Below are positions 1-64,000 of a stretch of DNA of 64,000 nucleotides, one piece after another. The notes beneath the pieces were generated by a model that did no database searches, was not told the origin of the DNA, and saw only the letters and a program-made list of their open reading frames with translations. Source of the stretch: Halopseudomonas salina (GTDB lineage Bacteria > Pseudomonadota > Gammaproteobacteria > Pseudomonadales > Pseudomonadaceae); contig NZ_VTTI01000003.1 in the NCBI RefSeq assembly GCF_008641105.1, positions 146,981 through 210,980 of the forward strand, given 5' to 3'. The translations under genes and the position numbers were made by a program. How positions within the stretch are numbered: the stretch's first letter is position 1; every line of letters begins with the position of its first letter.

Positions 1-729
1 GAAATAGCTGGTCAACAGTTTTTTCAGTGGTGCGTACTGCAGTCGGTTATAGACGCTCTCATAGGCAGCCTTCCAGTCGGCCGGCAGATCCAGTACCAGC
101 GCCGGCTCGTCTATCTGTACCCACTCGACCCCCTGCTCCGCCAGGCGGTTGAAGATCTCGACATACACCGGCAGCAATGTGTCGAGCAGTTCCAGCTTGT
201 CGAACACTTCACCCTTGGTCTTACCCAACCATAGATAACTCAGCGGACCCAGCACCACGGGCTTGACCAGATGACCGAGCGCGATCGCTTCGTCGACTTC
301 CTCGAACAATTGGGTCCACTGCAGGCTGAACTTCTGGCCACGAGTGAATTCGGGGACCAGATAGTGGTAATTGGTATCAAACCACTTGGTCATCTCGCAG
401 GCGAAGGTCTGTTTGCCAGTGCGGCTGACGCCGCGGGCCATATGAAACAGGGTATCCAGATCCGGCTCGACATCAGTGGCAAAGCGCTCGGGTACAGCAC
501 CCACCATCAGACTGTGAGTAAGCACCTGATCGTACCAGGCGAAATCGCCCACCGGCACCAGGCTCAGACCGGCTTCACCCTGCAGTTGCCAGTGCCGCGC
601 GCGCAATTGGCGGCCGGCTTGCAACAGCTCTTCCTGCTCTAAGTCGCCAGCCCAGAATGCTTCCAGTGCCTTTTTCAGTTCCCGGTCTCGTCCGATACGG
701 GGGAACCCGAGATTGTGTGCCAATGCCAT
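1..729 (-). CDS. metE: Cobalamin-independent methionine synthase (MetE), N-terminal part
   Basis: Reading leftward from ATG at 729, the translation opens [20 protein letters not shown] and runs 243 codons without a stop to the window edge, so about the first third of a roughly 760-residue protein is present. The [15 protein letters not shown] opening, the [12 protein letters not shown] block and the [13 protein letters not shown] block are typical of the MetE N-terminal barrel. MetE transfers the methyl group of 5-methyltetrahydropteroyl-triglutamate to homocysteine in the last step of methionine synthesis, in the cytoplasm. The zinc-binding C-terminal half lies outside the window. It is divergent from a metR-like gene, and a MetR-box-like site lies in the gap, so homocysteine-dependent activation by MetR is likely. 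Confidence 0.96.
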
Positions 730-782
730 AACGCTCTCCATCCTGTTCATGTGTGGCGACTATGGTCTGCGTTGACGGGAGC

Positions 783-795
783 TGAATCAAACTCA
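783..795. promoter_or_regulatory. Putative MetR-binding site
   Basis: TGAATCAAACTCA matches the MetR consensus TGAANNANNTTCA at 8 of 9 fixed positions. It lies in the metE-metR intergenic region, 54 bp before the metE start and 49 bp before the metR start. The placement fits MetR activation of metE and autoregulation, but the assignment rests on motif similarity alone. Confidence 0.55.
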
Positions 796-843
796 TCCTG
801 TTAATGCTAAACTTCGATTTCACTCATGTTTGAGAGTCCTTCC

Positions 844-1773
844 ATGCTCGAAATCCGCCATCTGCGCACGCTGGCAACGCTGCGTGAAGCCGAAAGTCTT
901 GTAGAAGCCGCCGAGCGCCTGCACCTGACCCAGTCCGCGCTTTCGCACCAGATCAAGGATCTCGAAGACCGCCTGGGCTTGCCGCTGTTTGCGCGCAAGA
1001 GCAAACCTGTGCGTTTCACCAGTGCGGGTTTGCGCCTGCTGCGGCTGGCAGATAATCTTCTGCCGCAACTTCGTCAGGCCGAGCGCGACCTGCAACGGCT
1101 CGCCGGAGGTCAGGCCGGCCGGCTGCACATGGCGATTGAGTGCCATAGCTGCTTTCAGTGGCTGATGCCCACGATTGATCAGTTTCGTAATGCATGGCCG
1201 GAAGTAGAAGTGGATTTCGCTTCTGGATTCTTCTTTGCTCCCCTGCCAGCCCTGGCTCGGGGAGAACTGGATCTGGTAGTCACTTCCGATCCAAAGGACA
1301 TCCCCGGCATCAGCTACGTGCCCCTGTTCGCCTACGAAGCCATGCTGGCAATCAGCAACCAGCACCCATTGATCAGCCGCAGCCATGTCGAAGCGACAGA
1401 TTTGCGTGAGGAGACGCTGATCTGCTACCCCGTGGATCGCGACAGGCTGGATATCTTCACTCAGTTTCTCGACCCCGCAGGCGTCGAGCCTGTCGCAATT
1501 CGCAACGCGGAACTCACAGTGATGATGATGCAGCTGGTCGCATCGGGGCGCGGCGTCTGTTGCCTGCCAAACTGGGCAATGGCCGAATACCTACAGCGTG
1601 GTTATGTCAGCGCCAGACCCCTGGGGCAGGAAGGGCTGTTTGGTACCCTCTACGCTGCAGTGAGAGAAGATATGCTGGAAATGTCCTATCTGCAGGACTT
1701 TCTCCTGACCGCCAAGGACATCTCCTTCGCCACGCTGGAGGGCGTGAGTGCGAAAATAAGTAAAAGGCCATGA
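844..1773 (+). CDS. metR: LysR-family transcriptional regulator MetR
   Basis: This is a LysR-type activator of methionine genes, with a winged HTH at about residues 3-60 (TQSALSHQIKDLEDRLGLPLF) and a periplasmic-binding-protein-like effector domain. ATG 844 is chosen because MLEIRHLRTL aligns with the usual MetR N-terminus. An in-frame ATG at 826 adds six residues and has no better ribosome site. The length of 309 residues is normal for the family. The divergent position next to metE is the classic metE-metR arrangement, and homocysteine is the known co-activator in enteric bacteria. Confidence 0.93.
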   Translation: MLEIRHLRTLATLREAESLVEAAERLHLTQSALSHQIKDLEDRLGLPLFARKSKPVRFTSAGLRLLRLADNLLPQLRQAERDLQRLAGGQAGRLHMAIECHSCFQWLMPTIDQFRNAWPEVEVDFASGFFFAPLPALARGELDLVVTSDPKDIPGISYVPLFAYEAMLAISNQHPLISRSHVEATDLREETLICYPVDRDRLDIFTQFLDPAGVEPVAIRNAELTVMMMQLVASGRGVCCLPNWAMAEYLQRGYVSARPLGQEGLFGTLYAAVREDMLEMSYLQDFLLTAKDISFATLEGVSAKISKRP

Positions 1774-1831
1774 ACGATATATTCACTGCTTATGTCTCGT
1801 CCTGAGAAGCTTTTTGCCGCTATCCTGACTC

Positions 1832-1852
1832 AGTCCGGCGGATGACCGGACT
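1832..1852. repeat. Perfect 7-bp inverted repeat upstream of the carboxylesterase
   Basis: AGTCCGG and CCGGACT are separated by 7 bases (CGGATGA) and lie 53 bp before the start codon at 1905. No T-tract follows, so a terminator for metR is unlikely. An operator for the carboxylesterase gene or a leader hairpin fits better. Confidence 0.4.
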
Positions 1853-1904
1853 ATTGGGCCGCAAGAAGCCCTACTAACAACAATAATGAATCAGGAGAGA
1901 TTCC

Positions 1905-3776
1905 ATGCGTTCCCGCACCCGAACGACCAATATTCCCACCGCTGTTTTGTCCCGCCCCTCTATGTCTACCCTCGCTCTTGCCGTTGTCGGATCCCTGACG
2001 TTATCCGGCTGTCTGGGCGGCGGCGGTGGCGCCAGCAGCAATATCATGCCGGCCGGCCAGTTGAGCCTGGCCAACGGCGTGGTGCAGGGCATCGTCGAAG
2101 ACGATGTACTGGTGTGGCACGGCCTACCCTACGCCCAGCCCCCAGTCGGCGACCTGCGCTGGCGTGCACCTCAGCCAATGGAGAACTGGACAGGGGTTAG
2201 GGACGCAACCGAACGGCACGCCGAATGCGTGCAGGCAGAGACCACCACCCAATGGCAGCGCACATCCAATATGGTCGGCAGTGAAGACTGTCTGATTGTC
2301 GATGTCTATCGCCCTAACCGCGCTGACTACCAGAACGAGAAATTGCCGGTTTACGTCTGGATCCATGGTGGTTCGAACAACTTTGGTACTGCCAAACAAT
2401 ACGACGGTCGCAACCTCGTCGAAAACTCTGACGTGGTAATGGTCGTGTTGCAGTACCGTCTAGGGCCGCTGGGCTGGTTTTTCCATCCGGACGTCCAGAC
2501 CGGTGGCGCCGACCCCATCTCCGATTCAGGTAATTTCGGGACCATGGACACGGTTCAGGCTTTGAAGTGGATTCAGGAAAACATCGCCGAGTTTGGCGGT
2601 GATCCCGGCAACGTCACTATCACTGGCGAATCTGCAGGCGCGCACAACGTACTTAATCTGATGGTATCGCCCCAGGCCGATAGCGGATTGTTCCATCAGG
2701 CCGTTTCACAAAGCGGCGCGATGACCACCCGCAGCACCAACAGTGCGCGCACATCTGCCAACAGCCATATCGAATGGTTGATTCGCCTGCAGGAAGACCG
2801 CAAGACACCCAATTCGCCCATCAGCCCCGCCCAGGCCACACAAATGCGCCTGGATATGGAGGCTGCTGGCACACTGAATAACTACCTGCGGGCAGCTGAA
2901 GGCCGAGACCTCTATCAGGCGGTATTCAATTACAGTCAGTTGGGCTCTTATGGCGCTATCGAGGATGGTGCTGTGATTCCCGCGGGAGGCTGGATACCGG
3001 CCTTCACCAGTGGCAATTTCAACAAGGTTCCCGTTGTGCTCGGTGCCAACGAATACGAGCAGAAGTCCTTCATGCCGCTCTACGGCGGCGCACTTAAAGC
3101 ATCCCAGTTCGGCGGCAATATTCCCTCCGCGGCCGGCAAGACCTGGCTGGACCTGCTGGATGTGGCCTTCACCGGCAACCAGACCCTCGATGAGGTACTG
3201 CCCACCCAGAAGGACAAGGACACCTATGAAATTACCGGTTATCACGGTGGCCGTGCATGGCGCGCCAAATATGTGGATGAACTGGCGCGATTGATAACCA
3301 AGCACCAGCCCAAGACCTATGCCTATGATTTCCGCTGGGGCACCCAATCAGGGCCATCACCGTTCAATTTCATCTACGGTGCCGGCCATGCTGCGGAAAT
3401 ATCCTTCTTCCATGGCGCCGGCGAGGGTCTGTTCAATCTGCCCTTCACCGAACAGAACGCGCCTGGTCGCATGGCCCTGCAAAACGCCATGATGGATTAC
3501 CTGGCGGACTTCGCCCGGGGCGGCAATCCCAATGGTGAGTTCAGTAAGGACGAGCTGGCCTGGCAGCCCTGGTCAAGCACACCAGGGGCAGACAAGGTCA
3601 TCGTCTTCGACGCAACCAACACCGAAACCGATATCAGCATGTCCAACGAAGGGCTGACCCTTGAAGGCGTCAATACTGCCTGGACAGCAGCCATGACGGC
3701 CGCCGGTATCAATGGATTCGAGCAAGCCACCCTGCAAGGCTTCTTTGGCCAGTCTGCAGCGTACTCCACCCCCTGA
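1905..3776 (+). CDS. Type-B carboxylesterase lipoprotein
   Basis: This is a secreted serine esterase of the carboxylesterase type-B (COesterase) alpha/beta-hydrolase family. ATG 1905 has AGGAGA 6 bases upstream. The N-terminus is positively charged, then a hydrophobic stretch ends in lipobox LSGC with Cys36, followed by a GGGGGASS linker, so an outer-membrane lipoprotein is predicted. Catalytic elements are visible: oxyanion-hole HGG at 154-156, nucleophile Ser243 in GESAG, a likely acid at Glu385, and His495 in GAGHAAE. At 623 residues it is somewhat long for the family because of a C-terminal extension. The substrate cannot be read from sequence. The tandem cutinases next to it suggest a role on ester oligomers released from polyesters or cutin (inference). 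It is followed by a strong terminator. Confidence 0.88.
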   Translation: MRSRTRTTNIPTAVLSRPSMSTLALAVVGSLTLSGCLGGGGGASSNIMPAGQLSLANGVVQGIVEDDVLVWHGLPYAQPPVGDLRWRAPQPMENWTGVRDATERHAECVQAETTTQWQRTSNMVGSEDCLIVDVYRPNRADYQNEKLPVYVWIHGGSNNFGTAKQYDGRNLVENSDVVMVVLQYRLGPLGWFFHPDVQTGGADPISDSGNFGTMDTVQALKWIQENIAEFGGDPGNVTITGESAGAHNVLNLMVSPQADSGLFHQAVSQSGAMTTRSTNSARTSANSHIEWLIRLQEDRKTPNSPISPAQATQMRLDMEAAGTLNNYLRAAEGRDLYQAVFNYSQLGSYGAIEDGAVIPAGGWIPAFTSGNFNKVPVVLGANEYEQKSFMPLYGGALKASQFGGNIPSAAGKTWLDLLDVAFTGNQTLDEVLPTQKDKDTYEITGYHGGRAWRAKYVDELARLITKHQPKTYAYDFRWGTQSGPSPFNFIYGAGHAAEISFFHGAGEGLFNLPFTEQNAPGRMALQNAMMDYLADFARGGNPNGEFSKDELAWQPWSSTPGADKVIVFDATNTETDISMSNEGLTLEGVNTAWTAAMTAAGINGFEQATLQGFFGQSAAYSTP

Positions 3777-3806
3777 AGTACGCCGCCAAGCGGCTAGTGA
3801 CCCACT

Positions 3807-3832
3807 AAACGGGACCTTCGGGTCCCGTTTTT
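3807..3832 (+). terminator. Rho-independent terminator of the carboxylesterase gene
   Basis: A perfect 10-bp stem (AAACGGGACC / GGTCCCGTTT) closes on the stable tetraloop TTCG, and the T-run is part of the descending arm. It lies 30 bp after the stop at 3776 and separates this gene from the first cutinase. Confidence 0.88.
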
Positions 3833-3858
3833 CATGACGCAATTGTAAAAAATGACTC

Positions 3859-3878
3859 TTTCACCCGATTGGGCGAGT
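3859..3878 (+). promoter_or_regulatory. Cutinase promoter element, copy 1
   Basis: TTTCACCCGATTGGGCGAGT is an imperfect palindrome that recurs with 18 of 20 matches at 4990-5009 before the second cutinase gene. In both copies the element ends 22 bases before a -10-like hexamer (TACATT at 3900 here), with a poor -35. The element therefore sits near -43, the usual place for a class-II activator site. The regulator is not identified. Confidence 0.55.
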
Positions 3879-3991
3879 TTCAATCTCACTGGCGAGGCAT
3901 ACATTCGATTGCGTCAGAGCGCTGTTTTGGGCATTCAGTCATTGGGCTCTGTCAATAAAACCAACAACAATCGAACTCCACAGGTAACTCC

Positions 3992-4873
3992 ATGAACGCA
4001 TCCTTTGCTTTCAAACTGACCGGTCTCGCCCTTGGCATGCTGCTCTCTGTCAACGCCCTGGCCAGCAACCCTACGCCCACCCCTACGCCAACACCCACCC
4101 CCGATCCGGGTACTGGCACTGCCTTTCCTTCAGTATCCGACTTCAGCCGTTCGGGCTCCTTCTCAACCACCAGCGGCAACGCTGGTCCAAGCTGCACCAT
4201 TTTCCGGCCACGCACCCTGGGCGAGTCAGGTCGTCGCCACCCGATCATCCTTTGGGGCAACGGCACAGGCAGCTCGCCGAGCACCTACAGCGCCCTGCTC
4301 ACCCACTGGGCAAGCCATGGTTTTGTCGTCGCTGCAGCGCGCACCTCCAATGCAGGGTCCGGTGATGAGATGATCGACTGCCTGGATTACCTGGTGCAGG
4401 AAAACGGCCGCAGCAGCGGCACTTACGCGGGTAAGCTGAACGTCAACCGCGTTGCTACCGCAGGTCACTCCCAGGGTGGTGGTGGCTCAATCATGGCTGG
4501 TCGTGATGGTCGCGTTACAGTCACTGCACCCTTCCAACCCTACACCATCGGCCTGGGTCATCGCTCCAGCTCGCAGAGCCAGCAAAATGGGCCCATGTTC
4601 CTGATGACCGGCAGCAGCGATACCATCGCATCACCTCGCCTCAACGCCTTGCCAGTGTTCAACAATGCCAACGTCCCGGTGTTCTGGGGTGAACTGCGCG
4701 GTGCCAGCCACTTCGAGCCAGTTGGCAATGCGGGCGGGTTCCGTGGCCCATCGACTGCCTGGTTCCGTTTCCACCTGATGGGTGACAACAGCGCCCAAAG
4801 CACGTTCTACGGCAGCAACTGCCGTCTGTGTGGCGACCGCAACTGGGAAGTTCGCCGCAAGGGTATCAACTGA
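3992..4873 (+). CDS. Secreted cutinase / polyester hydrolase, first tandem copy
   Basis: This 293-residue alpha/beta-hydrolase closely resembles the Pseudomonas mendocina cutinase, which hydrolyses cutin, polycaprolactone and other polyesters. A signal peptide (cleavage after NALA, about residue 24) precedes a TPTPTP linker. The catalytic domain starts at FPSVSDFSRSG. The triad is Ser160 (GHSQGGG), Asp210 (SSDTIASP) and His240 (SHFEP), each shifted by exactly 34 from the mature P. mendocina residues 126, 176 and 206. The four cysteines that form disulfides in the family are present, two of them in a C-terminal CRLC pair. It is expected to act outside the cell. It has its own upstream element and terminator, so it is transcribed separately from its tandem copy. 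Confidence 0.93.
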   Translation: MNASFAFKLTGLALGMLLSVNALASNPTPTPTPTPTPDPGTGTAFPSVSDFSRSGSFSTTSGNAGPSCTIFRPRTLGESGRRHPIILWGNGTGSSPSTYSALLTHWASHGFVVAAARTSNAGSGDEMIDCLDYLVQENGRSSGTYAGKLNVNRVATAGHSQGGGGSIMAGRDGRVTVTAPFQPYTIGLGHRSSSQSQQNGPMFLMTGSSDTIASPRLNALPVFNNANVPVFWGELRGASHFEPVGNAGGFRGPSTAWFRFHLMGDNSAQSTFYGSNCRLCGDRNWEVRRKGIN

Positions 4874-4899
4874 TAGCCCAGCGTTAGGCAGGAACCGGA

Positions 4900-4927
4900 G
4901 GCCAGCCCCATGGGCTGGCCTTTTTTT
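4900..4927 (+). terminator. Rho-independent terminator after the first cutinase
   Basis: A 9-bp stem (GGCCAGCCC / GGGCTGGCC) with a 3-base loop is followed by seven T residues, 26 bp after the stop codon. Confidence 0.92.
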
Positions 4928-4989
4928 GCCCAACTGTCATTGATCTGTAAAACGCATTAATTAGACACATTATTTTTATCTGTCTCAAT

Positions 4990-5009
4990 TTTCACCCGAA
5001 TAGGCGAGT
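4990..5009 (+). promoter_or_regulatory. Cutinase promoter element, copy 2
   Basis: TTTCACCCGAATAGGCGAGT differs from copy 1 (3859-3878) at two positions. It ends 22 bases before the -10-like TATATT at 5031-5036 and 108 bases before the start codon, a layout nearly identical to copy 1. No good -35 is present, so an activator bound here is the simplest reading. Confidence 0.55.
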
Positions 5010-5117
5010 GTTATCCGGGGGTACCGGGCCTATATTCAACCTCGCTAAGAGCCTGACAGTCGGTTGGATGCCAGAGGCTCAGTGTCTTGAACAACAACAA
5101 ACCGAAGAGAGATCACT

Positions 5118-5993
5118 ATGAAAATGGCAAACTTGAAATTGACCGGCCTTGCCGCTGCCCTCTTGATGTCGACCAGCGTCATGGCTTACACCCCCACGCC
5201 TGACCCAACACCCACTCCGCCCCCTTCCGGCGGTGGATCTGACTTTCCTTCCGTTTCTGATTTCAGCCGCTCCGGCCCCTTTGCCACTACCAGCGGTAAC
5301 GAAGGTCCTCGTTGCACCGTCTATCGTCCCCGCACCCTGGGCGCCGAAGGCCGCCGCCACCCGATCATCATCTGGGGCAACGGTACGGGCAGCTCACCGG
5401 GTACCTACGGCAGCCTGCTCAACCATTGGGCAAGTCACGGGTTCGTGGTTGCCGCGGCCCGCACTTCCAATGCCGGCTCTGGCGAGGACATGATTGATTG
5501 TCTGGACTACCTCGTACAGGAAAACGGCCGTAGCTTTGGTACCTATGCAGGCAACCTGAACGTGAACAAAGTGGCTACCACAGGCCATTCGCAGGGTGGT
5601 GGTGGCTCGATCATGGCTGGCCGTGATGGTCGTGTAACCGTCACAGCGCCATTCCAGCCCTACACCATTGGACTGGGACACCGTTCAAGTTCGCAGAGCC
5701 GCCAGAACGGGCCGATGTTTCTGATGACCGGTGGCCGCGACTCCATCGCATCCCCTGGCCTGAACGCATCACCGGTATTCCGCAACGCTAACGTACCGGT
5801 CTTCTGGGGCGAGCGCACCAGCGCCAGCCACTTCGAGCCTGTAGGTAATGGTGGTGATTACCGCGGCCCCTCCACTGCCTGGTTCCGGTATCACCTGATG
5901 AACGATGGTAGCGCCGAGAGCACTTTCTACGGCAGCCGTTGCGGTCTGTGTACTGACCGTGGATGGGATGTAGAGCGCAAGGGCATCAACTGA
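5118..5993 (+). CDS. Secreted cutinase / polyester hydrolase, second tandem copy
   Basis: A 291-residue paralogue of the cutinase at 3992. The catalytic domains are nearly collinear, with most residues shared by eye, while the signal peptide and linker differ. The signal peptide ends after SVMA (about residue 23), and the linker is a proline/threonine stretch ending in SGGG. The triad is Ser158 (GHSQGGG), Asp208 (GRDSIASP) and His238 (SHFEP). Charged residues differ around the active site (for example a GRDS loop in place of SSDT), so substrate range may differ. ATG 5118 follows a purine-rich AGAGAG; ATG 5124 is a less likely alternative. It is expected to act outside the cell. Confidence 0.93.
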   Translation: MKMANLKLTGLAAALLMSTSVMAYTPTPDPTPTPPPSGGGSDFPSVSDFSRSGPFATTSGNEGPRCTVYRPRTLGAEGRRHPIIIWGNGTGSSPGTYGSLLNHWASHGFVVAAARTSNAGSGEDMIDCLDYLVQENGRSFGTYAGNLNVNKVATTGHSQGGGGSIMAGRDGRVTVTAPFQPYTIGLGHRSSSQSRQNGPMFLMTGGRDSIASPGLNASPVFRNANVPVFWGERTSASHFEPVGNGGDYRGPSTAWFRYHLMNDGSAESTFYGSRCGLCTDRGWDVERKGIN

Positions 5994-6020
5994 TCAACTG
6001 CATCTGATCAGCAAATAAAA

Positions 6021-6050
6021 GCCGGTTACCTTGGGGTAACCGGCTTTTTT
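6021..6050 (+). terminator. Rho-independent terminator after the second cutinase
   Basis: A perfect 10-bp stem (GCCGGTTACC / GGTAACCGGC) with loop TTGG is followed by six T residues. Confidence 0.93.
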
Positions 6051-6094
6051 GCATCTGCGCTATGCTGCAGCATCGCTAACCGCCAGGAAAAATC

Positions 6095-6853
6095 ATGTCA
6101 GATATTACCCCCGTTGCACTGGTGACCGGTGCAGGCAGCGGCATAGGCCGCGCTGCCGCTCTCGCTCTTCTCAAGGCTGGATATCATGTGGTACTCGCCG
6201 GCCGCCGTGAAGAGCAGCTAAAAATCACGCTTCAAGCAGCTGATGGCCTGGAAAGCCATGCCCTTGCCGTAGTGACGGATGTGCGCAAGCCGGAATCGGT
6301 GGAAGCCTTGTTTGCAGCAACTCACGAACATTTCGGTCGGCTGGACCTCTTGTTCAACAATGCTGGCACCGGCGCCCCGCCGGTCCCGCTTGAAGACGTC
6401 AGCTTCGATCACTGGCAGGCCACAGTCGAAACCAATCTGACCGGCGCTTTTCTCTGCACGCAGCAGGCGTTCAAGATAATGAAAAGCCAGCAACCCATGG
6501 GTGGCCGCATCATCAATAACGGCTCGATATCGGCACATGCACCCCGACCCAACTCTGCGCCCTACACCTCGACCAAACACGCGATGACCGGCCTGACAAA
6601 ATCCACATCACTGGATGGCCGGCGCTACAACATTGCCTGTGGGCAGATTGACATCGGTAACGCTGCGACCGATATGGCTGTGCCGATGCAGCGCGGCGTC
6701 CCCCAGGCCAATGGCGAAATAGCCGTTGAACCGGTAATGGACGTAGATCACGTAGCCCAGGCCGTGGTCCAGATGGCCAGCCTGCCCCTGGAAAGCAATA
6801 TCCAGTTCATGACCATCATGGCCACAAAAATGCCTTTCATTGGACGCGGTTGA
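6095..6853 (+). CDS. Short-chain dehydrogenase/reductase (SDR)
   Basis: A 252-residue classical SDR. The dinucleotide-binding TGAGSGIG spans residues 11-18, NNAG starts at 88, and the catalytic residues are Ser144, Tyr157 and Lys161 in the YTSTK motif. It reduces or oxidises a carbonyl/alcohol with NAD(P)(H); the substrate is not evident. The Arg in the LAGRREEQ segment after the second beta-strand may favour NADP. The start has AGGA 8 bases upstream. It sits between the cutinase cluster and a second lipoprotein hydrolase. A role in handling released hydroxy acids or alcohols is possible but unproven. Confidence 0.85.
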
Positions 6854-6873
6854 TGCTTCTGCCATAACCAGAA

Positions 6874-6905
6874 AGGCCACCTCCCGTGCAACCGGGAGAT
6901 GGCCT
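6874..6905. terminator. Bidirectional terminator between converging genes
   Basis: A long stem (AGGCCACCTCCCG / CGGGAGATGGCCT, one mismatch) with a 6-base loop lies between the stops of the SDR gene and the leftward lipoprotein gene. Confidence 0.8.
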
Positions 6906-6927
6906 GATTTGTTACTGATGCAAGTCT

Positions 6928-8799
6928 TTACTGCGCGTTACGCTCCATGAATGCGAGCAGCGGGTCGATCACATTGTTGGTGTCATCGTCATCAGCCGCC
7001 AGCACATCGTTGTGCGAATAACCTTCGCTCATATGCACTTCAAAACCGCCCTCCGCTCCACCAAAGGTGGGGAAGGCGCTTAGGTCATTGGCACCGGACA
7101 GCATTCTCGCCGTACCGTCGCAACTCAGAGAGGCACAGGGTGCGATTGCATTGGCAAAGCTACGCCAGATACCGGGTACCGGGGTCAGACCATTGGTACC
7201 GCCAAACCCGATGACCGGCACATCGATCTGCTGCGCTTGGGTCTGGTTGACGATATCCGAGCGCCCGCGGCCACCCTCCGCTACCGGTAGAGACAAGGCA
7301 CTGGTGTCCAGGCCCAGGTTTGCGCCCCCGACTGTCGCATTGTTGCCAATCAGAAGGCCCGTGGTCGGGTAGTACCAGTCGCTGTAATTAGTCTCGCCTA
7401 CGAACAAGGATGGTACCAAACGCGCCATATTGACGGGCTCAGCCTCCACTCCCCAAAACAATTGCGGCGTCAGCAGCGTAATCGGCGCCGGGCCATTGTC
7501 GGTATAAGCCGAAGCCGGCAACGTCTGGTCGTTATCCAGCCACTCGACCAGACCGTCAGCATTCATAGAGCCCAGGGCACCCATTGAAAGATGGAAAAAC
7601 TGTGGTGTAGGCTGATTGTCATCGTCCTGAAAAGTCGCAAGGGCTGCGCCGGCAGTTACCGGAAAGGGGCGGTCGTTATAGCCTGCCACCTGCTGATAAA
7701 CACTGTTGGTCGCACCATTACGATCTGCTCCGAAAGCCTGTTGAAGAACTGCCTGCTCCCCATTAATGGTGCCTTCGAATGCCATCTGCATGCCCAGCAC
7801 CTCGCTGGAGACCAACTGCTGGGGCCCCAACCCGGGTGCATTGATATAGGAGCTGACTGCGCCGGTCCGGGCGGCGGTATACAGGCCCCCGTCTGCGGCG
7901 GCTTCGACGGCATCCAATTCCGCAGCGGTCGGCGCCGCTGCACGCAACGAGCCGCCCTGCCCCTCAAACAGCACCAAGCCACGAACTTTGGCATAGCCTG
8001 GCTGCGGCGCTCCCGTACCGCTCAGGTTGAAATCGGTTGCAGCATAACGCGCGACGAAACCGGTTCCAGCTGAATGCCCGCCCAGAAAGACGTTACCGTT
8101 GCGTGCGGCATCTCGCGCCAGCTCCACAACCACGTCAATGTCACGGGAAAACACCTGGGGTGTCCAGTTGGCCATGAAGGGAACATCAATCTGATCGTAA
8201 AACACCGCACGGCGGTCGAGCTCAGGACTCAGCGGCAGATCCAATTCGTCGCCAAAAAGGAAATTCACCGCAATACCCGCGTCCTTCTCATCCTCCGCAA
8301 TATTCAGACCCACGGTGTCCTGCAGCAAAACAGAACGACGTTCGAAGGCCCAGACCTCCACCACCGACCCAGCCGCCTGCGCCTTGGCCATCAAATTTTC
8401 CGCCAGGCGAAAATAATTGTGCGCGCCACCCAGGGTGCCAGGCACAGCGACCAGGATGGCATCGGGCTGCAGATCAGCCTGGGTGGCCAGCGCGTAGCGG
8501 GTATAGCGCGCCTGGTTCAGATCGGCATCGGCGCCCAGATGGGTAACCAGTTTGGTGTTGGTTACGGTCACGCCGGCGGTGCCGGGTGTCTGCGCCGCCT
8601 TGGCCGGACTGGCGACGACGGTGGTTTGCACGCACATATCATTTACCTGCACAGCACCGGCAATCGAGGAGCAGGGTTCCGTGGACGGAATCGAACTGGA
8701 GGCTCCGCCGCCTCCACCGGGCAAGCATCCTGCCAGCACGGCGCCGGCGGAGAGCAGCACCGCTACTCGGATAGATGCCGAAAGTCTGTTTATTCGCAT
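6928..8799 (-). CDS. Alpha/beta-hydrolase lipoprotein
   Basis: A 623-residue predicted lipoprotein hydrolase. The signal peptide ends in lipobox LAGC with Cys25, followed by LPGGGGGASSS, very like the linker of the carboxylesterase lipoprotein at 1905. The likely nucleophile is Ser243 in GGHSAGT, a candidate histidine is in the C-terminal GYSHNDVL, and the intervening fold is hydrolase-like. I do not recognise a named family. The start has AGGAGA 5 bases upstream. A divergent TetR-type regulator and a palindrome at 8893-8912 suggest repression that is lifted by a ligand. The substrate is unknown; an ester or ester oligomer is likely from context. Confidence 0.75.
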   Translation of the reverse strand: MRINRLSASIRVAVLLSAGAVLAGCLPGGGGGASSSIPSTEPCSSIAGAVQVNDMCVQTTVVASPAKAAQTPGTAGVTVTNTKLVTHLGADADLNQARYTRYALATQADLQPDAILVAVPGTLGGAHNYFRLAENLMAKAQAAGSVVEVWAFERRSVLLQDTVGLNIAEDEKDAGIAVNFLFGDELDLPLSPELDRRAVFYDQIDVPFMANWTPQVFSRDIDVVVELARDAARNGNVFLGGHSAGTGFVARYAATDFNLSGTGAPQPGYAKVRGLVLFEGQGGSLRAAAPTAAELDAVEAAADGGLYTAARTGAVSSYINAPGLGPQQLVSSEVLGMQMAFEGTINGEQAVLQQAFGADRNGATNSVYQQVAGYNDRPFPVTAGAALATFQDDDNQPTPQFFHLSMGALGSMNADGLVEWLDNDQTLPASAYTDNGPAPITLLTPQLFWGVEAEPVNMARLVPSLFVGETNYSDWYYPTTGLLIGNNATVGGANLGLDTSALSLPVAEGGRGRSDIVNQTQAQQIDVPVIGFGGTNGLTPVPGIWRSFANAIAPCASLSCDGTARMLSGANDLSAFPTFGGAEGGFEVHMSEGYSHNDVLAADDDDTNNVIDPLLAFMERNAQ

Positions 8800-8812
8800 T
8801 GTGATCTCCTGA

Positions 8813-8827
8813 CCCGGCCTGACCGGG
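8813..8827. repeat. Hairpin in the leader of the lipoprotein hydrolase
   Basis: CCCGG and CCGGG are separated by CCTGA, directly upstream of the ribosome site of the gene starting at 8799. It may affect mRNA stability or translation. It is too short for a firm call. Confidence 0.3.
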
Positions 8828-8892
8828 CATATTATTTTTGTATTTGTTCCAACCTAGGACGATCAAGCTAACAGTCTCTTTAACACCTGGCT

Positions 8893-8912
8893 TGAATCTA
8901 TTTGCAGATTCA
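8893..8912. promoter_or_regulatory. Putative operator of the divergent TetR-like regulator
   Basis: TGAATCTATTTGCAGATTCA is a perfect inverted repeat (7-bp arms, 6-base spacer) in the intergenic region between the leftward lipoprotein gene and the rightward TetR-type gene. Its size and placement fit a TetR-family operator controlling both genes. Confidence 0.55.
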
Positions 8913-9016
8913 GTCGTACATACATCTGAAGTCGATAAAGAATCGCTTGCACAGACGAAAAATGCGCTGATTCATGGCCGGGACACTTCTAATCTTGGTA
9001 TCGATGTTGCTACTAT

Positions 9017-9673
9017 ATGACACGCCATACATTTTCTGGATTCGAAACCATGAGCAGCCAACCTACCCCCCTGTCGCTGGCATTGTCACAGCGCAAATCC
9101 GACGAACGCGCCACCCCGATGAGCGCCTTCCGCATGGCCCGACGCTGGTGGCTGGAGGGTCGTCGGCTGAATCTGTCGTTGCTGGCAGAGGAGCTGGGGG
9201 TTGGTCGTGCGACGCTGATGCGCTGGGTCGGCAACAAGGACCTGCTGATGGGCGAGATTCTCTGGTCCCAGTACAAGAACCTTTACGACGAAGCCATCGA
9301 GCGAGCTGAGGCCAACCCGAAGCTCAAGGGCATCGATTTTCTTGCGCAGATTTATACCGATATAAACATCGCGCTGATCAACGGCAAGGCGATGCATGAC
9401 TTTTTGCGGGCCGAGCCACAGTGGGGCCTGCAGTTATTGACCTCAAATATCTCCGGCCTGCAAAGCCGGCTGATCGAGACCTGGCGCAAGCTGTTTGAAG
9501 AGCAGATCCAGGCGGGCAACATCAATCCGGAAATGGATGCCGAGAGCCTGGCCTACTTCATTATTCGCATCGGTGAAGGGGCAATCTATTGTGATTTGAT
9601 CTGTGGCCGAACACCCGATCCAGAGCCCGCCAGCACCGCCTTCCGCCTACTGGTGAACGGGCACAGCCGGTAG
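9017..9673 (+). CDS. TetR-type (QsdR-like) transcriptional regulator
   Basis: The protein has 218 residues. The N-terminal third is a TetR-like HTH (LNLSLLAEELGVGRATLMRW, about 56-75), and the remainder is a helical ligand domain resembling that of QsdR-type regulators. ATG 9017 is the longest start; ATG 9050 (MSSQPTPLS) is an alternative, and neither has a clear ribosome site. Its likely targets are itself and the lipoprotein hydrolase gene, through the palindrome between them. The ligand is unknown. QsdR-like proteins control lactone/ester degradation genes elsewhere, which fits the neighbours. Confidence 0.75.
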   Translation: MTRHTFSGFETMSSQPTPLSLALSQRKSDERATPMSAFRMARRWWLEGRRLNLSLLAEELGVGRATLMRWVGNKDLLMGEILWSQYKNLYDEAIERAEANPKLKGIDFLAQIYTDINIALINGKAMHDFLRAEPQWGLQLLTSNISGLQSRLIETWRKLFEEQIQAGNINPEMDAESLAYFIIRIGEGAIYCDLICGRTPDPEPASTAFRLLVNGHSR

Positions 9674-9693
9674 ACCGGCCACCTGATGCAGCG

Positions 9694-11283
9694 CTAGCCG
9701 CGCCGCAGGGGCCACTCAATAATGAAATCCGCGCCACCGAGGGCGGTGGAGCTGCCGGCACGGGCCGTACCGCCATGCCAGAACATTACCCGGCGTACAA
9801 TAGAAAGGCCCAGACCATAGCCGCCCGAAGCGCGGGTACGGCTATCGTCCAGGCGCAGAAAGGGTGTGAATACCTTTTCCCGTAGCGGTTCATCAATGCC
9901 TGGGCCATCATCCTCGATGCTTACCACACAGCGCCCATAGACCACCTGGCAGGATACCCGCACGCGGCTGCTGGCATGACGCATGGCGTTGGTAATCAGG
10001 TTACTGATAGCCCGGGTCAGATAGCGCTGCTCAGCCTCGACCGCAATGGCTCTCCCGTAACTGTTGTCCTCAACCTCCATGGTGATTGCCTGATTCAAAG
10101 GTGCCAATTCCTGCACTACACGGTCAATCAAAGCAGGCACATCGAGGAGCACCATACCTAGTGCAGGAGCACCCTGCTCCAGGCGTGCGTAGGTGAGAAT
10201 CTCGTCAACCAGCATGTCCAGCTCACTGAGGTCTGCATCCATGCCGTGCACGTAATGGGCAATATCCTTTTCCGCCTTCGAGGTTTCCACCATTTCCAGA
10301 CCAAAGCGCAGCCGTGCGATAGGCGTGCGTAACTCGTGGGACACCGCGCCGATCATCTCCTGCTGAATCTTCATCAAGCGTTGCAGGTGGCTCGCCATAT
10401 CGTTGAAGGCCCGGGCAACACGGCCCACCGAGTCCTGCCCCACGGCGTCAACCCGAGCGTCCAGGTTGCCATGACTGAGCAGCATTGCCGCAGCTTCCAG
10501 GGTGATCAGACGGCGCTCGAGTTGCCGTACCAGCAAGTAGATCAACAAACCGCTGAGCGTCAGTACCAGCAAGCCGGTGATCAACAACAGCTCCCTGGGA
10601 TAGTCTTCCATCTGGAATAGCGGGCCGAGACGCAGCACCCAGTCGGTATCGGTCACCTTCATATACAGCAAAACCGAATCGCCATCGGGACCCAGCGTCA
10701 TGACGGTATCAAACTCTTCCAGACGGCGACGCTGGTCTGCATCCAGGTCCGCTTCGCGCATTCGCGTAAGCATCAGCGTGTAGCCAAAATCCTTGTCCCT
10801 ACGCAGACGCTGTAATCGTTCAGGCATGTCCGATTCCGGGTGCCGCACCAGCTCGTCAACCAGCAGAAACAAGGTTGCCCTGCCTAGTTGCTCGGTGATG
10901 CGCTGAATTTCGGTAGTCAACACCGTATGCTCATCGACCCGGCTGAACACCCTCACCTGACTTTGCGCCGAAGGCTTGACCAACACCCGGCCACGGGCCA
11001 GATGTGCGATCTGACGCGAGTCCAGCTTCAGTTGATCGATGGTACTTAACTGCAGCGGCACACCTATCAGGCGCGTCCAGGCGGCCAGCGCCCTCAGCCG
11101 CTCGGCACCTTCCATGGGCGCAAGATTGTCAGCCATCAGGCGAAAGGTGCCGGTGGCTATGTCCTCCCGGTAAGTTTCGGCGCGGAACTCGTTCACCTGG
11201 CGGATTCCCAGCAGTGCCAGGAGTGACACCACAACAAGAATCAGTAGCATGCCGCCGTATATGCGCAGAAAGATGGAGTTCAC
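9694..11283 (-). CDS. Sensor histidine kinase, RstB-like
   Basis: A 529-residue inner-membrane kinase. A transmembrane helix at about residues 8-27 is followed by a periplasmic sensor region, a second helix near 232-252, a HAMP domain, a HisKA domain with His316 in SHELRTPI, and a HATPase domain with GPGID and GYGLGLSIV. The organisation and sequence resemble RstB. It follows the response regulator gene with 12 bp between them, so the two are one operon transcribed leftward. The stimulus is not evident. Confidence 0.88.
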   Translation of the reverse strand: MNSIFLRIYGGMLLILVVVSLLALLGIRQVNEFRAETYREDIATGTFRLMADNLAPMEGAERLRALAAWTRLIGVPLQLSTIDQLKLDSRQIAHLARGRVLVKPSAQSQVRVFSRVDEHTVLTTEIQRITEQLGRATLFLLVDELVRHPESDMPERLQRLRRDKDFGYTLMLTRMREADLDADQRRRLEEFDTVMTLGPDGDSVLLYMKVTDTDWVLRLGPLFQMEDYPRELLLITGLLVLTLSGLLIYLLVRQLERRLITLEAAAMLLSHGNLDARVDAVGQDSVGRVARAFNDMASHLQRLMKIQQEMIGAVSHELRTPIARLRFGLEMVETSKAEKDIAHYVHGMDADLSELDMLVDEILTYARLEQGAPALGMVLLDVPALIDRVVQELAPLNQAITMEVEDNSYGRAIAVEAEQRYLTRAISNLITNAMRHASSRVRVSCQVVYGRCVVSIEDDGPGIDEPLREKVFTPFLRLDDSRTRASGGYGLGLSIVRRVMFWHGGTARAGSSTALGGADFIIEWPLRRG

Positions 11284-11295
11284 GGGGCGTCCGTA

Positions 11296-12009
11296 TCAGG
11301 GTTGCACGGCAACAAACAGGTAGCCCTTGCTACGCACCGTCTTGATGATGCGCGGTAGCTCGGGGTCATCGCCGATCTTGGGGCGTATACGCGATATGCG
11401 CACATCAATGGAGCGATCCTGACCGTCATATTCGATTCCGCGCAGGGCGTTGAATATTTCCTCACGGCTTAGCGTGCGACCAGCATTACTGGCCAGCAAC
11501 CATAAAAGATCCAGTTCCGCACCGGTCAGATCGATCAGTTCGTTACGCAGCCAGGCCTCGCGCCGGGCGTTGTCGATGACCAGAGGGCCGAAGGTCAGCC
11601 GAGTGACCGGCGCATCGCTGGCCGGCTCTGAATCATGGCTGCGGCGTAACAACGCTCGGATACGGGCAAGCAAGACCTGTGGTCTAACCGGCTTATTGAC
11701 GTAATCATCAGCTCCAAGCTCCAGCCCGCGAATATGATCCTCGTCATCACTGCGCGCGGTCAGCATCAACACCGGCCGCGCATAACCGGCCCCCCGCAGG
11801 CGCTTGCAGATCGACAGACCATCCTCGCCCGGCAACATCAGATCCAGTACCACCAGGTCGGGATTGCTGGCCAGAATGTGCTCCACCGCGCTGGCACCAT
11901 CGGTTAGCAGATCAATCTCCAGACCCTGCGAGCGCAGGAATGCCTGAATCAGCTCGGCCAATTTGAGATCGTCTTCGACTATGAGGATGCGTTCGTTATC
12001 GACTGCCAT
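11296..12009 (-). CDS. OmpR-family response regulator, RstA-like
   Basis: 237 residues. The receiver domain has acidic pocket Glu12-Asp13-Asp14, phospho-acceptor Asp56 in VVLDLMLPG, Thr84 and Lys106. The C-terminal winged helix (about 130-235) is of the OmpR type and ends RSKGYLFVA. It pairs with the kinase gene just downstream. The intergenic region to nrdA on the other side is 397 bp, so the two promoters are divergent. Confidence 0.9.
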   Translation of the reverse strand: MAVDNERILIVEDDLKLAELIQAFLRSQGLEIDLLTDGASAVEHILASNPDLVVLDLMLPGEDGLSICKRLRGAGYARPVLMLTARSDDEDHIRGLELGADDYVNKPVRPQVLLARIRALLRRSHDSEPASDAPVTRLTFGPLVIDNARREAWLRNELIDLTGAELDLLWLLASNAGRTLSREEIFNALRGIEYDGQDRSIDVRISRIRPKIGDDPELPRIIKTVRSKGYLFVAVQP

Positions 12010-12112
12010 TCGCCTGCCAACCTGCCTGTCTCATTGCGGAGCAGCGATTGTAACAACCCCCCGGCAAAAGACCTATCAGGTAAGGGAGCACATATTCGGG
12101 CTAATACAGAAA

Positions 12113-12128
12113 ACACTACATGTAGTGT
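12113..12128. promoter_or_regulatory. NrdR box (perfect palindrome)
   Basis: ACACTACATGTAGTGT is a perfect 16-bp palindrome close to the NrdR consensus ACACWATATATWGTGT. NrdR is the ATP/dATP-responsive repressor of ribonucleotide reductase genes. It lies 294 bp before nrdA. Confidence 0.7.
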
Positions 12129-12245
12129 CGATACATATTTTTTTCAGCTGAAAATCAGCCAAAATTCACAGTGAAAAGCCCGTTTTTCCTGAGCCAAGGC
12201 GAAATTATTGGCGAATAGCCATCACAGCCGTCTTCAATTTCAAGC

Positions 12246-12274
12246 TTGCACGACGGCATATTCCACTCTATCTT
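12246..12274 (+). promoter_or_regulatory. Sigma-70 promoter of nrdAB
   Basis: TTGCAC at 12246-12251 and TATCTT at 12269-12274 are separated by exactly 17 bp. The expected transcript would start near 12281 and have a leader of about 125 bases. Confidence 0.55.
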
Positions 12275-12293
12275 GTGCCAAGATTAACAAAGC

Positions 12294-12309
12294 GCACTAC
12301 ATATGGGAT
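12294..12309. promoter_or_regulatory. Weak NrdR-box-like site
   Basis: GCACTACATATGGGAT shares the left half (CACTACATAT) with the site at 12366 but has a poor right half. It falls just downstream of the predicted start of transcription. Confidence 0.35.
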
Positions 12310-12365
12310 GAGTATTGAGCAAGCCGATCGAATACGGCACTGCTCTACTGACCCAGAACGTCAAA

Positions 12366-12381
12366 ACACTACATATTGTAT
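12366..12381. promoter_or_regulatory. NrdR box near the nrdA start
   Basis: ACACTACATATTGTAT matches the NrdR consensus well on the left half and moderately on the right. It ends 25 bases before the nrdA start codon. Confidence 0.6.
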
Positions 12382-12406
12382 TAACGGCTTCGCCAAGGAG
12401 ATCACC

Positions 12407-15286
12407 ATGCAGCCCAACATGCCGCCAGTTACCCCAATCACCGAATCGCAACAGGGCCGCAATCCTCAGGGCGACCATAATTCTGATCTGCAGATGACTG
12501 CTCCCGGCCAGATGCGCGTCATCAAGCGCAACGGCAAGCTGGTCAGCTATACCGATGACAAGATCAAAGTCGCCATCACCAAGGCGTTTCTCGCTGTCGA
12601 AGGCGGACAGGCCGCCGCCTCCAGCCGTATTCACCAGACTGTGAATCAACTGGCTGAAACCATCACCACCACCTTCAAACGTCGTATGCCTTCCGGCGGT
12701 ACGCTGCATATAGAAGAGATCCAGGATCAGGTCGAACTGGCCCTGATGCGCTCGGGCGAGCAGAAGGTCGCCCGCGCCTATGTACTCTACCGTGAAGAGC
12801 ACTCGCGCCAGCGCCAGGCCCGTCAGCCGGTCGAAGCGCACCCCACGCTGAACATCACCCTGCCCGACGGCAGCCGCCAGCCACTGGATCTGGGCCGCCT
12901 GCACACCATCATCGACGAGGCCTGCGAAGGCCTGGCCGAAGTGGATGCCAAGTTGATCGAACGCGAAACCCTTAAGAACCTGTACGACGGTGTCACCCAA
13001 CAGGATGTGAACACCGCCCTGGTAATGACCGCCCGCACCCTGGTCGAGCGCGAGCCGAATTACAGCCACGTCACCGCTCGGCTGCTGCTGGACAACCTGC
13101 GCGCCGAAGCTTTGAGCTTTCTCAAGGTCGCTGAAAGCGCGACCCACGGCGATATGGCCGAACTGTATGCCCGCACCCTGCCCGCCTACATCGATTTTGG
13201 CGTCGAGCACGAGCTGCTGGATCCGCGCCTGAAGGAATTTGATCTGGACGCACTGGGTAAGGCGCTGGATCACAGCCGCGACAAGCAGTTCTCCTATCTC
13301 GGCCTGCAGACTCTGTACGACCGTTACTTCATCCATAGTGACGGCGTGCGCTTCGAGCTGCCACAGATTTTCTTCATGCGCGTCGCCATGGGCCTGGCCA
13401 TAGAAGAAGCCGATCGCAATGCCCGCGCGGTGGAGTTCTACAAGCTGCTGTCGTCCTTCGACTATATGGCCTCCACGCCCACGCTGTTCAACGCCGGCAC
13501 CCTGCGTCCGCAGCTGTCGAGCTGCTATCTGACCACCGTGCCAGATGAGTTGTCCGGCATCTATCACGCGATCCACGACAACGCAATGCTGAGCAAATTC
13601 GCCGGCGGTCTGGGCAACGACTGGACGCCCGTGCGTGCGTTGGGGGCCTACATCAAGGGCACCAACGGCAAGAGCCAGGGCGTTGTGCCCTTCCTCAAGG
13701 TGGTGAACGATACAGCCGTGGCCGTGAACCAGGGCGGCAAGCGCAAGGGCGCCGTCTGCGCTTACCTGGAAACCTGGCACCTGGACATCGAGGAATTCCT
13801 CGAGCTGCGCAAGAACACCGGTGACGACCGCCGCCGCACCCACGACATGAACACCGCCAACTGGATTCCGGATTTGTTCATGAAGCGCGTGTTCGACGAC
13901 GGCATGTGGACACTGTTCTCCCCCTCCGATACGCCCGACCTGCACGATCTGACCGGCAAGGCCTTCGAGGAGCGTTACGAGTACTACGAAGCGCTGATCG
14001 AGTACGGCAAGCTCAAGCTGCACAAAACCATCAAGGCCCGCGACCTGTGGCGCAAGATGCTCAGCATGCTGTTCGAAACCGGCCACCCGTGGCTCACCTT
14101 CAAGGACGCCTGCAACCTACGCAGCCCGCAGCAGCACGCTGGCGTTGTCCACAGCTCCAACCTGTGCACCGAGATTACCCTCAACACCTCGGCCGACGAG
14201 ATCGCCGTATGCAACCTCGGCTCGATCAACCTGCCGCAGCATATCGTCGACGGCAAACTGGACACTGCCAAGCTCGCTGCTACGGTCAAGACCGCCGTGC
14301 GCATGCTGGATAACGTGATCGACATCAACTACTACTCGGTGCCCCAGGCGCGCAATTCGAACCTCAAGCACCGCCCGGTCGGCCTGGGCATCATGGGCTT
14401 TCAGGATGCGCTCTACCTGCAGCACATCGCCTACGGCTCCGACGCTGCGGTCGAGTTCGCCGACAACTCCATGGAAGCGGTCAGCTACTACGCCATCCAG
14501 GCCTCCTGCGATCTGGCCGAAGAGCGCGGCAGCTACTCCAGCTTCGACGGCTCGCTGTGGAACCAGGGCATTCTGCCGCTGGACTCGCTGGACATCCTTA
14601 CCGAGCAGCGTGGCGCCAAGTACATCGAAGTCGACCGCAGCCAGACCCTGGACTGGGAACCCCTGCGCCAGCGCGCGAAAAAAGGCATCCGCAACTCCAA
14701 CATCATGGCCATCGCACCGACCGCGACCATCGCCAACATCACCGGCGTATCCCAGTCGATCGAACCGACCTACCAGAACTTGTATGTGAAATCGAACCTC
14801 TCCGGCGAGTTCACCGTGATCAATCCCTACCTAGTACGCGACCTCAAGGCCCGCAACCTGTGGGATCCGGTCATGGTCAACGATCTGAAGTTCTACGACG
14901 GCTCGGTCCAGCAGATCGAACGCATCCCGGCGGACCTCAAAGCCCTGTACGCCACCGCGTTCGAAGTGGAAACCAAGTGGATAGTCGAAGCCGCCAGCCG
15001 TCGCCAGAAGTGGATCGACCAGGCCCAATCCCTCAACCTGTACATCGCCGGCGCCTCGGGCAAGGCACTGGACGTGACCTACCGCATGGCCTGGTACCGC
15101 GGCCTGAAAACCACCTACTACCTCCGCGCCCTGGCTGCGACCAGCACCGAGAAATCGACAGTGGAAACCGGCAAGCTCAACGCCGTATCGTCGGGCGGCA
15201 ACGGCGTATCAGCCGCCCCTGCAGGCCCCGCACCCGTGCCGAAAGCCTGCGCGATTGACGAGCCTGATTGCGAGGCATGCCAATAA
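12407..15286 (+). CDS. nrdA: Class Ia ribonucleotide reductase, large subunit
   Basis: NrdA reduces ribonucleoside diphosphates to deoxyribonucleotides together with NrdB. ATG 12407 is chosen because AAGGAGA lies 6 bases upstream; a longer frame from 12275 has no support. The 959 residues include two N-terminal ATP-cone regions (about 35-125 and 145-235), as in Pseudomonas NrdA, giving dATP-dependent allosteric control. Visible catalytic parts are Cys in RPQLSSCYL, Cys587 and Glu589 in NLCTEITLN (radical site), the second redox Cys in VCNLGSINL, and the C-terminal CAIDEPDCEACQ thiol shuttle. nrdB follows after 289 bp that hold a repeat element. Confidence 0.97.
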   Translation: MQPNMPPVTPITESQQGRNPQGDHNSDLQMTAPGQMRVIKRNGKLVSYTDDKIKVAITKAFLAVEGGQAAASSRIHQTVNQLAETITTTFKRRMPSGGTLHIEEIQDQVELALMRSGEQKVARAYVLYREEHSRQRQARQPVEAHPTLNITLPDGSRQPLDLGRLHTIIDEACEGLAEVDAKLIERETLKNLYDGVTQQDVNTALVMTARTLVEREPNYSHVTARLLLDNLRAEALSFLKVAESATHGDMAELYARTLPAYIDFGVEHELLDPRLKEFDLDALGKALDHSRDKQFSYLGLQTLYDRYFIHSDGVRFELPQIFFMRVAMGLAIEEADRNARAVEFYKLLSSFDYMASTPTLFNAGTLRPQLSSCYLTTVPDELSGIYHAIHDNAMLSKFAGGLGNDWTPVRALGAYIKGTNGKSQGVVPFLKVVNDTAVAVNQGGKRKGAVCAYLETWHLDIEEFLELRKNTGDDRRRTHDMNTANWIPDLFMKRVFDDGMWTLFSPSDTPDLHDLTGKAFEERYEYYEALIEYGKLKLHKTIKARDLWRKMLSMLFETGHPWLTFKDACNLRSPQQHAGVVHSSNLCTEITLNTSADEIAVCNLGSINLPQHIVDGKLDTAKLAATVKTAVRMLDNVIDINYYSVPQARNSNLKHRPVGLGIMGFQDALYLQHIAYGSDAAVEFADNSMEAVSYYAIQASCDLAEERGSYSSFDGSLWNQGILPLDSLDILTEQRGAKYIEVDRSQTLDWEPLRQRAKKGIRNSNIMAIAPTATIANITGVSQSIEPTYQNLYVKSNLSGEFTVINPYLVRDLKARNLWDPVMVNDLKFYDGSVQQIERIPADLKALYATAFEVETKWIVEAASRRQKWIDQAQSLNLYIAGASGKALDVTYRMAWYRGLKTTYYLRALAATSTEKSTVETGKLNAVSSGGNGVSAAPAGPAPVPKACAIDEPDCEACQ

Positions 15287-15288
15287 AA

Positions 15289-15555
15289 AGCGACAAGCTG
15301 CAAGCTGCAAGCGACAAGCAGCTCGGAGTTTGCGCCCCCGGGTAGCAGGAACACTCACTACCCCTGGCGTCATTCCCGCGAACGCGGGAACCCATTTTGA
15401 CCTTCGGGGTTCGGCATGAGGCACAGCGCTTACAGCCACCCCCGAATGGATCCCCGCGTTCGCGAGGATGACGGGGAGAGACCGAGGATGACCGCGCGAG
15501 AGCTCGCGCCACCCAAATTAACCAACTTGCAGCTTGCCGCTTGAAGCTTGCAGCT
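15289..15555. repeat. Inverted-repeat element between nrdA and nrdB
   Basis: Outer arms rich in AAGCTGCAAGC lie at 15289-15323 and inverted at 15525-15555. Inside are two inverted copies of a second unit, around 15368-15400 (TTCCCGCGAACGCGGGAA at 15373-15390) and 15441-15475. Units of the type CGTCATTCCCGCGxACGCGGGAA are dispersed intergenic repeats in many beta- and gammaproteobacteria. No coding potential is visible. It could fold into strong hairpins in the nrdAB message. Confidence 0.75.
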
Positions 15556-15575
15556 GCGACTGAAAGGAGCCAACC

Positions 15576-16838
15576 ATGCTCAGCTGGGACGAACTAGACA
15601 CACCCGAAACCTCCGCAGCCCCGCATCTGGGAATGTCGAGTTCCACCTCGACAAAAGCGGACCACGCCGAACCCGCAGTCGAAACCGCGGAGAGCACCCC
15701 AGCCAACGTCGCCGACGCCCGCCAGGTCAGCGATGACGACTCAGCCGCCATCGCCCGCGCCAAGGCGGCACTGGATGCCCTCGATGTGCAGGAAGGCCTC
15801 GACGAACTGGAAGGCTCGGCCGCCCGGGTCAGCGTCGACACCAAGCGCATGATCAACTGCCGCGCCGACCTCAACCAGCTCGTGCCCTTCAAGTACGACT
15901 GGGCCTGGCAGAAGTACCTCGATGGCTGCTCAAACCACTGGATGCCGCAGGAGGTCAACATGACCGCCGACATCGCCCTGTGGAAAAATCCTGAAGGCCT
16001 CACCGACGACGAGCGCCGTATCGTCAAGCGCAACCTGGGCTTCTTCTCCACCGCCGATTCGCTGGTCGCCAACAACCTGGTGCTAGCCGTCTACCGCCTG
16101 ATCACCAATCCCGAGTGCCGCCAGTACATCCTGCGCCAGGCCTTCGAAGAGGCAATCCACACCCACGCCTACCAGTACTGCATCGAGTCCCTGGGCATGG
16201 ATGAAGGCGAGATCTTCAACATGTACCACGAGATTCCAAGCGTGGCGAAAAAGGCCGCCTGGGGCCTCAAGTACACCCGTTCGATCTCCGACCCGACCTT
16301 CAACACCGGCACCGTCGAGACCGACAAGGAACTGCTGCGTAACCTGATCGCCTACTACTGCGTGCTTGAAGGTGTGTTCTTCTACTGCGGCTTTACCCAG
16401 ATCCTGTCCATGGGTCGCCGTAACAAGATGACCGGCGTTGCCGAGCAGTTCCAGTACATCCTGCGCGACGAGTCCATGCACCTGAACTTCGGCATCGACG
16501 TGATCAATCAGATCAAGATCGAGAACCCGCACCTGTGGGATGCCAGCATGAAGGACGAAGCCACGCAGATGATTCTGCAGGGCACCCAGCTGGAAATAGA
16601 ATACGCCCGGGACACCATGCCCCGCGGCGTGCTCGGCATGAACGCAGCGATGATGGAGGACTACCTCAAGTTCATCGCCAACCGCCGCCTGACCCAGATC
16701 GGTCTCAAGGAAGAGTACCCGGGCACCGTTAACCCCTTCCCGTGGATGAGCGAGATCATGGACCTGAAGAAAGAGAAGAATTTCTTCGAAACGCGGGTCA
16801 TCGAGTACCAGACCGGTGGCGCGTTGAGCTGGGATTGA
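15576..16838 (+). CDS. nrdB: Class Ia ribonucleotide reductase, small subunit
   Basis: NrdB carries the diiron-tyrosyl radical needed by NrdA. ATG 15576 has AGGAG 8 bases upstream. The length of 420 residues is normal for Pseudomonas. After a low-complexity N-terminal 60-80 residues, the diiron ligands appear in STADS, in [10 protein letters not shown] (Glu192, His195), in VLEGVFF and in [10 protein letters not shown]. Tyr199 is the radical tyrosine by alignment with Escherichia coli Tyr122. The C-terminus GGALSWD is the peptide that docks on NrdA. It is probably co-transcribed with nrdA through the repeat element, though a separate promoter cannot be excluded. Confidence 0.97.
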
Positions 16839-17026
16839 TCGTCTGCGTTTTCGACTGAGGTGATGATGCACCGCGCGATGGAGCCGGTGCCATCACTTGC
16901 GCCCGAAAAATCTGTATCGCGCTCTACAGCCTAATTTAGAGCCCTATTCAGCACTTTTCCGAATCAAGAAAATGGGCAGTCTGCCGATAGATAAAGGCAC
17001 GAAAATTCAACTGCGTTGAGGTATCC

Positions 17027-18343
17027 ATGTTCGGATCACGTGTTCGCGATGCACTTCAAGTAAGCAAACAGCAACTGGCCATTCAAAATCAGATCCTGGA
17101 CGCCATTGCTCATACCATGGCAATGATCGAGTTCTCTCCAAGGGGGGAAATCCTCAACGCAAACCCCCTATTTCTTAAAGTTGTCGGGTATGACCTCGAA
17201 GAAGTCCTGGGCAAACAACACAGTGTGTTCTGTACCCCCGAACTAGCGCGCAGCAACGAATATCAGCGTTTCTGGCAGCGACTGGCCAAGGGTGACAGTT
17301 TCAGTGACAGATTCATGCGGTTGGCCAAGGGCGAACGTCCAATCTGGCTTGAGGCAAGCTATATCCCGGTCATGGACCAGCAAGGCAATGTGACCAAGGT
17401 CATCAAACTCGCAACGGACATCACCCGGGCGATGAAGGCTGAGCAAGAACATAAGAGCCTGCTCAACGCCATCAACCGTTCAATGGCGGTAATCGAATTC
17501 ACTCTGGACGGCCATATCGTCAGCGCCAACGACAACTTTCTGCAAAGCATGGGCTACCGGCTGGAAGATGTAAAAGGCAAACACCACCGGATCTTCTGCG
17601 ATGCAGAAACGGCTGCCAGCAACCAATACCAGCAAGCCTGGCAGCGCTTGAACAAAGGTGAGTACCTTTCAGATCGATTCAAACGCATAAACCGCAGCGG
17701 CCAGACAATCTGGCTGCGCGCGACCTACAACCCCCTGTATGACTCCAATGGCAAACTCTACGGTGTAGTGAAGTTTGCCAGTGACATCACCAACCAGGTC
17801 GAAAGACGACATGCAGAGTCTTCTGCAGCCAAGCTGGCGTTCGACATTGCTGCGGAAACAGACGAGAGTGCCCGCGAGGGTACTGAAACTGTTCAGGCAA
17901 CAGTTGAGGTCGTGCGATCAATTGCGTCGGAGTTGGAACAGGTTTCAGAGCACATCAATGCCCTCGGTAACCAGTCGGAACGGATCAACAGCATAGTTCA
18001 GGTGATTCGTGGCATAGCCGAGCAGACCAACCTCTTGGCCCTTAACGCCGCCATCGAAGCCGCACGAGCCGGCGAACAAGGCCGCGGATTTGCCGTAGTA
18101 GCAGACGAAGTACGCAACCTGGCAGCCCGAACCAGCCAGGCCACCCTCGAAATCAACGACGTGGTCCTGAAAAACATGGAGCTGGCGCAGCAGGCAGTGA
18201 GCGGTATGGGTGAAAGCAAAACCAAGTCAGAACAGGGTGTCCAACTGGCCAACCAGGCAGGTGCAGTCATGCTGAAGATTCGTGACGAGGCGCAGCGTGT
18301 AGTTGATGCTATTGGCCAATTTTCCAATGCTATTGAGGAATGA
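17027..18343 (+). CDS. PAS-PAS methyl-accepting chemotaxis protein, BdlA-like
   Basis: 438 residues without transmembrane segments. Two PAS domains (about 25-135 and 147-255) carry repeated LEDVxGKxHxxFC segments, followed by a chemoreceptor signalling domain with the conserved hairpin region ([20 protein letters not shown]). This architecture and length match BdlA, a cytoplasmic protein needed for biofilm dispersion in P. aeruginosa. PAS domains of this type bind haem or flavin in relatives; the cofactor here is unknown. GAGG lies 6 bases before the start. Four c-di-GMP phosphodiesterase-type proteins elsewhere in the window fit a dispersion theme. Confidence 0.85.
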
Positions 18344-18397
18344 CCGGCAAAGACACAGAAAATCTTGAGTGGGCGCAGTAATATCGCGCCCCAGGGC

Positions 18398-19141
18398 CTA
18401 TCTTTTCACACAAACAAACAGCGCATTCCCCGACATTCCATCCCAGGGCTTGATTGTCCCGTAGTCATGCTCGAGCACGTGCACCTCGAAGTAAGGCTGC
18501 AACAGCGCAGTCAGCTCATCGAAAGTCACAGCCACCATGGGATGCTGATCCCGCCAGATCTGGGTCACATTGGCTGCCGTTCTTTCAATACGCAGTTTCA
18601 GCGACTGCTGCTCACCCTCCCCCGAATAGTGCCACCCGGAACTGAAGTTGAAATGGCCCTCTCCATTCAGAACCGAATGCGACATATAGGAGTCATTGTC
18701 GATCCTGTATTTGTCGACCGCGTTGAAGCAGAACAGCCCACCGCTGACCAACGCGCCATGCACACTGGCAATGCACGCCTTGAGCCGCTCGATTTCGGCG
18801 CTGTAGTGTATGGAATACAGAAAACAGGTAATCAGATCAACCGGCTGCTCGACCGCAAACTGACACATATCCTGCAGAGAGAACTGCGCCTCGGGACAGC
18901 GAATCAGCGCCCGGTCCAGCATGGGCTGGTTGATGTCGAGCCCACTGCTCTGATACCCCGCATCCAGTAGATGCCGCACATGCGGCCCCGTCCCGCAGGC
19001 CAGATCCAGATGCCGCTTTCCGCCATTGCCCAGCAGCTGCTGCAATCGATGAATACATTGGCTTTGCGCGAGGTAGTCGATATCCGCACACATCAGATCG
19101 TAGTAACCCGAGAGGTCGGTATAAATGGCGTTGCTGGGCAT
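18398..19141 (-). CDS. Class I SAM-dependent methyltransferase
   Basis: 247 residues. The SAM-binding motif I is HLDLACGTGPHV (about residues 43-54), followed by motif II GLDINQPML and a DLITCFLYSIHY segment at motif IV. The substrate is unknown; the protein resembles small-molecule methyltransferases. It converges on the chemotaxis gene, with 54 bp between the stops, and has no obvious operon partner. Confidence 0.85.
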   Translation of the reverse strand: MPSNAIYTDLSGYYDLMCADIDYLAQSQCIHRLQQLLGNGGKRHLDLACGTGPHVRHLLDAGYQSSGLDINQPMLDRALIRCPEAQFSLQDMCQFAVEQPVDLITCFLYSIHYSAEIERLKACIASVHGALVSGGLFCFNAVDKYRIDNDSYMSHSVLNGEGHFNFSSGWHYSGEGEQQSLKLRIERTAANVTQIWRDQHPMVAVTFDELTALLQPYFEVHVLEHDYGTIKPWDGMSGNALFVCVKR

Positions 19142-19252
19142 GATGGTCTGATGCTGACGTGGTCGCCGAAATTGGCGCGCGCATCATATAACGGCTCAGG
19201 AGCAGGCGCCCACCCTTAATCGCCTCACCTGCACAGCCTCGGCCTTTGGCGC

Positions 19253-20617
19253 CTAACGGTTCGTTTCAAGACTGATTCTGAGTCCGCTTACAGGCACTTC
19301 CGGCTGCCCGGGGCTGGGCAGTCCGTCCATGAAATTGACCTGCATGCTCACTCCAAGCGGGCCCGCATCAAAACGGGAGACATACTTGAAGTGAGATGTA
19401 CCGACCGATAGGTCGTCGGGCAGATTGATCCTCTGCTGTCCGATGAATCGGCCCTCGAGAGTTAACCGGTCTACCTCTATGTGGCGGCCAGACATGGCAT
19501 AAATGAGGTAGGTGCTGTCACCTGTACAAAACACCTGATCGATAGGCAGACGGGCCGAAAAACGCCAGTCGGGGCTGGCAGACTGCAGATGGCCAAATTT
19601 TTCGCCTTCTCCCATAGTTATTCCCGCCTCACATCCTGCAACCCGTTTTGCCATATCCGCGTGGCTGACGGGGCGAATAATTGACGTCGGCTCCACGCGC
19701 AACCTCGCCTCCGGATACAGCTCATCCGGAACAGCCATACGCCCGAGCGGCGTGAGCACCCTGCGGAAAAAGTCCGCCGCGTTCTGGCCCTGCCAGCCGC
19801 TGGGTGTATCTGCAGACCAGTAAGATGTGCTCCGCTGCCAGAGCTCACGCCGCGCCATGAGTCGACCGCTTTTGTCATGCAGGGCCCACACCACTCTGAC
19901 CGGCCAGCGCGAGCTCGCGGGATTGGGCTGCACCAGCTCCCGGATCACGTACTGCGACCTGTGCGTCTCCCGGGGAAATGAAATCACTCTGCCAGCGCCC
20001 AAGGGTGTGTAGGTCCTGTCCTGATAGTGAATTCGCGCATAGGGCACCTTGCTCAGCGAGGCCAGCCCCATCACCGGATGCCCCTCCTGCGTACTGTTCT
20101 CCACGATCAGCGTCACCTCGCGTGCCTCGGCGGTGTCATATACCACTGCCTCAGGCGGCGTGGGACGCTGCAGGTACCACAACAAAGGAGCCATCACCAA
20201 CAGCAGCGATACCATGGATAAAAACCAGCGCTCGCGCACATTCGAAAGCCTGAACACCTGCCAGCAGTAATGCAGTGCCACCAATGCCGGCCCGATGAAG
20301 ATGGCCTTCAGCGCCAGATTGCGAAAATCAATTGCCATCAGCGCCAACGGCGATATGGCTACCAAGCCGAACGTCAGCAGAATGACAACAATCATCCTCA
20401 AACGCGATTCGGCTCCATTCGGCGGAAACATCGTCGCCATTATCAAACCGACCGTTCCAAGCCAGGCCAGCAGCACAAGCAAAACACTCCACCACAAGCT
20501 GCTCACCAGAAAAACCAGACTGAGTCCGGCCAACAGCGTGGCAGGCAGGACGCCAGCACAGATATAGACGAGCGCTCTTGTCACCTTGAGCAATGCACCG
20601 CTCAGCTCCATGCCCAC
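19253..20617 (-). CDS. Hypothetical inner-membrane protein with large soluble domain
   Basis: 454 residues, family not recognised. The first 165 residues contain about five hydrophobic helices (near 13-35, 38-58, 70-95, 100-120, 135-150). The remainder is a soluble, probably periplasmic domain beginning at PTPPEAVVYDTAEAREVTL with many beta-prone segments. A start at 20611 (MELSGALL) is also possible. It may be read together with the DedA-like gene just upstream (41 bp gap, same direction). Confidence 0.6.
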   Translation of the reverse strand: MGMELSGALLKVTRALVYICAGVLPATLLAGLSLVFLVSSLWWSVLLVLLAWLGTVGLIMATMFPPNGAESRLRMIVVILLTFGLVAISPLALMAIDFRNLALKAIFIGPALVALHYCWQVFRLSNVRERWFLSMVSLLLVMAPLLWYLQRPTPPEAVVYDTAEAREVTLIVENSTQEGHPVMGLASLSKVPYARIHYQDRTYTPLGAGRVISFPRETHRSQYVIRELVQPNPASSRWPVRVVWALHDKSGRLMARRELWQRSTSYWSADTPSGWQGQNAADFFRRVLTPLGRMAVPDELYPEARLRVEPTSIIRPVSHADMAKRVAGCEAGITMGEGEKFGHLQSASPDWRFSARLPIDQVFCTGDSTYLIYAMSGRHIEVDRLTLEGRFIGQQRINLPDDLSVGTSHFKYVSRFDAGPLGVSMQVNFMDGLPSPGQPEVPVSGLRISLETNR

Positions 20618-20657
20618 ACCCCGTGCAGCAAGTATCTGTGCAAAGGCATAGCCGTCA

Positions 20658-21326
20658 TCAACACAGCCCCAACCAACGGCCCAGTTTGGAATTCGGATGA
20701 CGGCTAACCATCCAGGGCAGCCAGACCATGGCCGCGAGAACTGCTGCGCCCGCCAATACAGTCAGGGCCGGATGCATGCTGAAGCTGTGACCCAATCCGG
20801 CAAAAACCACGGTCATGGGCAGCATGCCGATCAAGGTTGCGACGGCAAAACGCCAAGCGTGAATCGATGTTACTCCTGCGGCGTAACTGATCAGCGCAAA
20901 TGAGAACACCGGTATCAGCCGGGTAACCACAATGGTGAGGGTTAGAAAGCGCTGTGAGCCGTCGCGGTTCAATACGGGGTTATTCGGGAAGCGGCGGCAG
21001 ATCGCCTCCCGCCCGAGCAGACGTGCAATCCAGAACGCCGCCATCGCGCCAATCAGCGCACCTGTGGCGGCGATAGCCGTGCCTTCAACTACGCCAAAGG
21101 CCAGACCCGCGGTGGCGCTGACCGGTAGCGTCGGAATAGGCCCGACGATCACGGCAATAATCATCAACAGCATGAGTAAGAGTGGGCCGACTCCGGCCTG
21201 ACTGGTCAGCCAGTCAGACAGTGCCTGCGGAGACAGGCTGGCCGGCATGCCGAGTATCTGCAGCAGCCACCAGGCACCCAGCAGGCCCGCCAGCACTGCT
21301 CCCACCACCGCTATTCTGAGCGCCAT
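20658..21326 (-). CDS. TVP38/TMEM64 (DedA-like) membrane protein
   Basis: 222 residues from ATG 21326; a longer frame from 21608 reads through the promoter region and start of the divergent gene and is not supported. It has about five hydrophobic segments and the family-typical GPIPTLPVSATAGLAFGVVEG and ARLLGREAICRRF regions (SNARE-associated/VTT domain). Related DedA proteins take part in lipid-carrier recycling and membrane homeostasis. The exact role here is unknown. It is divergent from the ADP-ribosylglycohydrolase gene. Confidence 0.82.
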   Translation of the reverse strand: MALRIAVVGAVLAGLLGAWWLLQILGMPASLSPQALSDWLTSQAGVGPLLLMLLMIIAVIVGPIPTLPVSATAGLAFGVVEGTAIAATGALIGAMAAFWIARLLGREAICRRFPNNPVLNRDGSQRFLTLTIVVTRLIPVFSFALISYAAGVTSIHAWRFAVATLIGMLPMTVVFAGLGHSFSMHPALTVLAGAAVLAAMVWLPWMVSRHPNSKLGRWLGLC

Positions 21327-21446
21327 CACCCCCCCTCTTGCCGAAGACTTTCCTTGAAACACCTGGGATCCATTATGGGCCAAAGGCTGCGTTATTCTGA
21401 ATTGATACGGGGCTGTCGCCCCTACCCAACCAGACCGAGGCACAGT

Positions 21447-22553
21447 ATGACTGCACAGCATGTTACCGCCAGAGCCACCGCAGCGCTGCAGAACCTGTTT
21501 ATCGGCGACGCTCTGGCCATGCCGGTACACTGGTTCTACCGAGTCAGTGATATTGACAAGGCCTTTCCCGAGGGCATCAGACACTTCCATCCGGCGCCGG
21601 AGGTCCACCCCTCCTCCATCATGTCATTACACTCGACCAGTGGCGGTGGCCGCAAGAACGCCAGCAGTAGCAACAAGGCCAACGTAGTGGGCGACGTAAT
21701 ACTCAAGGGCAAAGCCCAATACTGGGACCGCCCCAATATTCACTACCACCAGGGCATGCGCGCCGGGGACAACACGCTCAACGCCCATTGCGCACTTGCG
21801 CTGATGAACGTCATGCACGCGGCAAACGGGCACTATGATCGAGATGCTTTTCTTCAGGCCTACATACAGCTGCTGACAGCGGACGAGCCAGCGCATCCGG
21901 ACACCTATGCCGAGTCCTATCACCGCGGATTCTTTGCCAAACTCGCCAGCGGGTTGCCACCGGAAAAGTGCGCCGCTATCACCCATGACACGCCCTCGGT
22001 TGGCGGGCTGGTCACCATCGCGCCGCTGGTCATTGGAGAGCGCTTGCGTGGTACATCACTGGCAGATACTCGCAAACTGTGCCGCGAGCACCTGGCGCTT
22101 ACACACCCGGACGCCTCCCTGGCAGAGGTGTGCGACGCTTTTGTTAACCTGATTGATGGATTGCTGTTTCGCGATACTGATACTTCGGTGGAAGACTTAC
22201 TGCTCAACGCAACCCGAAGCCTGCCGCGCCGCGATCTGGTCAAGCTGGTAGAAGGCAACAAACCGGATAGGGAAGTGGTTGGTCGGGTGCTGTCGCCCGC
22301 CTGCTATATAAGCGATGCATGGCCGGCGGTGTTGTACTTCGCTCTCAAACACCAGCTAGATCCTTTAAAGGCCCTGCAAGCCAACACAGAGGTCGGTGGT
22401 GATAACGTGCACCGCGGTGCTGTGTTGGGCGTATTGCTGGGCCTGATTCACGGCGAGGCCACAGGGGGTCTGTTTGACCAGCTCACCAGGCAAAACGATA
22501 TCAATCAAGCGATTGATCGACTCGTTGGCGCTGATACAACCAGCGCTCGATGA
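21447..22553 (+). CDS. ADP-ribosylglycohydrolase family protein
   Basis: 368 residues from ATG 21447, chosen because MTAQHVTARATAALQNLFIG starts the domain and GAGG precedes it; a frame from 21354 adds 31 unsupported residues. Metal-binding motifs of the family are visible: GDALAMPVHW near the N-terminus, RAGDNTLNAH in the middle and GGDNVHRGAVLGVLLG near the C-terminus. Members remove ADP-ribose from proteins or hydrolyse related compounds with two Mg ions. The substrate is not evident, and no ADP-ribosyltransferase is adjacent. Confidence 0.85.
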   Translation: MTAQHVTARATAALQNLFIGDALAMPVHWFYRVSDIDKAFPEGIRHFHPAPEVHPSSIMSLHSTSGGGRKNASSSNKANVVGDVILKGKAQYWDRPNIHYHQGMRAGDNTLNAHCALALMNVMHAANGHYDRDAFLQAYIQLLTADEPAHPDTYAESYHRGFFAKLASGLPPEKCAAITHDTPSVGGLVTIAPLVIGERLRGTSLADTRKLCREHLALTHPDASLAEVCDAFVNLIDGLLFRDTDTSVEDLLLNATRSLPRRDLVKLVEGNKPDREVVGRVLSPACYISDAWPAVLYFALKHQLDPLKALQANTEVGGDNVHRGAVLGVLLGLIHGEATGGLFDQLTRQNDINQAIDRLVGADTTSAR

Positions 22554-22562
22554 CCGGAGCCT

Positions 22563-23279
22563 CTAGTCTTTATCGAGCCGAATGGTAGAGCTCATCGAGA
22601 AGTTGGTTTCATTAATCTTGTCGACCTTCTTGCACAGCCGACGACGATGTAGAAAGGAAATACCCTGATGGGTTTGCCAGGAGGTGGGCGTCAGGGTCCC
22701 TCCCGACTCGTTGCTTTCGATTTTGAAGCTTCGCTTGGCGCTGACGGGTTTGGGCTCCGGGCCATACAGAGCTATAAGCTCGATGGTAAGCCGCTCCAGC
22801 AGAATATTTCCTACCGGGCGATACCCCTGCATGGGAATATCAGCCCGCCGCGCCAAACGCCGAACCACATCGTTGAAGGTCCCGATATGCATGAACTCGC
22901 CTGATAGCAGCGGGCCCTGGCGGGTATTCTCGCGGATGTCCTCGGGTGTTACTGATACCCTCTGCTTGTCGCCCTCTTCGTTCTCGCGCTCCTCTGTAGG
23001 ATCGCGTTCAAAGTCCGTGACATCCATCATCACCGTGCCATGGGATGTCTCCAGAGTGGCAATAATGTATTCCACATAAATTGCCTCCTGGCTCATATTG
23101 CTGATGATGCACAGGGCGTCCAGATCCCGCTTCCTGCCCCGATTGATGATCACCCTGGGCGTGCGCTGGCGGCGAAATCCGAAATACAGCAACTGGGCGT
23201 AAACCACCCAGACAAGCAAAGTGGCTATGCTCATGCCAGCGTTAAATAGCGCCTGGTTTTCCTGAATCCACTCAATCAT
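22563..23279 (-). CDS. Hypothetical single-pass membrane protein
   Basis: 238 residues from ATG 23279 (MIEWIQENQALFNAG). A frame from 23342 adds 21 residues across the AAGGAG sequence and is less likely. One transmembrane helix lies near residues 14-34, followed by a charged cytoplasmic region with an acidic low-complexity stretch (ERDPTEERENEEGDK) and a basic tail. Similar uncharacterised proteins occur in marine pseudomonads by general recollection. No function can be assigned. Confidence 0.65.
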   Translation of the reverse strand: MIEWIQENQALFNAGMSIATLLVWVVYAQLLYFGFRRQRTPRVIINRGRKRDLDALCIISNMSQEAIYVEYIIATLETSHGTVMMDVTDFERDPTEERENEEGDKQRVSVTPEDIRENTRQGPLLSGEFMHIGTFNDVVRRLARRADIPMQGYRPVGNILLERLTIELIALYGPEPKPVSAKRSFKIESNESGGTLTPTSWQTHQGISFLHRRRLCKKVDKINETNFSMSSTIRLDKD

Positions 23280-23449
23280 GGCCTTAACGATATCTCCTTT
23301 GAAACAAGTGCTGGGCGGTGCGTTGTCATCGACTTGTGACAATAAAAAAGCGATTTTGATTCACAGGATATTTCAGCGCCTCTCAAGAACACCCGTCGGA
23401 AAACCGGATACACTCACATCACTGTCATAAACAAGAACAAGAGAACCCC

Positions 23450-24739
23450 ATGACCAAGTCCCTTGCCGATCCTCTAAGCCTCCCATGCGGCGCCATCATC
23501 CCCAATCGCCTATCTAAAGCCGCCATGACCGAAGGCCTGGCCACGCCCGACGGCCTGCCGACCCCGGAACTCGAACGCCTCTACGGCCTGTGGAGCGATG
23601 GCGGCGCGGGCATGTTGCTATCCGGCAATATCCAGATTGACCGCGACCACCTGGAACGCCCCGGCAACGTAGTCATAGACTGTGAACCCGATGCAGCCAT
23701 GCACGCCGCGCTGAGTAGCTGGGCCAAGGCCGCTACACGCAACGGCAACCATTTCTGGGCGCAGATCAGCCATGCAGGCCGCCAGACCATGAAGATGGTC
23801 AACCCACACCCAAAGGCGCCATCGCCAGTCAAACTGGGCCTACCAGGAGGCCAGTTCGGTGAGCCGGTAGCCCTGGAAAAAGACGAAATAAACGAGATTG
23901 TCCGCCGCTTTGCCCAGTGCGCCGCAGCGGTGCAGGCAGCCGGCTTTACCGGAGTGCAGATCCACGCCGCTCACGGCTACCTGCTGTCGCAGTTCCTCAG
24001 CCCCCGCAGCAACCAGCGCAAAGACGAATACGGTGGCTCTCTGGAGAACCGCGCCCGCGTGCTGATGGACAGTGTCGCGGCCGTGCGTGCAGCAGTTGGT
24101 CCCGAGTTCCCGATCTCGGTGAAACTCAACAGCGCCGACTTCCAGAAAGGCGGATTCGACTTCGAAGACAGTCTGCAGGTAGTCGAATGGCTGGAGCAGG
24201 CCAGCGTCGATCTCATCGAAATATCCGGCGGTACCTATGAACAACCCAAGCTGCTCGGCGTCGAAGGTATTGAAGCGGAAGAGCCACAAACCGTGGCCCA
24301 ATCCACTCAAGAGCGCGAAGCCTATTTTGTGGACTTCGCCCTGGCCATGCGCGCCAAGGTGTCGGTGCCCTTGATGGTCACAGGCGGTTTCCGTCAGAAA
24401 AAGGCCATGCAGCAGGCCCTGGATAGCGGCGCTGCTGACCTCATCGGCCTGGGCCGCCCCATGTGTGTGATGACTGACGCGCCTGCGCAACTGCTAGCCG
24501 GGCTCGAAGAATTGCCCCGCTATGAAAAACAGCTAGCCCTGTTCCCCAGCTGGCTGGCGTTTCTGGGCAAACTCAACGCCCTGAAAGCCATGGCTACATT
24601 TGCGGTGCAATACTGGTACTACGCCCAGATCGACCGCCTGGGGCGCAATGGCAAGGCCGATCCGGCGCTATCCGTATTGCAGGCAAGCAAGGACGTCACA
24701 GCCCTGCAAAAACAACTTATCAAAGGTCGCAGCCGGTAA
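23450..24739 (+). CDS. Old yellow enzyme family NADH:flavin oxidoreductase
   Basis: 429 residues. It forms an FMN-binding TIM barrel with the OYE signature IHAAHGYLLSQFLSPRSNQR followed by DEYGGSLENRAR, and a C-terminal phosphate-binding VTGGFR plus GLGRPM. It probably reduces activated C=C bonds or related electrophiles. A C-terminal tail of about 50 residues (from LEELPRYEKQ) is helical and may be membrane- or protein-binding. It lies 37 bp before an aldo-keto reductase gene on the same strand, so a two-gene unit is likely. Confidence 0.88.
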   Translation: MTKSLADPLSLPCGAIIPNRLSKAAMTEGLATPDGLPTPELERLYGLWSDGGAGMLLSGNIQIDRDHLERPGNVVIDCEPDAAMHAALSSWAKAATRNGNHFWAQISHAGRQTMKMVNPHPKAPSPVKLGLPGGQFGEPVALEKDEINEIVRRFAQCAAAVQAAGFTGVQIHAAHGYLLSQFLSPRSNQRKDEYGGSLENRARVLMDSVAAVRAAVGPEFPISVKLNSADFQKGGFDFEDSLQVVEWLEQASVDLIEISGGTYEQPKLLGVEGIEAEEPQTVAQSTQEREAYFVDFALAMRAKVSVPLMVTGGFRQKKAMQQALDSGAADLIGLGRPMCVMTDAPAQLLAGLEELPRYEKQLALFPSWLAFLGKLNALKAMATFAVQYWYYAQIDRLGRNGKADPALSVLQASKDVTALQKQLIKGRSR

Positions 24740-24776
24740 TCCACCCGGCATACATCAATCAGAGGGAGTTCCCGGT

Positions 24777-25598
24777 ATGCAGACAATCAAACTGGGCGGA
24801 GCAAAGGTTCCGCGTATTGGCCAGGGCACCTGGCATATGGGCGAGGATGCCGGCCAACGGCAGGCTGAAGTCAGGGCCCTGCGCGCGGGGCTGGATCTGG
24901 GCATGACGCTGATCGACACTGCAGAAATGTATGCCGAGGGCGGTGCTGAAGAAATTGTCGGCGAAGCCATGCGTGGCCGGCGAGACGAGGTCTATCTGGT
25001 CAGCAAGGTCTACCCACATAACGCCAGTACCAGAGGCGTGCAGGCGGCATGCGAGCGCAGCCTTCAACGTCTGGATACCGACACCATTGATCTGTACCTG
25101 CTGCACTGGCGCGGTGATTATCCACTGAGCGAAACAGTGGACGCCTTTGAACGCCTGCGCGCACAGGGCAAGATCCTCCGCTGGGGTGTTTCCAACTTTG
25201 ATGTTGCTGACCTGCAAGAACTTGCCAACTCTGCTTGCGCAACCAATCAGGTGCTCTACAACCCAGAAGCCCGCGGCATTGAGTACGACCTGCTGGACTG
25301 GCAGGCAAAGCAGCAAATGCCGCTTATGGCTTACTGCCCCATCGGGCAAGGCGGAGTGCTTTTGCATGACGCTGTGCTACAGCGCATAGCCGACAAGCAT
25401 GGCGCCACAACTGCCCAGGTAGCACTCGCCTGGGTCATGCGCCACCCCGGCGTGATCGCCATTCCCAAAGCGGTCAACCTGGATCACCTCAGACAGAACG
25501 CCGGGGCTGACAGCCTGCACCTCGACGAAGACGATCTGTCCCAGATCGATGCCGCTTACCCGCCGCCGGCAAGCAAGCAGCCGCTGGAAATGGTGTGA
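24777..25598 (+). CDS. Aldo-keto reductase
   Basis: 273 residues from ATG 24777, which follows GAGGGAG; a frame from 24600 overlaps the upstream gene and is rejected. The AKR barrel is clear: the first strand MQTIKLGGAKVPRIGQGTW, the catalytic tetrad in LIDTAEMY (Asp, Tyr), VSKVYP (Lys) and LLHWRG (His), and the cofactor loop IPKAVNLDHLRQN favouring NADPH. It reduces aldehydes or ketones; the true substrate is unknown. It is probably co-transcribed with the OYE gene. Confidence 0.9.
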   Translation: MQTIKLGGAKVPRIGQGTWHMGEDAGQRQAEVRALRAGLDLGMTLIDTAEMYAEGGAEEIVGEAMRGRRDEVYLVSKVYPHNASTRGVQAACERSLQRLDTDTIDLYLLHWRGDYPLSETVDAFERLRAQGKILRWGVSNFDVADLQELANSACATNQVLYNPEARGIEYDLLDWQAKQQMPLMAYCPIGQGGVLLHDAVLQRIADKHGATTAQVALAWVMRHPGVIAIPKAVNLDHLRQNAGADSLHLDEDDLSQIDAAYPPPASKQPLEMV

Positions 25599-25670
25599 CG
25601 TCGGGGACATGCTTTTTGGATAACTGCTAACCTATGCGGCTGCCAAGTGTCCGATAACAAGCGAGTCACG

Positions 25671-26921
25671 ATGTCCCAGAATAGCAACCGCCCGAACATG
25701 GTCATTACCGTGCTTTGCGGCACCCTTACGTCCCTGGTCGTTATCGGGTTTGCCCGCCTGGCCTACGGCATCATTCTGCCAGCCATGCGTGCAGACCTCG
25801 GATTGTCTTACCAGCAGGCGGGTATTCTCAGCACAGTGACTGCCCTGTGCTACGTTTGCTCCGTGCTGGCCGGGGGCCTTGCGGCTGCCCGCTGGGGCGC
25901 CAAAGCTTCCATCATGTTTGGCATGCTCACGGTGACCGCAGGTTTCGTGGGCCTCGCCATTGCTGCCAACTTCTGGCTGGTGATGCTTCTGATGGGCCTA
26001 CTGGGCTTTGGTACTGCCTTCGCATTTGCACCTATGGTCGCCCTTCTGGCCACCTGGTTCCCGGAGAAACGCGGTCTGGTGATTGGCTGCATGACCAGCG
26101 GTGTAGGTATCAGCATCCTGGTGTCCGGCATGCTGGTGCCCTTTTTGTTCAAGGTATTCGGTGAGTATGGCTGGCGGGTCAGCTGGGGTGTTTTTGCCGC
26201 AACCGCACTCTTTGTAACCGTCATGATCGGCCTGTTCGTGCGCAACCCACCCAAAGCGAGATCCACGGCCGCCGGGCATCTGCCGACAGACGAAAAATGG
26301 CGGATCTACCGCAACCCCCGGATACTCATAGTAGCCGCCACCTACGGCATCATTGGCCTTGGCTACATCGTTCAGGCGGTATTTATAGTCAGTTTCATGG
26401 TCGAATCAGGCCATAGCGAAGCAATCGCTGGTCGCTATATGGCTATGACAGGGCTGATGTCCATCGCCGCCGGCCCCCTGTGGGGCTGGGTGTCTGACTT
26501 CTGGGGCCGGGGCAACGCACTGGCGACGTGCATCTTTCTGGTAATCGTGGCCATGGGGCTACCGCTCATCGAGCAGACCCAGCACTACTTCTTTTTTCAT
26601 TTTCTGGTAATGGGTGCATCGGTCAACGGCTTGTTTACGCTGATTCAAACCAGCGCGACCGATCAGGTGGCACCGCGCTATATCCCCATCGCCTTCAGTT
26701 TTTCGACCTTATTCTTTGCCTTCGGCCAATTCCTCGGGCCCGCCATCGCCGGTTGGTTGATCGAAAACACCGGAGGCTTCACCGCCGCCTTCGGTTTTAC
26801 CCTCGCTGTGTTGTCAGTGGGCTTTGGACTGACACTACTGATCCGCCGCTTTCCCAAGGAGTGGGCGGTCGGGGAGCCGGCAGCTGTTTCGTCCTCGGAT
26901 AAACCTTACACAGCAGGCTGA
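25671..26921 (+). CDS. MFS transporter, YbfB/YjiJ type
   Basis: 416 residues from ATG 25671; a GTG at 25647 would add eight residues. About twelve hydrophobic helices are visible. The FARLAYGIILPAMRADLGLS opening is typical of YbfB/YjiJ-type major facilitator proteins, and a cytoplasmic loop (VRNPPKARSTAAGHLPTDEK) separates the two halves. The substrate is unknown. It follows the reductase pair by 72 bp and may move the same compound. Confidence 0.82.
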   Translation: MSQNSNRPNMVITVLCGTLTSLVVIGFARLAYGIILPAMRADLGLSYQQAGILSTVTALCYVCSVLAGGLAAARWGAKASIMFGMLTVTAGFVGLAIAANFWLVMLLMGLLGFGTAFAFAPMVALLATWFPEKRGLVIGCMTSGVGISILVSGMLVPFLFKVFGEYGWRVSWGVFAATALFVTVMIGLFVRNPPKARSTAAGHLPTDEKWRIYRNPRILIVAATYGIIGLGYIVQAVFIVSFMVESGHSEAIAGRYMAMTGLMSIAAGPLWGWVSDFWGRGNALATCIFLVIVAMGLPLIEQTQHYFFFHFLVMGASVNGLFTLIQTSATDQVAPRYIPIAFSFSTLFFAFGQFLGPAIAGWLIENTGGFTAAFGFTLAVLSVGFGLTLLIRRFPKEWAVGEPAAVSSSDKPYTAG

Positions 26922-27018
26922 ATCTCGGCAGAGTGTTGCCAATGGTGTCCGCGGATCGTCGGTTTTGCAGTGGGCATGGCATAGTGTCTCCTGATCCGGA
27001 CCGACCCAAGGAGCCCCT

Positions 27019-27690
27019 GTGTCCACCAGCGTGCAAATGAGCGGTATTCACCTGACCTACCCCACAGAATCGGGTTCCGTCGCGGTACTCAACGATGCCT
27101 CGCTCACAGTGCCGCCCGGTGAATCCCTGGCGATTACCGGCCCCTCGGGCAGCGGCAAGACCTCCCTTCTATTGCTGCTCTCCGGCCTCGAACGCCCGGA
27201 CCAGGGCGAGATACTGGTCGGCAGCCAGAAACTGAGCGATATGGACTCCAACGCCCTGGCTGACTGGCGCAGTGCGCACCTGGGAATCATTTTTCAGTCT
27301 TTCCATTTGCTGCCCGGCCTCAGCGCCCTGGGCAACGTCAGCCTGCCACTGGAAATCGCCGGCCAGGCTAATGCCCGCGAACGCGCCCTGGCGATGCTGG
27401 AGGCAGTCGGGCTAAGCCACCGCTTGCAACACTACCCCAGCCAGATGTCCGGGGGTGAGCAGCAGCGCGTGGCGATTGCCCGGGCACTGGTTCATCAACC
27501 CAGCCTGCTGCTGGGCGATGAGCCCACCGGAAACCTGGATCAGCAAACCGGCGAAAAGGTACTGTCACTGCTGTTCGATTTGCACAAGCAAAGCAAATCA
27601 ACGCTGGTGCTGGTCACCCACGACGAGCGCGTAGCCGAACGTTGCCAGCACCGGGTCAGAATGGATGCAGGGCGTTTGCATGCGCTCTGA
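27019..27690 (+). CDS. ybbA: ABC transporter ATP-binding protein, YbbA-like
   Basis: 223 residues from GTG 27019 with AAGGAG 5 bases upstream. Walker A is GPSGSGKTS (about 41-49), the signature MSGGEQQRVAIARAL and Walker B LLLGDEPTGNLD. This is a LolD/MacB-type ATPase of the YbbA group that works with a YbbP-type permease. The next gene overlaps its end by 11 bases, so the two are translationally coupled. Confidence 0.9.
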   Translation: MSTSVQMSGIHLTYPTESGSVAVLNDASLTVPPGESLAITGPSGSGKTSLLLLLSGLERPDQGEILVGSQKLSDMDSNALADWRSAHLGIIFQSFHLLPGLSALGNVSLPLEIAGQANARERALAMLEAVGLSHRLQHYPSQMSGGEQQRVAIARALVHQPSLLLGDEPTGNLDQQTGEKVLSLLFDLHKQSKSTLVLVTHDERVAERCQHRVRMDAGRLHAL

Positions 27691-30247
27691 TATGTTCACT
27701 AGATTGTCCTGGATGTGTCGGTTTGCTGTGACAGATCTGCGCTCGCGCCTCTCTGTGCTCAAGGTTTTTCTGGCATGTCTGATTCTCGGCGTCACTCTGG
27801 TAGCTGCCACGGCGAGCCTTTATCGGGTGGTCGAACAGAGCCTGCTGGCGGATACCCGAGCGCTGCTGGGCGGCGACGTCGAGCTGGATGCAAGTCAGCC
27901 GCTGCCCGATGAGGTGCTGGAATGGATTCGCACCACCGGCACTGTTTCCCTGGTGCGCGAACTCGACACCATGGTCAGCGATCAGGCTGGCGACAACTTT
28001 CTCAGGGCCGCGATCCTTACGCCGGATGCTGCCTATCCGCTGTACGGCGAGCTGCGCCTCTCTCCAGACCAACCGCTGGCCGAACTCACCGCTCAAAAGA
28101 ATGATCTTTGGGGTGCTGTTATCGATCCCGTGCTGGCCGAGCGCCTGGGTCAGAACGTGGGTGATGAAATCCAGATCGGCGCCGCCACCTTCCGCATCGG
28201 TGGGCTGATTCAGGCGCAGCCCGATCGCAGTCTGAATGCCAACTGGCGCGGTCTGCCAATCATGATTTCCGACGAGGCGTTGCAGGCAGCGCAACTCATA
28301 GGTCCCGGCGCACGCGTCGACTACGAATACCGGGTGAAGACCGACCGCGACCTGGATCTGTGGCTGGATGAATTCGAACAGGCTTTCCCCGAAACCCAGT
28401 GGGACACCACCACCTTCGCCGAGCGCAGTGAACGCCTGGCCGAGCGCCTGGACCAGATCGCCACCGCGCTGATTCTGATCGCCTTCACCACGCTGTTTAT
28501 TGGTGGCCTGGGCGTTGCCAACAGCATCCATGCCTACCTGGATGAGAAGCTCGGCACCATCGCCACACTGCAAACCCTGGGTTTACGGCGCAGGCCGCTA
28601 GTAGGCATCTATCTGCTACAAATCGGCATACTTGGCAGCATTGCCGGTCTTGTCGGCGGCGCCTTGGGCGTTGGGTTATCTACGGTAGCTCTGAGTCTGG
28701 CCGACAATACCTTTGCCGCGACCGAATCTAGCGGAGCTGGCCAGTGGATCTCGGTCTGGATCCTGCCCCTGTTACTCAGCTGGCTTTTCGCCGTGCTGAC
28801 CGCCTATGTATTCGCGCTGCCGGCATTGGCCAAGGCGCTTGCTGCCTCACCGGCTGGACTGTTTCGCGGCAAGGTACAGGCCGCCAGCCATGAACCGCGC
28901 AGTTGGCGCCTCGCCAGTTATGGCCTGCTGGCTGTATACATCGCCACCCTGCTGATCTGGCTGCCCTCCTCGCTGCTTGGCTTCCTGTTTCTGCTTGCGT
29001 TAGTCGTGCTCTGGGGGCTGCTGGAAACGCTGATCAAAGGCTTGCAGTATTCCGCCCGCGCGCTGGAAAACAGCGGTTTTGCCGATCGCAACTTCGCCCG
29101 TCGTTTGGCCCTGGCCAACTTGCATCGGCCCGACTCGCCACTGCGTGCGACCCTGCTCTCACTGGGTACCGCACTCACACTGGTCGTCGCCTGCACGCTG
29201 CTGGTCAGCACCTTGCTCCGCGCACTGGAGTCCACAATACCCGCCGAAGCGCCCGCATTGATTCTGTATGAAGTGCTGCCAGACCAGATCGAACCCCTGC
29301 AAACCGGTCTGCAAAGTCTGGACCCAGACGCCGAAACCGAACTCCTGCCACTGGTGCGTGGCCGACTGAACGCCATCAACCAGGAGCCCATTGCCGAAGT
29401 GCTGGCAGACAACTCCCAAGCCAGACGCGAAGCCATGGGCGATGAATACAAACTCAGCTACCTGTCAGGCAACCCGGAAGACCTGGAGCTGATTGCCGGC
29501 GAATGGTGGACCGCGCCTGCGCCAGAAGGCCGGCCCGCCTTCATGGCCATGGAAGATCGCGAAGCCAACCAACTCGGCCTGACCGTGGGCGACCAGGTGG
29601 AGTTTCAGGTCGAAGGTCAGACCGTCCCCGCCGAAATCAAGGCCCTCTACCGCCAGAAAGGTCTGCAAACGCGCTTCTGGTTTGAAGGCGTACTACAGGA
29701 CGGCGCCCTGGATGAACTGATCGGCCGCTACGTAGGCGTGGTTTACCAAAGTGATCCCGGCGCCAAGGCGTCACAACAATGGCTGGCCAGAAACATACCC
29801 AACGTCATCACTCTGCGCACCGCCGACTGGCTGGAAACTGCCGGCGACCTGCTCGGCAAAGCCACCGCGGGCCTTGCCGCAGTGGCTCTGGTCAGTCTTA
29901 CCGCAAGCCTGCTGGTGCTTTCCAGCGTCGTCAGCGTCAGCCGCAGGCGGCAGCTCTATGAAGCCAACCTGCTGCATATTCTCGGCGCCAGGCACCGGGC
30001 GATTCGTTTGGCGATGCTGTTGGAAACGGGGTTGCTGACGTTTATCGCCACGCTGTTTGCTACTGCCCTGGGCGCGCTGATCGCCCTGCCCCTGGCCGCC
30101 ACATTGCTGAAGTTACCCGCCGGCGATCTCTGGTGGCTTGGTGCGTTGGTCGCAGCTGCAGTCAGCTCCCTAGCCATGCTCGGCGGCCTCATTCCCACTT
30201 TGCAGGCATTACGGCTCAACCAGGCCATGCTGCTGCGCGAAGGATAA
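27680..30247 (+). CDS. ybbP: ABC transporter permease, YbbP-like (FtsX family)
   Basis: 855 residues from ATG 27680, which overlaps the ATPase gene; ATG 27665 and 27692 are alternatives. There are two FtsX-like permease domains, with a first helix near residues 28-45, a large extracytoplasmic region, helices in the middle (about 255-480), a second soluble domain and three C-terminal helices. The layout of about ten helices in duplicated FtsX units is that of YbbP. In E. coli the pair sits next to the lysophospholipase gene tesA; no such gene is seen here. The substrate is probably a lipid-like or lipoprotein-like molecule (inference). Confidence 0.88.
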   Translation: MRSDMFTRLSWMCRFAVTDLRSRLSVLKVFLACLILGVTLVAATASLYRVVEQSLLADTRALLGGDVELDASQPLPDEVLEWIRTTGTVSLVRELDTMVSDQAGDNFLRAAILTPDAAYPLYGELRLSPDQPLAELTAQKNDLWGAVIDPVLAERLGQNVGDEIQIGAATFRIGGLIQAQPDRSLNANWRGLPIMISDEALQAAQLIGPGARVDYEYRVKTDRDLDLWLDEFEQAFPETQWDTTTFAERSERLAERLDQIATALILIAFTTLFIGGLGVANSIHAYLDEKLGTIATLQTLGLRRRPLVGIYLLQIGILGSIAGLVGGALGVGLSTVALSLADNTFAATESSGAGQWISVWILPLLLSWLFAVLTAYVFALPALAKALAASPAGLFRGKVQAASHEPRSWRLASYGLLAVYIATLLIWLPSSLLGFLFLLALVVLWGLLETLIKGLQYSARALENSGFADRNFARRLALANLHRPDSPLRATLLSLGTALTLVVACTLLVSTLLRALESTIPAEAPALILYEVLPDQIEPLQTGLQSLDPDAETELLPLVRGRLNAINQEPIAEVLADNSQARREAMGDEYKLSYLSGNPEDLELIAGEWWTAPAPEGRPAFMAMEDREANQLGLTVGDQVEFQVEGQTVPAEIKALYRQKGLQTRFWFEGVLQDGALDELIGRYVGVVYQSDPGAKASQQWLARNIPNVITLRTADWLETAGDLLGKATAGLAAVALVSLTASLLVLSSVVSVSRRRQLYEANLLHILGARHRAIRLAMLLETGLLTFIATLFATALGALIALPLAATLLKLPAGDLWWLGALVAAAVSSLAMLGGLIPTLQALRLNQAMLLREG

Positions 30248-30464
30248 ACACAAGTGCGCAGTACCACTCCTGATGCCCCTGGATCGAAACCCTCAAATTA
30301 TTTTGTAGTGGATTACTCGCATATTTGCATGCTCGCCTATTGGTAGAGAGATGGCCAAGGGCTATGATTATAAAGTCAAAGCCTGGTTACTCTTAGCCGG
30401 GACAAGCACGGAGGCTTTTACGTTAATCAGCCAGTATCGTGATATTGGTCAGCTGGTATCCTCC

Positions 30465-31688
30465 ATGTTGAAGAAAATCCCCCTCAGCCAAGTATGCATG
30501 GGTATGTATGTGCATAAATTCTGCGGCTCCTGGCTAGAACACCCCTTCTGGACCAGCAAATTGTTGATTGAAGACTCAGCTACCCTGGCCAAAATCCGTC
30601 AATCTTCAGTTAACGAACTTATCATCGATCTGGCGCGTGGCTGTGATGTTGCGCCTCATCACCCAGCAGCGCCGATTGAATCAGTCGCACTCGGCAAAGA
30701 TGCTGAGGTTGGTGCAGACAACAGCCAGGCAAAAACGCCAGTAATAACGAGCTCATTCAAAGATGAAGTGCGTCAAGCACGTGAAATCTTTCGTAGTGGC
30801 AAAGAAGCCGTGGTAAGCATGTTTGCCGATGCGCGAATGGGCCGGACGCTGGAAACAGCGGGGCTGAACGAGTTGCTCGATGAAATGAGCGCCTCGGTCT
30901 CGCGTAATTCCCATGCGTTGATTAGCGTTGCACGGATCAAAAGCAAGGATGAATACACCTATTTGCACTCTGTCGCTGTTGCTGCGTTGATGATTGGCAT
31001 GGCGCGGCAACTTCAGTTGGATGAAGAAGCAACGCGTCAAGCGGGCTTGGCAGGGCTGCTGCATGATCTGGGTAAAGCGCTTACCCCAGAAGATATTCTC
31101 AACAAGCCAGGCAAGCTAACGGAGGATGAGTTTGCTGTGATGCGTGAGCATCCGGTCATGGGGTATCAGCTATTGCAATCCTGGACGGACGTGCCCGAAG
31201 CGGTGCTTGATGTGTGCCTGCATCACCATGAAAAGTTCGATGGTACCGGCTATCCTCAGCAACAAGCCGGAGCACAGATCAGCCTGCTCGCACGCATTGG
31301 GGCAATCTGTGATGTGTACGATGCCATCACCTCAAATCGACCATACAAAGCGGGCTGGGACCCAGCGATTTCGGTCAGCCGGATGGTTGCATGGAAGGGG
31401 CATTTTGATCCGGAGCTGCTGCGGATCTTCGTGCGTATGCTCGGCATTTATCCGGTAGGGTCATTGGTAAAGCTCACTTCAAAGCAACTGGCAGTGGTGA
31501 TCGAGCAGAATCCGGAATCGCTGCTGAAACCGAAGGTAGAGGTATTCTACTCAATAACCTTGCGGCAAAAGATTGCTACCAGAACCCTGGATTTGTCAGA
31601 TACACGCGTAAAAGAGCAAATTGTAAGCAGAGAAGATCCGGAACAATGGAACTTTCAGCAACTGGAAAAAATCTGGCTGCCTGAGTAA
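30465..31688 (+). CDS. HD-GYP domain c-di-GMP phosphodiesterase
   Basis: 407 residues from ATG 30465; the frame opens at 30351, but the family N-terminus is MLKKIPLSQVCMGMYVHKF (DUF3391). The HD-GYP domain has His200-Asp201 in HDLGK, HHHE at 253-256 and Gly262-Tyr263-Pro264 in FDGTGYP, so the catalytic residues are intact. It should hydrolyse cyclic di-GMP to GMP or pGpG in the cytoplasm. No clear operon partner is visible. Confidence 0.88.
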   Translation: MLKKIPLSQVCMGMYVHKFCGSWLEHPFWTSKLLIEDSATLAKIRQSSVNELIIDLARGCDVAPHHPAAPIESVALGKDAEVGADNSQAKTPVITSSFKDEVRQAREIFRSGKEAVVSMFADARMGRTLETAGLNELLDEMSASVSRNSHALISVARIKSKDEYTYLHSVAVAALMIGMARQLQLDEEATRQAGLAGLLHDLGKALTPEDILNKPGKLTEDEFAVMREHPVMGYQLLQSWTDVPEAVLDVCLHHHEKFDGTGYPQQQAGAQISLLARIGAICDVYDAITSNRPYKAGWDPAISVSRMVAWKGHFDPELLRIFVRMLGIYPVGSLVKLTSKQLAVVIEQNPESLLKPKVEVFYSITLRQKIATRTLDLSDTRVKEQIVSREDPEQWNFQQLEKIWLPE

Positions 31689-31883
31689 CGCAACCCGAAG
31701 GTAAGTCTCCCAACTCTCACGCTTCGCCATTCATCACACAAATCGGGCATCTTCTCCAACCGGCATCTTTGCCCAGTTGTGTTGACAGCAAAGCCGCCTC
31801 GACCTTAGCTTGGCCTTGCGGGTGTCAGCGCCCAGCACAGCGACGTTATCACGATAAAAATAACAAGCCTGGAGCCAGCTCTC

Positions 31884-33083
31884 ATGAGAATCACATCGCT
31901 GAAGCCCATGGTGGGTGCTTGCCTGTCTCTGGCGGGCGGGCTTGCGTTTGGCCTTGCCAGCCTGGCCCACGCGGAAGAATTCACTATGCCGCACCTGCTG
32001 GTCATCGGCACCCCCGGCACCTCCAGCGGCAGCTTTGCTTCCACCAATGGCTGGGGCCCTATCCTGCAGAAGGATCTGGGAACCAACGTCCGCGTTGTGC
32101 CGGAGGACAGCGAAGTCCAGCGGCACCGCCGGCTGACTGAACGTCGCGACCTGGCGCTGAGTTCGGTCTCCACCGCCGAGCTGCGTTTCCAGATCCAGGG
32201 CATTGGCCACTACGCCACCATGACCCCGGTACCCCAGCGCGTCATCTGGCACCACAACGACACCCCCTGGTCGTTCGTGGTCTCCGGCGACTCGGACCTA
32301 CACACGATGGACGACCTGAAAAAAGGCGGCGTTCGGGTTGCACGGGGGCAGTTCTCCCCTCCCATGATTGCCGCCGTGACCGATGCCCTGCCTGCCTATT
32401 TAGGCATGACAAGCGCCGAAGGCGCTGAAAACCTCCGATTTGTGCCGGCCAGCAGCTATGTCGAGAACTGCCGCGCCGTTGTGGAAGGCAAGGCCGATGT
32501 GGCCTACTGCGCCACCATCAGTTCGGTGATGGCCGAGATGGAAGGCGCGCCCGGCGGCATCCGCTGGCTGTCCATGGATCTAGATAGTAGTCAGGCATGG
32601 GAAGGATTCCTCGAGCATCGCCCCATGGTCGTGCCCGGCACCATCAGCATGGGTGTGTCGTCAGCCAAAGGCGTTGACGGTCTTGTCTCGAACTTTCTCT
32701 ACGCCGCCCCGGCGGATGCCGACGAAGCCTTCGCCTACACCATGGCCAAGTGGTTCCACCAATCCTACGACACCTACAAAGGCTCTCATCCCCTGTCCAC
32801 CCGCATGAGCCTGGAGGTGTTCCGCGAGTATCTGAATCGCTCGCCGCTGCCTGTCCACGAAGGCACCGTGCGTTACCTGAAAGAGGTCAACGTCTGGACC
32901 GAGGAAGACGACAAACTGAACCAGGAGGCTATCAAAAAAATGGATAGCTGGATGGTCGCCCGGCGGGCAGCCCTGGCCGAAGCCAAGGAAAGCGGTATCG
33001 AGCCAAACATGAACAACGACAGGTTCATGGCCATTGTGGATAAGCATACGCAAGGCCTGGAAGGCTTCCGCACACGTCTTTAA
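31884..33083 (+). CDS. TRAP transporter solute receptor, TAXI family
   Basis: 399 residues with a signal peptide cleaved after LAHA (about residue 30). The mature protein has the TAXI pattern: VIGTPGTSSGSF near the N-terminus and RVARGQFSPP in the middle. It captures an organic acid or amino acid in the periplasm and delivers it to the fused permease encoded 14 bp downstream. The ligand is unknown. The charged C-terminal tail after residue 340 is longer than usual. Confidence 0.87.
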   Translation: MRITSLKPMVGACLSLAGGLAFGLASLAHAEEFTMPHLLVIGTPGTSSGSFASTNGWGPILQKDLGTNVRVVPEDSEVQRHRRLTERRDLALSSVSTAELRFQIQGIGHYATMTPVPQRVIWHHNDTPWSFVVSGDSDLHTMDDLKKGGVRVARGQFSPPMIAAVTDALPAYLGMTSAEGAENLRFVPASSYVENCRAVVEGKADVAYCATISSVMAEMEGAPGGIRWLSMDLDSSQAWEGFLEHRPMVVPGTISMGVSSAKGVDGLVSNFLYAAPADADEAFAYTMAKWFHQSYDTYKGSHPLSTRMSLEVFREYLNRSPLPVHEGTVRYLKEVNVWTEEDDKLNQEAIKKMDSWMVARRAALAEAKESGIEPNMNNDRFMAIVDKHTQGLEGFRTRL

Positions 33084-33097
33084 CAACAAGGGGCTCC

Positions 33098-35020
33098 ATG
33101 AAAACTGAAACCGTCGTTGCTGAAGTCGTTGAACCAGGCGCCGAGGTCACTCGGCTGGGTGAGCCGTTCTCCTGGCAGAGCATCGCCTTTGTCGTGCTGA
33201 GCGTCTGCGGGCTGATAGCGGGGATAGCCTATATCTTCGGCTTCACCTGGAACGGCCGGCGCCTGCTGGAAGGCGAGTACTACTGGATCTTTATCGGCTT
33301 CTTCGCCGCCGCTGCCTTTCTGGCGCTCCCGGCCAAAGCCGGCCAGTCGAAGGTGCCCTGGTACGACATAGTGGCCGCCGTCCTCGTGCTGGGCGTGAGC
33401 TTTTACTTCGCCAACAACGCCTGGGACATGATCCAGGCCGGCTGGAGCAATCTGTACCTGGGCATCGTCATCTGGCTGTTGATGATGGAGCTGGCCCGAC
33501 GCAGCGGGGGTACGCCTTTTCTGCTGGTCGTGGTGCTGATCGGGCTGTATCCGCTAGTCGCGGACCTGTTCCCCGGGCTTATCATGGGGGTGCCCTATCA
33601 GTTTGATCACATGATCGAGTCCTACGTCTTCCGCGCCGAAGGCATGATGGGCATCACCACCAAAATCGTCGCCGAAATCATCCTGGGCTTCCTGGTGTTC
33701 GCCGGCATATTGCTGGCTACCGGCGCGGGTGCCTTCTTCATAGACCTGGCCAACGCCGGTTTTGGACGTTATCGCGGCGGCCCGGCCAAGGTCGCGGTGG
33801 TCGCCAGTGCCTTTATGGGCAGCCTGTCCGGCTCGATCTTCTCCAACATCGCCGGCACCGGCTCCATCACCATCCCGACCATGAAAAAAGCCGGCTATCC
33901 GGCCCACTACGCCGGCGCCATCGAAGCCTGCGCCTCGACCGGGGGCGTGGTAATGCCGCCGGTGATGGGCGCAATCGCGTTTGTCATGGCAATTACCATC
34001 GGCGTGGACTACGCCACCATCATGATCGCCGCCATCCTGCCCTCGCTCCTGTTCTACTTCGGCTTGCTGCTGCAGGTAGACGGTTATGCCGCGCGCACCG
34101 GTATCAAGGGCATGCTGGAAGAGGATCTGCCCTCCACACGCAAGGTACTGATGCGCGGTTGGCCATTCCTGTTCGTCATGGCATTCCTCATGTGGGGCCT
34201 GCTGTACATGCGCTGGGAGTACTACACGCCCTGGTACGCCTGCATCCTGATGATCGGGCTGTCGTTCCTGCGCAAGGAGACTCGCCTGACGCCCGCCCGG
34301 CTGTATGACGCCATCCGCCAGATCGGCGTACTCATCACCCAAACCGCCGCCATCATCCTGCCGATCGCCTTTGTGGTCGGCGCCCTGACCATTACCGGCG
34401 TTACCGGCTCGGTCACCTCCGGCCTGGTGGGCTTGGGCGGTGACAACCTGTTCCTGGTGATCCTGTTTGGCATTGCTGCCTGCTTCATCATGGGCATGGC
34501 GGGTCTGGCCATCGTCGCCTACATCTTCCTGGCGGTCACACTGGCCCCGGCGATCATTGAGGTGGGCGGGCTGAACACCATCGCCGTGCATTTCTTTATC
34601 GTCTATTACGCCATGCTCTCGGTGATTACGCCGCCAGTGGGTGCTGCTGCATTCCTGGCAGGCACCATAGCCGGGGCCAAGCCGATGAAGACCTCCTTCA
34701 CCGCCATGCGCCTGGGCATCGTGATCTACTTCGTGCCGCTGTTTTTCCTGTTCCAGCCTGCCCTGCTGCTGCAGGGCGACCTGACCCCGCTGTTCTACGT
34801 CCTGCCCTCGATCATTGCCGGCATCATGCTGATCTCTGGCGGGCTGGAGGGTTACCTGCTCGGGGCGGGCCTGGTCAAACACTGGCAACGCCTGCCACTG
34901 ATTGCCGCAGGCTTTGCCTTCAGCTTTCCGGGGCCGATGACGACCCTGGTCGGCGGTCTGGCATCGGCCGTGCTGGTCGCGATGGTGTGGCAACAGAACC
35001 GGGGAGTGAAACAAACATGA
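33098..35020 (+). CDS. TRAP transporter fused permease (DctQM type)
   Basis: 640 residues with roughly 16 or more hydrophobic helices. The first four form the small DctQ-like part, and the rest is the DctM-like channel, with GSLSGSIFSNIAGTGSITIP and ACASTGGVVMPPVMGA, both family signatures. The start has AAGGGG 6 bases upstream. Together with the TAXI receptor it forms a complete Na+- or H+-driven uptake system. Confidence 0.92.
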   Translation: MKTETVVAEVVEPGAEVTRLGEPFSWQSIAFVVLSVCGLIAGIAYIFGFTWNGRRLLEGEYYWIFIGFFAAAAFLALPAKAGQSKVPWYDIVAAVLVLGVSFYFANNAWDMIQAGWSNLYLGIVIWLLMMELARRSGGTPFLLVVVLIGLYPLVADLFPGLIMGVPYQFDHMIESYVFRAEGMMGITTKIVAEIILGFLVFAGILLATGAGAFFIDLANAGFGRYRGGPAKVAVVASAFMGSLSGSIFSNIAGTGSITIPTMKKAGYPAHYAGAIEACASTGGVVMPPVMGAIAFVMAITIGVDYATIMIAAILPSLLFYFGLLLQVDGYAARTGIKGMLEEDLPSTRKVLMRGWPFLFVMAFLMWGLLYMRWEYYTPWYACILMIGLSFLRKETRLTPARLYDAIRQIGVLITQTAAIILPIAFVVGALTITGVTGSVTSGLVGLGGDNLFLVILFGIAACFIMGMAGLAIVAYIFLAVTLAPAIIEVGGLNTIAVHFFIVYYAMLSVITPPVGAAAFLAGTIAGAKPMKTSFTAMRLGIVIYFVPLFFLFQPALLLQGDLTPLFYVLPSIIAGIMLISGGLEGYLLGAGLVKHWQRLPLIAAGFAFSFPGPMTTLVGGLASAVLVAMVWQQNRGVKQT

Positions 35021-35149
35021 GCACACTGAAAAGCGGTAAATAAATCTGTCCCCTTTTTCTGTCGGATAAACGCTAGAATCAACGAAAGCGGACCTGTAAT
35101 GGCTCGTTACTTCAGGTTTATTAGGCCTGGTCTCTCTCTAGGAGTTTTC

Positions 35150-35470
35150 ATGAAGATTCGCTCTGTAATCCTTGCTGCTGGTCTGGTTGGTTTTTCTGCA
35201 ATGGCTTCCGCTTCCAGCTTTATTGGTACCACCAATGCGGTGGGCAACGTTCTAGTCAACATGGCTGAAGCCTTGGGTGACAGCACTGCCTCTACCTTTG
35301 GCTCGAACAAGGTCGTGTTGGATGCCCGGGATGACGCTGCCAGCTTCGTCGGCAGTGACGGTCAAGTGCGCGGCGTTAACCTGGAGGCGGCGCTGGGTCA
35401 TATTCGCCACCAGATGCCAGAGCTACAAGCCACTGATATGCAACTGGCAGAAGCTATTCTGGCTCTGTGA
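35150..35470 (+). CDS. DUF2388 small secreted protein
   Basis: 106 residues from ATG 35150 with AGGAG 5 bases upstream; the frame from 35099 is not needed. The signal peptide ends near ASAS (about residue 20), and the mature part (SSFIGTTNAVGNVL through DDAASFVGSDGQVRGVNLE) is the DUF2388 domain found almost only in Pseudomonas and close relatives. Its function is unknown; it is sometimes called holin-like. A DUF4105 protein gene follows. Confidence 0.8.
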   Translation: MKIRSVILAAGLVGFSAMASASSFIGTTNAVGNVLVNMAEALGDSTASTFGSNKVVLDARDDAASFVGSDGQVRGVNLEAALGHIRHQMPELQATDMQLAEAILAL

Positions 35471-35525
35471 TAGCAGTCCTGAACGCCCAGTCTTTTCAGG
35501 GCGTCATTCCCATTGCGCCTTGACA

Positions 35526-35551
35526 TACGCCCCGCTCTCGAGCGGGGCGTA
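35526..35551. terminator. Perfect 12-bp hairpin between the DUF2388 and DUF4105 genes
   Basis: TACGCCCCGCTC and GAGCGGGGCGTA flank a 2-base centre, making a perfect 26-bp palindrome. No T-run follows, so it may be an attenuator or RNA structure rather than a simple terminator. It ends 3 bases before the GTG at 35555. Confidence 0.55.
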
Positions 35552-35554
35552 GCC

Positions 35555-37504
35555 GTGATCGCCATTGTTCTGGGTCTAACATCGCTACTGTGGGTTCTTC
35601 CTGCTCATTCAGCCTTGACTGTGAAACTGGAACAGGCCGAGCTGAGCAATGAGCAGCGACAGGCCAGCCAGAAGCTGCTTGAAGCGGCGCTCAAGGCCCT
35701 GCCTCCCCGGTTGGTTTCACAACTCGACCATGAAATCCTTTTACGTTGGTCTCCCAAACTGGCGCATAGCGTCATGGGGCGGGCCCGCTATGATGGTCAA
35801 ATACTCCTCAATCAGCGTTGGCTCGATGCGCTGGTGCAGGGGGACGATCAAACCCTGCCCGCCGGACGCCAGCACGCCACACTGCAACGGGAGCTGCAAG
35901 CAACACTGATCCACGAGCTTGCGCATTTTTACGACCGAGGCCAGTTCTGGCCTGCTGACGAGCGTGGGTTGTTACGCTCATGTGCCCGGCAGCACAAGAG
36001 TCTTGGCCCGGTTGGCTTGCCTGTTGAATGCCGGGGCCAGTCGCAGCGACGCTTTACCCTGAGTGACAATCCCCGATTGCTTGAGCTCGCCGGTTGGCCC
36101 GCGCGTATCGGTGGCCGTGGCGAGGTAGAACGGCACAATGACCAATACCTGCGCACGCCGGATGCCTATGAACTGAGCAATCCACGCGAGTTTGTTGCAG
36201 TCAATCTTGAGTACTTCCTGCTTGACCCCGAATACCGGTGCCGCCGGCCGGGATTACATGACTATTTTTCGGAGCACTTTGGCTGGGCGCCCAGCGTTGC
36301 GGCCGACTGTGCTCCGGGTTTGCCCTATGTCAATGGTGGGCTGGATGTCGACAAACAGGTCCTGGGGCAACTCGACGAGGGGCGTATCTATCAGGTGCAT
36401 TACTTGCTCGCCGAGCCTGAGGGAGCACTGGTTAGCCGCTGGGGTCACAGCATGCTTCGGGTTGTCATGTGTGCGCCTGGCCGGCCGTTGGGGCCTGAGT
36501 GTCTGATGGATCTTGAACATCATCTGGTATTGTCGTTCCGCGCCTTCGTCGATGACCTTCAGATATCCAGTTGGGATGGGCTGACCGGCGTCTATCCATC
36601 TCGTTTGTTCATGCTGCCACTGAGTCAGGTGGTCGACGAATACACCAAGGTTGAGTTCAGATCCCTGCAGTCGCTGCCACTGAAACTGACCACTGAGCAA
36701 CAGATCAGCCTGGTGCGGCGCGCAGCCGAGATGCACTGGAACTACGACGGCACCTACTACTTCGTCAGCAACAACTGCGCGGTTGAAACCCTGAAGCTGT
36801 TACGTAGCGGTACCGATCGCCTGGATATTCGCGGTATGGAGACGGTCACGCCAACCGGACTGAGGGCGCTGCTCAGGCATGCTGACCTGCTCGACGAGTC
36901 GGTCTTGCAGGATCATTCCGAAGCCTTGCGCCAGGGCTACTATTTCGACTCCTACCGTGAACGCTATCAGTTGATGTTCGATATAGCGCGCGAGCGCTTG
37001 AATTTACCCCAGCAGAACGTAGAGGCGTGGCTCGCATTGGCGCCAGAAGAACGAAGTGACTGGTTCGAACGAGCCGACTATCGCGTTGCGGCGGCCCTAC
37101 TGCTCCTTGAGCAAGCTGCATTCAGACGCCAGATTATATTGATTCAGCATGAGCTCAAGGACCGCTATGTATCCGGGCGGCGCATGGATGATGTCGCCCT
37201 GAACGAAACTGGTGAACTCATGAGCCAGCTATTGCGCGAAAGCGGCTTTCTCAGCCGTCCCGCAGAATTGTTGAAGACCGGGTATGGGTTGCCGCAGAAG
37301 CAGGAAAGACAGCAGCTGAAGCAGCTCACTGATGAGCGTCAGCAAAAATTGCACGGACTGGCCGTGTTGGTGGATGAACGGGCGCTTGAGATGATCAGCA
37401 CTGAGCACCGCAGGGCGGTGGAGGCAAACCAGCGCAATATTACCGAACTGGGTGCGCGGTTGCGTCATTTGCACCGCGAGTCCGGGAGGCTCGTGCTGCC
37501 GTGA
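35555..37504 (+). CDS. DUF4105 (Lnb-like) periplasmic/membrane protein
   Basis: 649 residues from GTG 35555, chosen because the only earlier start (TTG 35513) would run the coding frame through a perfect hairpin. A signal sequence (VIAIVLGLTSLLWVLPAHSA) is followed by a region with a zinc-protease-like HELAHFYDRG motif. A DUF4105 domain comes next, with SRWGHSMLR and NYDGTYYFVSNNCAVETL; the WGHS His and SNNC Cys resemble a papain-like active site. The C-terminal 150 residues are a helical, Gln/Arg-rich coiled coil. The function is unknown; an envelope hydrolase is likely. Confidence 0.75.
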   Translation: MIAIVLGLTSLLWVLPAHSALTVKLEQAELSNEQRQASQKLLEAALKALPPRLVSQLDHEILLRWSPKLAHSVMGRARYDGQILLNQRWLDALVQGDDQTLPAGRQHATLQRELQATLIHELAHFYDRGQFWPADERGLLRSCARQHKSLGPVGLPVECRGQSQRRFTLSDNPRLLELAGWPARIGGRGEVERHNDQYLRTPDAYELSNPREFVAVNLEYFLLDPEYRCRRPGLHDYFSEHFGWAPSVAADCAPGLPYVNGGLDVDKQVLGQLDEGRIYQVHYLLAEPEGALVSRWGHSMLRVVMCAPGRPLGPECLMDLEHHLVLSFRAFVDDLQISSWDGLTGVYPSRLFMLPLSQVVDEYTKVEFRSLQSLPLKLTTEQQISLVRRAAEMHWNYDGTYYFVSNNCAVETLKLLRSGTDRLDIRGMETVTPTGLRALLRHADLLDESVLQDHSEALRQGYYFDSYRERYQLMFDIARERLNLPQQNVEAWLALAPEERSDWFERADYRVAAALLLLEQAAFRRQIILIQHELKDRYVSGRRMDDVALNETGELMSQLLRESGFLSRPAELLKTGYGLPQKQERQQLKQLTDERQQKLHGLAVLVDERALEMISTEHRRAVEANQRNITELGARLRHLHRESGRLVLP

Positions 37505-37623
37505 GCCGAGCCTGAAGCCTTGCCCCCAAAGCGGCAGACACAGAATACCAACATTAATGCCCCTGCTTCCCCAAACCCAATAGATCGCCATCATCCTTCC
37601 TGAAATCCGCTTACCCACTTTGC

Positions 37624-37636
37624 GTTATACTATAAC
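37624..37636. promoter_or_regulatory. Putative Zur box
   Basis: GTTATACTATAAC is a perfect 6-bp inverted repeat around one base and matches the core of gammaproteobacterial Zur sites (GTTATANNATAAC-like). It lies 85 bp upstream of the zinc receptor gene, as expected for zinc-repressed expression. Confidence 0.7.
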
Positions 37637-37720
37637 ATTATGTATTCTCCCCGCCGGGCCTCACCGAGGCCCGCCCAACCCTTCTATCGCCTAGGAAGGC
37701 AGTTGTCCCACTTCTGGAGA

Positions 37721-39772
37721 ATGACAGTGAATCGCAAACTCAACCCCCTCGCCGCAGCCATTGGCTTCGTGTTGCTACCCGCACTCGCCACGGCGGAAAC
37801 AATCGAACTCGAACCTGGTGTTGTCAGCGCCAGCGCTCTGGCACGGCAGAGTCATGAAATGGTGGTACCAGCAGAGGTCCTGGACGGTACACAGTTGGTC
37901 CTGAGCCGCGAAGCCACCCTGGGGGAAACACTCGAACATTTACCCGGTCTGCGCTCGAACAGCTTTGGAGCCGGTGCCGGACGCCCGGTAATTCGAGGTC
38001 TGGACGGTGCCCGGGTGAAAGTTCTCAGCGACGGCGTAGGTGTGCTCGACGCGTCCACTATCAGCCCCGACCACGCCGTCACCAGCGAGCCGATGCTGGC
38101 CGAGCGGATCGAGGTCCTCAAGGGTCCGGCTGCCCTGCTCTATGGCGGCGGTGCGATCGGCGGGGTAATCAACGTAATCGACCGAAAGGTACCAACCTAC
38201 GTTCCAGAGAATGGCTATGAAGCGGACCTGGAACTGAGAGGTAACAGCGTAGCCAATGAGCGTTCCGGCGCATTCGGCATTACCGTTGGCGCAGACCAGT
38301 TCGCATTCAGGGCAGAAGGCAACAAACGCAGGACCGATGATTATGAAATTCCCGATTCGCCGGGAGAGCAGCACGGCTCCTACAACGACACCGATTCGTT
38401 CACCCTGGGGGCCAGCTTCATCGGTGAGCGCGGCTTTATCGGGCTGGCCTACGGTGAGCAGACCCGTGAGTACGGACTGCCCTTCCACGAACATGCCGAT
38501 TGCCATACCCATGGCCCACGCGACTGGCATTGCGCCGGTCATGATGCGCATGACGACCACGAAGAAGACGAAGATCATGACGATCATGCCCATGAGCATG
38601 AACACGAAGCGGCCCCCTATGTTGATATGACGCAGAAACGCTGGGATCTGCGGGCACAGGCAAGCGATCCACTGCCTGGCTTTGAAACCCTGCGCGTCAG
38701 AATCGGGCACAGCCAGTACGAACACGACGAGATAGAAGATGGCGAGGTGGGCACTCGGTTCGAGAACAACGCCACCGATGCACGCTTCGAGCTGACCCAC
38801 CAACCCGTATCAGGCTGGCGCGGCGTGGTCGGCGCCCAAACTCTGCATCGCGACTTTGAGACCACTGGCGAAGAAGCCTACGTACCACCCACGGTGACCC
38901 GCAACCACGGCATCTTTCTACTTGAGGAATACGCCACGGCTAACTGGCGATACGAATTGGGGTTGCGCCAGGAGTGGCAGACCATCGACGCCAAGGGTGC
39001 AGCCGATAGTCGCCACAGCGGCACATCAGCCTCGGCCGGCGCCATCTGGTCCTTCGTGCCTGACTACTCTCTGGGGCTCACCCTGTCCCGATCCCAGCGC
39101 CTGCCCACCGCTGAAGAGCTGTACGCCAACGGGCCACATGCGGCAACCAGTACAGTGGAGCTGGGCAATCCTGATCTAGATGAAGAAACCTCCTACAACG
39201 CAGAGCTGACGCTGCGCAAACTGGCAGGCCCTACCACCTTCACCTTTAGTCTGTTCCGCAATGCGATAGACGACTTTATCTACGCAGCTGACACAGGCCG
39301 GGACGTGGGCGGAGAACTGCGCGAAATCGAGTACCGCCAGCGCGATGCAGTATTCACCGGCATCGAGGGCCAGGTGCGATTCCAGGCGACTGGCCGCACA
39401 GCGCTAACCCTGTTCGGAGATCACGTACGGGGCGAGCTCAAGAGCGGCGGTGAAGACCTGCCGCGCATCCCTGCGGACCGCTTGGGGGTTCGCCTCAACC
39501 AGAGCTTCAGTCCCGCGATAGACGGCCAGCTGCAGCTCTACCGTGTGCGTCAGCAGGATCGCGTCGCGTCATTTGAAAGCGAGACCGAAGCCTACAACAT
39601 GCTGAGTGCGGGGTTGAGCTATACCGGGTTTTTCAACCAGACCCAGTATCTGTTGTATGTAAAAGCCAACAACCTGCTGGACGAGAAAGCACGGGAACAT
39701 ACTTCCTTCATCAAGGATGAAGTCTTGCTTCCCGGCCGCAACCTGACCGTCGGAGCGCGCCTGGCATTCTGA
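37721..39772 (+). CDS. znuD: TonB-dependent zinc receptor, ZnuD-like
   Basis: 683 residues from ATG 37721 (TGGAGA just upstream); a frame from 37640 is rejected. The signal peptide ends at ALATA (about residue 25). The plug domain has RPVIRGLDGARVKVLSDG and ERIEVLKGPAALLYGGGAIGG, followed by the outer-membrane barrel with terminal Phe. Residues about 256-297 form a loop very rich in His, Asp and Glu (for example HEHADCHTHG), the hallmark of the zinc-uptake receptor ZnuD. A Zur box lies upstream. It should import zinc under limitation with TonB energy. Confidence 0.92.
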   Translation: MTVNRKLNPLAAAIGFVLLPALATAETIELEPGVVSASALARQSHEMVVPAEVLDGTQLVLSREATLGETLEHLPGLRSNSFGAGAGRPVIRGLDGARVKVLSDGVGVLDASTISPDHAVTSEPMLAERIEVLKGPAALLYGGGAIGGVINVIDRKVPTYVPENGYEADLELRGNSVANERSGAFGITVGADQFAFRAEGNKRRTDDYEIPDSPGEQHGSYNDTDSFTLGASFIGERGFIGLAYGEQTREYGLPFHEHADCHTHGPRDWHCAGHDAHDDHEEDEDHDDHAHEHEHEAAPYVDMTQKRWDLRAQASDPLPGFETLRVRIGHSQYEHDEIEDGEVGTRFENNATDARFELTHQPVSGWRGVVGAQTLHRDFETTGEEAYVPPTVTRNHGIFLLEEYATANWRYELGLRQEWQTIDAKGAADSRHSGTSASAGAIWSFVPDYSLGLTLSRSQRLPTAEELYANGPHAATSTVELGNPDLDEETSYNAELTLRKLAGPTTFTFSLFRNAIDDFIYAADTGRDVGGELREIEYRQRDAVFTGIEGQVRFQATGRTALTLFGDHVRGELKSGGEDLPRIPADRLGVRLNQSFSPAIDGQLQLYRVRQQDRVASFESETEAYNMLSAGLSYTGFFNQTQYLLYVKANNLLDEKAREHTSFIKDEVLLPGRNLTVGARLAF

Positions 39773-39783
39773 TAAACCCATGC

Positions 39784-39806
39784 AAGGGCGCCCCTTGGGC
39801 GCCCTT
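39784..39806. terminator. Hairpin after the zinc receptor gene
   Basis: AAGGGCGCC and GGCGCCCTT form a 9-bp stem 11 bp after the stop. A T-run is absent, so it is a probable but not classical terminator. Confidence 0.55.
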
Positions 39807-39922
39807 CACCGGAGCGCTCACACCCGCCAGGTGCCCTCCCCTCACGCCTGCCGCATCGCACCCGGAACCAAATCCGAGAAGCTTCGGTCACAGTTACCGT
39901 ATTGTTTTCAAAGAGGTTATAC

Positions 39923-40444
39923 ATGCGATTCAAAATGCTGGTGTTATGTTCTGCGTTGATGACGGTTTGGGGTAGTGCTACAGCCAACCAGCCGAATGTG
40001 TACGGAGTCAGTGAAAAGGCAAGCTTGCCTGACCTGAATCTGGAAGTACCCGCCAAGCTGGACACCGGCGCCGTAACCGCCTCGCTCAGCGCGCAGAATA
40101 TCAAGCTGTTCAAGCGCGACGGAGAAGACTGGGTTCGCTTCCAATTGGCTGTTGAAGGCGAGCAGCAAGGCAAGGAACTGGAACTACCCGTTGTACGTAT
40201 CAGCAAGATCAAACGGCGCGCAGCAGATGTACCCGAAGGTGAAAGCAAAGACTACACCTCCCGCCCGGTAATCGAGATGGCCGTGTGTCTCGGCGGGAAG
40301 GAACAGGATGTTGAAATCAATCTGACGGACCGCACCTCTTTCTCATATCCGTTTCTGATCGGCTCTACCGCGCTACAGCAGTTTGACGCGATGGTCGATC
40401 CAAGCCTGGAATACTCCGCCGGCAGCCCCTCCTGCACCACATGA
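39923..40444 (+). CDS. Retropepsin-like aspartic protease (RimB/RloA2 type), secreted
   Basis: 173 residues from ATG 39923 with AGAGGT upstream. The signal peptide ends near GSATA (about residue 21). The domain is the family often named ATP-dependent zinc protease (PF05618) and now known to be retropepsin-like: KLDTGAVTASLSA holds the catalytic Asp of the DTGA motif, and the typical SRPVIEMAVCLGG and DRTSFSYPFLIGS segments follow. It probably acts in the periplasm as a dimer; the target is unknown. Confidence 0.85.
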   Translation: MRFKMLVLCSALMTVWGSATANQPNVYGVSEKASLPDLNLEVPAKLDTGAVTASLSAQNIKLFKRDGEDWVRFQLAVEGEQQGKELELPVVRISKIKRRAADVPEGESKDYTSRPVIEMAVCLGGKEQDVEINLTDRTSFSYPFLIGSTALQQFDAMVDPSLEYSAGSPSCTT

Positions 40445-40516
40445 GGCCTAGTGCTTCATGATTCAAAACCTGGTTGGGGATAATTCGGGTGGGAGGTAAC
40501 TATTGCCTTTGCGCGA

Positions 40517-42292
40517 TCAGGAAGGCCGCACTGCAAGCCAGTCGCGCAACATGCCAGGCAGCATCGGCCGGGCGATATGGTACCCCTGACCTTCATGGCA
40601 ACCCCAGCTCTGCAATAACTCAAGTGTCGCGGCGTCTTCGATACCTTCGGCTACCACCCGGTAGCCGAGGCGTGACGCCAGCTCGATGACTGCCTGCACC
40701 AGCGGTATGTTCTTTTCATTGGTGTGCAGATTGTGCATGAAAGTCTGATCAATTTTGACCGTGGTCGCGGGGAGGTCCCGCAGGTAGGTCCAGTTGCTAT
40801 AGCCGCTGCCAAAATCGTCGATCGCGATCTTGATGCCCAACTCGCTGATCCTGTCGAGCTGCTCACGCACAGCCTGGGGTTTGTTTATCAGTGCCGTTTC
40901 AGTAAATTCCAGTTCCAGGCTGGATGGGTTGAGGCCCTTCTGATCAATCAGCGCAGCAAGCTCGTCGGTGAAAGCACTGCTCTCCAGGTCAGTAGCCGAA
41001 ATGTTGATTCCAACCTTGAGGCTGATCCCTTGCGATTGCCAGACGGCAGCTTGAGCTACGGCCGCGTGCATGACTTTCAAGCTGATGGGGCCGATCAGAG
41101 CTGTTTTTTCTGCCAGCGGAATGAATTCCGCCGGACCAATAGGGCCGAAGACGGGGTGCGTCCAACGCAACAGCGCTTCGACTGACTCACAGCGCCCTGA
41201 ATTCAGGTCAATGCGCGGCTGGTACACCAGATAAAGCTGATCATCAGACTGCAGCGCCGCGGTCATGGCCGAGAGCAACATGAATGCCCTTTGCTGTGCA
41301 TCATCCAGGCGCTTGTCATACCACTGCCAGCCTATCTGACGATCCCTTGCATCGTCAGCAGAACTTATGACCAGCCTCAGCCAGTCCTGATCTGCGGCCT
41401 GGTCGCGGTCGATAGGCAGGACACCAATCCCTGCCTGCATCTGTATCGGAATGCCCTTGCTGATTACCGGCTTGGCCAGGTCATCCAGAATGGACTGATA
41501 CAGGGAGGGCCCAGCCTGGGCCTGCACTTCATCCAGAAGAAAGGCGAAACGCGTGGGGCTTATCTTGTACAGGGTGCATCCTTGAGGTAGCTGGGCCTGC
41601 AGTCGTTCTTTGATGGTCAGTATCAGCTCATCGGAGAAACGGTAACCGAGCGCCTTGACAATGTCGTTGAGAAACAGCGGCGGTATGACGTCAACCGCCG
41701 CCACAGTGCAGCCTTCGCCACCGAATACTGTCGAGCGGATCCTCTGCTCCAGCATTACCCGATTGAACAACCCGGTCTGCTGATCCACGATAGCGGCATC
41801 GCGCAGGGTCAATATGCGCTGCATGACCAGTCCGGCCAGGTGCTTGAGCATTGCCAGCTCGCGATCGTCGAGCGCCGGGCGCGGCTTGGTGTCGATGATG
41901 CACACGCTACCCAGACCTAACCCATCAGTGGTGGTCAGCGGCACACCAGCATAGAAACGTACGTTTGGCTCACCAGTCACGATGGGGTTGTTGGCAAACC
42001 GCGAATCAGACAGAGCATCAGAAATCTGGAAAGGCTCGTCGGCAAGAATCGTGTACGCGCAGAACGAATCCAGGCGCGGCATCTCGCGTACGTCGAGCCC
42101 GACACTCGCACGAAAGAACTGGCGCTTCTCTTCAACCGTGGAAATCAGTGCGATCGGCACCTGAAAGGCAGCTGCGGCCAACTCGACAACCCGCTCGAAC
42201 ACCGGATCCAGGGAGCTCTCCAGAAGGGATAGCTCACTGATCCTTAAAAGCCGTTGCGGCTCGTTGCCTGGAACGGGAGGTCTTTGAGTCAT
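40517..42292 (-). CDS. GAF - degenerate GGDEF - EAL c-di-GMP phosphodiesterase
   Basis: 591 residues. An N-terminal GAF domain (about 25-165) is followed by a degenerate GGDEF domain lacking the active site (SPTRFAFLL in place of GGDEF) and an EAL domain (about 340-580). The EAL domain keeps the catalytic set: ESVEALLRW, NISATDLES, EFTETAL, DDFGSGYS and KIDQTF. It should hydrolyse c-di-GMP in response to a GAF-bound or redox signal. It is cytoplasmic. The gene stands 214 bp downstream of the large HD-GYP gene on the same strand. Confidence 0.9.
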   Translation of the reverse strand: MTQRPPVPGNEPQRLLRISELSLLESSLDPVFERVVELAAAAFQVPIALISTVEEKRQFFRASVGLDVREMPRLDSFCAYTILADEPFQISDALSDSRFANNPIVTGEPNVRFYAGVPLTTTDGLGLGSVCIIDTKPRPALDDRELAMLKHLAGLVMQRILTLRDAAIVDQQTGLFNRVMLEQRIRSTVFGGEGCTVAAVDVIPPLFLNDIVKALGYRFSDELILTIKERLQAQLPQGCTLYKISPTRFAFLLDEVQAQAGPSLYQSILDDLAKPVISKGIPIQMQAGIGVLPIDRDQAADQDWLRLVISSADDARDRQIGWQWYDKRLDDAQQRAFMLLSAMTAALQSDDQLYLVYQPRIDLNSGRCESVEALLRWTHPVFGPIGPAEFIPLAEKTALIGPISLKVMHAAVAQAAVWQSQGISLKVGINISATDLESSAFTDELAALIDQKGLNPSSLELEFTETALINKPQAVREQLDRISELGIKIAIDDFGSGYSNWTYLRDLPATTVKIDQTFMHNLHTNEKNIPLVQAVIELASRLGYRVVAEGIEDAATLELLQSWGCHEGQGYHIARPMLPGMLRDWLAVRPS

Positions 42293-42506
42293 AAGACACT
42301 CTAATTAAAAGCCGAAGAAGCATCGACGATTTGACAGGCGTTCGAGCACGGCCCGACAGTTTTTATAATAATTAACTACTGAATAAAACAGTGGCAAATG
42401 GCCCTGAAGCAACACCCACTGTGTTTCTTGATGTGTTGTAACCTCGACCCACTAGCGGTGTCTGATTGTTATTTCTGGGCTATCAGTTTTCCGGCGCGGC
42501 CAGAGC

Positions 42507-45401
42507 CTAATCACGCGTCAGCGCCGCCAGCCGGGCCAGCAGGCGTGCCTCATCCACGGCATCGCATTGCTCCGCCTGTAGAAACTGCTCTGCGTACTGG
42601 CGGTAGATACCCGCGTCAATGAACAAGTGCAACAGGTCGGCATCCACATGTTGCTGTTCGGCCATGCTGACCAGAATATCCAGTGACACCGACAGAGGCT
42701 TGGGTTCCTTGTAGGGGCGATCGGCGGCGGTGAGCGCTTCGAAAATATCGGCAATGGCCATGATCCGCTCGGGCACTCCCAGATCTTCAGCCGTGAGCCG
42801 ACAGGGATAGCCCCTACCGTCCAGCGTTTCGTGGTGCGTCGCAGCCATGTTCGGCACCCGCTCCAGGTGGCGCGGGAACGGCAAGGCTTCCAGCATGATC
42901 AAGGTCTGCACGATGTGGTCATTGATCTTGAAGCGCTCCTCCGGCGTCAGCGTGCCGCGGCTGATGCGCAGGTTATACAACTCGCCCAGATGCATGGCGT
43001 GTTCGGGCAACGTCATATCGAAGTTCCAGCGGTTGGCCGGATTGTCGCGCTCGACCGGTGGTTTCCTGTCGCCCCAGGGATAAATATGCTCTGGGCGGTC
43101 AGCCAACAGGTATTCGTTGGCAGGCAATTCCTGCGTGGGGAAGTTCTCCATACGCGCCTGCTCCGCTCGCGACAACCCCAGGCGATTATCAAAGTGGCGC
43201 GCCCAGCGCCGCTGCGCAATCTGCTCGAGTTCGGCCACCCGTTCATCCGACATCGATTCACCGCCCATATTGGCCTGGGCGACGAGGGCAAACTCTGCCT
43301 GCAGGCGTTGCTGTTCGGCGCGACAGGCCTGACGCAACTGCTCGGCGTCTCGCCCCTTCAACTCGGCCCGCAGGCACTCCAACTCGGCATCACGCCAGAG
43401 CACTTCGAAGCGGGTACGAATTTCATGGATGCGGTTATAGATGGTTTCCAGCTTGGTCGCCTTGTCGACAACGTATTCCGGGCTGGTGATCTTGCCGCAA
43501 TCATGCAGCCAGGACGCCAGATGAAACGCGTAGCGCTGATCCACGTCCATGGCGAAATCCGCCAGTACGCCCGACTGGGCCGCTTCCGCCTGCTGCAGCA
43601 GCATAGCCGCCAATTGTGGTACGCGCTCGCAGTGCCCGCCCGTGTAGGGTGACTTGGCATCAATCGCATCGGCCAGCAAACGAATGATCGCATCCAGCAG
43701 CCGCTGCTGGCCGGCAAACAGCAGGCGCGTTTCAATCGCCACCGACAGCGTGCCGGACAGGTCCCGCACAAAGCGTTGCAGACGCTGATGGAAGTCGCTT
43801 TCCAGCTGAATCGACAGCTCCACCACGAGAAAGCCGAGCAGCGCCCGGTAGCGGTCATGCAAGGTCACCACCAGATAGTTGTGGTTGGCATCCAGGCGCT
43901 GCAGCATCTGCTCCTCGGGCTCATTGCGGAATGCATCATCCAGGTCAAAGGTGTCGGGGTAATGGGGACCCTGAAAGCGACTAATGCAATCAAGCTGTGT
44001 GCCCGCTTCATTGCACAGATACACGGCACCGCTACGCCCTTCCGCCGTCGCCACCAGATGCTCCATAACATCGTCGAGCATTCGCTCCAGGTGCGGCTCA
44101 TGACTCAACGCCAGGGTAATCTGCTGAAAATGGTCAATCGCCGAACCCATGCGCCCCATCAGAATACTCAGGTGGTTGACCTCCCTGATCCGTGAGCGCA
44201 CACGCGGGGGCTGGGTAAAGTCGAAATCACTGAAGGCCTGCACCTGGTCTGCCAGTTCGCTCAAGGGTTCACCCAAACGTTGCCCGAACGCCCAGCCAAT
44301 GGGCAGGATGACCAGCATGAGGGCCAGCGCCCAGATCGCCTGATCCACCAGGATGGCTCGCGCACCGGCCAGCAACTCCCAGCCAGGAATGGCTATCAGG
44401 ATATGTACGCCCGTGTCGGCGAAGGAGGCCAACGGAAAACCGATGCCATACCAGATATCGCTATTCAGGTTGAAGGTAACGGGCTCATTCTGCTCTTCAC
44501 CCAAGGTGACCCGACCCGCCAGCTGAAACAACGCTCCGTTGCTCAGTTCCGACAAGCTGGCAAGCCGAAAATTGCCGTTCTGCTGCTTGAGAATCTGCTC
44601 CAGATCCGGATAGGCCAGCACGCGCCCATCGGCGTCTACCACGGCGACCTCGCTACGCGCCGTCATGCGCATATCAGCCAGCTCACTGGCCAGATCACCG
44701 AGGGCGGCGTCCAGGCCGATCACCGCGTTACCCGTCTTGCTCGGCAAGGCCATGGTCAGGCCAACTTCACCGGTGGTAAAAAACACGTAGGGTTCGGTCA
44801 ACACCAGCTCAGCGCTAGCAGTGGCGCGCTGATACCAGACCCTGGTACGGGGATCAAACTGGTAGTCCGGCACCGCCTGCCGCGAGAGCAGTTTCAGGTC
44901 GGCATCATGGAATTGCCAGTAACCGCTAATCTGTTGATCCGGCCCATAGTGCATGCTCTGCACCAGGTAGGCGGCCTGCTCGGGGGCAGGGTATTCCAAC
45001 GTGGCCTGGCGGCCTTTCAGCGGACGCACCAGCAGAAATTCACCGTTGGCATAGCCGACAAAGACGGCGCTCAGGGTGGCATTGGCACTCAGTACCTCGA
45101 CCAGCAGCGGCAACCGTGCCAGGCGCTGCTCAATGTCAGGTGCGCCCCCCAGTGGATCATGTGCCAGGGCGCGCAGGGTGCTTTCCGCCGGGCTGATCAG
45201 ACGGCCCGCCCGTTCATCCATGATGACCGCCAGCTGCCGCGCCGAATCCTCGGCCGCTGCCAACATGGCTGCACTGGTTCCACGATAACCCTGAACCACA
45301 GTCACCAGCATGACGGCCAGCAAGCTGAGAACGATCCCGCTCGCCAGTATCCATTGCAGCGGCAAGCCGCTATTGCGCCCCTTTTTCATTCCTTGAACCA
45401 C
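42507..45401 (-). CDS. Membrane sensor with dCache and HD-GYP domains
   Basis: 964 residues from a GTG at 45401; ATG 45389 (MKKGRNSG) is an alternative. A transmembrane helix at about 18-38 is followed by a periplasmic double-Cache sensor, a second helix near 350, a HAMP-like segment, a GAF-like region, and an HD-GYP domain with HDCGK and HHETLDGRGYP. Between these two motifs lie about 218 residues, some 155 more than in ordinary HD-GYP domains, rich in Arg and Glu with coiled-coil character. It is expected to degrade c-di-GMP in response to an external ligand. Confidence 0.87.
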   Translation of the reverse strand: MVQGMKKGRNSGLPLQWILASGIVLSLLAVMLVTVVQGYRGTSAAMLAAAEDSARQLAVIMDERAGRLISPAESTLRALAHDPLGGAPDIEQRLARLPLLVEVLSANATLSAVFVGYANGEFLLVRPLKGRQATLEYPAPEQAAYLVQSMHYGPDQQISGYWQFHDADLKLLSRQAVPDYQFDPRTRVWYQRATASAELVLTEPYVFFTTGEVGLTMALPSKTGNAVIGLDAALGDLASELADMRMTARSEVAVVDADGRVLAYPDLEQILKQQNGNFRLASLSELSNGALFQLAGRVTLGEEQNEPVTFNLNSDIWYGIGFPLASFADTGVHILIAIPGWELLAGARAILVDQAIWALALMLVILPIGWAFGQRLGEPLSELADQVQAFSDFDFTQPPRVRSRIREVNHLSILMGRMGSAIDHFQQITLALSHEPHLERMLDDVMEHLVATAEGRSGAVYLCNEAGTQLDCISRFQGPHYPDTFDLDDAFRNEPEEQMLQRLDANHNYLVVTLHDRYRALLGFLVVELSIQLESDFHQRLQRFVRDLSGTLSVAIETRLLFAGQQRLLDAIIRLLADAIDAKSPYTGGHCERVPQLAAMLLQQAEAAQSGVLADFAMDVDQRYAFHLASWLHDCGKITSPEYVVDKATKLETIYNRIHEIRTRFEVLWRDAELECLRAELKGRDAEQLRQACRAEQQRLQAEFALVAQANMGGESMSDERVAELEQIAQRRWARHFDNRLGLSRAEQARMENFPTQELPANEYLLADRPEHIYPWGDRKPPVERDNPANRWNFDMTLPEHAMHLGELYNLRISRGTLTPEERFKINDHIVQTLIMLEALPFPRHLERVPNMAATHHETLDGRGYPCRLTAEDLGVPERIMAIADIFEALTAADRPYKEPKPLSVSLDILVSMAEQQHVDADLLHLFIDAGIYRQYAEQFLQAEQCDAVDEARLLARLAALTRD

Positions 45402-45489
45402 CCGATCGCGATATGGCTCTTACACAATAGGCCAGTTTGGGGCGACCGGTGGTAGCAGATACAATTCTGGAGCGAGATCGCTGGCCCGC

Positions 45490-46347
45490 TCAGGCAGGCT
45501 GGTGAGCGCCCAGCCTACTGATCCACAACGCAAAAACGATCAGGCTGCCGCCGATAAAGAGCGGCAACAAAGCGGTGTCCGTGCGCCAAACCAGCAGATT
45601 GAGCAGCAGGCCGACGGGTACGGCAAGATTGTTCATCACCGCAAGCGTGCCCGCAGGGACCAGCGTCGCGCCCTTGTTCCAGCAAAATTGACCCACCGCG
45701 GTGGCGAGCAACCCCATCCACAACAACACGCCCCACTGCGTGGAAGTGCTGGGTAACTGCTCGGTATTGCCAAACAGCAGCCACGCCGGCAATACCACCA
45801 GCAACGCGCCCACGAAGAAGTAGCCGAAGCGTCGGTACAACGGCACCTCGGATGGAAAGTGCTGCGCCAGATGCTTGTAGCCGATCTGCCCGCTGGCAAA
45901 GGTGAAGTTAGCCAGTTGCATCAACAGAAAGCCGCCAAGAAAGTCCGCGGAGATGCCGTCATATCGAATGATGCCCGCTCCGATCACCGCGACGGCCGCA
46001 GCCAGCAAGGCCCAGGGGTTGAATCGTCGCTGCATTGCATCGTCGATGAGCGTGACATGCAGCGGGGTAAGCACGGTGAACAGCAGAATCTCTGCCACGC
46101 TGAGCAGGTTGAAACTCAGATACAGGCAGATATAAGTCACGCCAAACTGCAACGCGCCCACCAAGGTCACCCCACCGATGAAGCGGGGATCGACGCCGCG
46201 CCAGCGGGTCAACGGCAGAAACACCAGGCCAGCCAGCACAACGCGGGTCAGCACCGAAAAGTAAGGATCGACCTGGCCCGCCAGATGGGCACCGATCAGG
46301 TTGAAGGACACGGCCCAGAGCACCGTGACGAAGAGCAGATAGGTCAT
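45490..46347 (-). CDS. DMT superfamily (EamA) transporter
   Basis: 285 residues, ten hydrophobic helices in two EamA repeats. The N-terminal VLWAVSFNLIGAHLAGQVDPYFSVLTR and the second-repeat NNLAVPVGLLLNLLVW segment are typical of carboxylate/amino-acid exporters of the drug/metabolite transporter family. GGAGG lies 5 bases before the start. The substrate is unknown. Confidence 0.87.
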   Translation of the reverse strand: MTYLLFVTVLWAVSFNLIGAHLAGQVDPYFSVLTRVVLAGLVFLPLTRWRGVDPRFIGGVTLVGALQFGVTYICLYLSFNLLSVAEILLFTVLTPLHVTLIDDAMQRRFNPWALLAAAVAVIGAGIIRYDGISADFLGGFLLMQLANFTFASGQIGYKHLAQHFPSEVPLYRRFGYFFVGALLVVLPAWLLFGNTEQLPSTSTQWGVLLWMGLLATAVGQFCWNKGATLVPAGTLAVMNNLAVPVGLLLNLLVWRTDTALLPLFIGGSLIVFALWISRLGAHQPA

Positions 46348-46486
46348 GTCGCCTCCATTTCAGGAGCGCAACCTTACCGGCTTGCCAGCAAATCGGCTAC
46401 ACCAATCCGCCAGGGTGAATCAGGCTTACCGCAGCGCGTACCCACCCAGCAAAACGGCAGCCACAAGCCTGGTTACCGGTCCAAAC

Positions 46487-47395
46487 TCAAAGCCTGGCGC
46501 TGAAGGAATCGCACTGGCTGATATCGCCACTGTCGAACCCGCGCTTGAACCAGGTCATACGTTGCTGCGAGCTGCCATGGGTAAAGCTGTCCGGCACCAC
46601 CTCACCACCAGATCGGCGCTGCAGGCGGTCGTCGCCAATCGCAGAGGCAGCGGCGAGCGCCTCGGCCAGATCACCCTCATCCAGCAATTGCTGGTTATTC
46701 GCATTGTGGCCCCACACACCAGCGAAGCAATCGGCCTGCAACTCCTGGCGCACCGACAGGGCATTGACCTCCGCCTTGCTCTTGCCCGCCCCCGCAGTTC
46801 GCACTTTCTGGCTGATACCCATCAGATTCTGCACGTGATGCCCCACCTCATGGGCAACCACATAGGCCTGGGCAAAATCCCCAGGCGCGCCCAGTTGCAA
46901 ATTGAGATCACGAAAAAAGGCCAAGTCGAGATACACCTGATTATCCGCCGGGCAATAGAACGGGCCGACAGCCGAACTTGCCGTACCGCACGCTGAATTG
47001 ACCCGGTCGGAAAACAGCACCAATCGCGGTTCCTGATAGCGTTGGCCAGAAGCGGCAAAGATCGCGTTCCAGGTATCTTCCGTATCCGCCAGCACCACAG
47101 AGACAAACTCGGCCAACTCCTGCTCTTGTGTACTGAACTGCCGGGTGGACTGATGAGTAGACTGCGACGCGACCTGCGGACCGCCATCGACCACCTGCAG
47201 CAAATCAATACCCAGCATCCGGGCACCAAAGAACAGCACCACACCCAGCACCAGCACGACGCGACCGATCTTGCTGCGCAGCATCATCGGCAGAAACCGC
47301 AGCAACAACAGCCCGGCCCCGCCCCCGGCACCCCGCACCGACTGCCCCCGACGATCATCCACATTGCGGCTCTGCCGTCTGCCACGCCAATCCAT
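46487..47395 (-). CDS. ypfJ: Neutral zinc metallopeptidase, YpfJ type
   Basis: 302 residues from ATG 47395 (MDWRGRRQSRNVDDRR), which matches the YpfJ N-terminus; a frame from 47443 is rejected. One transmembrane helix lies near residues 42-60. The zinc site HEVGHHVQNLMG and the downstream ADCFAGVW motif are those of PF04228 metallopeptidases. The catalytic domain probably faces the periplasm. The physiological target is unknown. Confidence 0.9.
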   Translation of the reverse strand: MDWRGRRQSRNVDDRRGQSVRGAGGGAGLLLLRFLPMMLRSKIGRVVLVLGVVLFFGARMLGIDLLQVVDGGPQVASQSTHQSTRQFSTQEQELAEFVSVVLADTEDTWNAIFAASGQRYQEPRLVLFSDRVNSACGTASSAVGPFYCPADNQVYLDLAFFRDLNLQLGAPGDFAQAYVVAHEVGHHVQNLMGISQKVRTAGAGKSKAEVNALSVRQELQADCFAGVWGHNANNQQLLDEGDLAEALAAASAIGDDRLQRRSGGEVVPDSFTHGSSQQRMTWFKRGFDSGDISQCDSFSARL

Positions 47396-47636
47396 TGAAC
47401 CATCCTCATTCAAGCCATCGACCCGCCAGACAACAGCGAGCACTTTTACCAGAGAACGATCATCGCATGAGACTGTTCAAAGGTATCCGCATTTCGCCTG
47501 AGTAATACCCCCTTATAAGCAGGCTGCAAACGTAGCTTCCAGCGTATTCAAGGCCCGTCCGTCTGGCATAGGATGGAGCTCAAATTCTGGCTGATCGACC
47601 CAAGCCGACTCCAGCCTAAATAAGGGAGCGCCGAAC

Positions 47637-48266
47637 ATGATCACGTTGCACCACCTCAACCAGTCCCGGTCCAAACGTATTATCTGGATGCTGGAGGAAC
47701 TCGGTGTGGAATATCAGTTGGTGAGTTACCAACGGGACAAGGTCACTCGCCGCGCACCCGAAGCGCTAAAAGCCATCAATCCCCTGGGCAGATCGCCCGT
47801 GATCGAGGATGGCGACCTGGTGATATGTGAATCTGGCGCCATCATCGACTACCTGGTCAGCCGCTACGGCGCAGACATTTTCGCCCCGCCAGCGAACACA
47901 CCCGCACACGCCCGCTACGTGCAATGGCTGCACTTCGCCGAAGGCACCGCCGCCTTCCCCTTGATCGCCCTGTATCTGTTAAGCGCAGACAACAGCCAGA
48001 AGTGCTTTCTGGGCGGATTTTGCAAGGAACAAATGACCGACGTACTGACGCTGGCCAACACCGAACTGACCGACAAAACCTATCTGATGGGCGATCAGTT
48101 TACCGGTGCGGATGTGCTGAATTCGTTTGTATTCGAAAAGATCGGCGAGACGCGGGGGCTTGGTGAATATCCGAATCTTGAGGTGTATATGCAGCGGATT
48201 ATGGCGCGGCCGGCGGCGCAGAAGGCCGAGGCGTTGGAGCGGGAGTATGATGCGGAGGTGAGCTGA
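47637..48266 (+). CDS. Glutathione S-transferase
   Basis: 209 residues. The N-terminal thioredoxin-like domain has HHLNQSRSKRIIWMLEELG, PLGRSPVIEDGDLVICESGAI (the cis-Pro and Glu-Ser glutathione site) and IIDYLVSRYG. The C-terminal domain is all helical and ends near EREYDAEVS. It is a cytosolic detoxification enzyme; the substrate is unknown. GGGAG lies 9 bases before the start. A 158-bp segment of this gene is repeated at 50677-50834. Confidence 0.93.
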   Translation: MITLHHLNQSRSKRIIWMLEELGVEYQLVSYQRDKVTRRAPEALKAINPLGRSPVIEDGDLVICESGAIIDYLVSRYGADIFAPPANTPAHARYVQWLHFAEGTAAFPLIALYLLSADNSQKCFLGGFCKEQMTDVLTLANTELTDKTYLMGDQFTGADVLNSFVFEKIGETRGLGEYPNLEVYMQRIMARPAAQKAEALEREYDAEVS

Positions 48267-48450
48267 CCGGGGCAAAAGGCAGGGCCCTCGACTTGGCTTG
48301 GGCTTGCCTTGTGAACAGCAGGCCGTTTGGCTCGGTAGCCGCCTAAAAAGTTCTAATATCACCGATAGTAATATCAAATAGCCATACATCAAGCAGCTCT
48401 CTATAATAGCGCTTATCCCTTCCCCTCTTTTTCCATTCCTGGATCATTCT

Positions 48451-50601
48451 ATGATGGCAGTTACTAAGGCAGCCCTCAGCAAGCTTCTCGCCATCATAGT
48501 ACTGACTTTTGTCACTATTTGGCTGTCGCGCTTCACCTCAATTTCCGGCGAACTCTCACTCATCTGGCCAGTTACCGGGATGTCGGTTGCGGTCGCTCTG
48601 GTGTGGGGTCGACTGGCGACTGTAGCTGTTGGTATGGGCATGCTTCTCTGGGCCGCTTATCAGTGGCTCTCGCCATCTATTTGGCCACTTTTATTCGCGG
48701 AAGCCACCGTACCCGGATTACTGGCCTATTATTGGCCGAGCCGCTGGACCCTGAGCAGCAACCGCGCCTTGAGTAGCCTGGCTAATTTTTTTCTCCGGGG
48801 CCTACTACCTGGCGCCGCCAGTGCGGCCTTGTTCGGTACCTTGGCGATTGCTGCCAGCGATAGATATCCTGATTTTCACGTACTCGATATCGCCGCTTTT
48901 TATTGGGTTACAAGTGCAATTGGGGTCCTACTAATTGCCCCTTTGTTGATGAGTGTTTGCCTACAGGGTCTGCACCTAGAACAGAATGATCGGCGTTTTC
49001 TTTTGCAATGGTTCGGCTGCCTTTTACCCGTGCTTTTGCTTTCTGTCTTTGCAAGCCCGGAATACCGCTGGATTGCCCACTACCTATTTGTGCCCATGAT
49101 GGTCTGGGCCAGCCTGATCGCCTCACCGTTACTGCTAAATCTGTTGTTGCTTGGCGTGAGTGTGCTGGTGATCTCGGTTGTGCGAACGGATTTCAATTCT
49201 GAAGTTGCCGACAATGCAGCCATGGCTGAGGTCATTGTGCAGTTGGTGATTATGGTGCTGACCATGCAGGTGCTTTCGGCAGTCTCACGCGAACGTCAGA
49301 ATATGCTGCGGGTGTTAAAGCGCCAGGCCCATTATGATCAGCTCAGTGGTCTGTATAACGAAATGGGGTTGGCAAGCTGGCTGGACCAGCAAAGCAGCGG
49401 CAATGGCACGCTGGTTATTTTGCGTCTCGAGCAGATCAACAATCTGGCTGATCTGCTGGGTCTTGAAGCCTGCGAACGCATCGAGAAAACAGTAGCTGAA
49501 GAGTTTTCGAACTGGGTACCTGGTCACTACGCGCGACTTTGGCGTGGTCTTTACGCTGCAGCCCTGGACATGCCCATCCAGCAGGCTGAAAGCACTCTGC
49601 TCCGTTTTTACCAGCAGCTTGATGGCCGTGCGGTCTGCAATGACCACTCAAACCTGCTGATGCGCCCGAGCATGGTTCTGACGTCACGTAGCAGTGCAGG
49701 CAGCGTCGAGCTACGGCTCGCGGTGGATGGTCTGGCCACGGCAGCGAATATGACCGGTAATCGCTTCAGTCGATTAAGTCATCCTGAATATGCCGCAGGC
49801 AACCGACTTGAAAATAAGGCATTGCAGGAAGCCATCAAGGTCGGGCTGCGTGACCGCGAATTCGTCCTCTATGCGCAACCTATAGTGCCGTTGCAAGGCC
49901 ACTCCCGGGAGCCGCATTGCGAAATACTCTTACGCTGGCAAAACAGTGCCGGTGAGCTGGTATCTCCTGGTGATTTTCTTCCAGCTGCCGAGCAGGCAGG
50001 CTTGATGGGCTCGATTGACTGCTACGTAATCGATAATCTGCTACTTATGTTGCAGCGAGAACCGATGCTAGCGCTCCAATTCAGCAAATTTGGCATCAAC
50101 CTTTCCGGTTCATCACTGACCGACCCGCAGCTCCCCGAATGGATCTGTCAGCGCGTAAAGGCCGCGCAGATTGACCCCACGCTACTGTGTTTTGAAATTA
50201 CTGAATCCCAAGTCATTAGCAACCGCCCCCAGGCGGTGCGCTTACTCGATACCTTGCGTGAACTGGGTGCCAGCGTAGCTCTGGACGATTTTGGTACCGG
50301 GTTGGCTACCTTTGAATACCTGAAGCAGTTCCGTTTCGACTATCTAAAAATTGATGGCAGCTTCATCAAAGAACTGTCCTCATCAGCAGTCGACCAGTCC
50401 ATTGTCCGTTCCATGGTCAGTGTCGCCGCGACCCTTGAATTGAAAACCATTGCCGAATTCGTTGAGGACCAGGCCACCCAGGATTTGCTGGAAAACTTCA
50501 AAGTCGACTTTGCTCAGGGCTATCATCTGGGCCGCCCGGCGCCCCTTAGTTCCTGGCTCAAGCTGACGCAAGTCAATCATAAACAATCAGCTGGTGGTTA
50601 A
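48451..50601 (+). CDS. MASE-like membrane sensor - degenerate GGDEF - EAL protein
   Basis: 716 residues. The first 290 residues contain eight or more hydrophobic helices (MASE1-like sensor). A degenerate GGDEF domain follows (YDQLSGLYNEMGLASWL, no GGDEF motif), then an EAL domain (about 455-705) with CEILLRW, NLSGSSL, FEITESQV, DDFGTGLA and KIDGSFI. The first motif reads EIL in place of EAL, but the metal ligands appear kept, so c-di-GMP hydrolysis is likely. Start ATG 48451 is followed by ATG 48454. The gene lies between the full glutathione-transferase gene and a fragment copy of it. Confidence 0.85.
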   Translation: MMAVTKAALSKLLAIIVLTFVTIWLSRFTSISGELSLIWPVTGMSVAVALVWGRLATVAVGMGMLLWAAYQWLSPSIWPLLFAEATVPGLLAYYWPSRWTLSSNRALSSLANFFLRGLLPGAASAALFGTLAIAASDRYPDFHVLDIAAFYWVTSAIGVLLIAPLLMSVCLQGLHLEQNDRRFLLQWFGCLLPVLLLSVFASPEYRWIAHYLFVPMMVWASLIASPLLLNLLLLGVSVLVISVVRTDFNSEVADNAAMAEVIVQLVIMVLTMQVLSAVSRERQNMLRVLKRQAHYDQLSGLYNEMGLASWLDQQSSGNGTLVILRLEQINNLADLLGLEACERIEKTVAEEFSNWVPGHYARLWRGLYAAALDMPIQQAESTLLRFYQQLDGRAVCNDHSNLLMRPSMVLTSRSSAGSVELRLAVDGLATAANMTGNRFSRLSHPEYAAGNRLENKALQEAIKVGLRDREFVLYAQPIVPLQGHSREPHCEILLRWQNSAGELVSPGDFLPAAEQAGLMGSIDCYVIDNLLLMLQREPMLALQFSKFGINLSGSSLTDPQLPEWICQRVKAAQIDPTLLCFEITESQVISNRPQAVRLLDTLRELGASVALDDFGTGLATFEYLKQFRFDYLKIDGSFIKELSSSAVDQSIVRSMVSVAATLELKTIAEFVEDQATQDLLENFKVDFAQGYHLGRPAPLSSWLKLTQVNHKQSAGG

Positions 50602-50676
50602 TCCGAGCCTTGGCGATCGCTGGGAAAACCGGGTTTCTCAAAACTCCAGCTAGGCTAGATGAACATTTCATACTGA

Positions 50677-50834
50677 GCAGATCACCCGTGATCGAGGATG
50701 GCGACCTGGTGATATGTGAATCCGGCGCCATCATCGACTACCTGGTCAGCCGCTACGGCGCAGTAACATTTGCCCCACCTGCCAACACCCCCGCACACGC
50801 CCGCTACGTGCAACGGCTGCACTTCGCCGAAGGC
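50677..50834 (+). pseudogene. Fragment of a glutathione S-transferase gene
   Basis: This 158-bp segment aligns without gaps to 47788-47945 inside the complete glutathione-transferase gene, with about a dozen mismatches (near 92% identity by eye). It encodes PVIEDGDLVICESGAI and on to FAEG, then diverges abruptly into the sequence before the GNAT gene. It has neither start nor C-terminus, so it is a dead copy. The two copies are direct repeats flanking the EAL gene. Confidence 0.85.
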
Positions 50835-50850
50835 TACGTACCCTCCCGGA

Positions 50851-51309
50851 CTAGAGCTTTCGGTGCATCAACCAGTGCTCCTTACCCCAAGCGTGGAAAA
50901 GCTCCACATATTCCCATCCGCGCTTGGCGTAGTAGTCACCACGATCATGGGTATGCAAGTACAGTCGTTCATAGCCCTTGGCACTAGCTTGGGAGTAGAC
51001 GCCCTCAATCAGCTGTTCCGCCAATCCGCGCTGCCGTGCCTGCGGGGTAACAAAAACGCACGCAAGCCAGGGCCCCAAGTCCGGACGCTCGGGCAAATCG
51101 TTTTTAGCTAGTGCAGCCCCGCCTAAAAGCTCGCCGTCCTCCAGGGCAACAAGGGTGTGCCACTCCCCGTTGCTCTGGCCGTCCCTGAACTCCCGCTGCC
51201 AATCAACCAGTGGCTGCTCACTGTATTCGTATGCAAACTGTTGATGTACCCACAGCGCAAAGGTATCGCTGTAATCCAAGTGATCACGTAATGAAACTAA
51301 CCGGGGCAT
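50851..51309 (-). CDS. GNAT-family N-acetyltransferase
   Basis: 152 residues. The acetyl-CoA-binding motif is VFVTPQARQRGLAEQLIEGV (about 84-103, RxxGxA pattern), followed by YLHTHDRGDYYAKRGWEYVE, typical of the GNAT C-terminal half. The substrate is unknown. Its stop is only 17 bp from the glutathione-transferase fragment. Confidence 0.88.
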   Translation of the reverse strand: MPRLVSLRDHLDYSDTFALWVHQQFAYEYSEQPLVDWQREFRDGQSNGEWHTLVALEDGELLGGAALAKNDLPERPDLGPWLACVFVTPQARQRGLAEQLIEGVYSQASAKGYERLYLHTHDRGDYYAKRGWEYVELFHAWGKEHWLMHRKL

Positions 51310-51647
51310 GTGAATGGCCTTACCGCTTTATTAGGGGCGAGATCTTAGCAAATGACGGAGTTGTTCGCTGCGGTTCGCGGGTAGGCAGGTCCACGCCAGA
51401 TTGACGTATTCACTGAGGAAGCTTAGGCAAAAAACAAGACCTGACTCTCGGCTGCTGCCTGCCTATTTCTAGTGCTGACTGCCAGCCAATACGTGAGATA
51501 TGATCATATGGCCCCCATTTTCGTGATGAGCTCGTGAGTGTATTGGGATAACATATCGGTTCGAATAAAGCTATTGAACAGAATCGCCAGATAGTCGAAA
51601 CATGAACTTTTTTAAGCTTCGCGCCCTAACAACAGGAGTTCAGCTTG
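51310..51647. other. Intergenic region at the left edge of the AT-rich island
   Basis: No gene is seen. The region holds the promoters of the leftward GNAT gene and the rightward BRO gene. A perfect 12-bp palindrome, ATATGATCATAT, lies at 51498-51509. Base composition shifts toward AT from here to about 55550. Confidence 0.5.
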
Positions 51648-52400
51648 ATGACTGACACAAATTTAATACTTTCTTATCCTGAAAATGGAAAAAACATAAG
51701 GACCATTTATCGTAACGAAGAAGTATTCTTTTGCTTAGCTGACGTTGTACAGATACTAGCCGAGCAGAATACAAAACTAGCCGCCGACGAAAAGAAACAA
51801 GGCTTAGGCGGTTTAACCAAAGCACTCCTCGACTCGCTTGATCCGGACGAAAAGTATTTTGTACCAGAAATAAATTTAACTCACTTACAGGATTCTCAAT
51901 TCGTCTCTCAACCGGGCCTATTCCGCATAATCTTGCGAGACAACAGCCCTGCTTGCAAAAAATTTCAAAGATGGGTTTTTCATGACGTTTTGCCTTCATT
52001 ACAAAAATTCGGAACTTACCCGCCACCAAGCGTGCCACAGGGCTCCGACGTAAAAAAAGCAGTAATGCTACTTCTTGATGAAATTGAGGAGAGAGAACGA
52101 TTAGAACGGGAGACAAGGGAGCGCTTTCTCGTGACTGAGAGAAAGCTTAATGAACTCAGTGAACGCTTATCTGAAACTGAATCACAGCCTGCTTACGGCA
52201 TTGTCTACATGTCAGTTGAGCGGCACAGTGAAGGAGAGTTACGAGATGCCAGGGAACTACAGCACATACAGGGATGGTGTATTAAAATTTGCGCTGAAGA
52301 GGGCTACTCAAGCAGAAAGGTTATTGTTGATGGAAAAGAATGCATCACCTTTCCAGAAATAGTTCTCACAAAAGCAAAAAAACAAATTGCGGAAATATAA
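51648..52400 (+). CDS. BRO-N domain protein
   Basis: 250 residues from ATG 51648, with AGGAG 9 bases upstream. The N-terminal 115 residues are a BRO-N (phage antirepressor-like) domain: EEVFFCLADVVQIL, YFVPEINLTHLQDSQFVSQPGL and NSPACKKFQRWVFHDVLPSL. A helical, Glu/Arg-rich linker and an unrecognised C-terminal domain follow. BRO-N proteins are common in phages and mobile islands and bind DNA. The gene is AT-rich compared with its chromosomal neighbours and converges on the cluster that follows. Confidence 0.82.
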   Translation: MTDTNLILSYPENGKNIRTIYRNEEVFFCLADVVQILAEQNTKLAADEKKQGLGGLTKALLDSLDPDEKYFVPEINLTHLQDSQFVSQPGLFRIILRDNSPACKKFQRWVFHDVLPSLQKFGTYPPPSVPQGSDVKKAVMLLLDEIEERERLERETRERFLVTERKLNELSERLSETESQPAYGIVYMSVERHSEGELRDARELQHIQGWCIKICAEEGYSSRKVIVDGKECITFPEIVLTKAKKQIAEI

Positions 52401-52405
52401 AATCG

Positions 52406-52463
52406 GGGCTCGAAAAACAACGGCAGGCCTACCTACCCAACCGTTAACTTAAAAATCGAGCCC
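52406..52463. terminator. Inverted repeat between converging genes
   Basis: GGGCTCGA (52406-52413) pairs with TCGAGCCC (52456-52463), and an inner AACGG/CCGTT pair lies between them. The repeat spans the end of the nucleotidyltransferase gene and probably stops transcription from both sides. Confidence 0.45.
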
Positions 52464-53219
52464 ATAATTTCTACCTTTTAAAAAAATCTCGGTCCCAAAA
52501 AAATCTGGCTTCACGAGCAGCAACTCTTTCCTTAATAGAGTGATTTCCGATCTCGAAAAATATATTTTCCCCTTGCCCTCAACCTGTGCATCATAAATCT
52601 CCTCTGGTGTCCTTTTTTCCAACTGATCTTGCAAAAATGCCAAAGCCTTTGGCATTAGGTAACGCGCCCTGCCGTCGTGAATTGATCGGAGCAACCGCAT
52701 CAGCACACCGAGCTCACTTGGATTCTCAGCTAAAACTAATTCTAATTTTCCGTGCTTTAGCTCCTCAAAATAGCCACTATTTACAAAAATCTTCCTACTC
52801 TTGAAAGAATATAAGATAGCATCCCAATTAGAAACTGTAGTTTTCAACAGACTTCTTCGATCAATAAAATTTACTAATCCTTTCTTGAAGGCCCAAGTTT
52901 CACGAACAGACCATACGTCGACATCCCAGCCACCTATCTGAAAACGGTAGCCACCAAATTTATTTCTATACGCATTAGGAATCGACTGAAAAAACACATC
53001 CAAACTTTCTTGCTCGCACTCGACCACAAGATCTACGTCAGAGTAAAATTCTTTAATACCAAACATCGCCACATCACGCAACAAACCGCCAAATACAAGC
53101 ACCTCCCCCACATGGGACAACTCGCCAATAAAGCAGCTAACCTCGGTGAATCTTGATGATTCAAATATCCGCTGGACGCGCTTCCGCAGTATCTCCGAAC
53201 TCGTAGCAATGTCGATCAT
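52449..53219 (-). CDS. Nucleotidyltransferase-fold protein
   Basis: 256 residues from ATG 53219; a TTG at 53249 gives a longer but unlikely frame. The N-terminal part has a DNA-polymerase-beta-type nucleotidyltransferase core: VLVFGGLLRDVAMFG followed by YSDVDLVVECEQ, where the two acidic residues of SDVD would bind metal. The arrangement resembles CCA-adding/poly(A) polymerase heads, but the protein is much shorter and lacks their tRNA-binding tail. It overlaps the upstream dGTPase gene by 59 bp, so the two are coupled. The substrate is unknown. Confidence 0.7.
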   Translation of the reverse strand: MIDIATSSEILRKRVQRIFESSRFTEVSCFIGELSHVGEVLVFGGLLRDVAMFGIKEFYSDVDLVVECEQESLDVFFQSIPNAYRNKFGGYRFQIGGWDVDVWSVRETWAFKKGLVNFIDRRSLLKTTVSNWDAILYSFKSRKIFVNSGYFEELKHGKLELVLAENPSELGVLMRLLRSIHDGRARYLMPKALAFLQDQLEKRTPEEIYDAQVEGKGKIYFSRSEITLLRKELLLVKPDFFGTEIFLKGRNYGLDF

Positions 53220-54606
53220 ATAAAGGTTTAAGCTCCGAATGTAATGCAATTAGGTAGCTATCAGTCATACCCGAAATAGCATCAGCTAAGAGCTGCGCCT
53301 CCTTGTAATTAACAGAAAATGAATTATTACAATCCAAAAAAACACGTCGATAGCTTTCAGAAATTCTAGAAAAAGCGTAACGCCCAAATGGCGTAATGGA
53401 ATAACCCGTAGAATTTAGATTACCTCTTATACCAACCCAAAGCATATCCATAGCTTCATGTATATAATTATGCCCTTTTAGCTCAAGCTCTAAAACGCTT
53501 TTATGTCTAAAACCATACTCTAGATCAAATTTTTTAAGCGTTTGACATAATATTTTAGAATCAGATACACCAATAAGCCCTTTGTAAAGGGGCTCACCAA
53601 CCATTAAATCGCCAATATTTTCCGAAAAGCCTTTAACGACGGAACCAACCATACTCGTTATTGCATTTACCCTAAACATCTGCATTGAGCAATCATTGAG
53701 CTCCTGCGGACTTAATGAACTATCTTCGAACTCTTTATTCTTCCGCCTCGAGTGTTCGATAACGCTTGCGACTGTTTCATCAGCAGCGCAATTTTTTTCC
53801 AAATACCGAATCAGGTCGTAGTATGATGCTAGCCCTTTTTTAACCGTATCTTCAGCATCAAGCACAGAGTATGCGATATCGTCACAAGCCTCCATTATAT
53901 ATGTCAGAGGATGCCTGACCCCCTCCGACAGGCCCGTAGCCTCCCATACTTCCTGCACCATATCTTTTTCTGAATCGAAATAGCCTTGTTTTTTCCACCT
54001 TTCGGAGTCGGTCGAGGTGGCTGGCACTGGATATTTTATTAAAGCACCCAACGTAGCATAAGTTAGATTCAAACCGTATTCATCATTTAAAATTTGTAAC
54101 TTAGTAACCAAACGCACGGTTTGAGCATTGCCATCAAACTTTAGAAAGTCCAAAGCCTCCGATTCGGTATCGAAAATTTTTCCCTTATTTTTTGAAAACC
54201 AGCTCTGAATTGAATATTCGCCTTGGTGCCCAAAAGGCGGATTGCCCAGATCGTGTACTAACCCTATTGCAGCCAAAATAGCGGGCACGCTTCTTTGAAC
54301 AAACTCTGGGCAACCAGCGTCTCTGAAGTGGTCGTATTGCTCGTACGCCAACCGTAGCCCAATGCTCCGAGCCAAAGTCGAAACTTCGTGAGAATGAGTA
54401 AGCCGTGTCCTCACGCTGTCATTTTTATCTAAGGGGAAAACCTGAGTTTTGTCAGCCAAACGCCTAATAGGGGCAGAGAACAGGATCCGATCATAATCCC
54501 TTTCTATTTCATACCTACCATTGGGAGAAGCCAGCCCCCTGCTAGGCACTTCTTTGAGTCGATCTTTTCGACGGCCTTGATTTAACAATTCTTTCCAATT
54601 AAGCAT
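53161..54606 (-). CDS. dgt: dGTPase (deoxyguanosinetriphosphate triphosphohydrolase)
   Basis: 481 residues from ATG 54606, with AAGGA 7 bases upstream. The HD-domain metal ligands are clear: THSHEVSTLARSIG (His), GLVHDLGNPPFGHQGE (His-Asp) and EACDDIAYSVLDAED (Asp). The length and the N-terminal RDYDRILFSAPIRRLADKTQVFPL match dGTPases, which split dNTPs, chiefly dGTP, into deoxynucleoside and triphosphate. Members of this family have been shown to block phages by depleting dNTPs. It is AT-rich, lies in an accessory island and overlaps a nucleotidyltransferase gene, so defence is more likely than housekeeping. Confidence 0.88.
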   Translation of the reverse strand: MLNWKELLNQGRRKDRLKEVPSRGLASPNGRYEIERDYDRILFSAPIRRLADKTQVFPLDKNDSVRTRLTHSHEVSTLARSIGLRLAYEQYDHFRDAGCPEFVQRSVPAILAAIGLVHDLGNPPFGHQGEYSIQSWFSKNKGKIFDTESEALDFLKFDGNAQTVRLVTKLQILNDEYGLNLTYATLGALIKYPVPATSTDSERWKKQGYFDSEKDMVQEVWEATGLSEGVRHPLTYIMEACDDIAYSVLDAEDTVKKGLASYYDLIRYLEKNCAADETVASVIEHSRRKNKEFEDSSLSPQELNDCSMQMFRVNAITSMVGSVVKGFSENIGDLMVGEPLYKGLIGVSDSKILCQTLKKFDLEYGFRHKSVLELELKGHNYIHEAMDMLWVGIRGNLNSTGYSITPFGRYAFSRISESYRRVFLDCNNSFSVNYKEAQLLADAISGMTDSYLIALHSELKPLYDRHCYEFGDTAEARPADI

Positions 54607-54732
54607 AAACACATCCTTTTTAATATTAGCGCTTGTATGGGGTGCTTTGACTGCCTCAACACAAACAAGCTTTGTCCATTTCCTTATAATCCAATAAATA
54701 GCTTTATTAAAACTCTCTCATCCCACTCTTAT

Positions 54733-55431
54733 CTAGAAAGTGCGTGGGATAAATTTCTGAATCAACTCAGGTATGCCAACTTGCCTTGCATAATTCTCGG
54801 AACAAAAACATGACCCACATTCTCTCGCTATAACTGGACACCTTCCAAGACCCCAAGTTTGCACCGCTTCATTCATAGCCTTTAATGACTCCTGCCCCAA
54901 GTTGAGATTGGTGTCAATCGATAAACGGGGATCATCTACAGTTATATCTCTTAGGTAATCAAATGACAGGGGGCGCCCAAGCCGCCTAATTGTTACCATT
55001 TTTCGATGTCTTTCATACTTGTCCCACTCTAGCGCCAACTCTTCTACATCTCCAAAATATTTTTGAGCATTATCTGTAAGACCACTCCAATAAACTGGGT
55101 TATTTTTAGTAACCCATACTTGCAGCTCTTCATCTAACAACAGATCCAGATCAAGTCTAAATAAAGAAGGACCGTAGTGATTCTGCCGCCCGAAGTGCCG
55201 ATGCAGGTCTACTGTATCTAAAAAAATATCATCGAATACATCATGCTTTTTGTCTATATTGTCGGATTCTTGTGGTGTCTGATATAGGCCTTTTTCTTCA
55301 ACGTATTTCCTCGAAAGCAAGCCATTTTTTGCAATATAGGTCAGGGAGGTTGCTATCGTGTTCGCGTGGAATAGGCTTGAAATACCCTTTTCCAGAAATA
55401 GTTCATACAACCCAAGGTTATTTAGCCGCAT
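54733..55431 (-). CDS. Unrecognised protein, possibly ADP-ribosyltransferase-like
   Basis: 232 residues. I cannot place it firmly. The opening ISSLFHANTIATSLTYIAKNGLLSR resembles the start of DarT-like ADP-ribosyltransferases (hydrophobic strand, FHxxT, then a helix and GLLS), and a later FRLDLDLLL plus VWVTKNNPVYW is compatible with that fold. A C-terminal cluster (GRCPVIARECGSCFCSENY) has four cysteines that could bind zinc. It is first in a leftward cluster with the dGTPase and nucleotidyltransferase, 126 bp upstream of the dGTPase gene. The function remains open. Confidence 0.5.
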   Translation of the reverse strand: MRLNNLGLYELFLEKGISSLFHANTIATSLTYIAKNGLLSRKYVEEKGLYQTPQESDNIDKKHDVFDDIFLDTVDLHRHFGRQNHYGPSLFRLDLDLLLDEELQVWVTKNNPVYWSGLTDNAQKYFGDVEELALEWDKYERHRKMVTIRRLGRPLSFDYLRDITVDDPRLSIDTNLNLGQESLKAMNEAVQTWGLGRCPVIARECGSCFCSENYARQVGIPELIQKFIPRTF

Positions 55432-55619
55432 AAAATTCTACTCATCAATTGCAATGTCATCTAATTTCTGTACAGCATAGCCATGGCTTTTATATTCTAC
55501 ATAATTTGCGCGTAATTGGGGTCAGATGAGAATTAGATATTCCGCTCATTTGCTGACCTAGCTGATTTTCCGTCTCGAACTGAAGTCCGGCCCGTTAAAG
55601 CCGACATCGAAGCTGGATC

Positions 55620-56249
55620 TCACTCCGCCGGGTTATAAGCAGCAGCCCTCCGGCACGCCGGTGAGTTCCAGTTACTACTGCTATGGCAGAGTCGGTTATG
55701 AGCCTTTTTCATCAGTGCCTTGAACCGCCTGCATTCGATACTACCTGCCGGGGCGTAACACGTAGGCGTTTCATGCTTGATCCCACCAAAATGGATTTTT
55801 CCCTCCTCCTTAGGAGCCTCGTAGGCGATGGGTTTGCGCATAGCGATGGTATTCACCTGCGTGGCAGGAACGTAGTTCGAATCGTTGAAAACCGTCTGCT
55901 TTGAATTCAGCGGGGCCTCAGCATTTTCATCGAGGCTGTCGCGGTACATCTGCTCTACCTGCCGATCGTAGTCGTCGTCGGTCCACTCAATAGATGCTTG
56001 TGGCGCGCTGGTTTGCTGAGTGGTGACCGGAGGTGGATTCACCAACCGGGTTTGACGGGTGTCGATCGATGCAGCGGAGGGCGCGGTTGCAGTCTGCACG
56101 GTTGTTTGCGGCGGAGTGGGCTTGAACGCTGCATACGCAACACCAGCGGCCAGCACGGCCATAACCATGAACCACAAAGCGATACGTGGGGGCTTATCTC
56201 CCCTGCGCCGTCTAATGCGATCCGGTGCGTCATCCCAATCAGAGTACAT
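55620..56249 (-). CDS. Hypothetical single-pass membrane protein
   Basis: 209 residues. A charged cytoplasmic N-terminus (RIRRRRGDKPPR) precedes one transmembrane helix at about residues 23-41, a Pro/Thr/Gln-rich linker, and a C-terminal part with Cys residues in ETPTCYAPAGSIECRRF and NRLCHSSSNWNSPACRR, likely disulfides in the periplasm. AAGGAGG lies 7 bases upstream. It follows the Mrr-type nuclease gene by 30 bp in the same direction. Confidence 0.7.
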   Translation of the reverse strand: MYSDWDDAPDRIRRRRGDKPPRIALWFMVMAVLAAGVAYAAFKPTPPQTTVQTATAPSAASIDTRQTRLVNPPPVTTQQTSAPQASIEWTDDDYDRQVEQMYRDSLDENAEAPLNSKQTVFNDSNYVPATQVNTIAMRKPIAYEAPKEEGKIHFGGIKHETPTCYAPAGSIECRRFKALMKKAHNRLCHSSSNWNSPACRRAAAYNPAE

Positions 56250-56279
56250 AGCTGCCCTCCTTCACTCGCACGTCAGACA

Positions 56280-57149
56280 TCAACCGCTTACCGTACCTGT
56301 ACACCGTGGATACTTTGAACAGCCCCAAAAGGCGTTACCCGCATTTGCTCCCCGCTTGGCCAGTCGCCTAACCATGGCCGCGCTGCACACTGGGCACAAT
56401 GGCTCTGTGTTGGTGACGGGTGTCATGGCAGGCGCTACTGGCGGGGGCTTTATTTCTACGGTTGGTGTTCTGATCGTGTGCTGCTGCGCTATCCAGCTCT
56501 TGAGCGCTACGCCGTCAATCAACTCGATATTCCGGCCGCTAGCGAAGGCTTTGGCTTCTTTGGTGAACTGGCCTGAGGTCACCACATAGCCACCGGCTGC
56601 GCCTTCGGCTGCCATGGCGCCGAAGAATTCGCGCACCACGGGCAAGCCCACCTTAAGCGCGCGCCAGTGCTTGCACTGCACCAGGTACTTTTCGCCATCC
56701 TTGCGCAAGATCAGATCAATACCACCGTCCGCACCTTTGCCGCCGGTTTCGGTAATGCTGTAACCCTTGCGCCGAAAGGCCTCGCCTATCAGCAGCTCGA
56801 ACTGCGGCCAGCTGAGGCCATCAATGGTCTTGCCGGGCTGGGTAGCGGATTTGACGTCGTTAAGGAGTTTCTTGCGCCGCTGGCGGCCGAATACGGAGCC
56901 GATGGCGCCGAACACGCATACCAGGGGAATCAGGTATTGGCCGAACATGGCGAAGGTGTGCCATAGCTGGCTGATCATCACGCCGGACATGTCGCTGATC
57001 TGCACGCCGGCAGGGACAACTACGGGGCTGCTGGCCACGGGATTCAGGATCAGCCAGCTAACGAACCCGATGAGCAGGCTGGCCCACCAGGGCAGACGGG
57101 AAAGAGCGACAACAACATCTTCAAACGATGAACTACGTTTACGCGCCAT
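56280..57149 (-). CDS. Membrane-anchored Mrr-type nuclease with zinc ribbon
   Basis: 289 residues. Two transmembrane helices lie in the first 88 residues (about 19-38 and 66-86). A restriction-endonuclease Mrr_cat domain follows: WPQFELLIGEAFRRKGY, then GADGGIDLILRKDGEKYLVQCKHW, which holds the Asp and QxK catalytic motif. The C-terminus is a topoisomerase-type C4 zinc ribbon (CPVCSAAM to WGCSKYPRC). Mrr-type enzymes cut modified or foreign DNA. AGGAG lies 9 bases upstream. It is followed by the small membrane protein gene. Confidence 0.85.
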   Translation of the reverse strand: MARKRSSSFEDVVVALSRLPWWASLLIGFVSWLILNPVASSPVVVPAGVQISDMSGVMISQLWHTFAMFGQYLIPLVCVFGAIGSVFGRQRRKKLLNDVKSATQPGKTIDGLSWPQFELLIGEAFRRKGYSITETGGKGADGGIDLILRKDGEKYLVQCKHWRALKVGLPVVREFFGAMAAEGAAGGYVVTSGQFTKEAKAFASGRNIELIDGVALKSWIAQQHTIRTPTVEIKPPPVAPAMTPVTNTEPLCPVCSAAMVRRLAKRGANAGNAFWGCSKYPRCTGTVSG

Positions 57150-57540
57150 CCATGGGCTCCTGAGAGTGGCTTAATGCCTTATCTCAAAGGTAAACCTTCC
57201 GGTGTACAAAAACCACCTTGTCTTGGCCTGAAATGAAGCGATACCGGCCGGAGAATCGCCTGCGACCCTGGCCTAAATCAGTTGATCATCACCGTAGATT
57301 GTATCCTGGTATTAAGCCGCGATTGTGTCCCTACCATATCGGCTATAGTTTTTGAGGATAGCTCTGTCAATACCAGGCAAGGTGATTCTGGTGTAGAGAC
57401 TGAGGCCCACCCAGATGAGCCACGCCGAGCTAGTTACGGGTTTGCTGACTGCCGATATCCTGGCTAGGTATGCCGCGCTGTAATTGAACTGTAACGAGCA
57501 CTCGTATGATTCAGGTGAAAGGAATCAAAAGGTTCAAGTA
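57150..57540. other. Intergenic region, no gene seen
   Basis: A 391-bp divergent gap between the Mrr-type nuclease gene and the solute-binding protein gene. Short open frames here have no ribosome sites or recognisable products. No repeat or RNA gene was recognised. Confidence 0.5.
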
Positions 57541-58275
57541 ATGAAAACCAAACTCGTACAGCTCATTGCCGCTTCTGTATTTTCGGCTCTTTCATCAAGT
57601 GCAGTCGCTGATACCCTCAAACTGACTTCTCTGCATTGGCCTCCTTATGCCGGTCCCGAGTTACAAGGCCAAGGCGCCTCGGTTGCAGTCGCAAAAGCGG
57701 CGCTTGAAGCTATGGGGCACACCCTGGAAGTTGATTTCTTTCCGTGGTCCAGGGCCGTTGCCTTGACTAAAAAAGATGACAGCTACATAGGTTACTTTCC
57801 CGAATACCTTTATGAGTCAATTGAGTTTGTTTTCTCCGACCCGCTGGGTACAGGTCCCTTGGGCCTGGTTGAGCGTTCGTCAAATCCGGTCGAGTGGGAA
57901 AATCCCGGAGATCTTAAAGGCTACAGACTCGGCGTGGTTCAGGACTACGTAAATACCGAGCAGATCGACGCCATGATCGCGTCCGGAGATATCGAAGCAT
58001 CAACGGTTACTGCCGATACGCAAAATATTCTGAAAGTAGCAGCCGGGCGGATTGACGTCGCGGTCATCGACAGCAACGTGTTTGACTACCTTCTGGCAAA
58101 CAATCCGCAGGTGTCGAGGGTCAGGAATACTGTCCAGATGAACGACAGACTGCTTGTGGAAAAAAACCTGCACATTGCCTTCAAAAATAATGCCGAGGGC
58201 CGGAAGTGGAAGGCGATCTTTGACGAAGGACTGCAGAAGATCGATGTTCAAGGCATTTTGGAAGCCAGTATGTAG
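57541..58275 (+). CDS. Periplasmic solute-binding protein, family 3
   Basis: 244 residues from ATG 57541; an upstream in-frame start at 57484 lacks a signal peptide in register. The signal peptide ends after SSSAVA (about residue 22). The mature part is an SBP_bac_3-like two-lobe binding protein: LHWPPYAGPELQGQGASVAVAKAALEAMG, then YRLGVVQDYVNTEQIDAMI and AAGRIDVAVIDSNVFDYLL. No transporter permease is adjacent. Such lone proteins act in amino-acid uptake or as ligand sensors. Confidence 0.82.
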   Translation: MKTKLVQLIAASVFSALSSSAVADTLKLTSLHWPPYAGPELQGQGASVAVAKAALEAMGHTLEVDFFPWSRAVALTKKDDSYIGYFPEYLYESIEFVFSDPLGTGPLGLVERSSNPVEWENPGDLKGYRLGVVQDYVNTEQIDAMIASGDIEASTVTADTQNILKVAAGRIDVAVIDSNVFDYLLANNPQVSRVRNTVQMNDRLLVEKNLHIAFKNNAEGRKWKAIFDEGLQKIDVQGILEASM

Positions 58276-58391
58276 CGGGTTGAGACTCGAGCTTCCAGGG
58301 TGGCGCCTGTGTATGAACGGGGGCTGATGCTTAAGGTTAGACCCGGGAATGGCGGAGTCCTTCCCGGGGTAGTTACTGCAGTTGCCCTTTC

Positions 58392-60392
58392 TTAAATGGC
58401 CTTGAGCGGTATGGTGTTTTGCCGCTGATCTGGCGTGATCGTTCCGACAATATTGGCGGCGCTGCCGGGCAGGGGTTGGCGCAGGATATTGCCTTTGATC
58501 TTGCCGATCACGTGCATTTCGCAGGGTTTGCAGTCAAACTTCAGGGTCAGGGTTTCGTTGTCGTGCACTAGCTGCATGGGCTTGGCGTTGCTGCGCACGC
58601 CGGTCACGCCCTTGGCCTGTTTCGGGCACATGTTGAAGGAGAAGCGCAGACAGTGCTTGGTGATCATCACCGGTACTTCGCCCAGTTCCTCGTGGGCCTC
58701 AAAAGCTGCGTCAATCAGCTCAACGCCGAAACGCTGATAAAAGGCCCTCGCCTTGTGGTTGTAGACGTTGGCCAGAAAGCTGAGGTGCGAGTCCGGATAA
58801 ACCGGCGGCGGGTTGCTGACTGCCTTGCGGCTGCCATGCGGGTGGGCGGCGAGACGCGCGCTGTCCAGCTCCTCGACGACCGCACGGCGTAGGGCCTTGA
58901 GACGTGAGATCGGCACGAAGGGGATGTTCTCCAGCGCTACGTCTGTGCCTTCGCAGTGGTACTGGGTATTACCCAGTTGGGTCAGCAGGTCGGCGATCTG
59001 GCTGCGGGCGCGTTCGATGTTCTGGGCGGCTTCGAATGGGCCATCCAGGATCTGGCTGACTGTTACGCCCTCTTCACTGCGTGCGCTGAGCGTCAGCGCC
59101 TGGGCATCGCCGCCAAGCGTCCAGTGCAGGCCGACACGGCGCTCGGCGGAGGTTTTCTGCAGCGCCTGCTGCCAGTTGTGGTCAAGGTTGCGGCTGAGTG
59201 TCTGCCCGGCGCGAGCGCGGCGCAGGGCTTCAGGCAGTTCGTTGGGTTCGATGCGGTAATGCCAGCGTGGTTGCCCTTCTTCGTCCTCGTGCTGGCTTAA
59301 CAGCTCGGCCACGTTGGCCCGAAAGCCGACGACCTCACGCTTGACCAACACATTCAGCCCGTCGCCATTGCTCAGTGGCTCATGACTGCTGACCAGCAGA
59401 TCATTCTTGCGTACCTGTTGCAGCTCCCCTACCGGTAGCCCGGTGAAGGTCGGCGTGTCGAAGGCGCCGATGTCCAGCTTGCGGTCATTGACGAAGTAAT
59501 CCGTGCTGCCGCGGTGAAAGGTCTTGTCCGGGTCGGGTACGAAAAAATGGGCGCTGCGCCCGCTGGAGGCGCGTGCCAGGTGCGGACGTTCGGCGAGCAC
59601 CGCGTCCAGTTGCTGGCGATACCAGGCGGTGATGTTTTTCACATAACCCACATCCTTGTAGCGGCCCTCGATCTTGAACGAACGAATGCCGGCATCAACC
59701 AGCGCGCCCAGGTTGGCGGTCTGGTTGTTGTCCTTCATCGACAGCAGATGCTTTTCATAGGCGATCACCCCGCCGTGCTCGTCGGTCAGGGTGTAGGGCA
59801 AACGGCAGGCTTGCGAGCAGTCGCCGCGGTTGGCGCTGCGTCCGTTCTGGGCGTGGGAAATATTGCATTGGCCGGAGAAGGCCACGCACAGCGCACCGTG
59901 CACAAAGAACTCCAGCGGTGTGTCCACCTCCTGGTGAATGGCCTGGATCTGCTGCAGGCTCAGTTCGCGCGCCAGCACCAGTTGGGAGAATCCGGCCTGC
60001 CCGAGAAAACGCGCTTTCTCCAGGGTGCGGATATCGCACTGGGTGCTGGCGTGTATCTCGATCGGGGGAATATCCATTTCCATGATGCCCATGTCCTGCA
60101 CGATCAGCGCATCGACTCCGGCATCGTAAAGCTCATGAATCAGCTGGCGCGCCGGCTCGAGTTCGTTGTCATGCAGGATGGTGTTCAGCGTGACGAAGAC
60201 CCGCGCGTGGTAGCGATGGGCAAAGGGCACCAGCGCTGCGATGTCTGCCACGCTGTTGGCTGCGTTGTGCCGCGCGCCAAAACCGGGGCCGCCGATATAC
60301 ACCGCGTCGGCGCCATGCAGGATGGCCTCACGGGCGATGTCGGCATCACGCGCCGGGCTGAGCAGTTCGATGTGGTGGGCAGGCAGGGACAT
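58392..60392 (-). CDS. rlhA: U32-family 23S rRNA hydroxylation protein
   Basis: 666 residues from ATG 60392 (MSLPAHHIELLSPA), the family N-terminus; a frame from 60449 is rejected. The peptidase-U32 signature region is EFFVHGALCVAFSGQCNISH followed by the Cys pair of NRGDCSQACRLPY, and EGRYKDVGYV follows. The length and the C-terminal domain match RlhA (YdcP), which with prephenate supply hydroxylates C2501 of 23S rRNA in E. coli. It probably carries an iron-sulfur centre through the cysteines. Confidence 0.88.
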   Translation of the reverse strand: MSLPAHHIELLSPARDADIAREAILHGADAVYIGGPGFGARHNAANSVADIAALVPFAHRYHARVFVTLNTILHDNELEPARQLIHELYDAGVDALIVQDMGIMEMDIPPIEIHASTQCDIRTLEKARFLGQAGFSQLVLARELSLQQIQAIHQEVDTPLEFFVHGALCVAFSGQCNISHAQNGRSANRGDCSQACRLPYTLTDEHGGVIAYEKHLLSMKDNNQTANLGALVDAGIRSFKIEGRYKDVGYVKNITAWYRQQLDAVLAERPHLARASSGRSAHFFVPDPDKTFHRGSTDYFVNDRKLDIGAFDTPTFTGLPVGELQQVRKNDLLVSSHEPLSNGDGLNVLVKREVVGFRANVAELLSQHEDEEGQPRWHYRIEPNELPEALRRARAGQTLSRNLDHNWQQALQKTSAERRVGLHWTLGGDAQALTLSARSEEGVTVSQILDGPFEAAQNIERARSQIADLLTQLGNTQYHCEGTDVALENIPFVPISRLKALRRAVVEELDSARLAAHPHGSRKAVSNPPPVYPDSHLSFLANVYNHKARAFYQRFGVELIDAAFEAHEELGEVPVMITKHCLRFSFNMCPKQAKGVTGVRSNAKPMQLVHDNETLTLKFDCKPCEMHVIGKIKGNILRQPLPGSAANIVGTITPDQRQNTIPLKAI

Positions 60393-60759
60393 GGCGGCAA
60401 CCGTTTGGGGCAAAGAGCGAATTGTAACGGCATGAGGCCAAGGGTGCACCTTGTGGCGACAATGACCGGGAAGCTAGAGCCCCCTTTCAACCTTATGCCT
60501 GGCCGTTGGCGCCTTGGCCGAGGTGGAGGCGAGGGATTACGCCATCTGTATCAGGCGTATGGCTTCAAAGGCGCATTCTGGAGCCTTTAGTTTGCTTTTA
60601 AAGTGGAACGATTGTCAGAAGGCAGTGTCTACACCTTTGCCAGAAATCCCTGTATGTCCGGCCCGGAAGCAGATGATCGGCTATGAATCAAAAGAATCAA
60701 AAAAATGCTTGCGGCCGCTGTTCTGATCCGTCAGGCGAGATTTCCATTGGAGACTGATC
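60393..60759. other. Divergent intergenic region, no gene seen
   Basis: A 367-bp gap between rlhA and the DUF4398 lipoprotein gene. It must hold both promoters. No clear -35/-10 pair, repeat or small RNA was recognised. Confidence 0.45.
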
Positions 60760-61155
60760 ATGAACATGAACACCATCAAAAACCCCCTATCGCATTTCCG
60801 ACTGCCCATGCTGGCAGCTGTGGCTTTGGGTGGTCTGCTGCTAGTGGGTTGCGCGGGCAATCCCCCCACTGCCCAGTTCGCCCTGACCGAATCAGCGGTG
60901 AATAGCGCAGTCAGTGCCGAGGCTACTGAATATTCAGCGGTAGAGATGCGTTCCGCACGGGAAAAGTGGAAGCAGGCCGAAATGGCAATGCAGGAAAAGG
61001 ACTATGACAAGGCTCGCGTACTCGCCGAACAGGCCGAGTGGGATGCACGGGTTGCCGAGCGCAAGGCACGGGCCGCCAAGACCCAAAAGGCCCTGAAGGA
61101 CGCCAACCAGGGGATAGAGGATCTGCGCGAAGAGGGTATGCGCAGCGCCGAGTGA
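60760..61155 (+). CDS. DUF4398 lipoprotein
   Basis: 131 residues, with GGAG 9 bases upstream. The signal sequence ends in lipobox LVGC with Cys31. The mature part is the helical DUF4398 domain (EYSAVEMRSAREKWKQAEMAM and DYDKARVLAEQAEWDARVAERKARAAK). It is encoded 46 bp before an OmpA-family lipoprotein gene with a similar N-terminal region, and the two probably form one operon for an outer-membrane/peptidoglycan complex. Confidence 0.85.
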   Translation: MNMNTIKNPLSHFRLPMLAAVALGGLLLVGCAGNPPTAQFALTESAVNSAVSAEATEYSAVEMRSAREKWKQAEMAMQEKDYDKARVLAEQAEWDARVAERKARAAKTQKALKDANQGIEDLREEGMRSAE

Positions 61156-61201
61156 TCAAGACGTCCATTTCCCAATCGCCTTCAGCCAAGGATTACCCAC
61201 T

Positions 61202-62044
61202 ATGAACAAATTAATGACTATTTCCACCGTGCTCGCTGCGGCCATCGGCCTGTCTGCCTGTGCTTCACAGCCCAACAGCAATCTGGAGCAGGCTCAGGCG
61301 CAATATGCCCAACTGCAAAGCGACCCCCGCGCCAGCCAGATGGCCGCACTGGAAACCGAAGACGCTGGCCAGGCTGTCGATCAGGCCAGCCAGGCCTTTG
61401 AGAAAGGTGACAAGGAGCGCGTCGACCAACTCTCTTATGTAGCCAAGCGCCGCATTGAGCTGGCCGAGCAGACCATCGCTTTGCGGTCTGCCGAGGTAGA
61501 GCTGGAGCAATCCGCTGCCAAGCGCGCCGAAGCTCAATTGTCTTCACGTGAGCAGCAACTGCAATCAAGCAAGCAACAGCTGAAGTCAAGTGAGCAGCAA
61601 CTGGCATCACGTGAGGAGCAGATCCGCAGGTTACAGGACGAGCTAGAGGCTAAGCAGACCGCACGCGGTACGCTGGTTACCCTGGGTGACGTGCTGTTTG
61701 ACGTCGACAAGTCTGATCTCAAGCCGTCGGGCCAGCGCGACGTGCAGAAGCTTGCCAGTTTTCTGAATGACAATCCCGAGCGCCAGCTGGTGGTTGAGGG
61801 CTATACCGACAGTACCGGTGCCGATTCCTACAACCAGCAGCTGTCGCAGCGCCGTGCCGAGTCGGTGCACCGTGCGCTGACCCGTGCAGGTGTTGATTCC
61901 CAGCGGGTGCAGGTTGTCGGCTACGGCGAGCAATACCCCGTCGCCAGCAACGGTTCGGCATCCGGTCGGGCCCAGAACCGCCGCGTGGAAGTAACCATCT
62001 CCAATAATGACCAGCGTGTAGCACCGCGTTCGTCGATGGAGTAA
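61202..62044 (+). CDS. OmpA-family lipoprotein with DUF4398-like region
   Basis: 280 residues. Lipobox LSAC gives Cys20. A DUF4398-like helical region (about 28-95) leads into a Gln/Ser/Lys coiled coil with near-repeats of SSREQQLQSSKQQ. The C-terminal OmpA domain (about 160-270) has GDVLFDVDKSDLKP, VVEGYTDSTGADSYN and SGRAQNRRVEV, which binds peptidoglycan. It links the outer membrane to the cell wall. A strong terminator follows. Confidence 0.92.
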   Translation: MNKLMTISTVLAAAIGLSACASQPNSNLEQAQAQYAQLQSDPRASQMAALETEDAGQAVDQASQAFEKGDKERVDQLSYVAKRRIELAEQTIALRSAEVELEQSAAKRAEAQLSSREQQLQSSKQQLKSSEQQLASREEQIRRLQDELEAKQTARGTLVTLGDVLFDVDKSDLKPSGQRDVQKLASFLNDNPERQLVVEGYTDSTGADSYNQQLSQRRAESVHRALTRAGVDSQRVQVVGYGEQYPVASNGSASGRAQNRRVEVTISNNDQRVAPRSSME

Positions 62045-62090
62045 AGCGCACCAGGGCATCGCTGGTCGATGCCCATGCGTTGGTAATAAA

Positions 62091-62114
62091 GCCCGCCTCC
62101 CGGCGGGCTTTTTT
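62091..62114 (+). terminator. Rho-independent terminator after the OmpA-family gene
   Basis: GCCCGCC and GGCGGGC form a 7-bp stem with a 4-base loop, followed by six T residues. Confidence 0.9.
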
Positions 62115-62138
62115 GTTTTCCTGGGAAGGCTTCCCGGC

Positions 62139-62639
62139 TTAGCCCTGGTCTGGTGAGCGTATCTGGTCCCAGTTGAAATGGGTAAGCGATAGCGCATCAC
62201 CGACATGCAGGTGCACTTCCCTCGCCCCTGCGCCCATCGCAAGTTCACGAAATACGCGGCACTCGATGTCGGTCAGCCCACCGTCGAGCTTTTCCAGCGG
62301 ATGCATTATGACGACGGGGCTGGGGGTGATGAATTGTGCCTGGTGTACCTCGCGTATCGCGTGGGTAAGTACCCGCTCGGCGTTACCGAAGTTACTCACC
62401 AGCAATCGGGGATGGGAGAAGGGATTAGTGACGGTGAATCGACTATCTGCCTGCAGGGCATGGGCCTCGTCTCCGATCGCCTTGATGGTCACCTTGCGTG
62501 GATTGGTGGTATCCAATGCGATGAACGGCGGCTGATCAAACACGGCGCCGTCTTCCAGATGGTGTACACGCAAGCGGTCCGCGCAGATGCGCACATATAC
62601 AGTGCCTGAGAACAACTTCTTTATCGTTTTGAGGATCAT
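62139..62639 (-). CDS. Small MreB-like (actin-fold) protein
   Basis: 166 residues. The N-terminal half resembles the start of MreB: KKLFSGTVYVRICADRLRVHHLEDG aligns with the first beta-hairpin, and VFDQPPFIALDT and IKAIGDEAHAL with the segment after it. A later ERVLTHAIREV and FRELAMGAGAREVHL echo MreB motifs, but the protein is half length and lacks a complete ATPase set. Its ATG overlaps the TGA of the upstream Lnt-like gene (62636-62639), so translation is coupled. Function unknown, perhaps in envelope growth. Confidence 0.6.
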   Translation of the reverse strand: MILKTIKKLFSGTVYVRICADRLRVHHLEDGAVFDQPPFIALDTTNPRKVTIKAIGDEAHALQADSRFTVTNPFSHPRLLVSNFGNAERVLTHAIREVHQAQFITPSPVVIMHPLEKLDGGLTDIECRVFRELAMGAGAREVHLHVGDALSLTHFNWDQIRSPDQG

Positions 62640-64000
62640 TCCTGTCTTCCTTTGACGTTTTGCGCGGCGTCAGCCTTGCGCCTGATCAGAACCATCAACA
62701 CCAGCATACCCAATACGCTGTACTGCAGGTATTGCAGCACCAGTGGGTTACGACTGTAAAAACTGCCGCCATGTTTCTCTGAGAATGGCATGGAGGCCAC
62801 GATTTCCGATTTTGCAAAAGCCTGCGTACGTGCGGTGATACGCCCATTGGGTGCGGCAACCACGGAGGGTCCGTTATTGATCAGGTGGACGATCGGTACG
62901 CGGTTTTCGACGCCCCGCACCACGGACATGGCGGCATGCTGAAACGGCTGGGCTGTCTCACCAAACCAGTTGTCCTGGGAGACGAACAGCAATACCTTGC
63001 CCGCTGCGTCCGTGCCTACCGCCTCGGCGATAAAGCGAGGGAATGCCGCTTCGTAGCAGATCTTCGGCTGAATACGCATGCCGTTGATTTCAAATTCTTC
63101 GTGTACCGTGCCTGGCTGCAATGGGCGCACGAACTCTCCAAAAAAGCGCCGCGTCACCCAACCAATGCCCGGCAGCCTGAAGAAGTCCGGCAAATACTCA
63201 CCCAGGGGCATCCTCAGCATCTTGCGATACACGCCTGCCTGCGCGCCTTGGGCATCCAGGTGCACCAGAGAGTTGTAATCGGCGTAGTCATCATCGGCCC
63301 AGGCGCGCTCGGCATCATGCAGTACCAGAGGTATGCCCAGCCTGGTGAGTACTTCGGCGTAGCCCAGACGCACGGAGGGCTTATCAAAATACCCCTTGTA
63401 TCGTGCCTCCGGCCAGACCACCCACTCTGCCCCGGCGGCTGCCAGGCGTTGGGTGGCGGCGAGCTCTGGCGGGTATTCGCGGGTAAATCCCCTGGGCGGC
63501 TCTGGCACATCGAGAGTAACTGCGTCGTTGGGCTGCACGAGTCCGATCTTGCGGGTTTCCCAAGCGAGGATGCGTTGGTCCCACACATACAGGGTAATAA
63601 AGCCGTAGGCGAACCAGGCTACCAATACGCTGGTCGCCAACAGGACTCCCGTGCGCTGTGTGCGGCCATGGCCGGTCAATAGCGTGAACACCAGGACTCC
63701 CACGAGCATCATGAGCATATCCATACTCTGAATGCCCAACAGCGAAACGCCCTGCAGGCCCGGTAAAAACTGGGCCTGGGCCTCGGCGTAATAGGTGCCG
63801 AACAGCAGCGGGTAGATTTCCATGAGTACGACCATGCAAACCGGAAAGCTCAGCAGCTCCCAACGGGGTAAATGGCGAGCCACCCAGCGAAACAGCAAAC
63901 AGGACAGACCGATCGACAGACCGGCGTAACACCAGAAGACCATGCCCAGCAAAACGGCAACAGCCCAGCTGAAGCCGCGCAAATTGATAACGAAATCGAC
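62636..64000 (-). CDS. Apolipoprotein N-acyltransferase-like nitrilase-fold protein, 5' end cut
   Basis: The frame is open to the right window edge, so the start lies outside; a TTG at 63982 is not needed. About five hydrophobic helices are followed by a carbon-nitrogen hydrolase domain with the expected triad: Glu in WVVWPEARYKG, Lys in VYRKMLRMPLGEY and Cys in PKICYEAAFP. One more helix lies near the C-terminus. This is the organisation of Lnt, which N-acylates lipoproteins in the inner membrane. Sequence differences and the partner gene suggest a paralogue rather than the housekeeping Lnt. Confidence 0.82.
   Translation of the reverse strand, partial: VDFVINLRGFSWAVAVLLGMVFWCYAGLSIGLSCLLFRWVARHLPRWELLSFPVCMVVLMEIYPLLFGTYYAEAQAQFLPGLQGVSLLGIQSMDMLMMLVGVLVFTLLTGHGRTQRTGVLLATSVLVAWFAYGFITLYVWDQRILAWETRKIGLVQPNDAVTLDVPEPPRGFTREYPPELAATQRLAAAGAEWVVWPEARYKGYFDKPSVRLGYAEVLTRLGIPLVLHDAERAWADDDYADYNSLVHLDAQGAQAGVYRKMLRMPLGEYLPDFFRLPGIGWVTRRFFGEFVRPLQPGTVHEEFEINGMRIQPKICYEAAFPRFIAEAVGTDAAGKVLLFVSQDNWFGETAQPFQHAAMSVVRGVENRVPIVHLINNGPSVVAAPNGRITARTQAFAKSEIVASMPFSEKHGGSFYSRNPLVLQYLQYSVLGMLVLMVLIRRKADAAQNVKGRQE

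Follow-up and report, generated by a model that had tools for sequence, protein, structure and literature searches.

A Clover locus of Halopseudomonas salina with an upstream DarT-fold gene whose family recurs beside dGTPases

The window, a stretch of 64,000 nucleotides from Halopseudomonas salina, carries a dGTPase and a nucleotidyltransferase whose sequences identify them as CloA and CloB of Clover, an already named anti-phage system, together with the gene of a DarT-fold protein. We consider it likely that the locus is Clover accompanied by an accessory gene, that of the DarT-fold protein, upstream in the same orientation, and that the family of this gene has probably been selected to work with dGTP depletion. 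The identities of the genes, the conservation of the ligand pockets, the fold and the recurrent pairing are established here; the chemistry and the target of the DarT-fold protein are a guess. The core has been published before, as Clover; what deserves pursuit is the DarT-fold family with its repeated position next to dGTPases. The features are as follows.

54733..55431, minus strand: gene of the DarT-fold protein, 232 aa, an ORF without a Pfam, NCBIfam or PADLOC match
53161..54606, minus strand: CloA, the HD-domain dGTPase effector of Clover, start at ATG 54606
52449..53219, minus strand: CloB, pol-beta/CCA-type nucleotidyltransferase and predicted maker of the inhibitory signal, start at ATG 53219

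The original prediction described three co-directional genes in an AT-rich island, two of them overlapping, and this description holds. The GC content is 41–45% in each of the four 1 kb bins that cover 52–56 kb and 48% in the bin at 51–52 kb, compared with 52–63% in the other bins. The ORFs are listed on the minus strand at 52449–53249 (266 aa, TTG start), 53161–54612 (483 aa, GTG start) and 54733–55431 (232 aa), and with these starts the nucleotidyltransferase and dGTPase ORFs overlap by 89 bases. For the dGTPase, ATG 54606, with AAGGA seven bases before it, is a likelier start than the listed GTG 54612 two codons upstream. Similarly, the nucleotidyltransferase probably starts at ATG 53219 (256 aa) rather than at the upstream TTG 53249, since its nearest relatives are mostly 254–261 aa long. 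These two starts give a CloA/CloB overlap of 59 bases. The DarT-fold gene lies 121 bases upstream of CloA on the same strand, a gap that makes its co-transcription uncertain. A terminator-like hairpin at 52437–52422 follows the last gene, CloB; such hairpins are barely above shuffles (five found, against a mean of 3.9 and an sd of 2.3), and the promoter and terminator scans perform no better than shuffles. Rfam gives no matches in the region 50000–57500.

Clover is the CloA–CloB anti-phage system of Yamaguchi et al. (2025), a preprint of July 2025 (PMC12265719). As published there, dTTP turns CloA on, and p3diT, an inhibitory dinucleotide made by CloB, holds CloA off. The dGTPase call of the original prediction is borne out by NCBIfam TIGR01353 (302.5 bits, cut-off 152.35) and by the PADLOC dGTPase model (E = 1.6e-73). 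Against PDB sequences, the window enzyme scores 582–590 bits with entries 9p8s, 9p8t, 9p8u and 9p8v, and the match to 9p8t (590 bits) covers residues 4–470. These four entries are apparently the Salmonella CloA structures of the preprint, since the CloA residues named in its text fit 9p8t at all 27 mapped positions; the codes printed there, 8P9S to 8P9V, are apparently a misprint, and the Shewanella enzyme is given as 9P8W. The identity between window and Salmonella CloA is 59% over 464 aligned residues, and the catalytic and metal-binding residues His69, His117, Asp118, His126, Glu129 and Asp242 are all identical. The p3diT pocket retains eight of ten residues, with the changes T25S and N75T, and the dTTP pocket retains eight of nine, with N420S. 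A housekeeping E. coli-type dgt is rejected, as the window dGTPase reaches 277.4 bits with NCBIfam PRK04926, whose cut-off is 405. The stand-alone anti-phage dGTPase NF041026 (Tal et al., 2022, as cited in PMC12265719) is likewise rejected (188.6 bits, cut-off 400). That enzyme is also an HD dGTPase directed against phage, and the DarT-fold genes of two loci, L016 and L018, adjoin members of its family; the difference is that the window dGTPase is CloA and has CloB as a regulator.

The window nucleotidyltransferase matches no Pfam model. Its active-site motif has the form GG..R / SDxD / D, and Gly54, Gly55, Arg58, Ser70, Asp71, Asp73 and Asp111 (numbered from the TTG start) are invariant in all 56 aligned sequences, namely the window protein and 55 of the 120 listed profile matches; at E ≤ 1e-5 the profile matches 387 proteins in total, one of them being the window protein itself. 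The AlphaFold2 model has a pLDDT of 90.9, and its best Foldseek matches are CCA-adding enzymes (E 9.1e-8), so the predicted fold is that of the CCA-adding-enzyme head. A CCA enzyme itself is rejected on length, the window protein having 266 aa at most compared with 342–517 residues in the matched enzymes, and a polymerase-beta/CCA-type nucleotidyltransferase shorter than CCA enzymes, in line with the first proposal, is what we find. The protein next to CloA contains the Clover CloB motif [D/E]h[D/E]..h[D/E]h, and its relatives include a Xanthomonas protein (P0236), from the genus of one CloB tested in the preprint (PMC12265719). CloB is present in 3/390 surveyed genomes, and none is found in viral contigs.

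With the CloA pockets and the CloB motif and fold conserved, the published control is expected at the window locus. By analogy with Clover, CloB of the uninfected cell would make p3diT, which would bind CloA and keep it off; a phage that inflates dTTP would turn CloA on, dGTP would be hydrolysed and phage DNA synthesis would be starved. Thus dTTP activation, p3diT synthesis and phage restriction in the window organism are predictions from the published system. The locus had been proposed as a defence system, and this is supported by the Clover identity; the further proposal that it is undescribed and unnamed fails for the dGTPase–nucleotidyltransferase pair, which is Clover (PMC12265719). The idea that the nucleotidyltransferase controls the dGTPase stands as far as restraint is concerned, whereas the suggested NMP transfer is replaced by p3diT in the route that the preprint describes.

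The window shares with Clover the adjoining dNTPase–nucleotidyltransferase pair and the conserved catalytic site, p3diT pocket and dTTP pocket, and the order CloA then CloB, overlapping or nearly so, also occurs in loci L010, L067, L099 and L100. It differs in the three pocket changes given above and in the additional upstream DarT-fold gene. In a term search, the main text of PMC12265719 is silent on ADP-ribosylation, on CloC and on any third gene. The fetched stretches of four other Clover loci (L067, L099, L100 and L101, the last with both CloA and CloB broken) contain no DarT-fold gene, and a core Clover gene is therefore rejected. Within the DarT-fold family, the CloB profile finds CloB in only 2/73 loci, the window and L010. 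From both counts, we regard the gene as an accessory. The p3diT pocket is 9/10 identical in the CloA of L010 and L067, both of which have CloB. In L037 (Oscillospiraceae), the CloA-like dGTPase lacks an adjoining CloB; it keeps 6/6 catalytic residues and 7/9 of the dTTP pocket and has 4/10 of the p3diT pocket. These very few sequences fit retention of the p3diT pocket only where CloB is present.

The 232-aa protein has a DarT fold, and the structural comparison with DarT that accompanied its proposal as an ADP-ribosyltransferase thus gives agreement. At the sequence level, the protein alone has no match in Pfam, NCBIfam or PADLOC and one weak match in PHROGs (E 0.06). Among 68 family members, none matches the Pfam DarT model PF14487 at E ≤ 0.01, and the only matches are stray ones to single members (DUF1759, 0.0083, in Pfam; PDC-S32, 0.00099, and PDC-M02B, 0.0037, in PADLOC). 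The family profile finds no PDB sequence at E ≤ 5. Three family proteins (P0042, P0099 and P0120) bear the UniRef name DUF4433, which we take to be the old name of DarT. The hhalign probabilities between the family and DarT are 2–7%; the residue equivalences with DarT are therefore leads only. In this weak alignment, the position of the catalytic glutamate (Glu152 in DarT1 and Glu160 in DarT2) is family position 145, which is Met in 56, His in eight, Cys in three and Ser in one of the 68 members. The position of the catalytic arginine (Arg52 in DarT1), equally weakly aligned to family position 58, is variable and most often Glu, Ala or Asp; Arg is outside the eight commonest residues there, which cover 64/68 members. 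Asn111, present in 68/68, aligns in the same weak profile alignment with His119 of DarT2, the counterpart of the guanine-coordinating Asn104 of DarT1. Many polar residues of the family are invariant, and the invariant set includes His22, Asn24, Arg41, Gln51, Gln54, Asp57, Asp72, Asp75, His77, Trp115 and Cys210. The proposal of an ADP-ribosyltransferase is therefore upheld for the fold, and the activity is unestablished because the weakly aligned Glu and Arg positions are not conserved; the residue pattern suggests that the protein may be something other than an ADP-ribosyltransferase. A comparison with the tRNA 2′-phosphotransferase KptA/Tpt1, which has the catalytic set Arg-His-Arg-Arg, gives partial coverage only.

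The family also differs from DarT1 and DarT2 of the DarTG and DarT-NADAR systems, as it lacks a PF14487 match and, in the weak alignment, the conserved Glu and Arg and has its own invariant set. Single-sequence phmmer searches that use two DarG macrodomains and a presumed NADAR antitoxin, the neighbour of one DarT1-like gene, as queries (E ≤ 0.01; limited sensitivity) detect no DarG or NADAR partner in any of the 73 loci, and an ordinary DarTG or DarT-NADAR system is rejected on this result and on the unconserved catalytic positions. More generally, the protein could be a DNA- or RNA-modifying toxin that a neighbour reverses or blocks, as its DarT-toxin fold and defence-island setting would allow. 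We consider this toxin–antitoxin arrangement very improbable: the partner searches find nothing, no partner gene is constant in the family and we know of no de-ADP-ribosylating activity of dGTPases.

The family loci comprise 61 from genomes, four plus four viral ones, one on a Salinivibrio plasmid, two from Vibrionaceae and the window; some are near-identical (L001/L002, L007/L021 and L106/L107) and some lie on short contigs. The 61 genome loci come from contigs scanned with the family alignment; a scan of genome contigs with the single DarT-fold sequence gives no relatives. Phage records contain no family match, and plasmid records, searched with three queries, yield a single locus, each time that of the Salinivibrio plasmid. 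Genome surveys find the family in 1/390, 4/329 and 1/48 genomes, with already known carriers counted, and add two loci; the family is thus rare. A Klebsiella pair matches 79 of 5426 E. coli genomes, and among the 20 listed of these 79 the matches cover the dGTPase part only, none exceeding 80% of the query. A small zinc-ribbon-like protein is encoded downstream of the DarT-fold gene in seven loci and an unnamed protein of about 300 aa in three.

Among the 73 loci, co-occurrence of all three families, the check named in the original prediction, is confined outside the window to L010 (Billgrantia), where the arrangement differs: the DarT-fold gene is convergent to CloB, about 10 bases apart. The check thus succeeds in part, and the pair of dGTPase and DarT-fold gene does recur. 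A dGTPase profile search finds a dGTPase in 16/73 loci, 14 of which have no CloB. Clustering of the neighbours within five genes puts dGTPases first, in 15 loci, ahead of families with 7, 4 and 4. In the first 66 anchored loci, with the duplicate L021 left out and L061 without a callable ORF, a dGTPase occupies 12 of 125 immediate-neighbour slots, compared with 3 of 483 slots at positions 2–5 (Fisher p = 9e-7, an optimistic value because related loci are not independent). All 12 adjoining dGTPases are co-directional with the DarT-fold gene and lie upstream in eight pairs and downstream in four, and the gaps range from −3 to 153 bases; L105 holds an additional head-to-head pair. The genomes with such loci carry at most three dGTPases above the curated cut-off (26 genomes), from which we would expect well under one case of chance adjacency in the whole set.

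The partner dGTPases belong to different subfamilies. NCBIfam grouping, which covers the ten of 16 partners that were scanned, places L013 and L064 in the E. coli-type Dgt group, L016 and L018 in the anti-phage group and L037 in PRK01096, with L050 just under the PRK01096 cut-off; L003, L004, L012 and L058 are above the general dGTPase model only. The pairwise identity of 15 compared dGTPases is mostly 28–40% and reaches 77%. The paired family members span Pseudomonadota, Bacteroidota and Bacillota. On a 63-row tree with 13 labelled rows (the 12 pairs and L010), the dGTPase label requires at least nine changes, six of them forced by well-supported branches, whereas label shuffles give a mean of 12.0, and 2/500 are as low as observed. 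The label is partly clustered, yet several gains or losses of it have occurred; the pairs are therefore not all independent.

The same loci allow a different explanation, in which the DarT-fold gene is an unrelated passenger beside Clover, a stand-alone gene of mobile islands and prophages whose nearness to dGTPases reflects the clustering of defence genes. The fetched flank of 57/73 loci contains no dGTPase. Genes that by appearance resemble phage tail genes surround a lone DarT-fold gene in L106–L108, examples of its occurrence in the absence of a dGTPase; on the Salinivibrio plasmid, the gene is an orphan between transposase genes. Moreover, among the 25 commonest families listed from 115 scanned neighbours are KwaA/KwaB, GajA, LmuA, SLATT and putAbiC, a variety that makes the gene also a general defence-island gene, and adjacency within defence islands is no proof of joint function. 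However, a passenger does not explain why the dGTPase leads the neighbour families and is concentrated at position 1, nor the short same-strand gaps in both gene orders with several dGTPase subfamilies, and we consider this explanation somewhat unlikely.

Selection alongside dGTP depletion, the reading that we prefer, would account for the repeated placement of the family beside dGTPases of different subfamilies. One form of joint function would make the DarT-fold protein a non-catalytic sensor or regulator of the dGTPase, in which NAD+ or a nucleotide in the ART-like pocket switches or shields the enzyme, as p3diT does. The loss of the catalytic Glu and Arg positions amid many invariant polar residues agrees with such a role, as does the rarity of CloB among the partners, and Clover provides an example of a dGTPase that needs to be held in check (PMC12265719). 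However, docking on each of such divergent dGTPases would be hard, the DarT-fold gene also occurs alone and in the window CloB already provides restraint; a regulator is in our judgement quite unlikely. Within the preferred reading, our favoured guess is a second effector that would act on guanine of nucleic acids or nucleotides through a glutamate-less, DarT-derived site. The locus would then have two arms, one destroying dGTP and the other disabling the guanine-containing template or nucleotide. Extended to the family, several dGTPase subfamilies including CloA would join a glutamate-less DarT-fold enzyme in a two-pronged denial of guanine, with the window as a three-gene, Clover-based version; in this full form, we regard the model as speculative and unlikely.

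The partnership between the DarT-fold family and dGTPases is apparently the new part of the finding, as the literature covered (titles and abstract openings, few subscription papers, the Clover supplement aside) describes no DarT-like dGTPase partner. Clover, in which an inhibitory nucleotide holds immunity back, is a recent case of this kind of control, and the window contributes a further member whose signal pockets are conserved. Of greater weight is a family without a convincing Pfam or PADLOC match in 68 members that is tied to dGTPases by repeated adjacency. Should this tie prove functional, a partner would have been missed for some of the dGTPases regarded as 'stand-alone', and there would be a testable role for an ART-like fold that lacks the catalytic glutamate.

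The three genes that encode the DarT-fold protein, the dGTPase CloA and the nucleotidyltransferase CloB in the window are almost exactly flanked by the copies of a 22-base direct repeat. These copies and two nearby genes have the following positions:

52350-52371 and 55389-55410, repeat copies, 20 of 22 bases identical
51645-52400, (+) strand, Bro-N phage anti-repressor-like gene
56280-57149, (-) strand, gene whose product carries an Mrr-type restriction endonuclease domain

Such repeat identity was reached in none of 60 simulated sequences with the same dinucleotide frequencies, and the repeat is possibly a recombination scar. The Bro-N-like gene lies in the same AT-rich island as the three genes and is convergent with CloB; a search of the other 66 loci for its relatives found none. 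The Mrr-type protein is encoded just beyond the AT-rich stretch, and its C-terminus matches a topoisomerase-like zinc ribbon slightly below the cut-off.

Elsewhere, the DarT-fold gene is immediately followed at three loci by a gene for an unnamed protein of about 300 residues:

L045:10700-11599
L059:3144-4040
L105:2324-3268

In addition to this protein, L105 has a head-to-head dGTPase, and L059 a dGTPase about 4 kb off. At seven loci (L003, L007, L008, L011, L015, L017 and L021), a protein of 71-78 residues is encoded at most about 15 bases downstream of the DarT-fold gene; the L008 copy shows a weak zinc-ribbon match. At L106, L107 and L108, the DarT-fold gene stands alone on the strand opposite to the surrounding genes, which we take to be phage tail-like.

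Two further loci have upstream genes of note:

L067:3484-5502, Phaeobacter conjugative plasmid, genes preceding the Clover (CloA and CloB) operon
L097:6847-7803, Vibrionaceae genome, gene upstream of the DarT-fold gene

Of the L067 genes, one is annotated as phage Gp37/Gp68 family and the other as the three-Cys-motif partner TcmP; they may represent another Clover accessory pair. The L097 product appears to resemble a 5'-nucleotidase, and no relatives of its gene were found beside the DarT-fold gene at the other loci. A putative 5'-nucleotidase at L097 would fit a nucleotide-pool theme.
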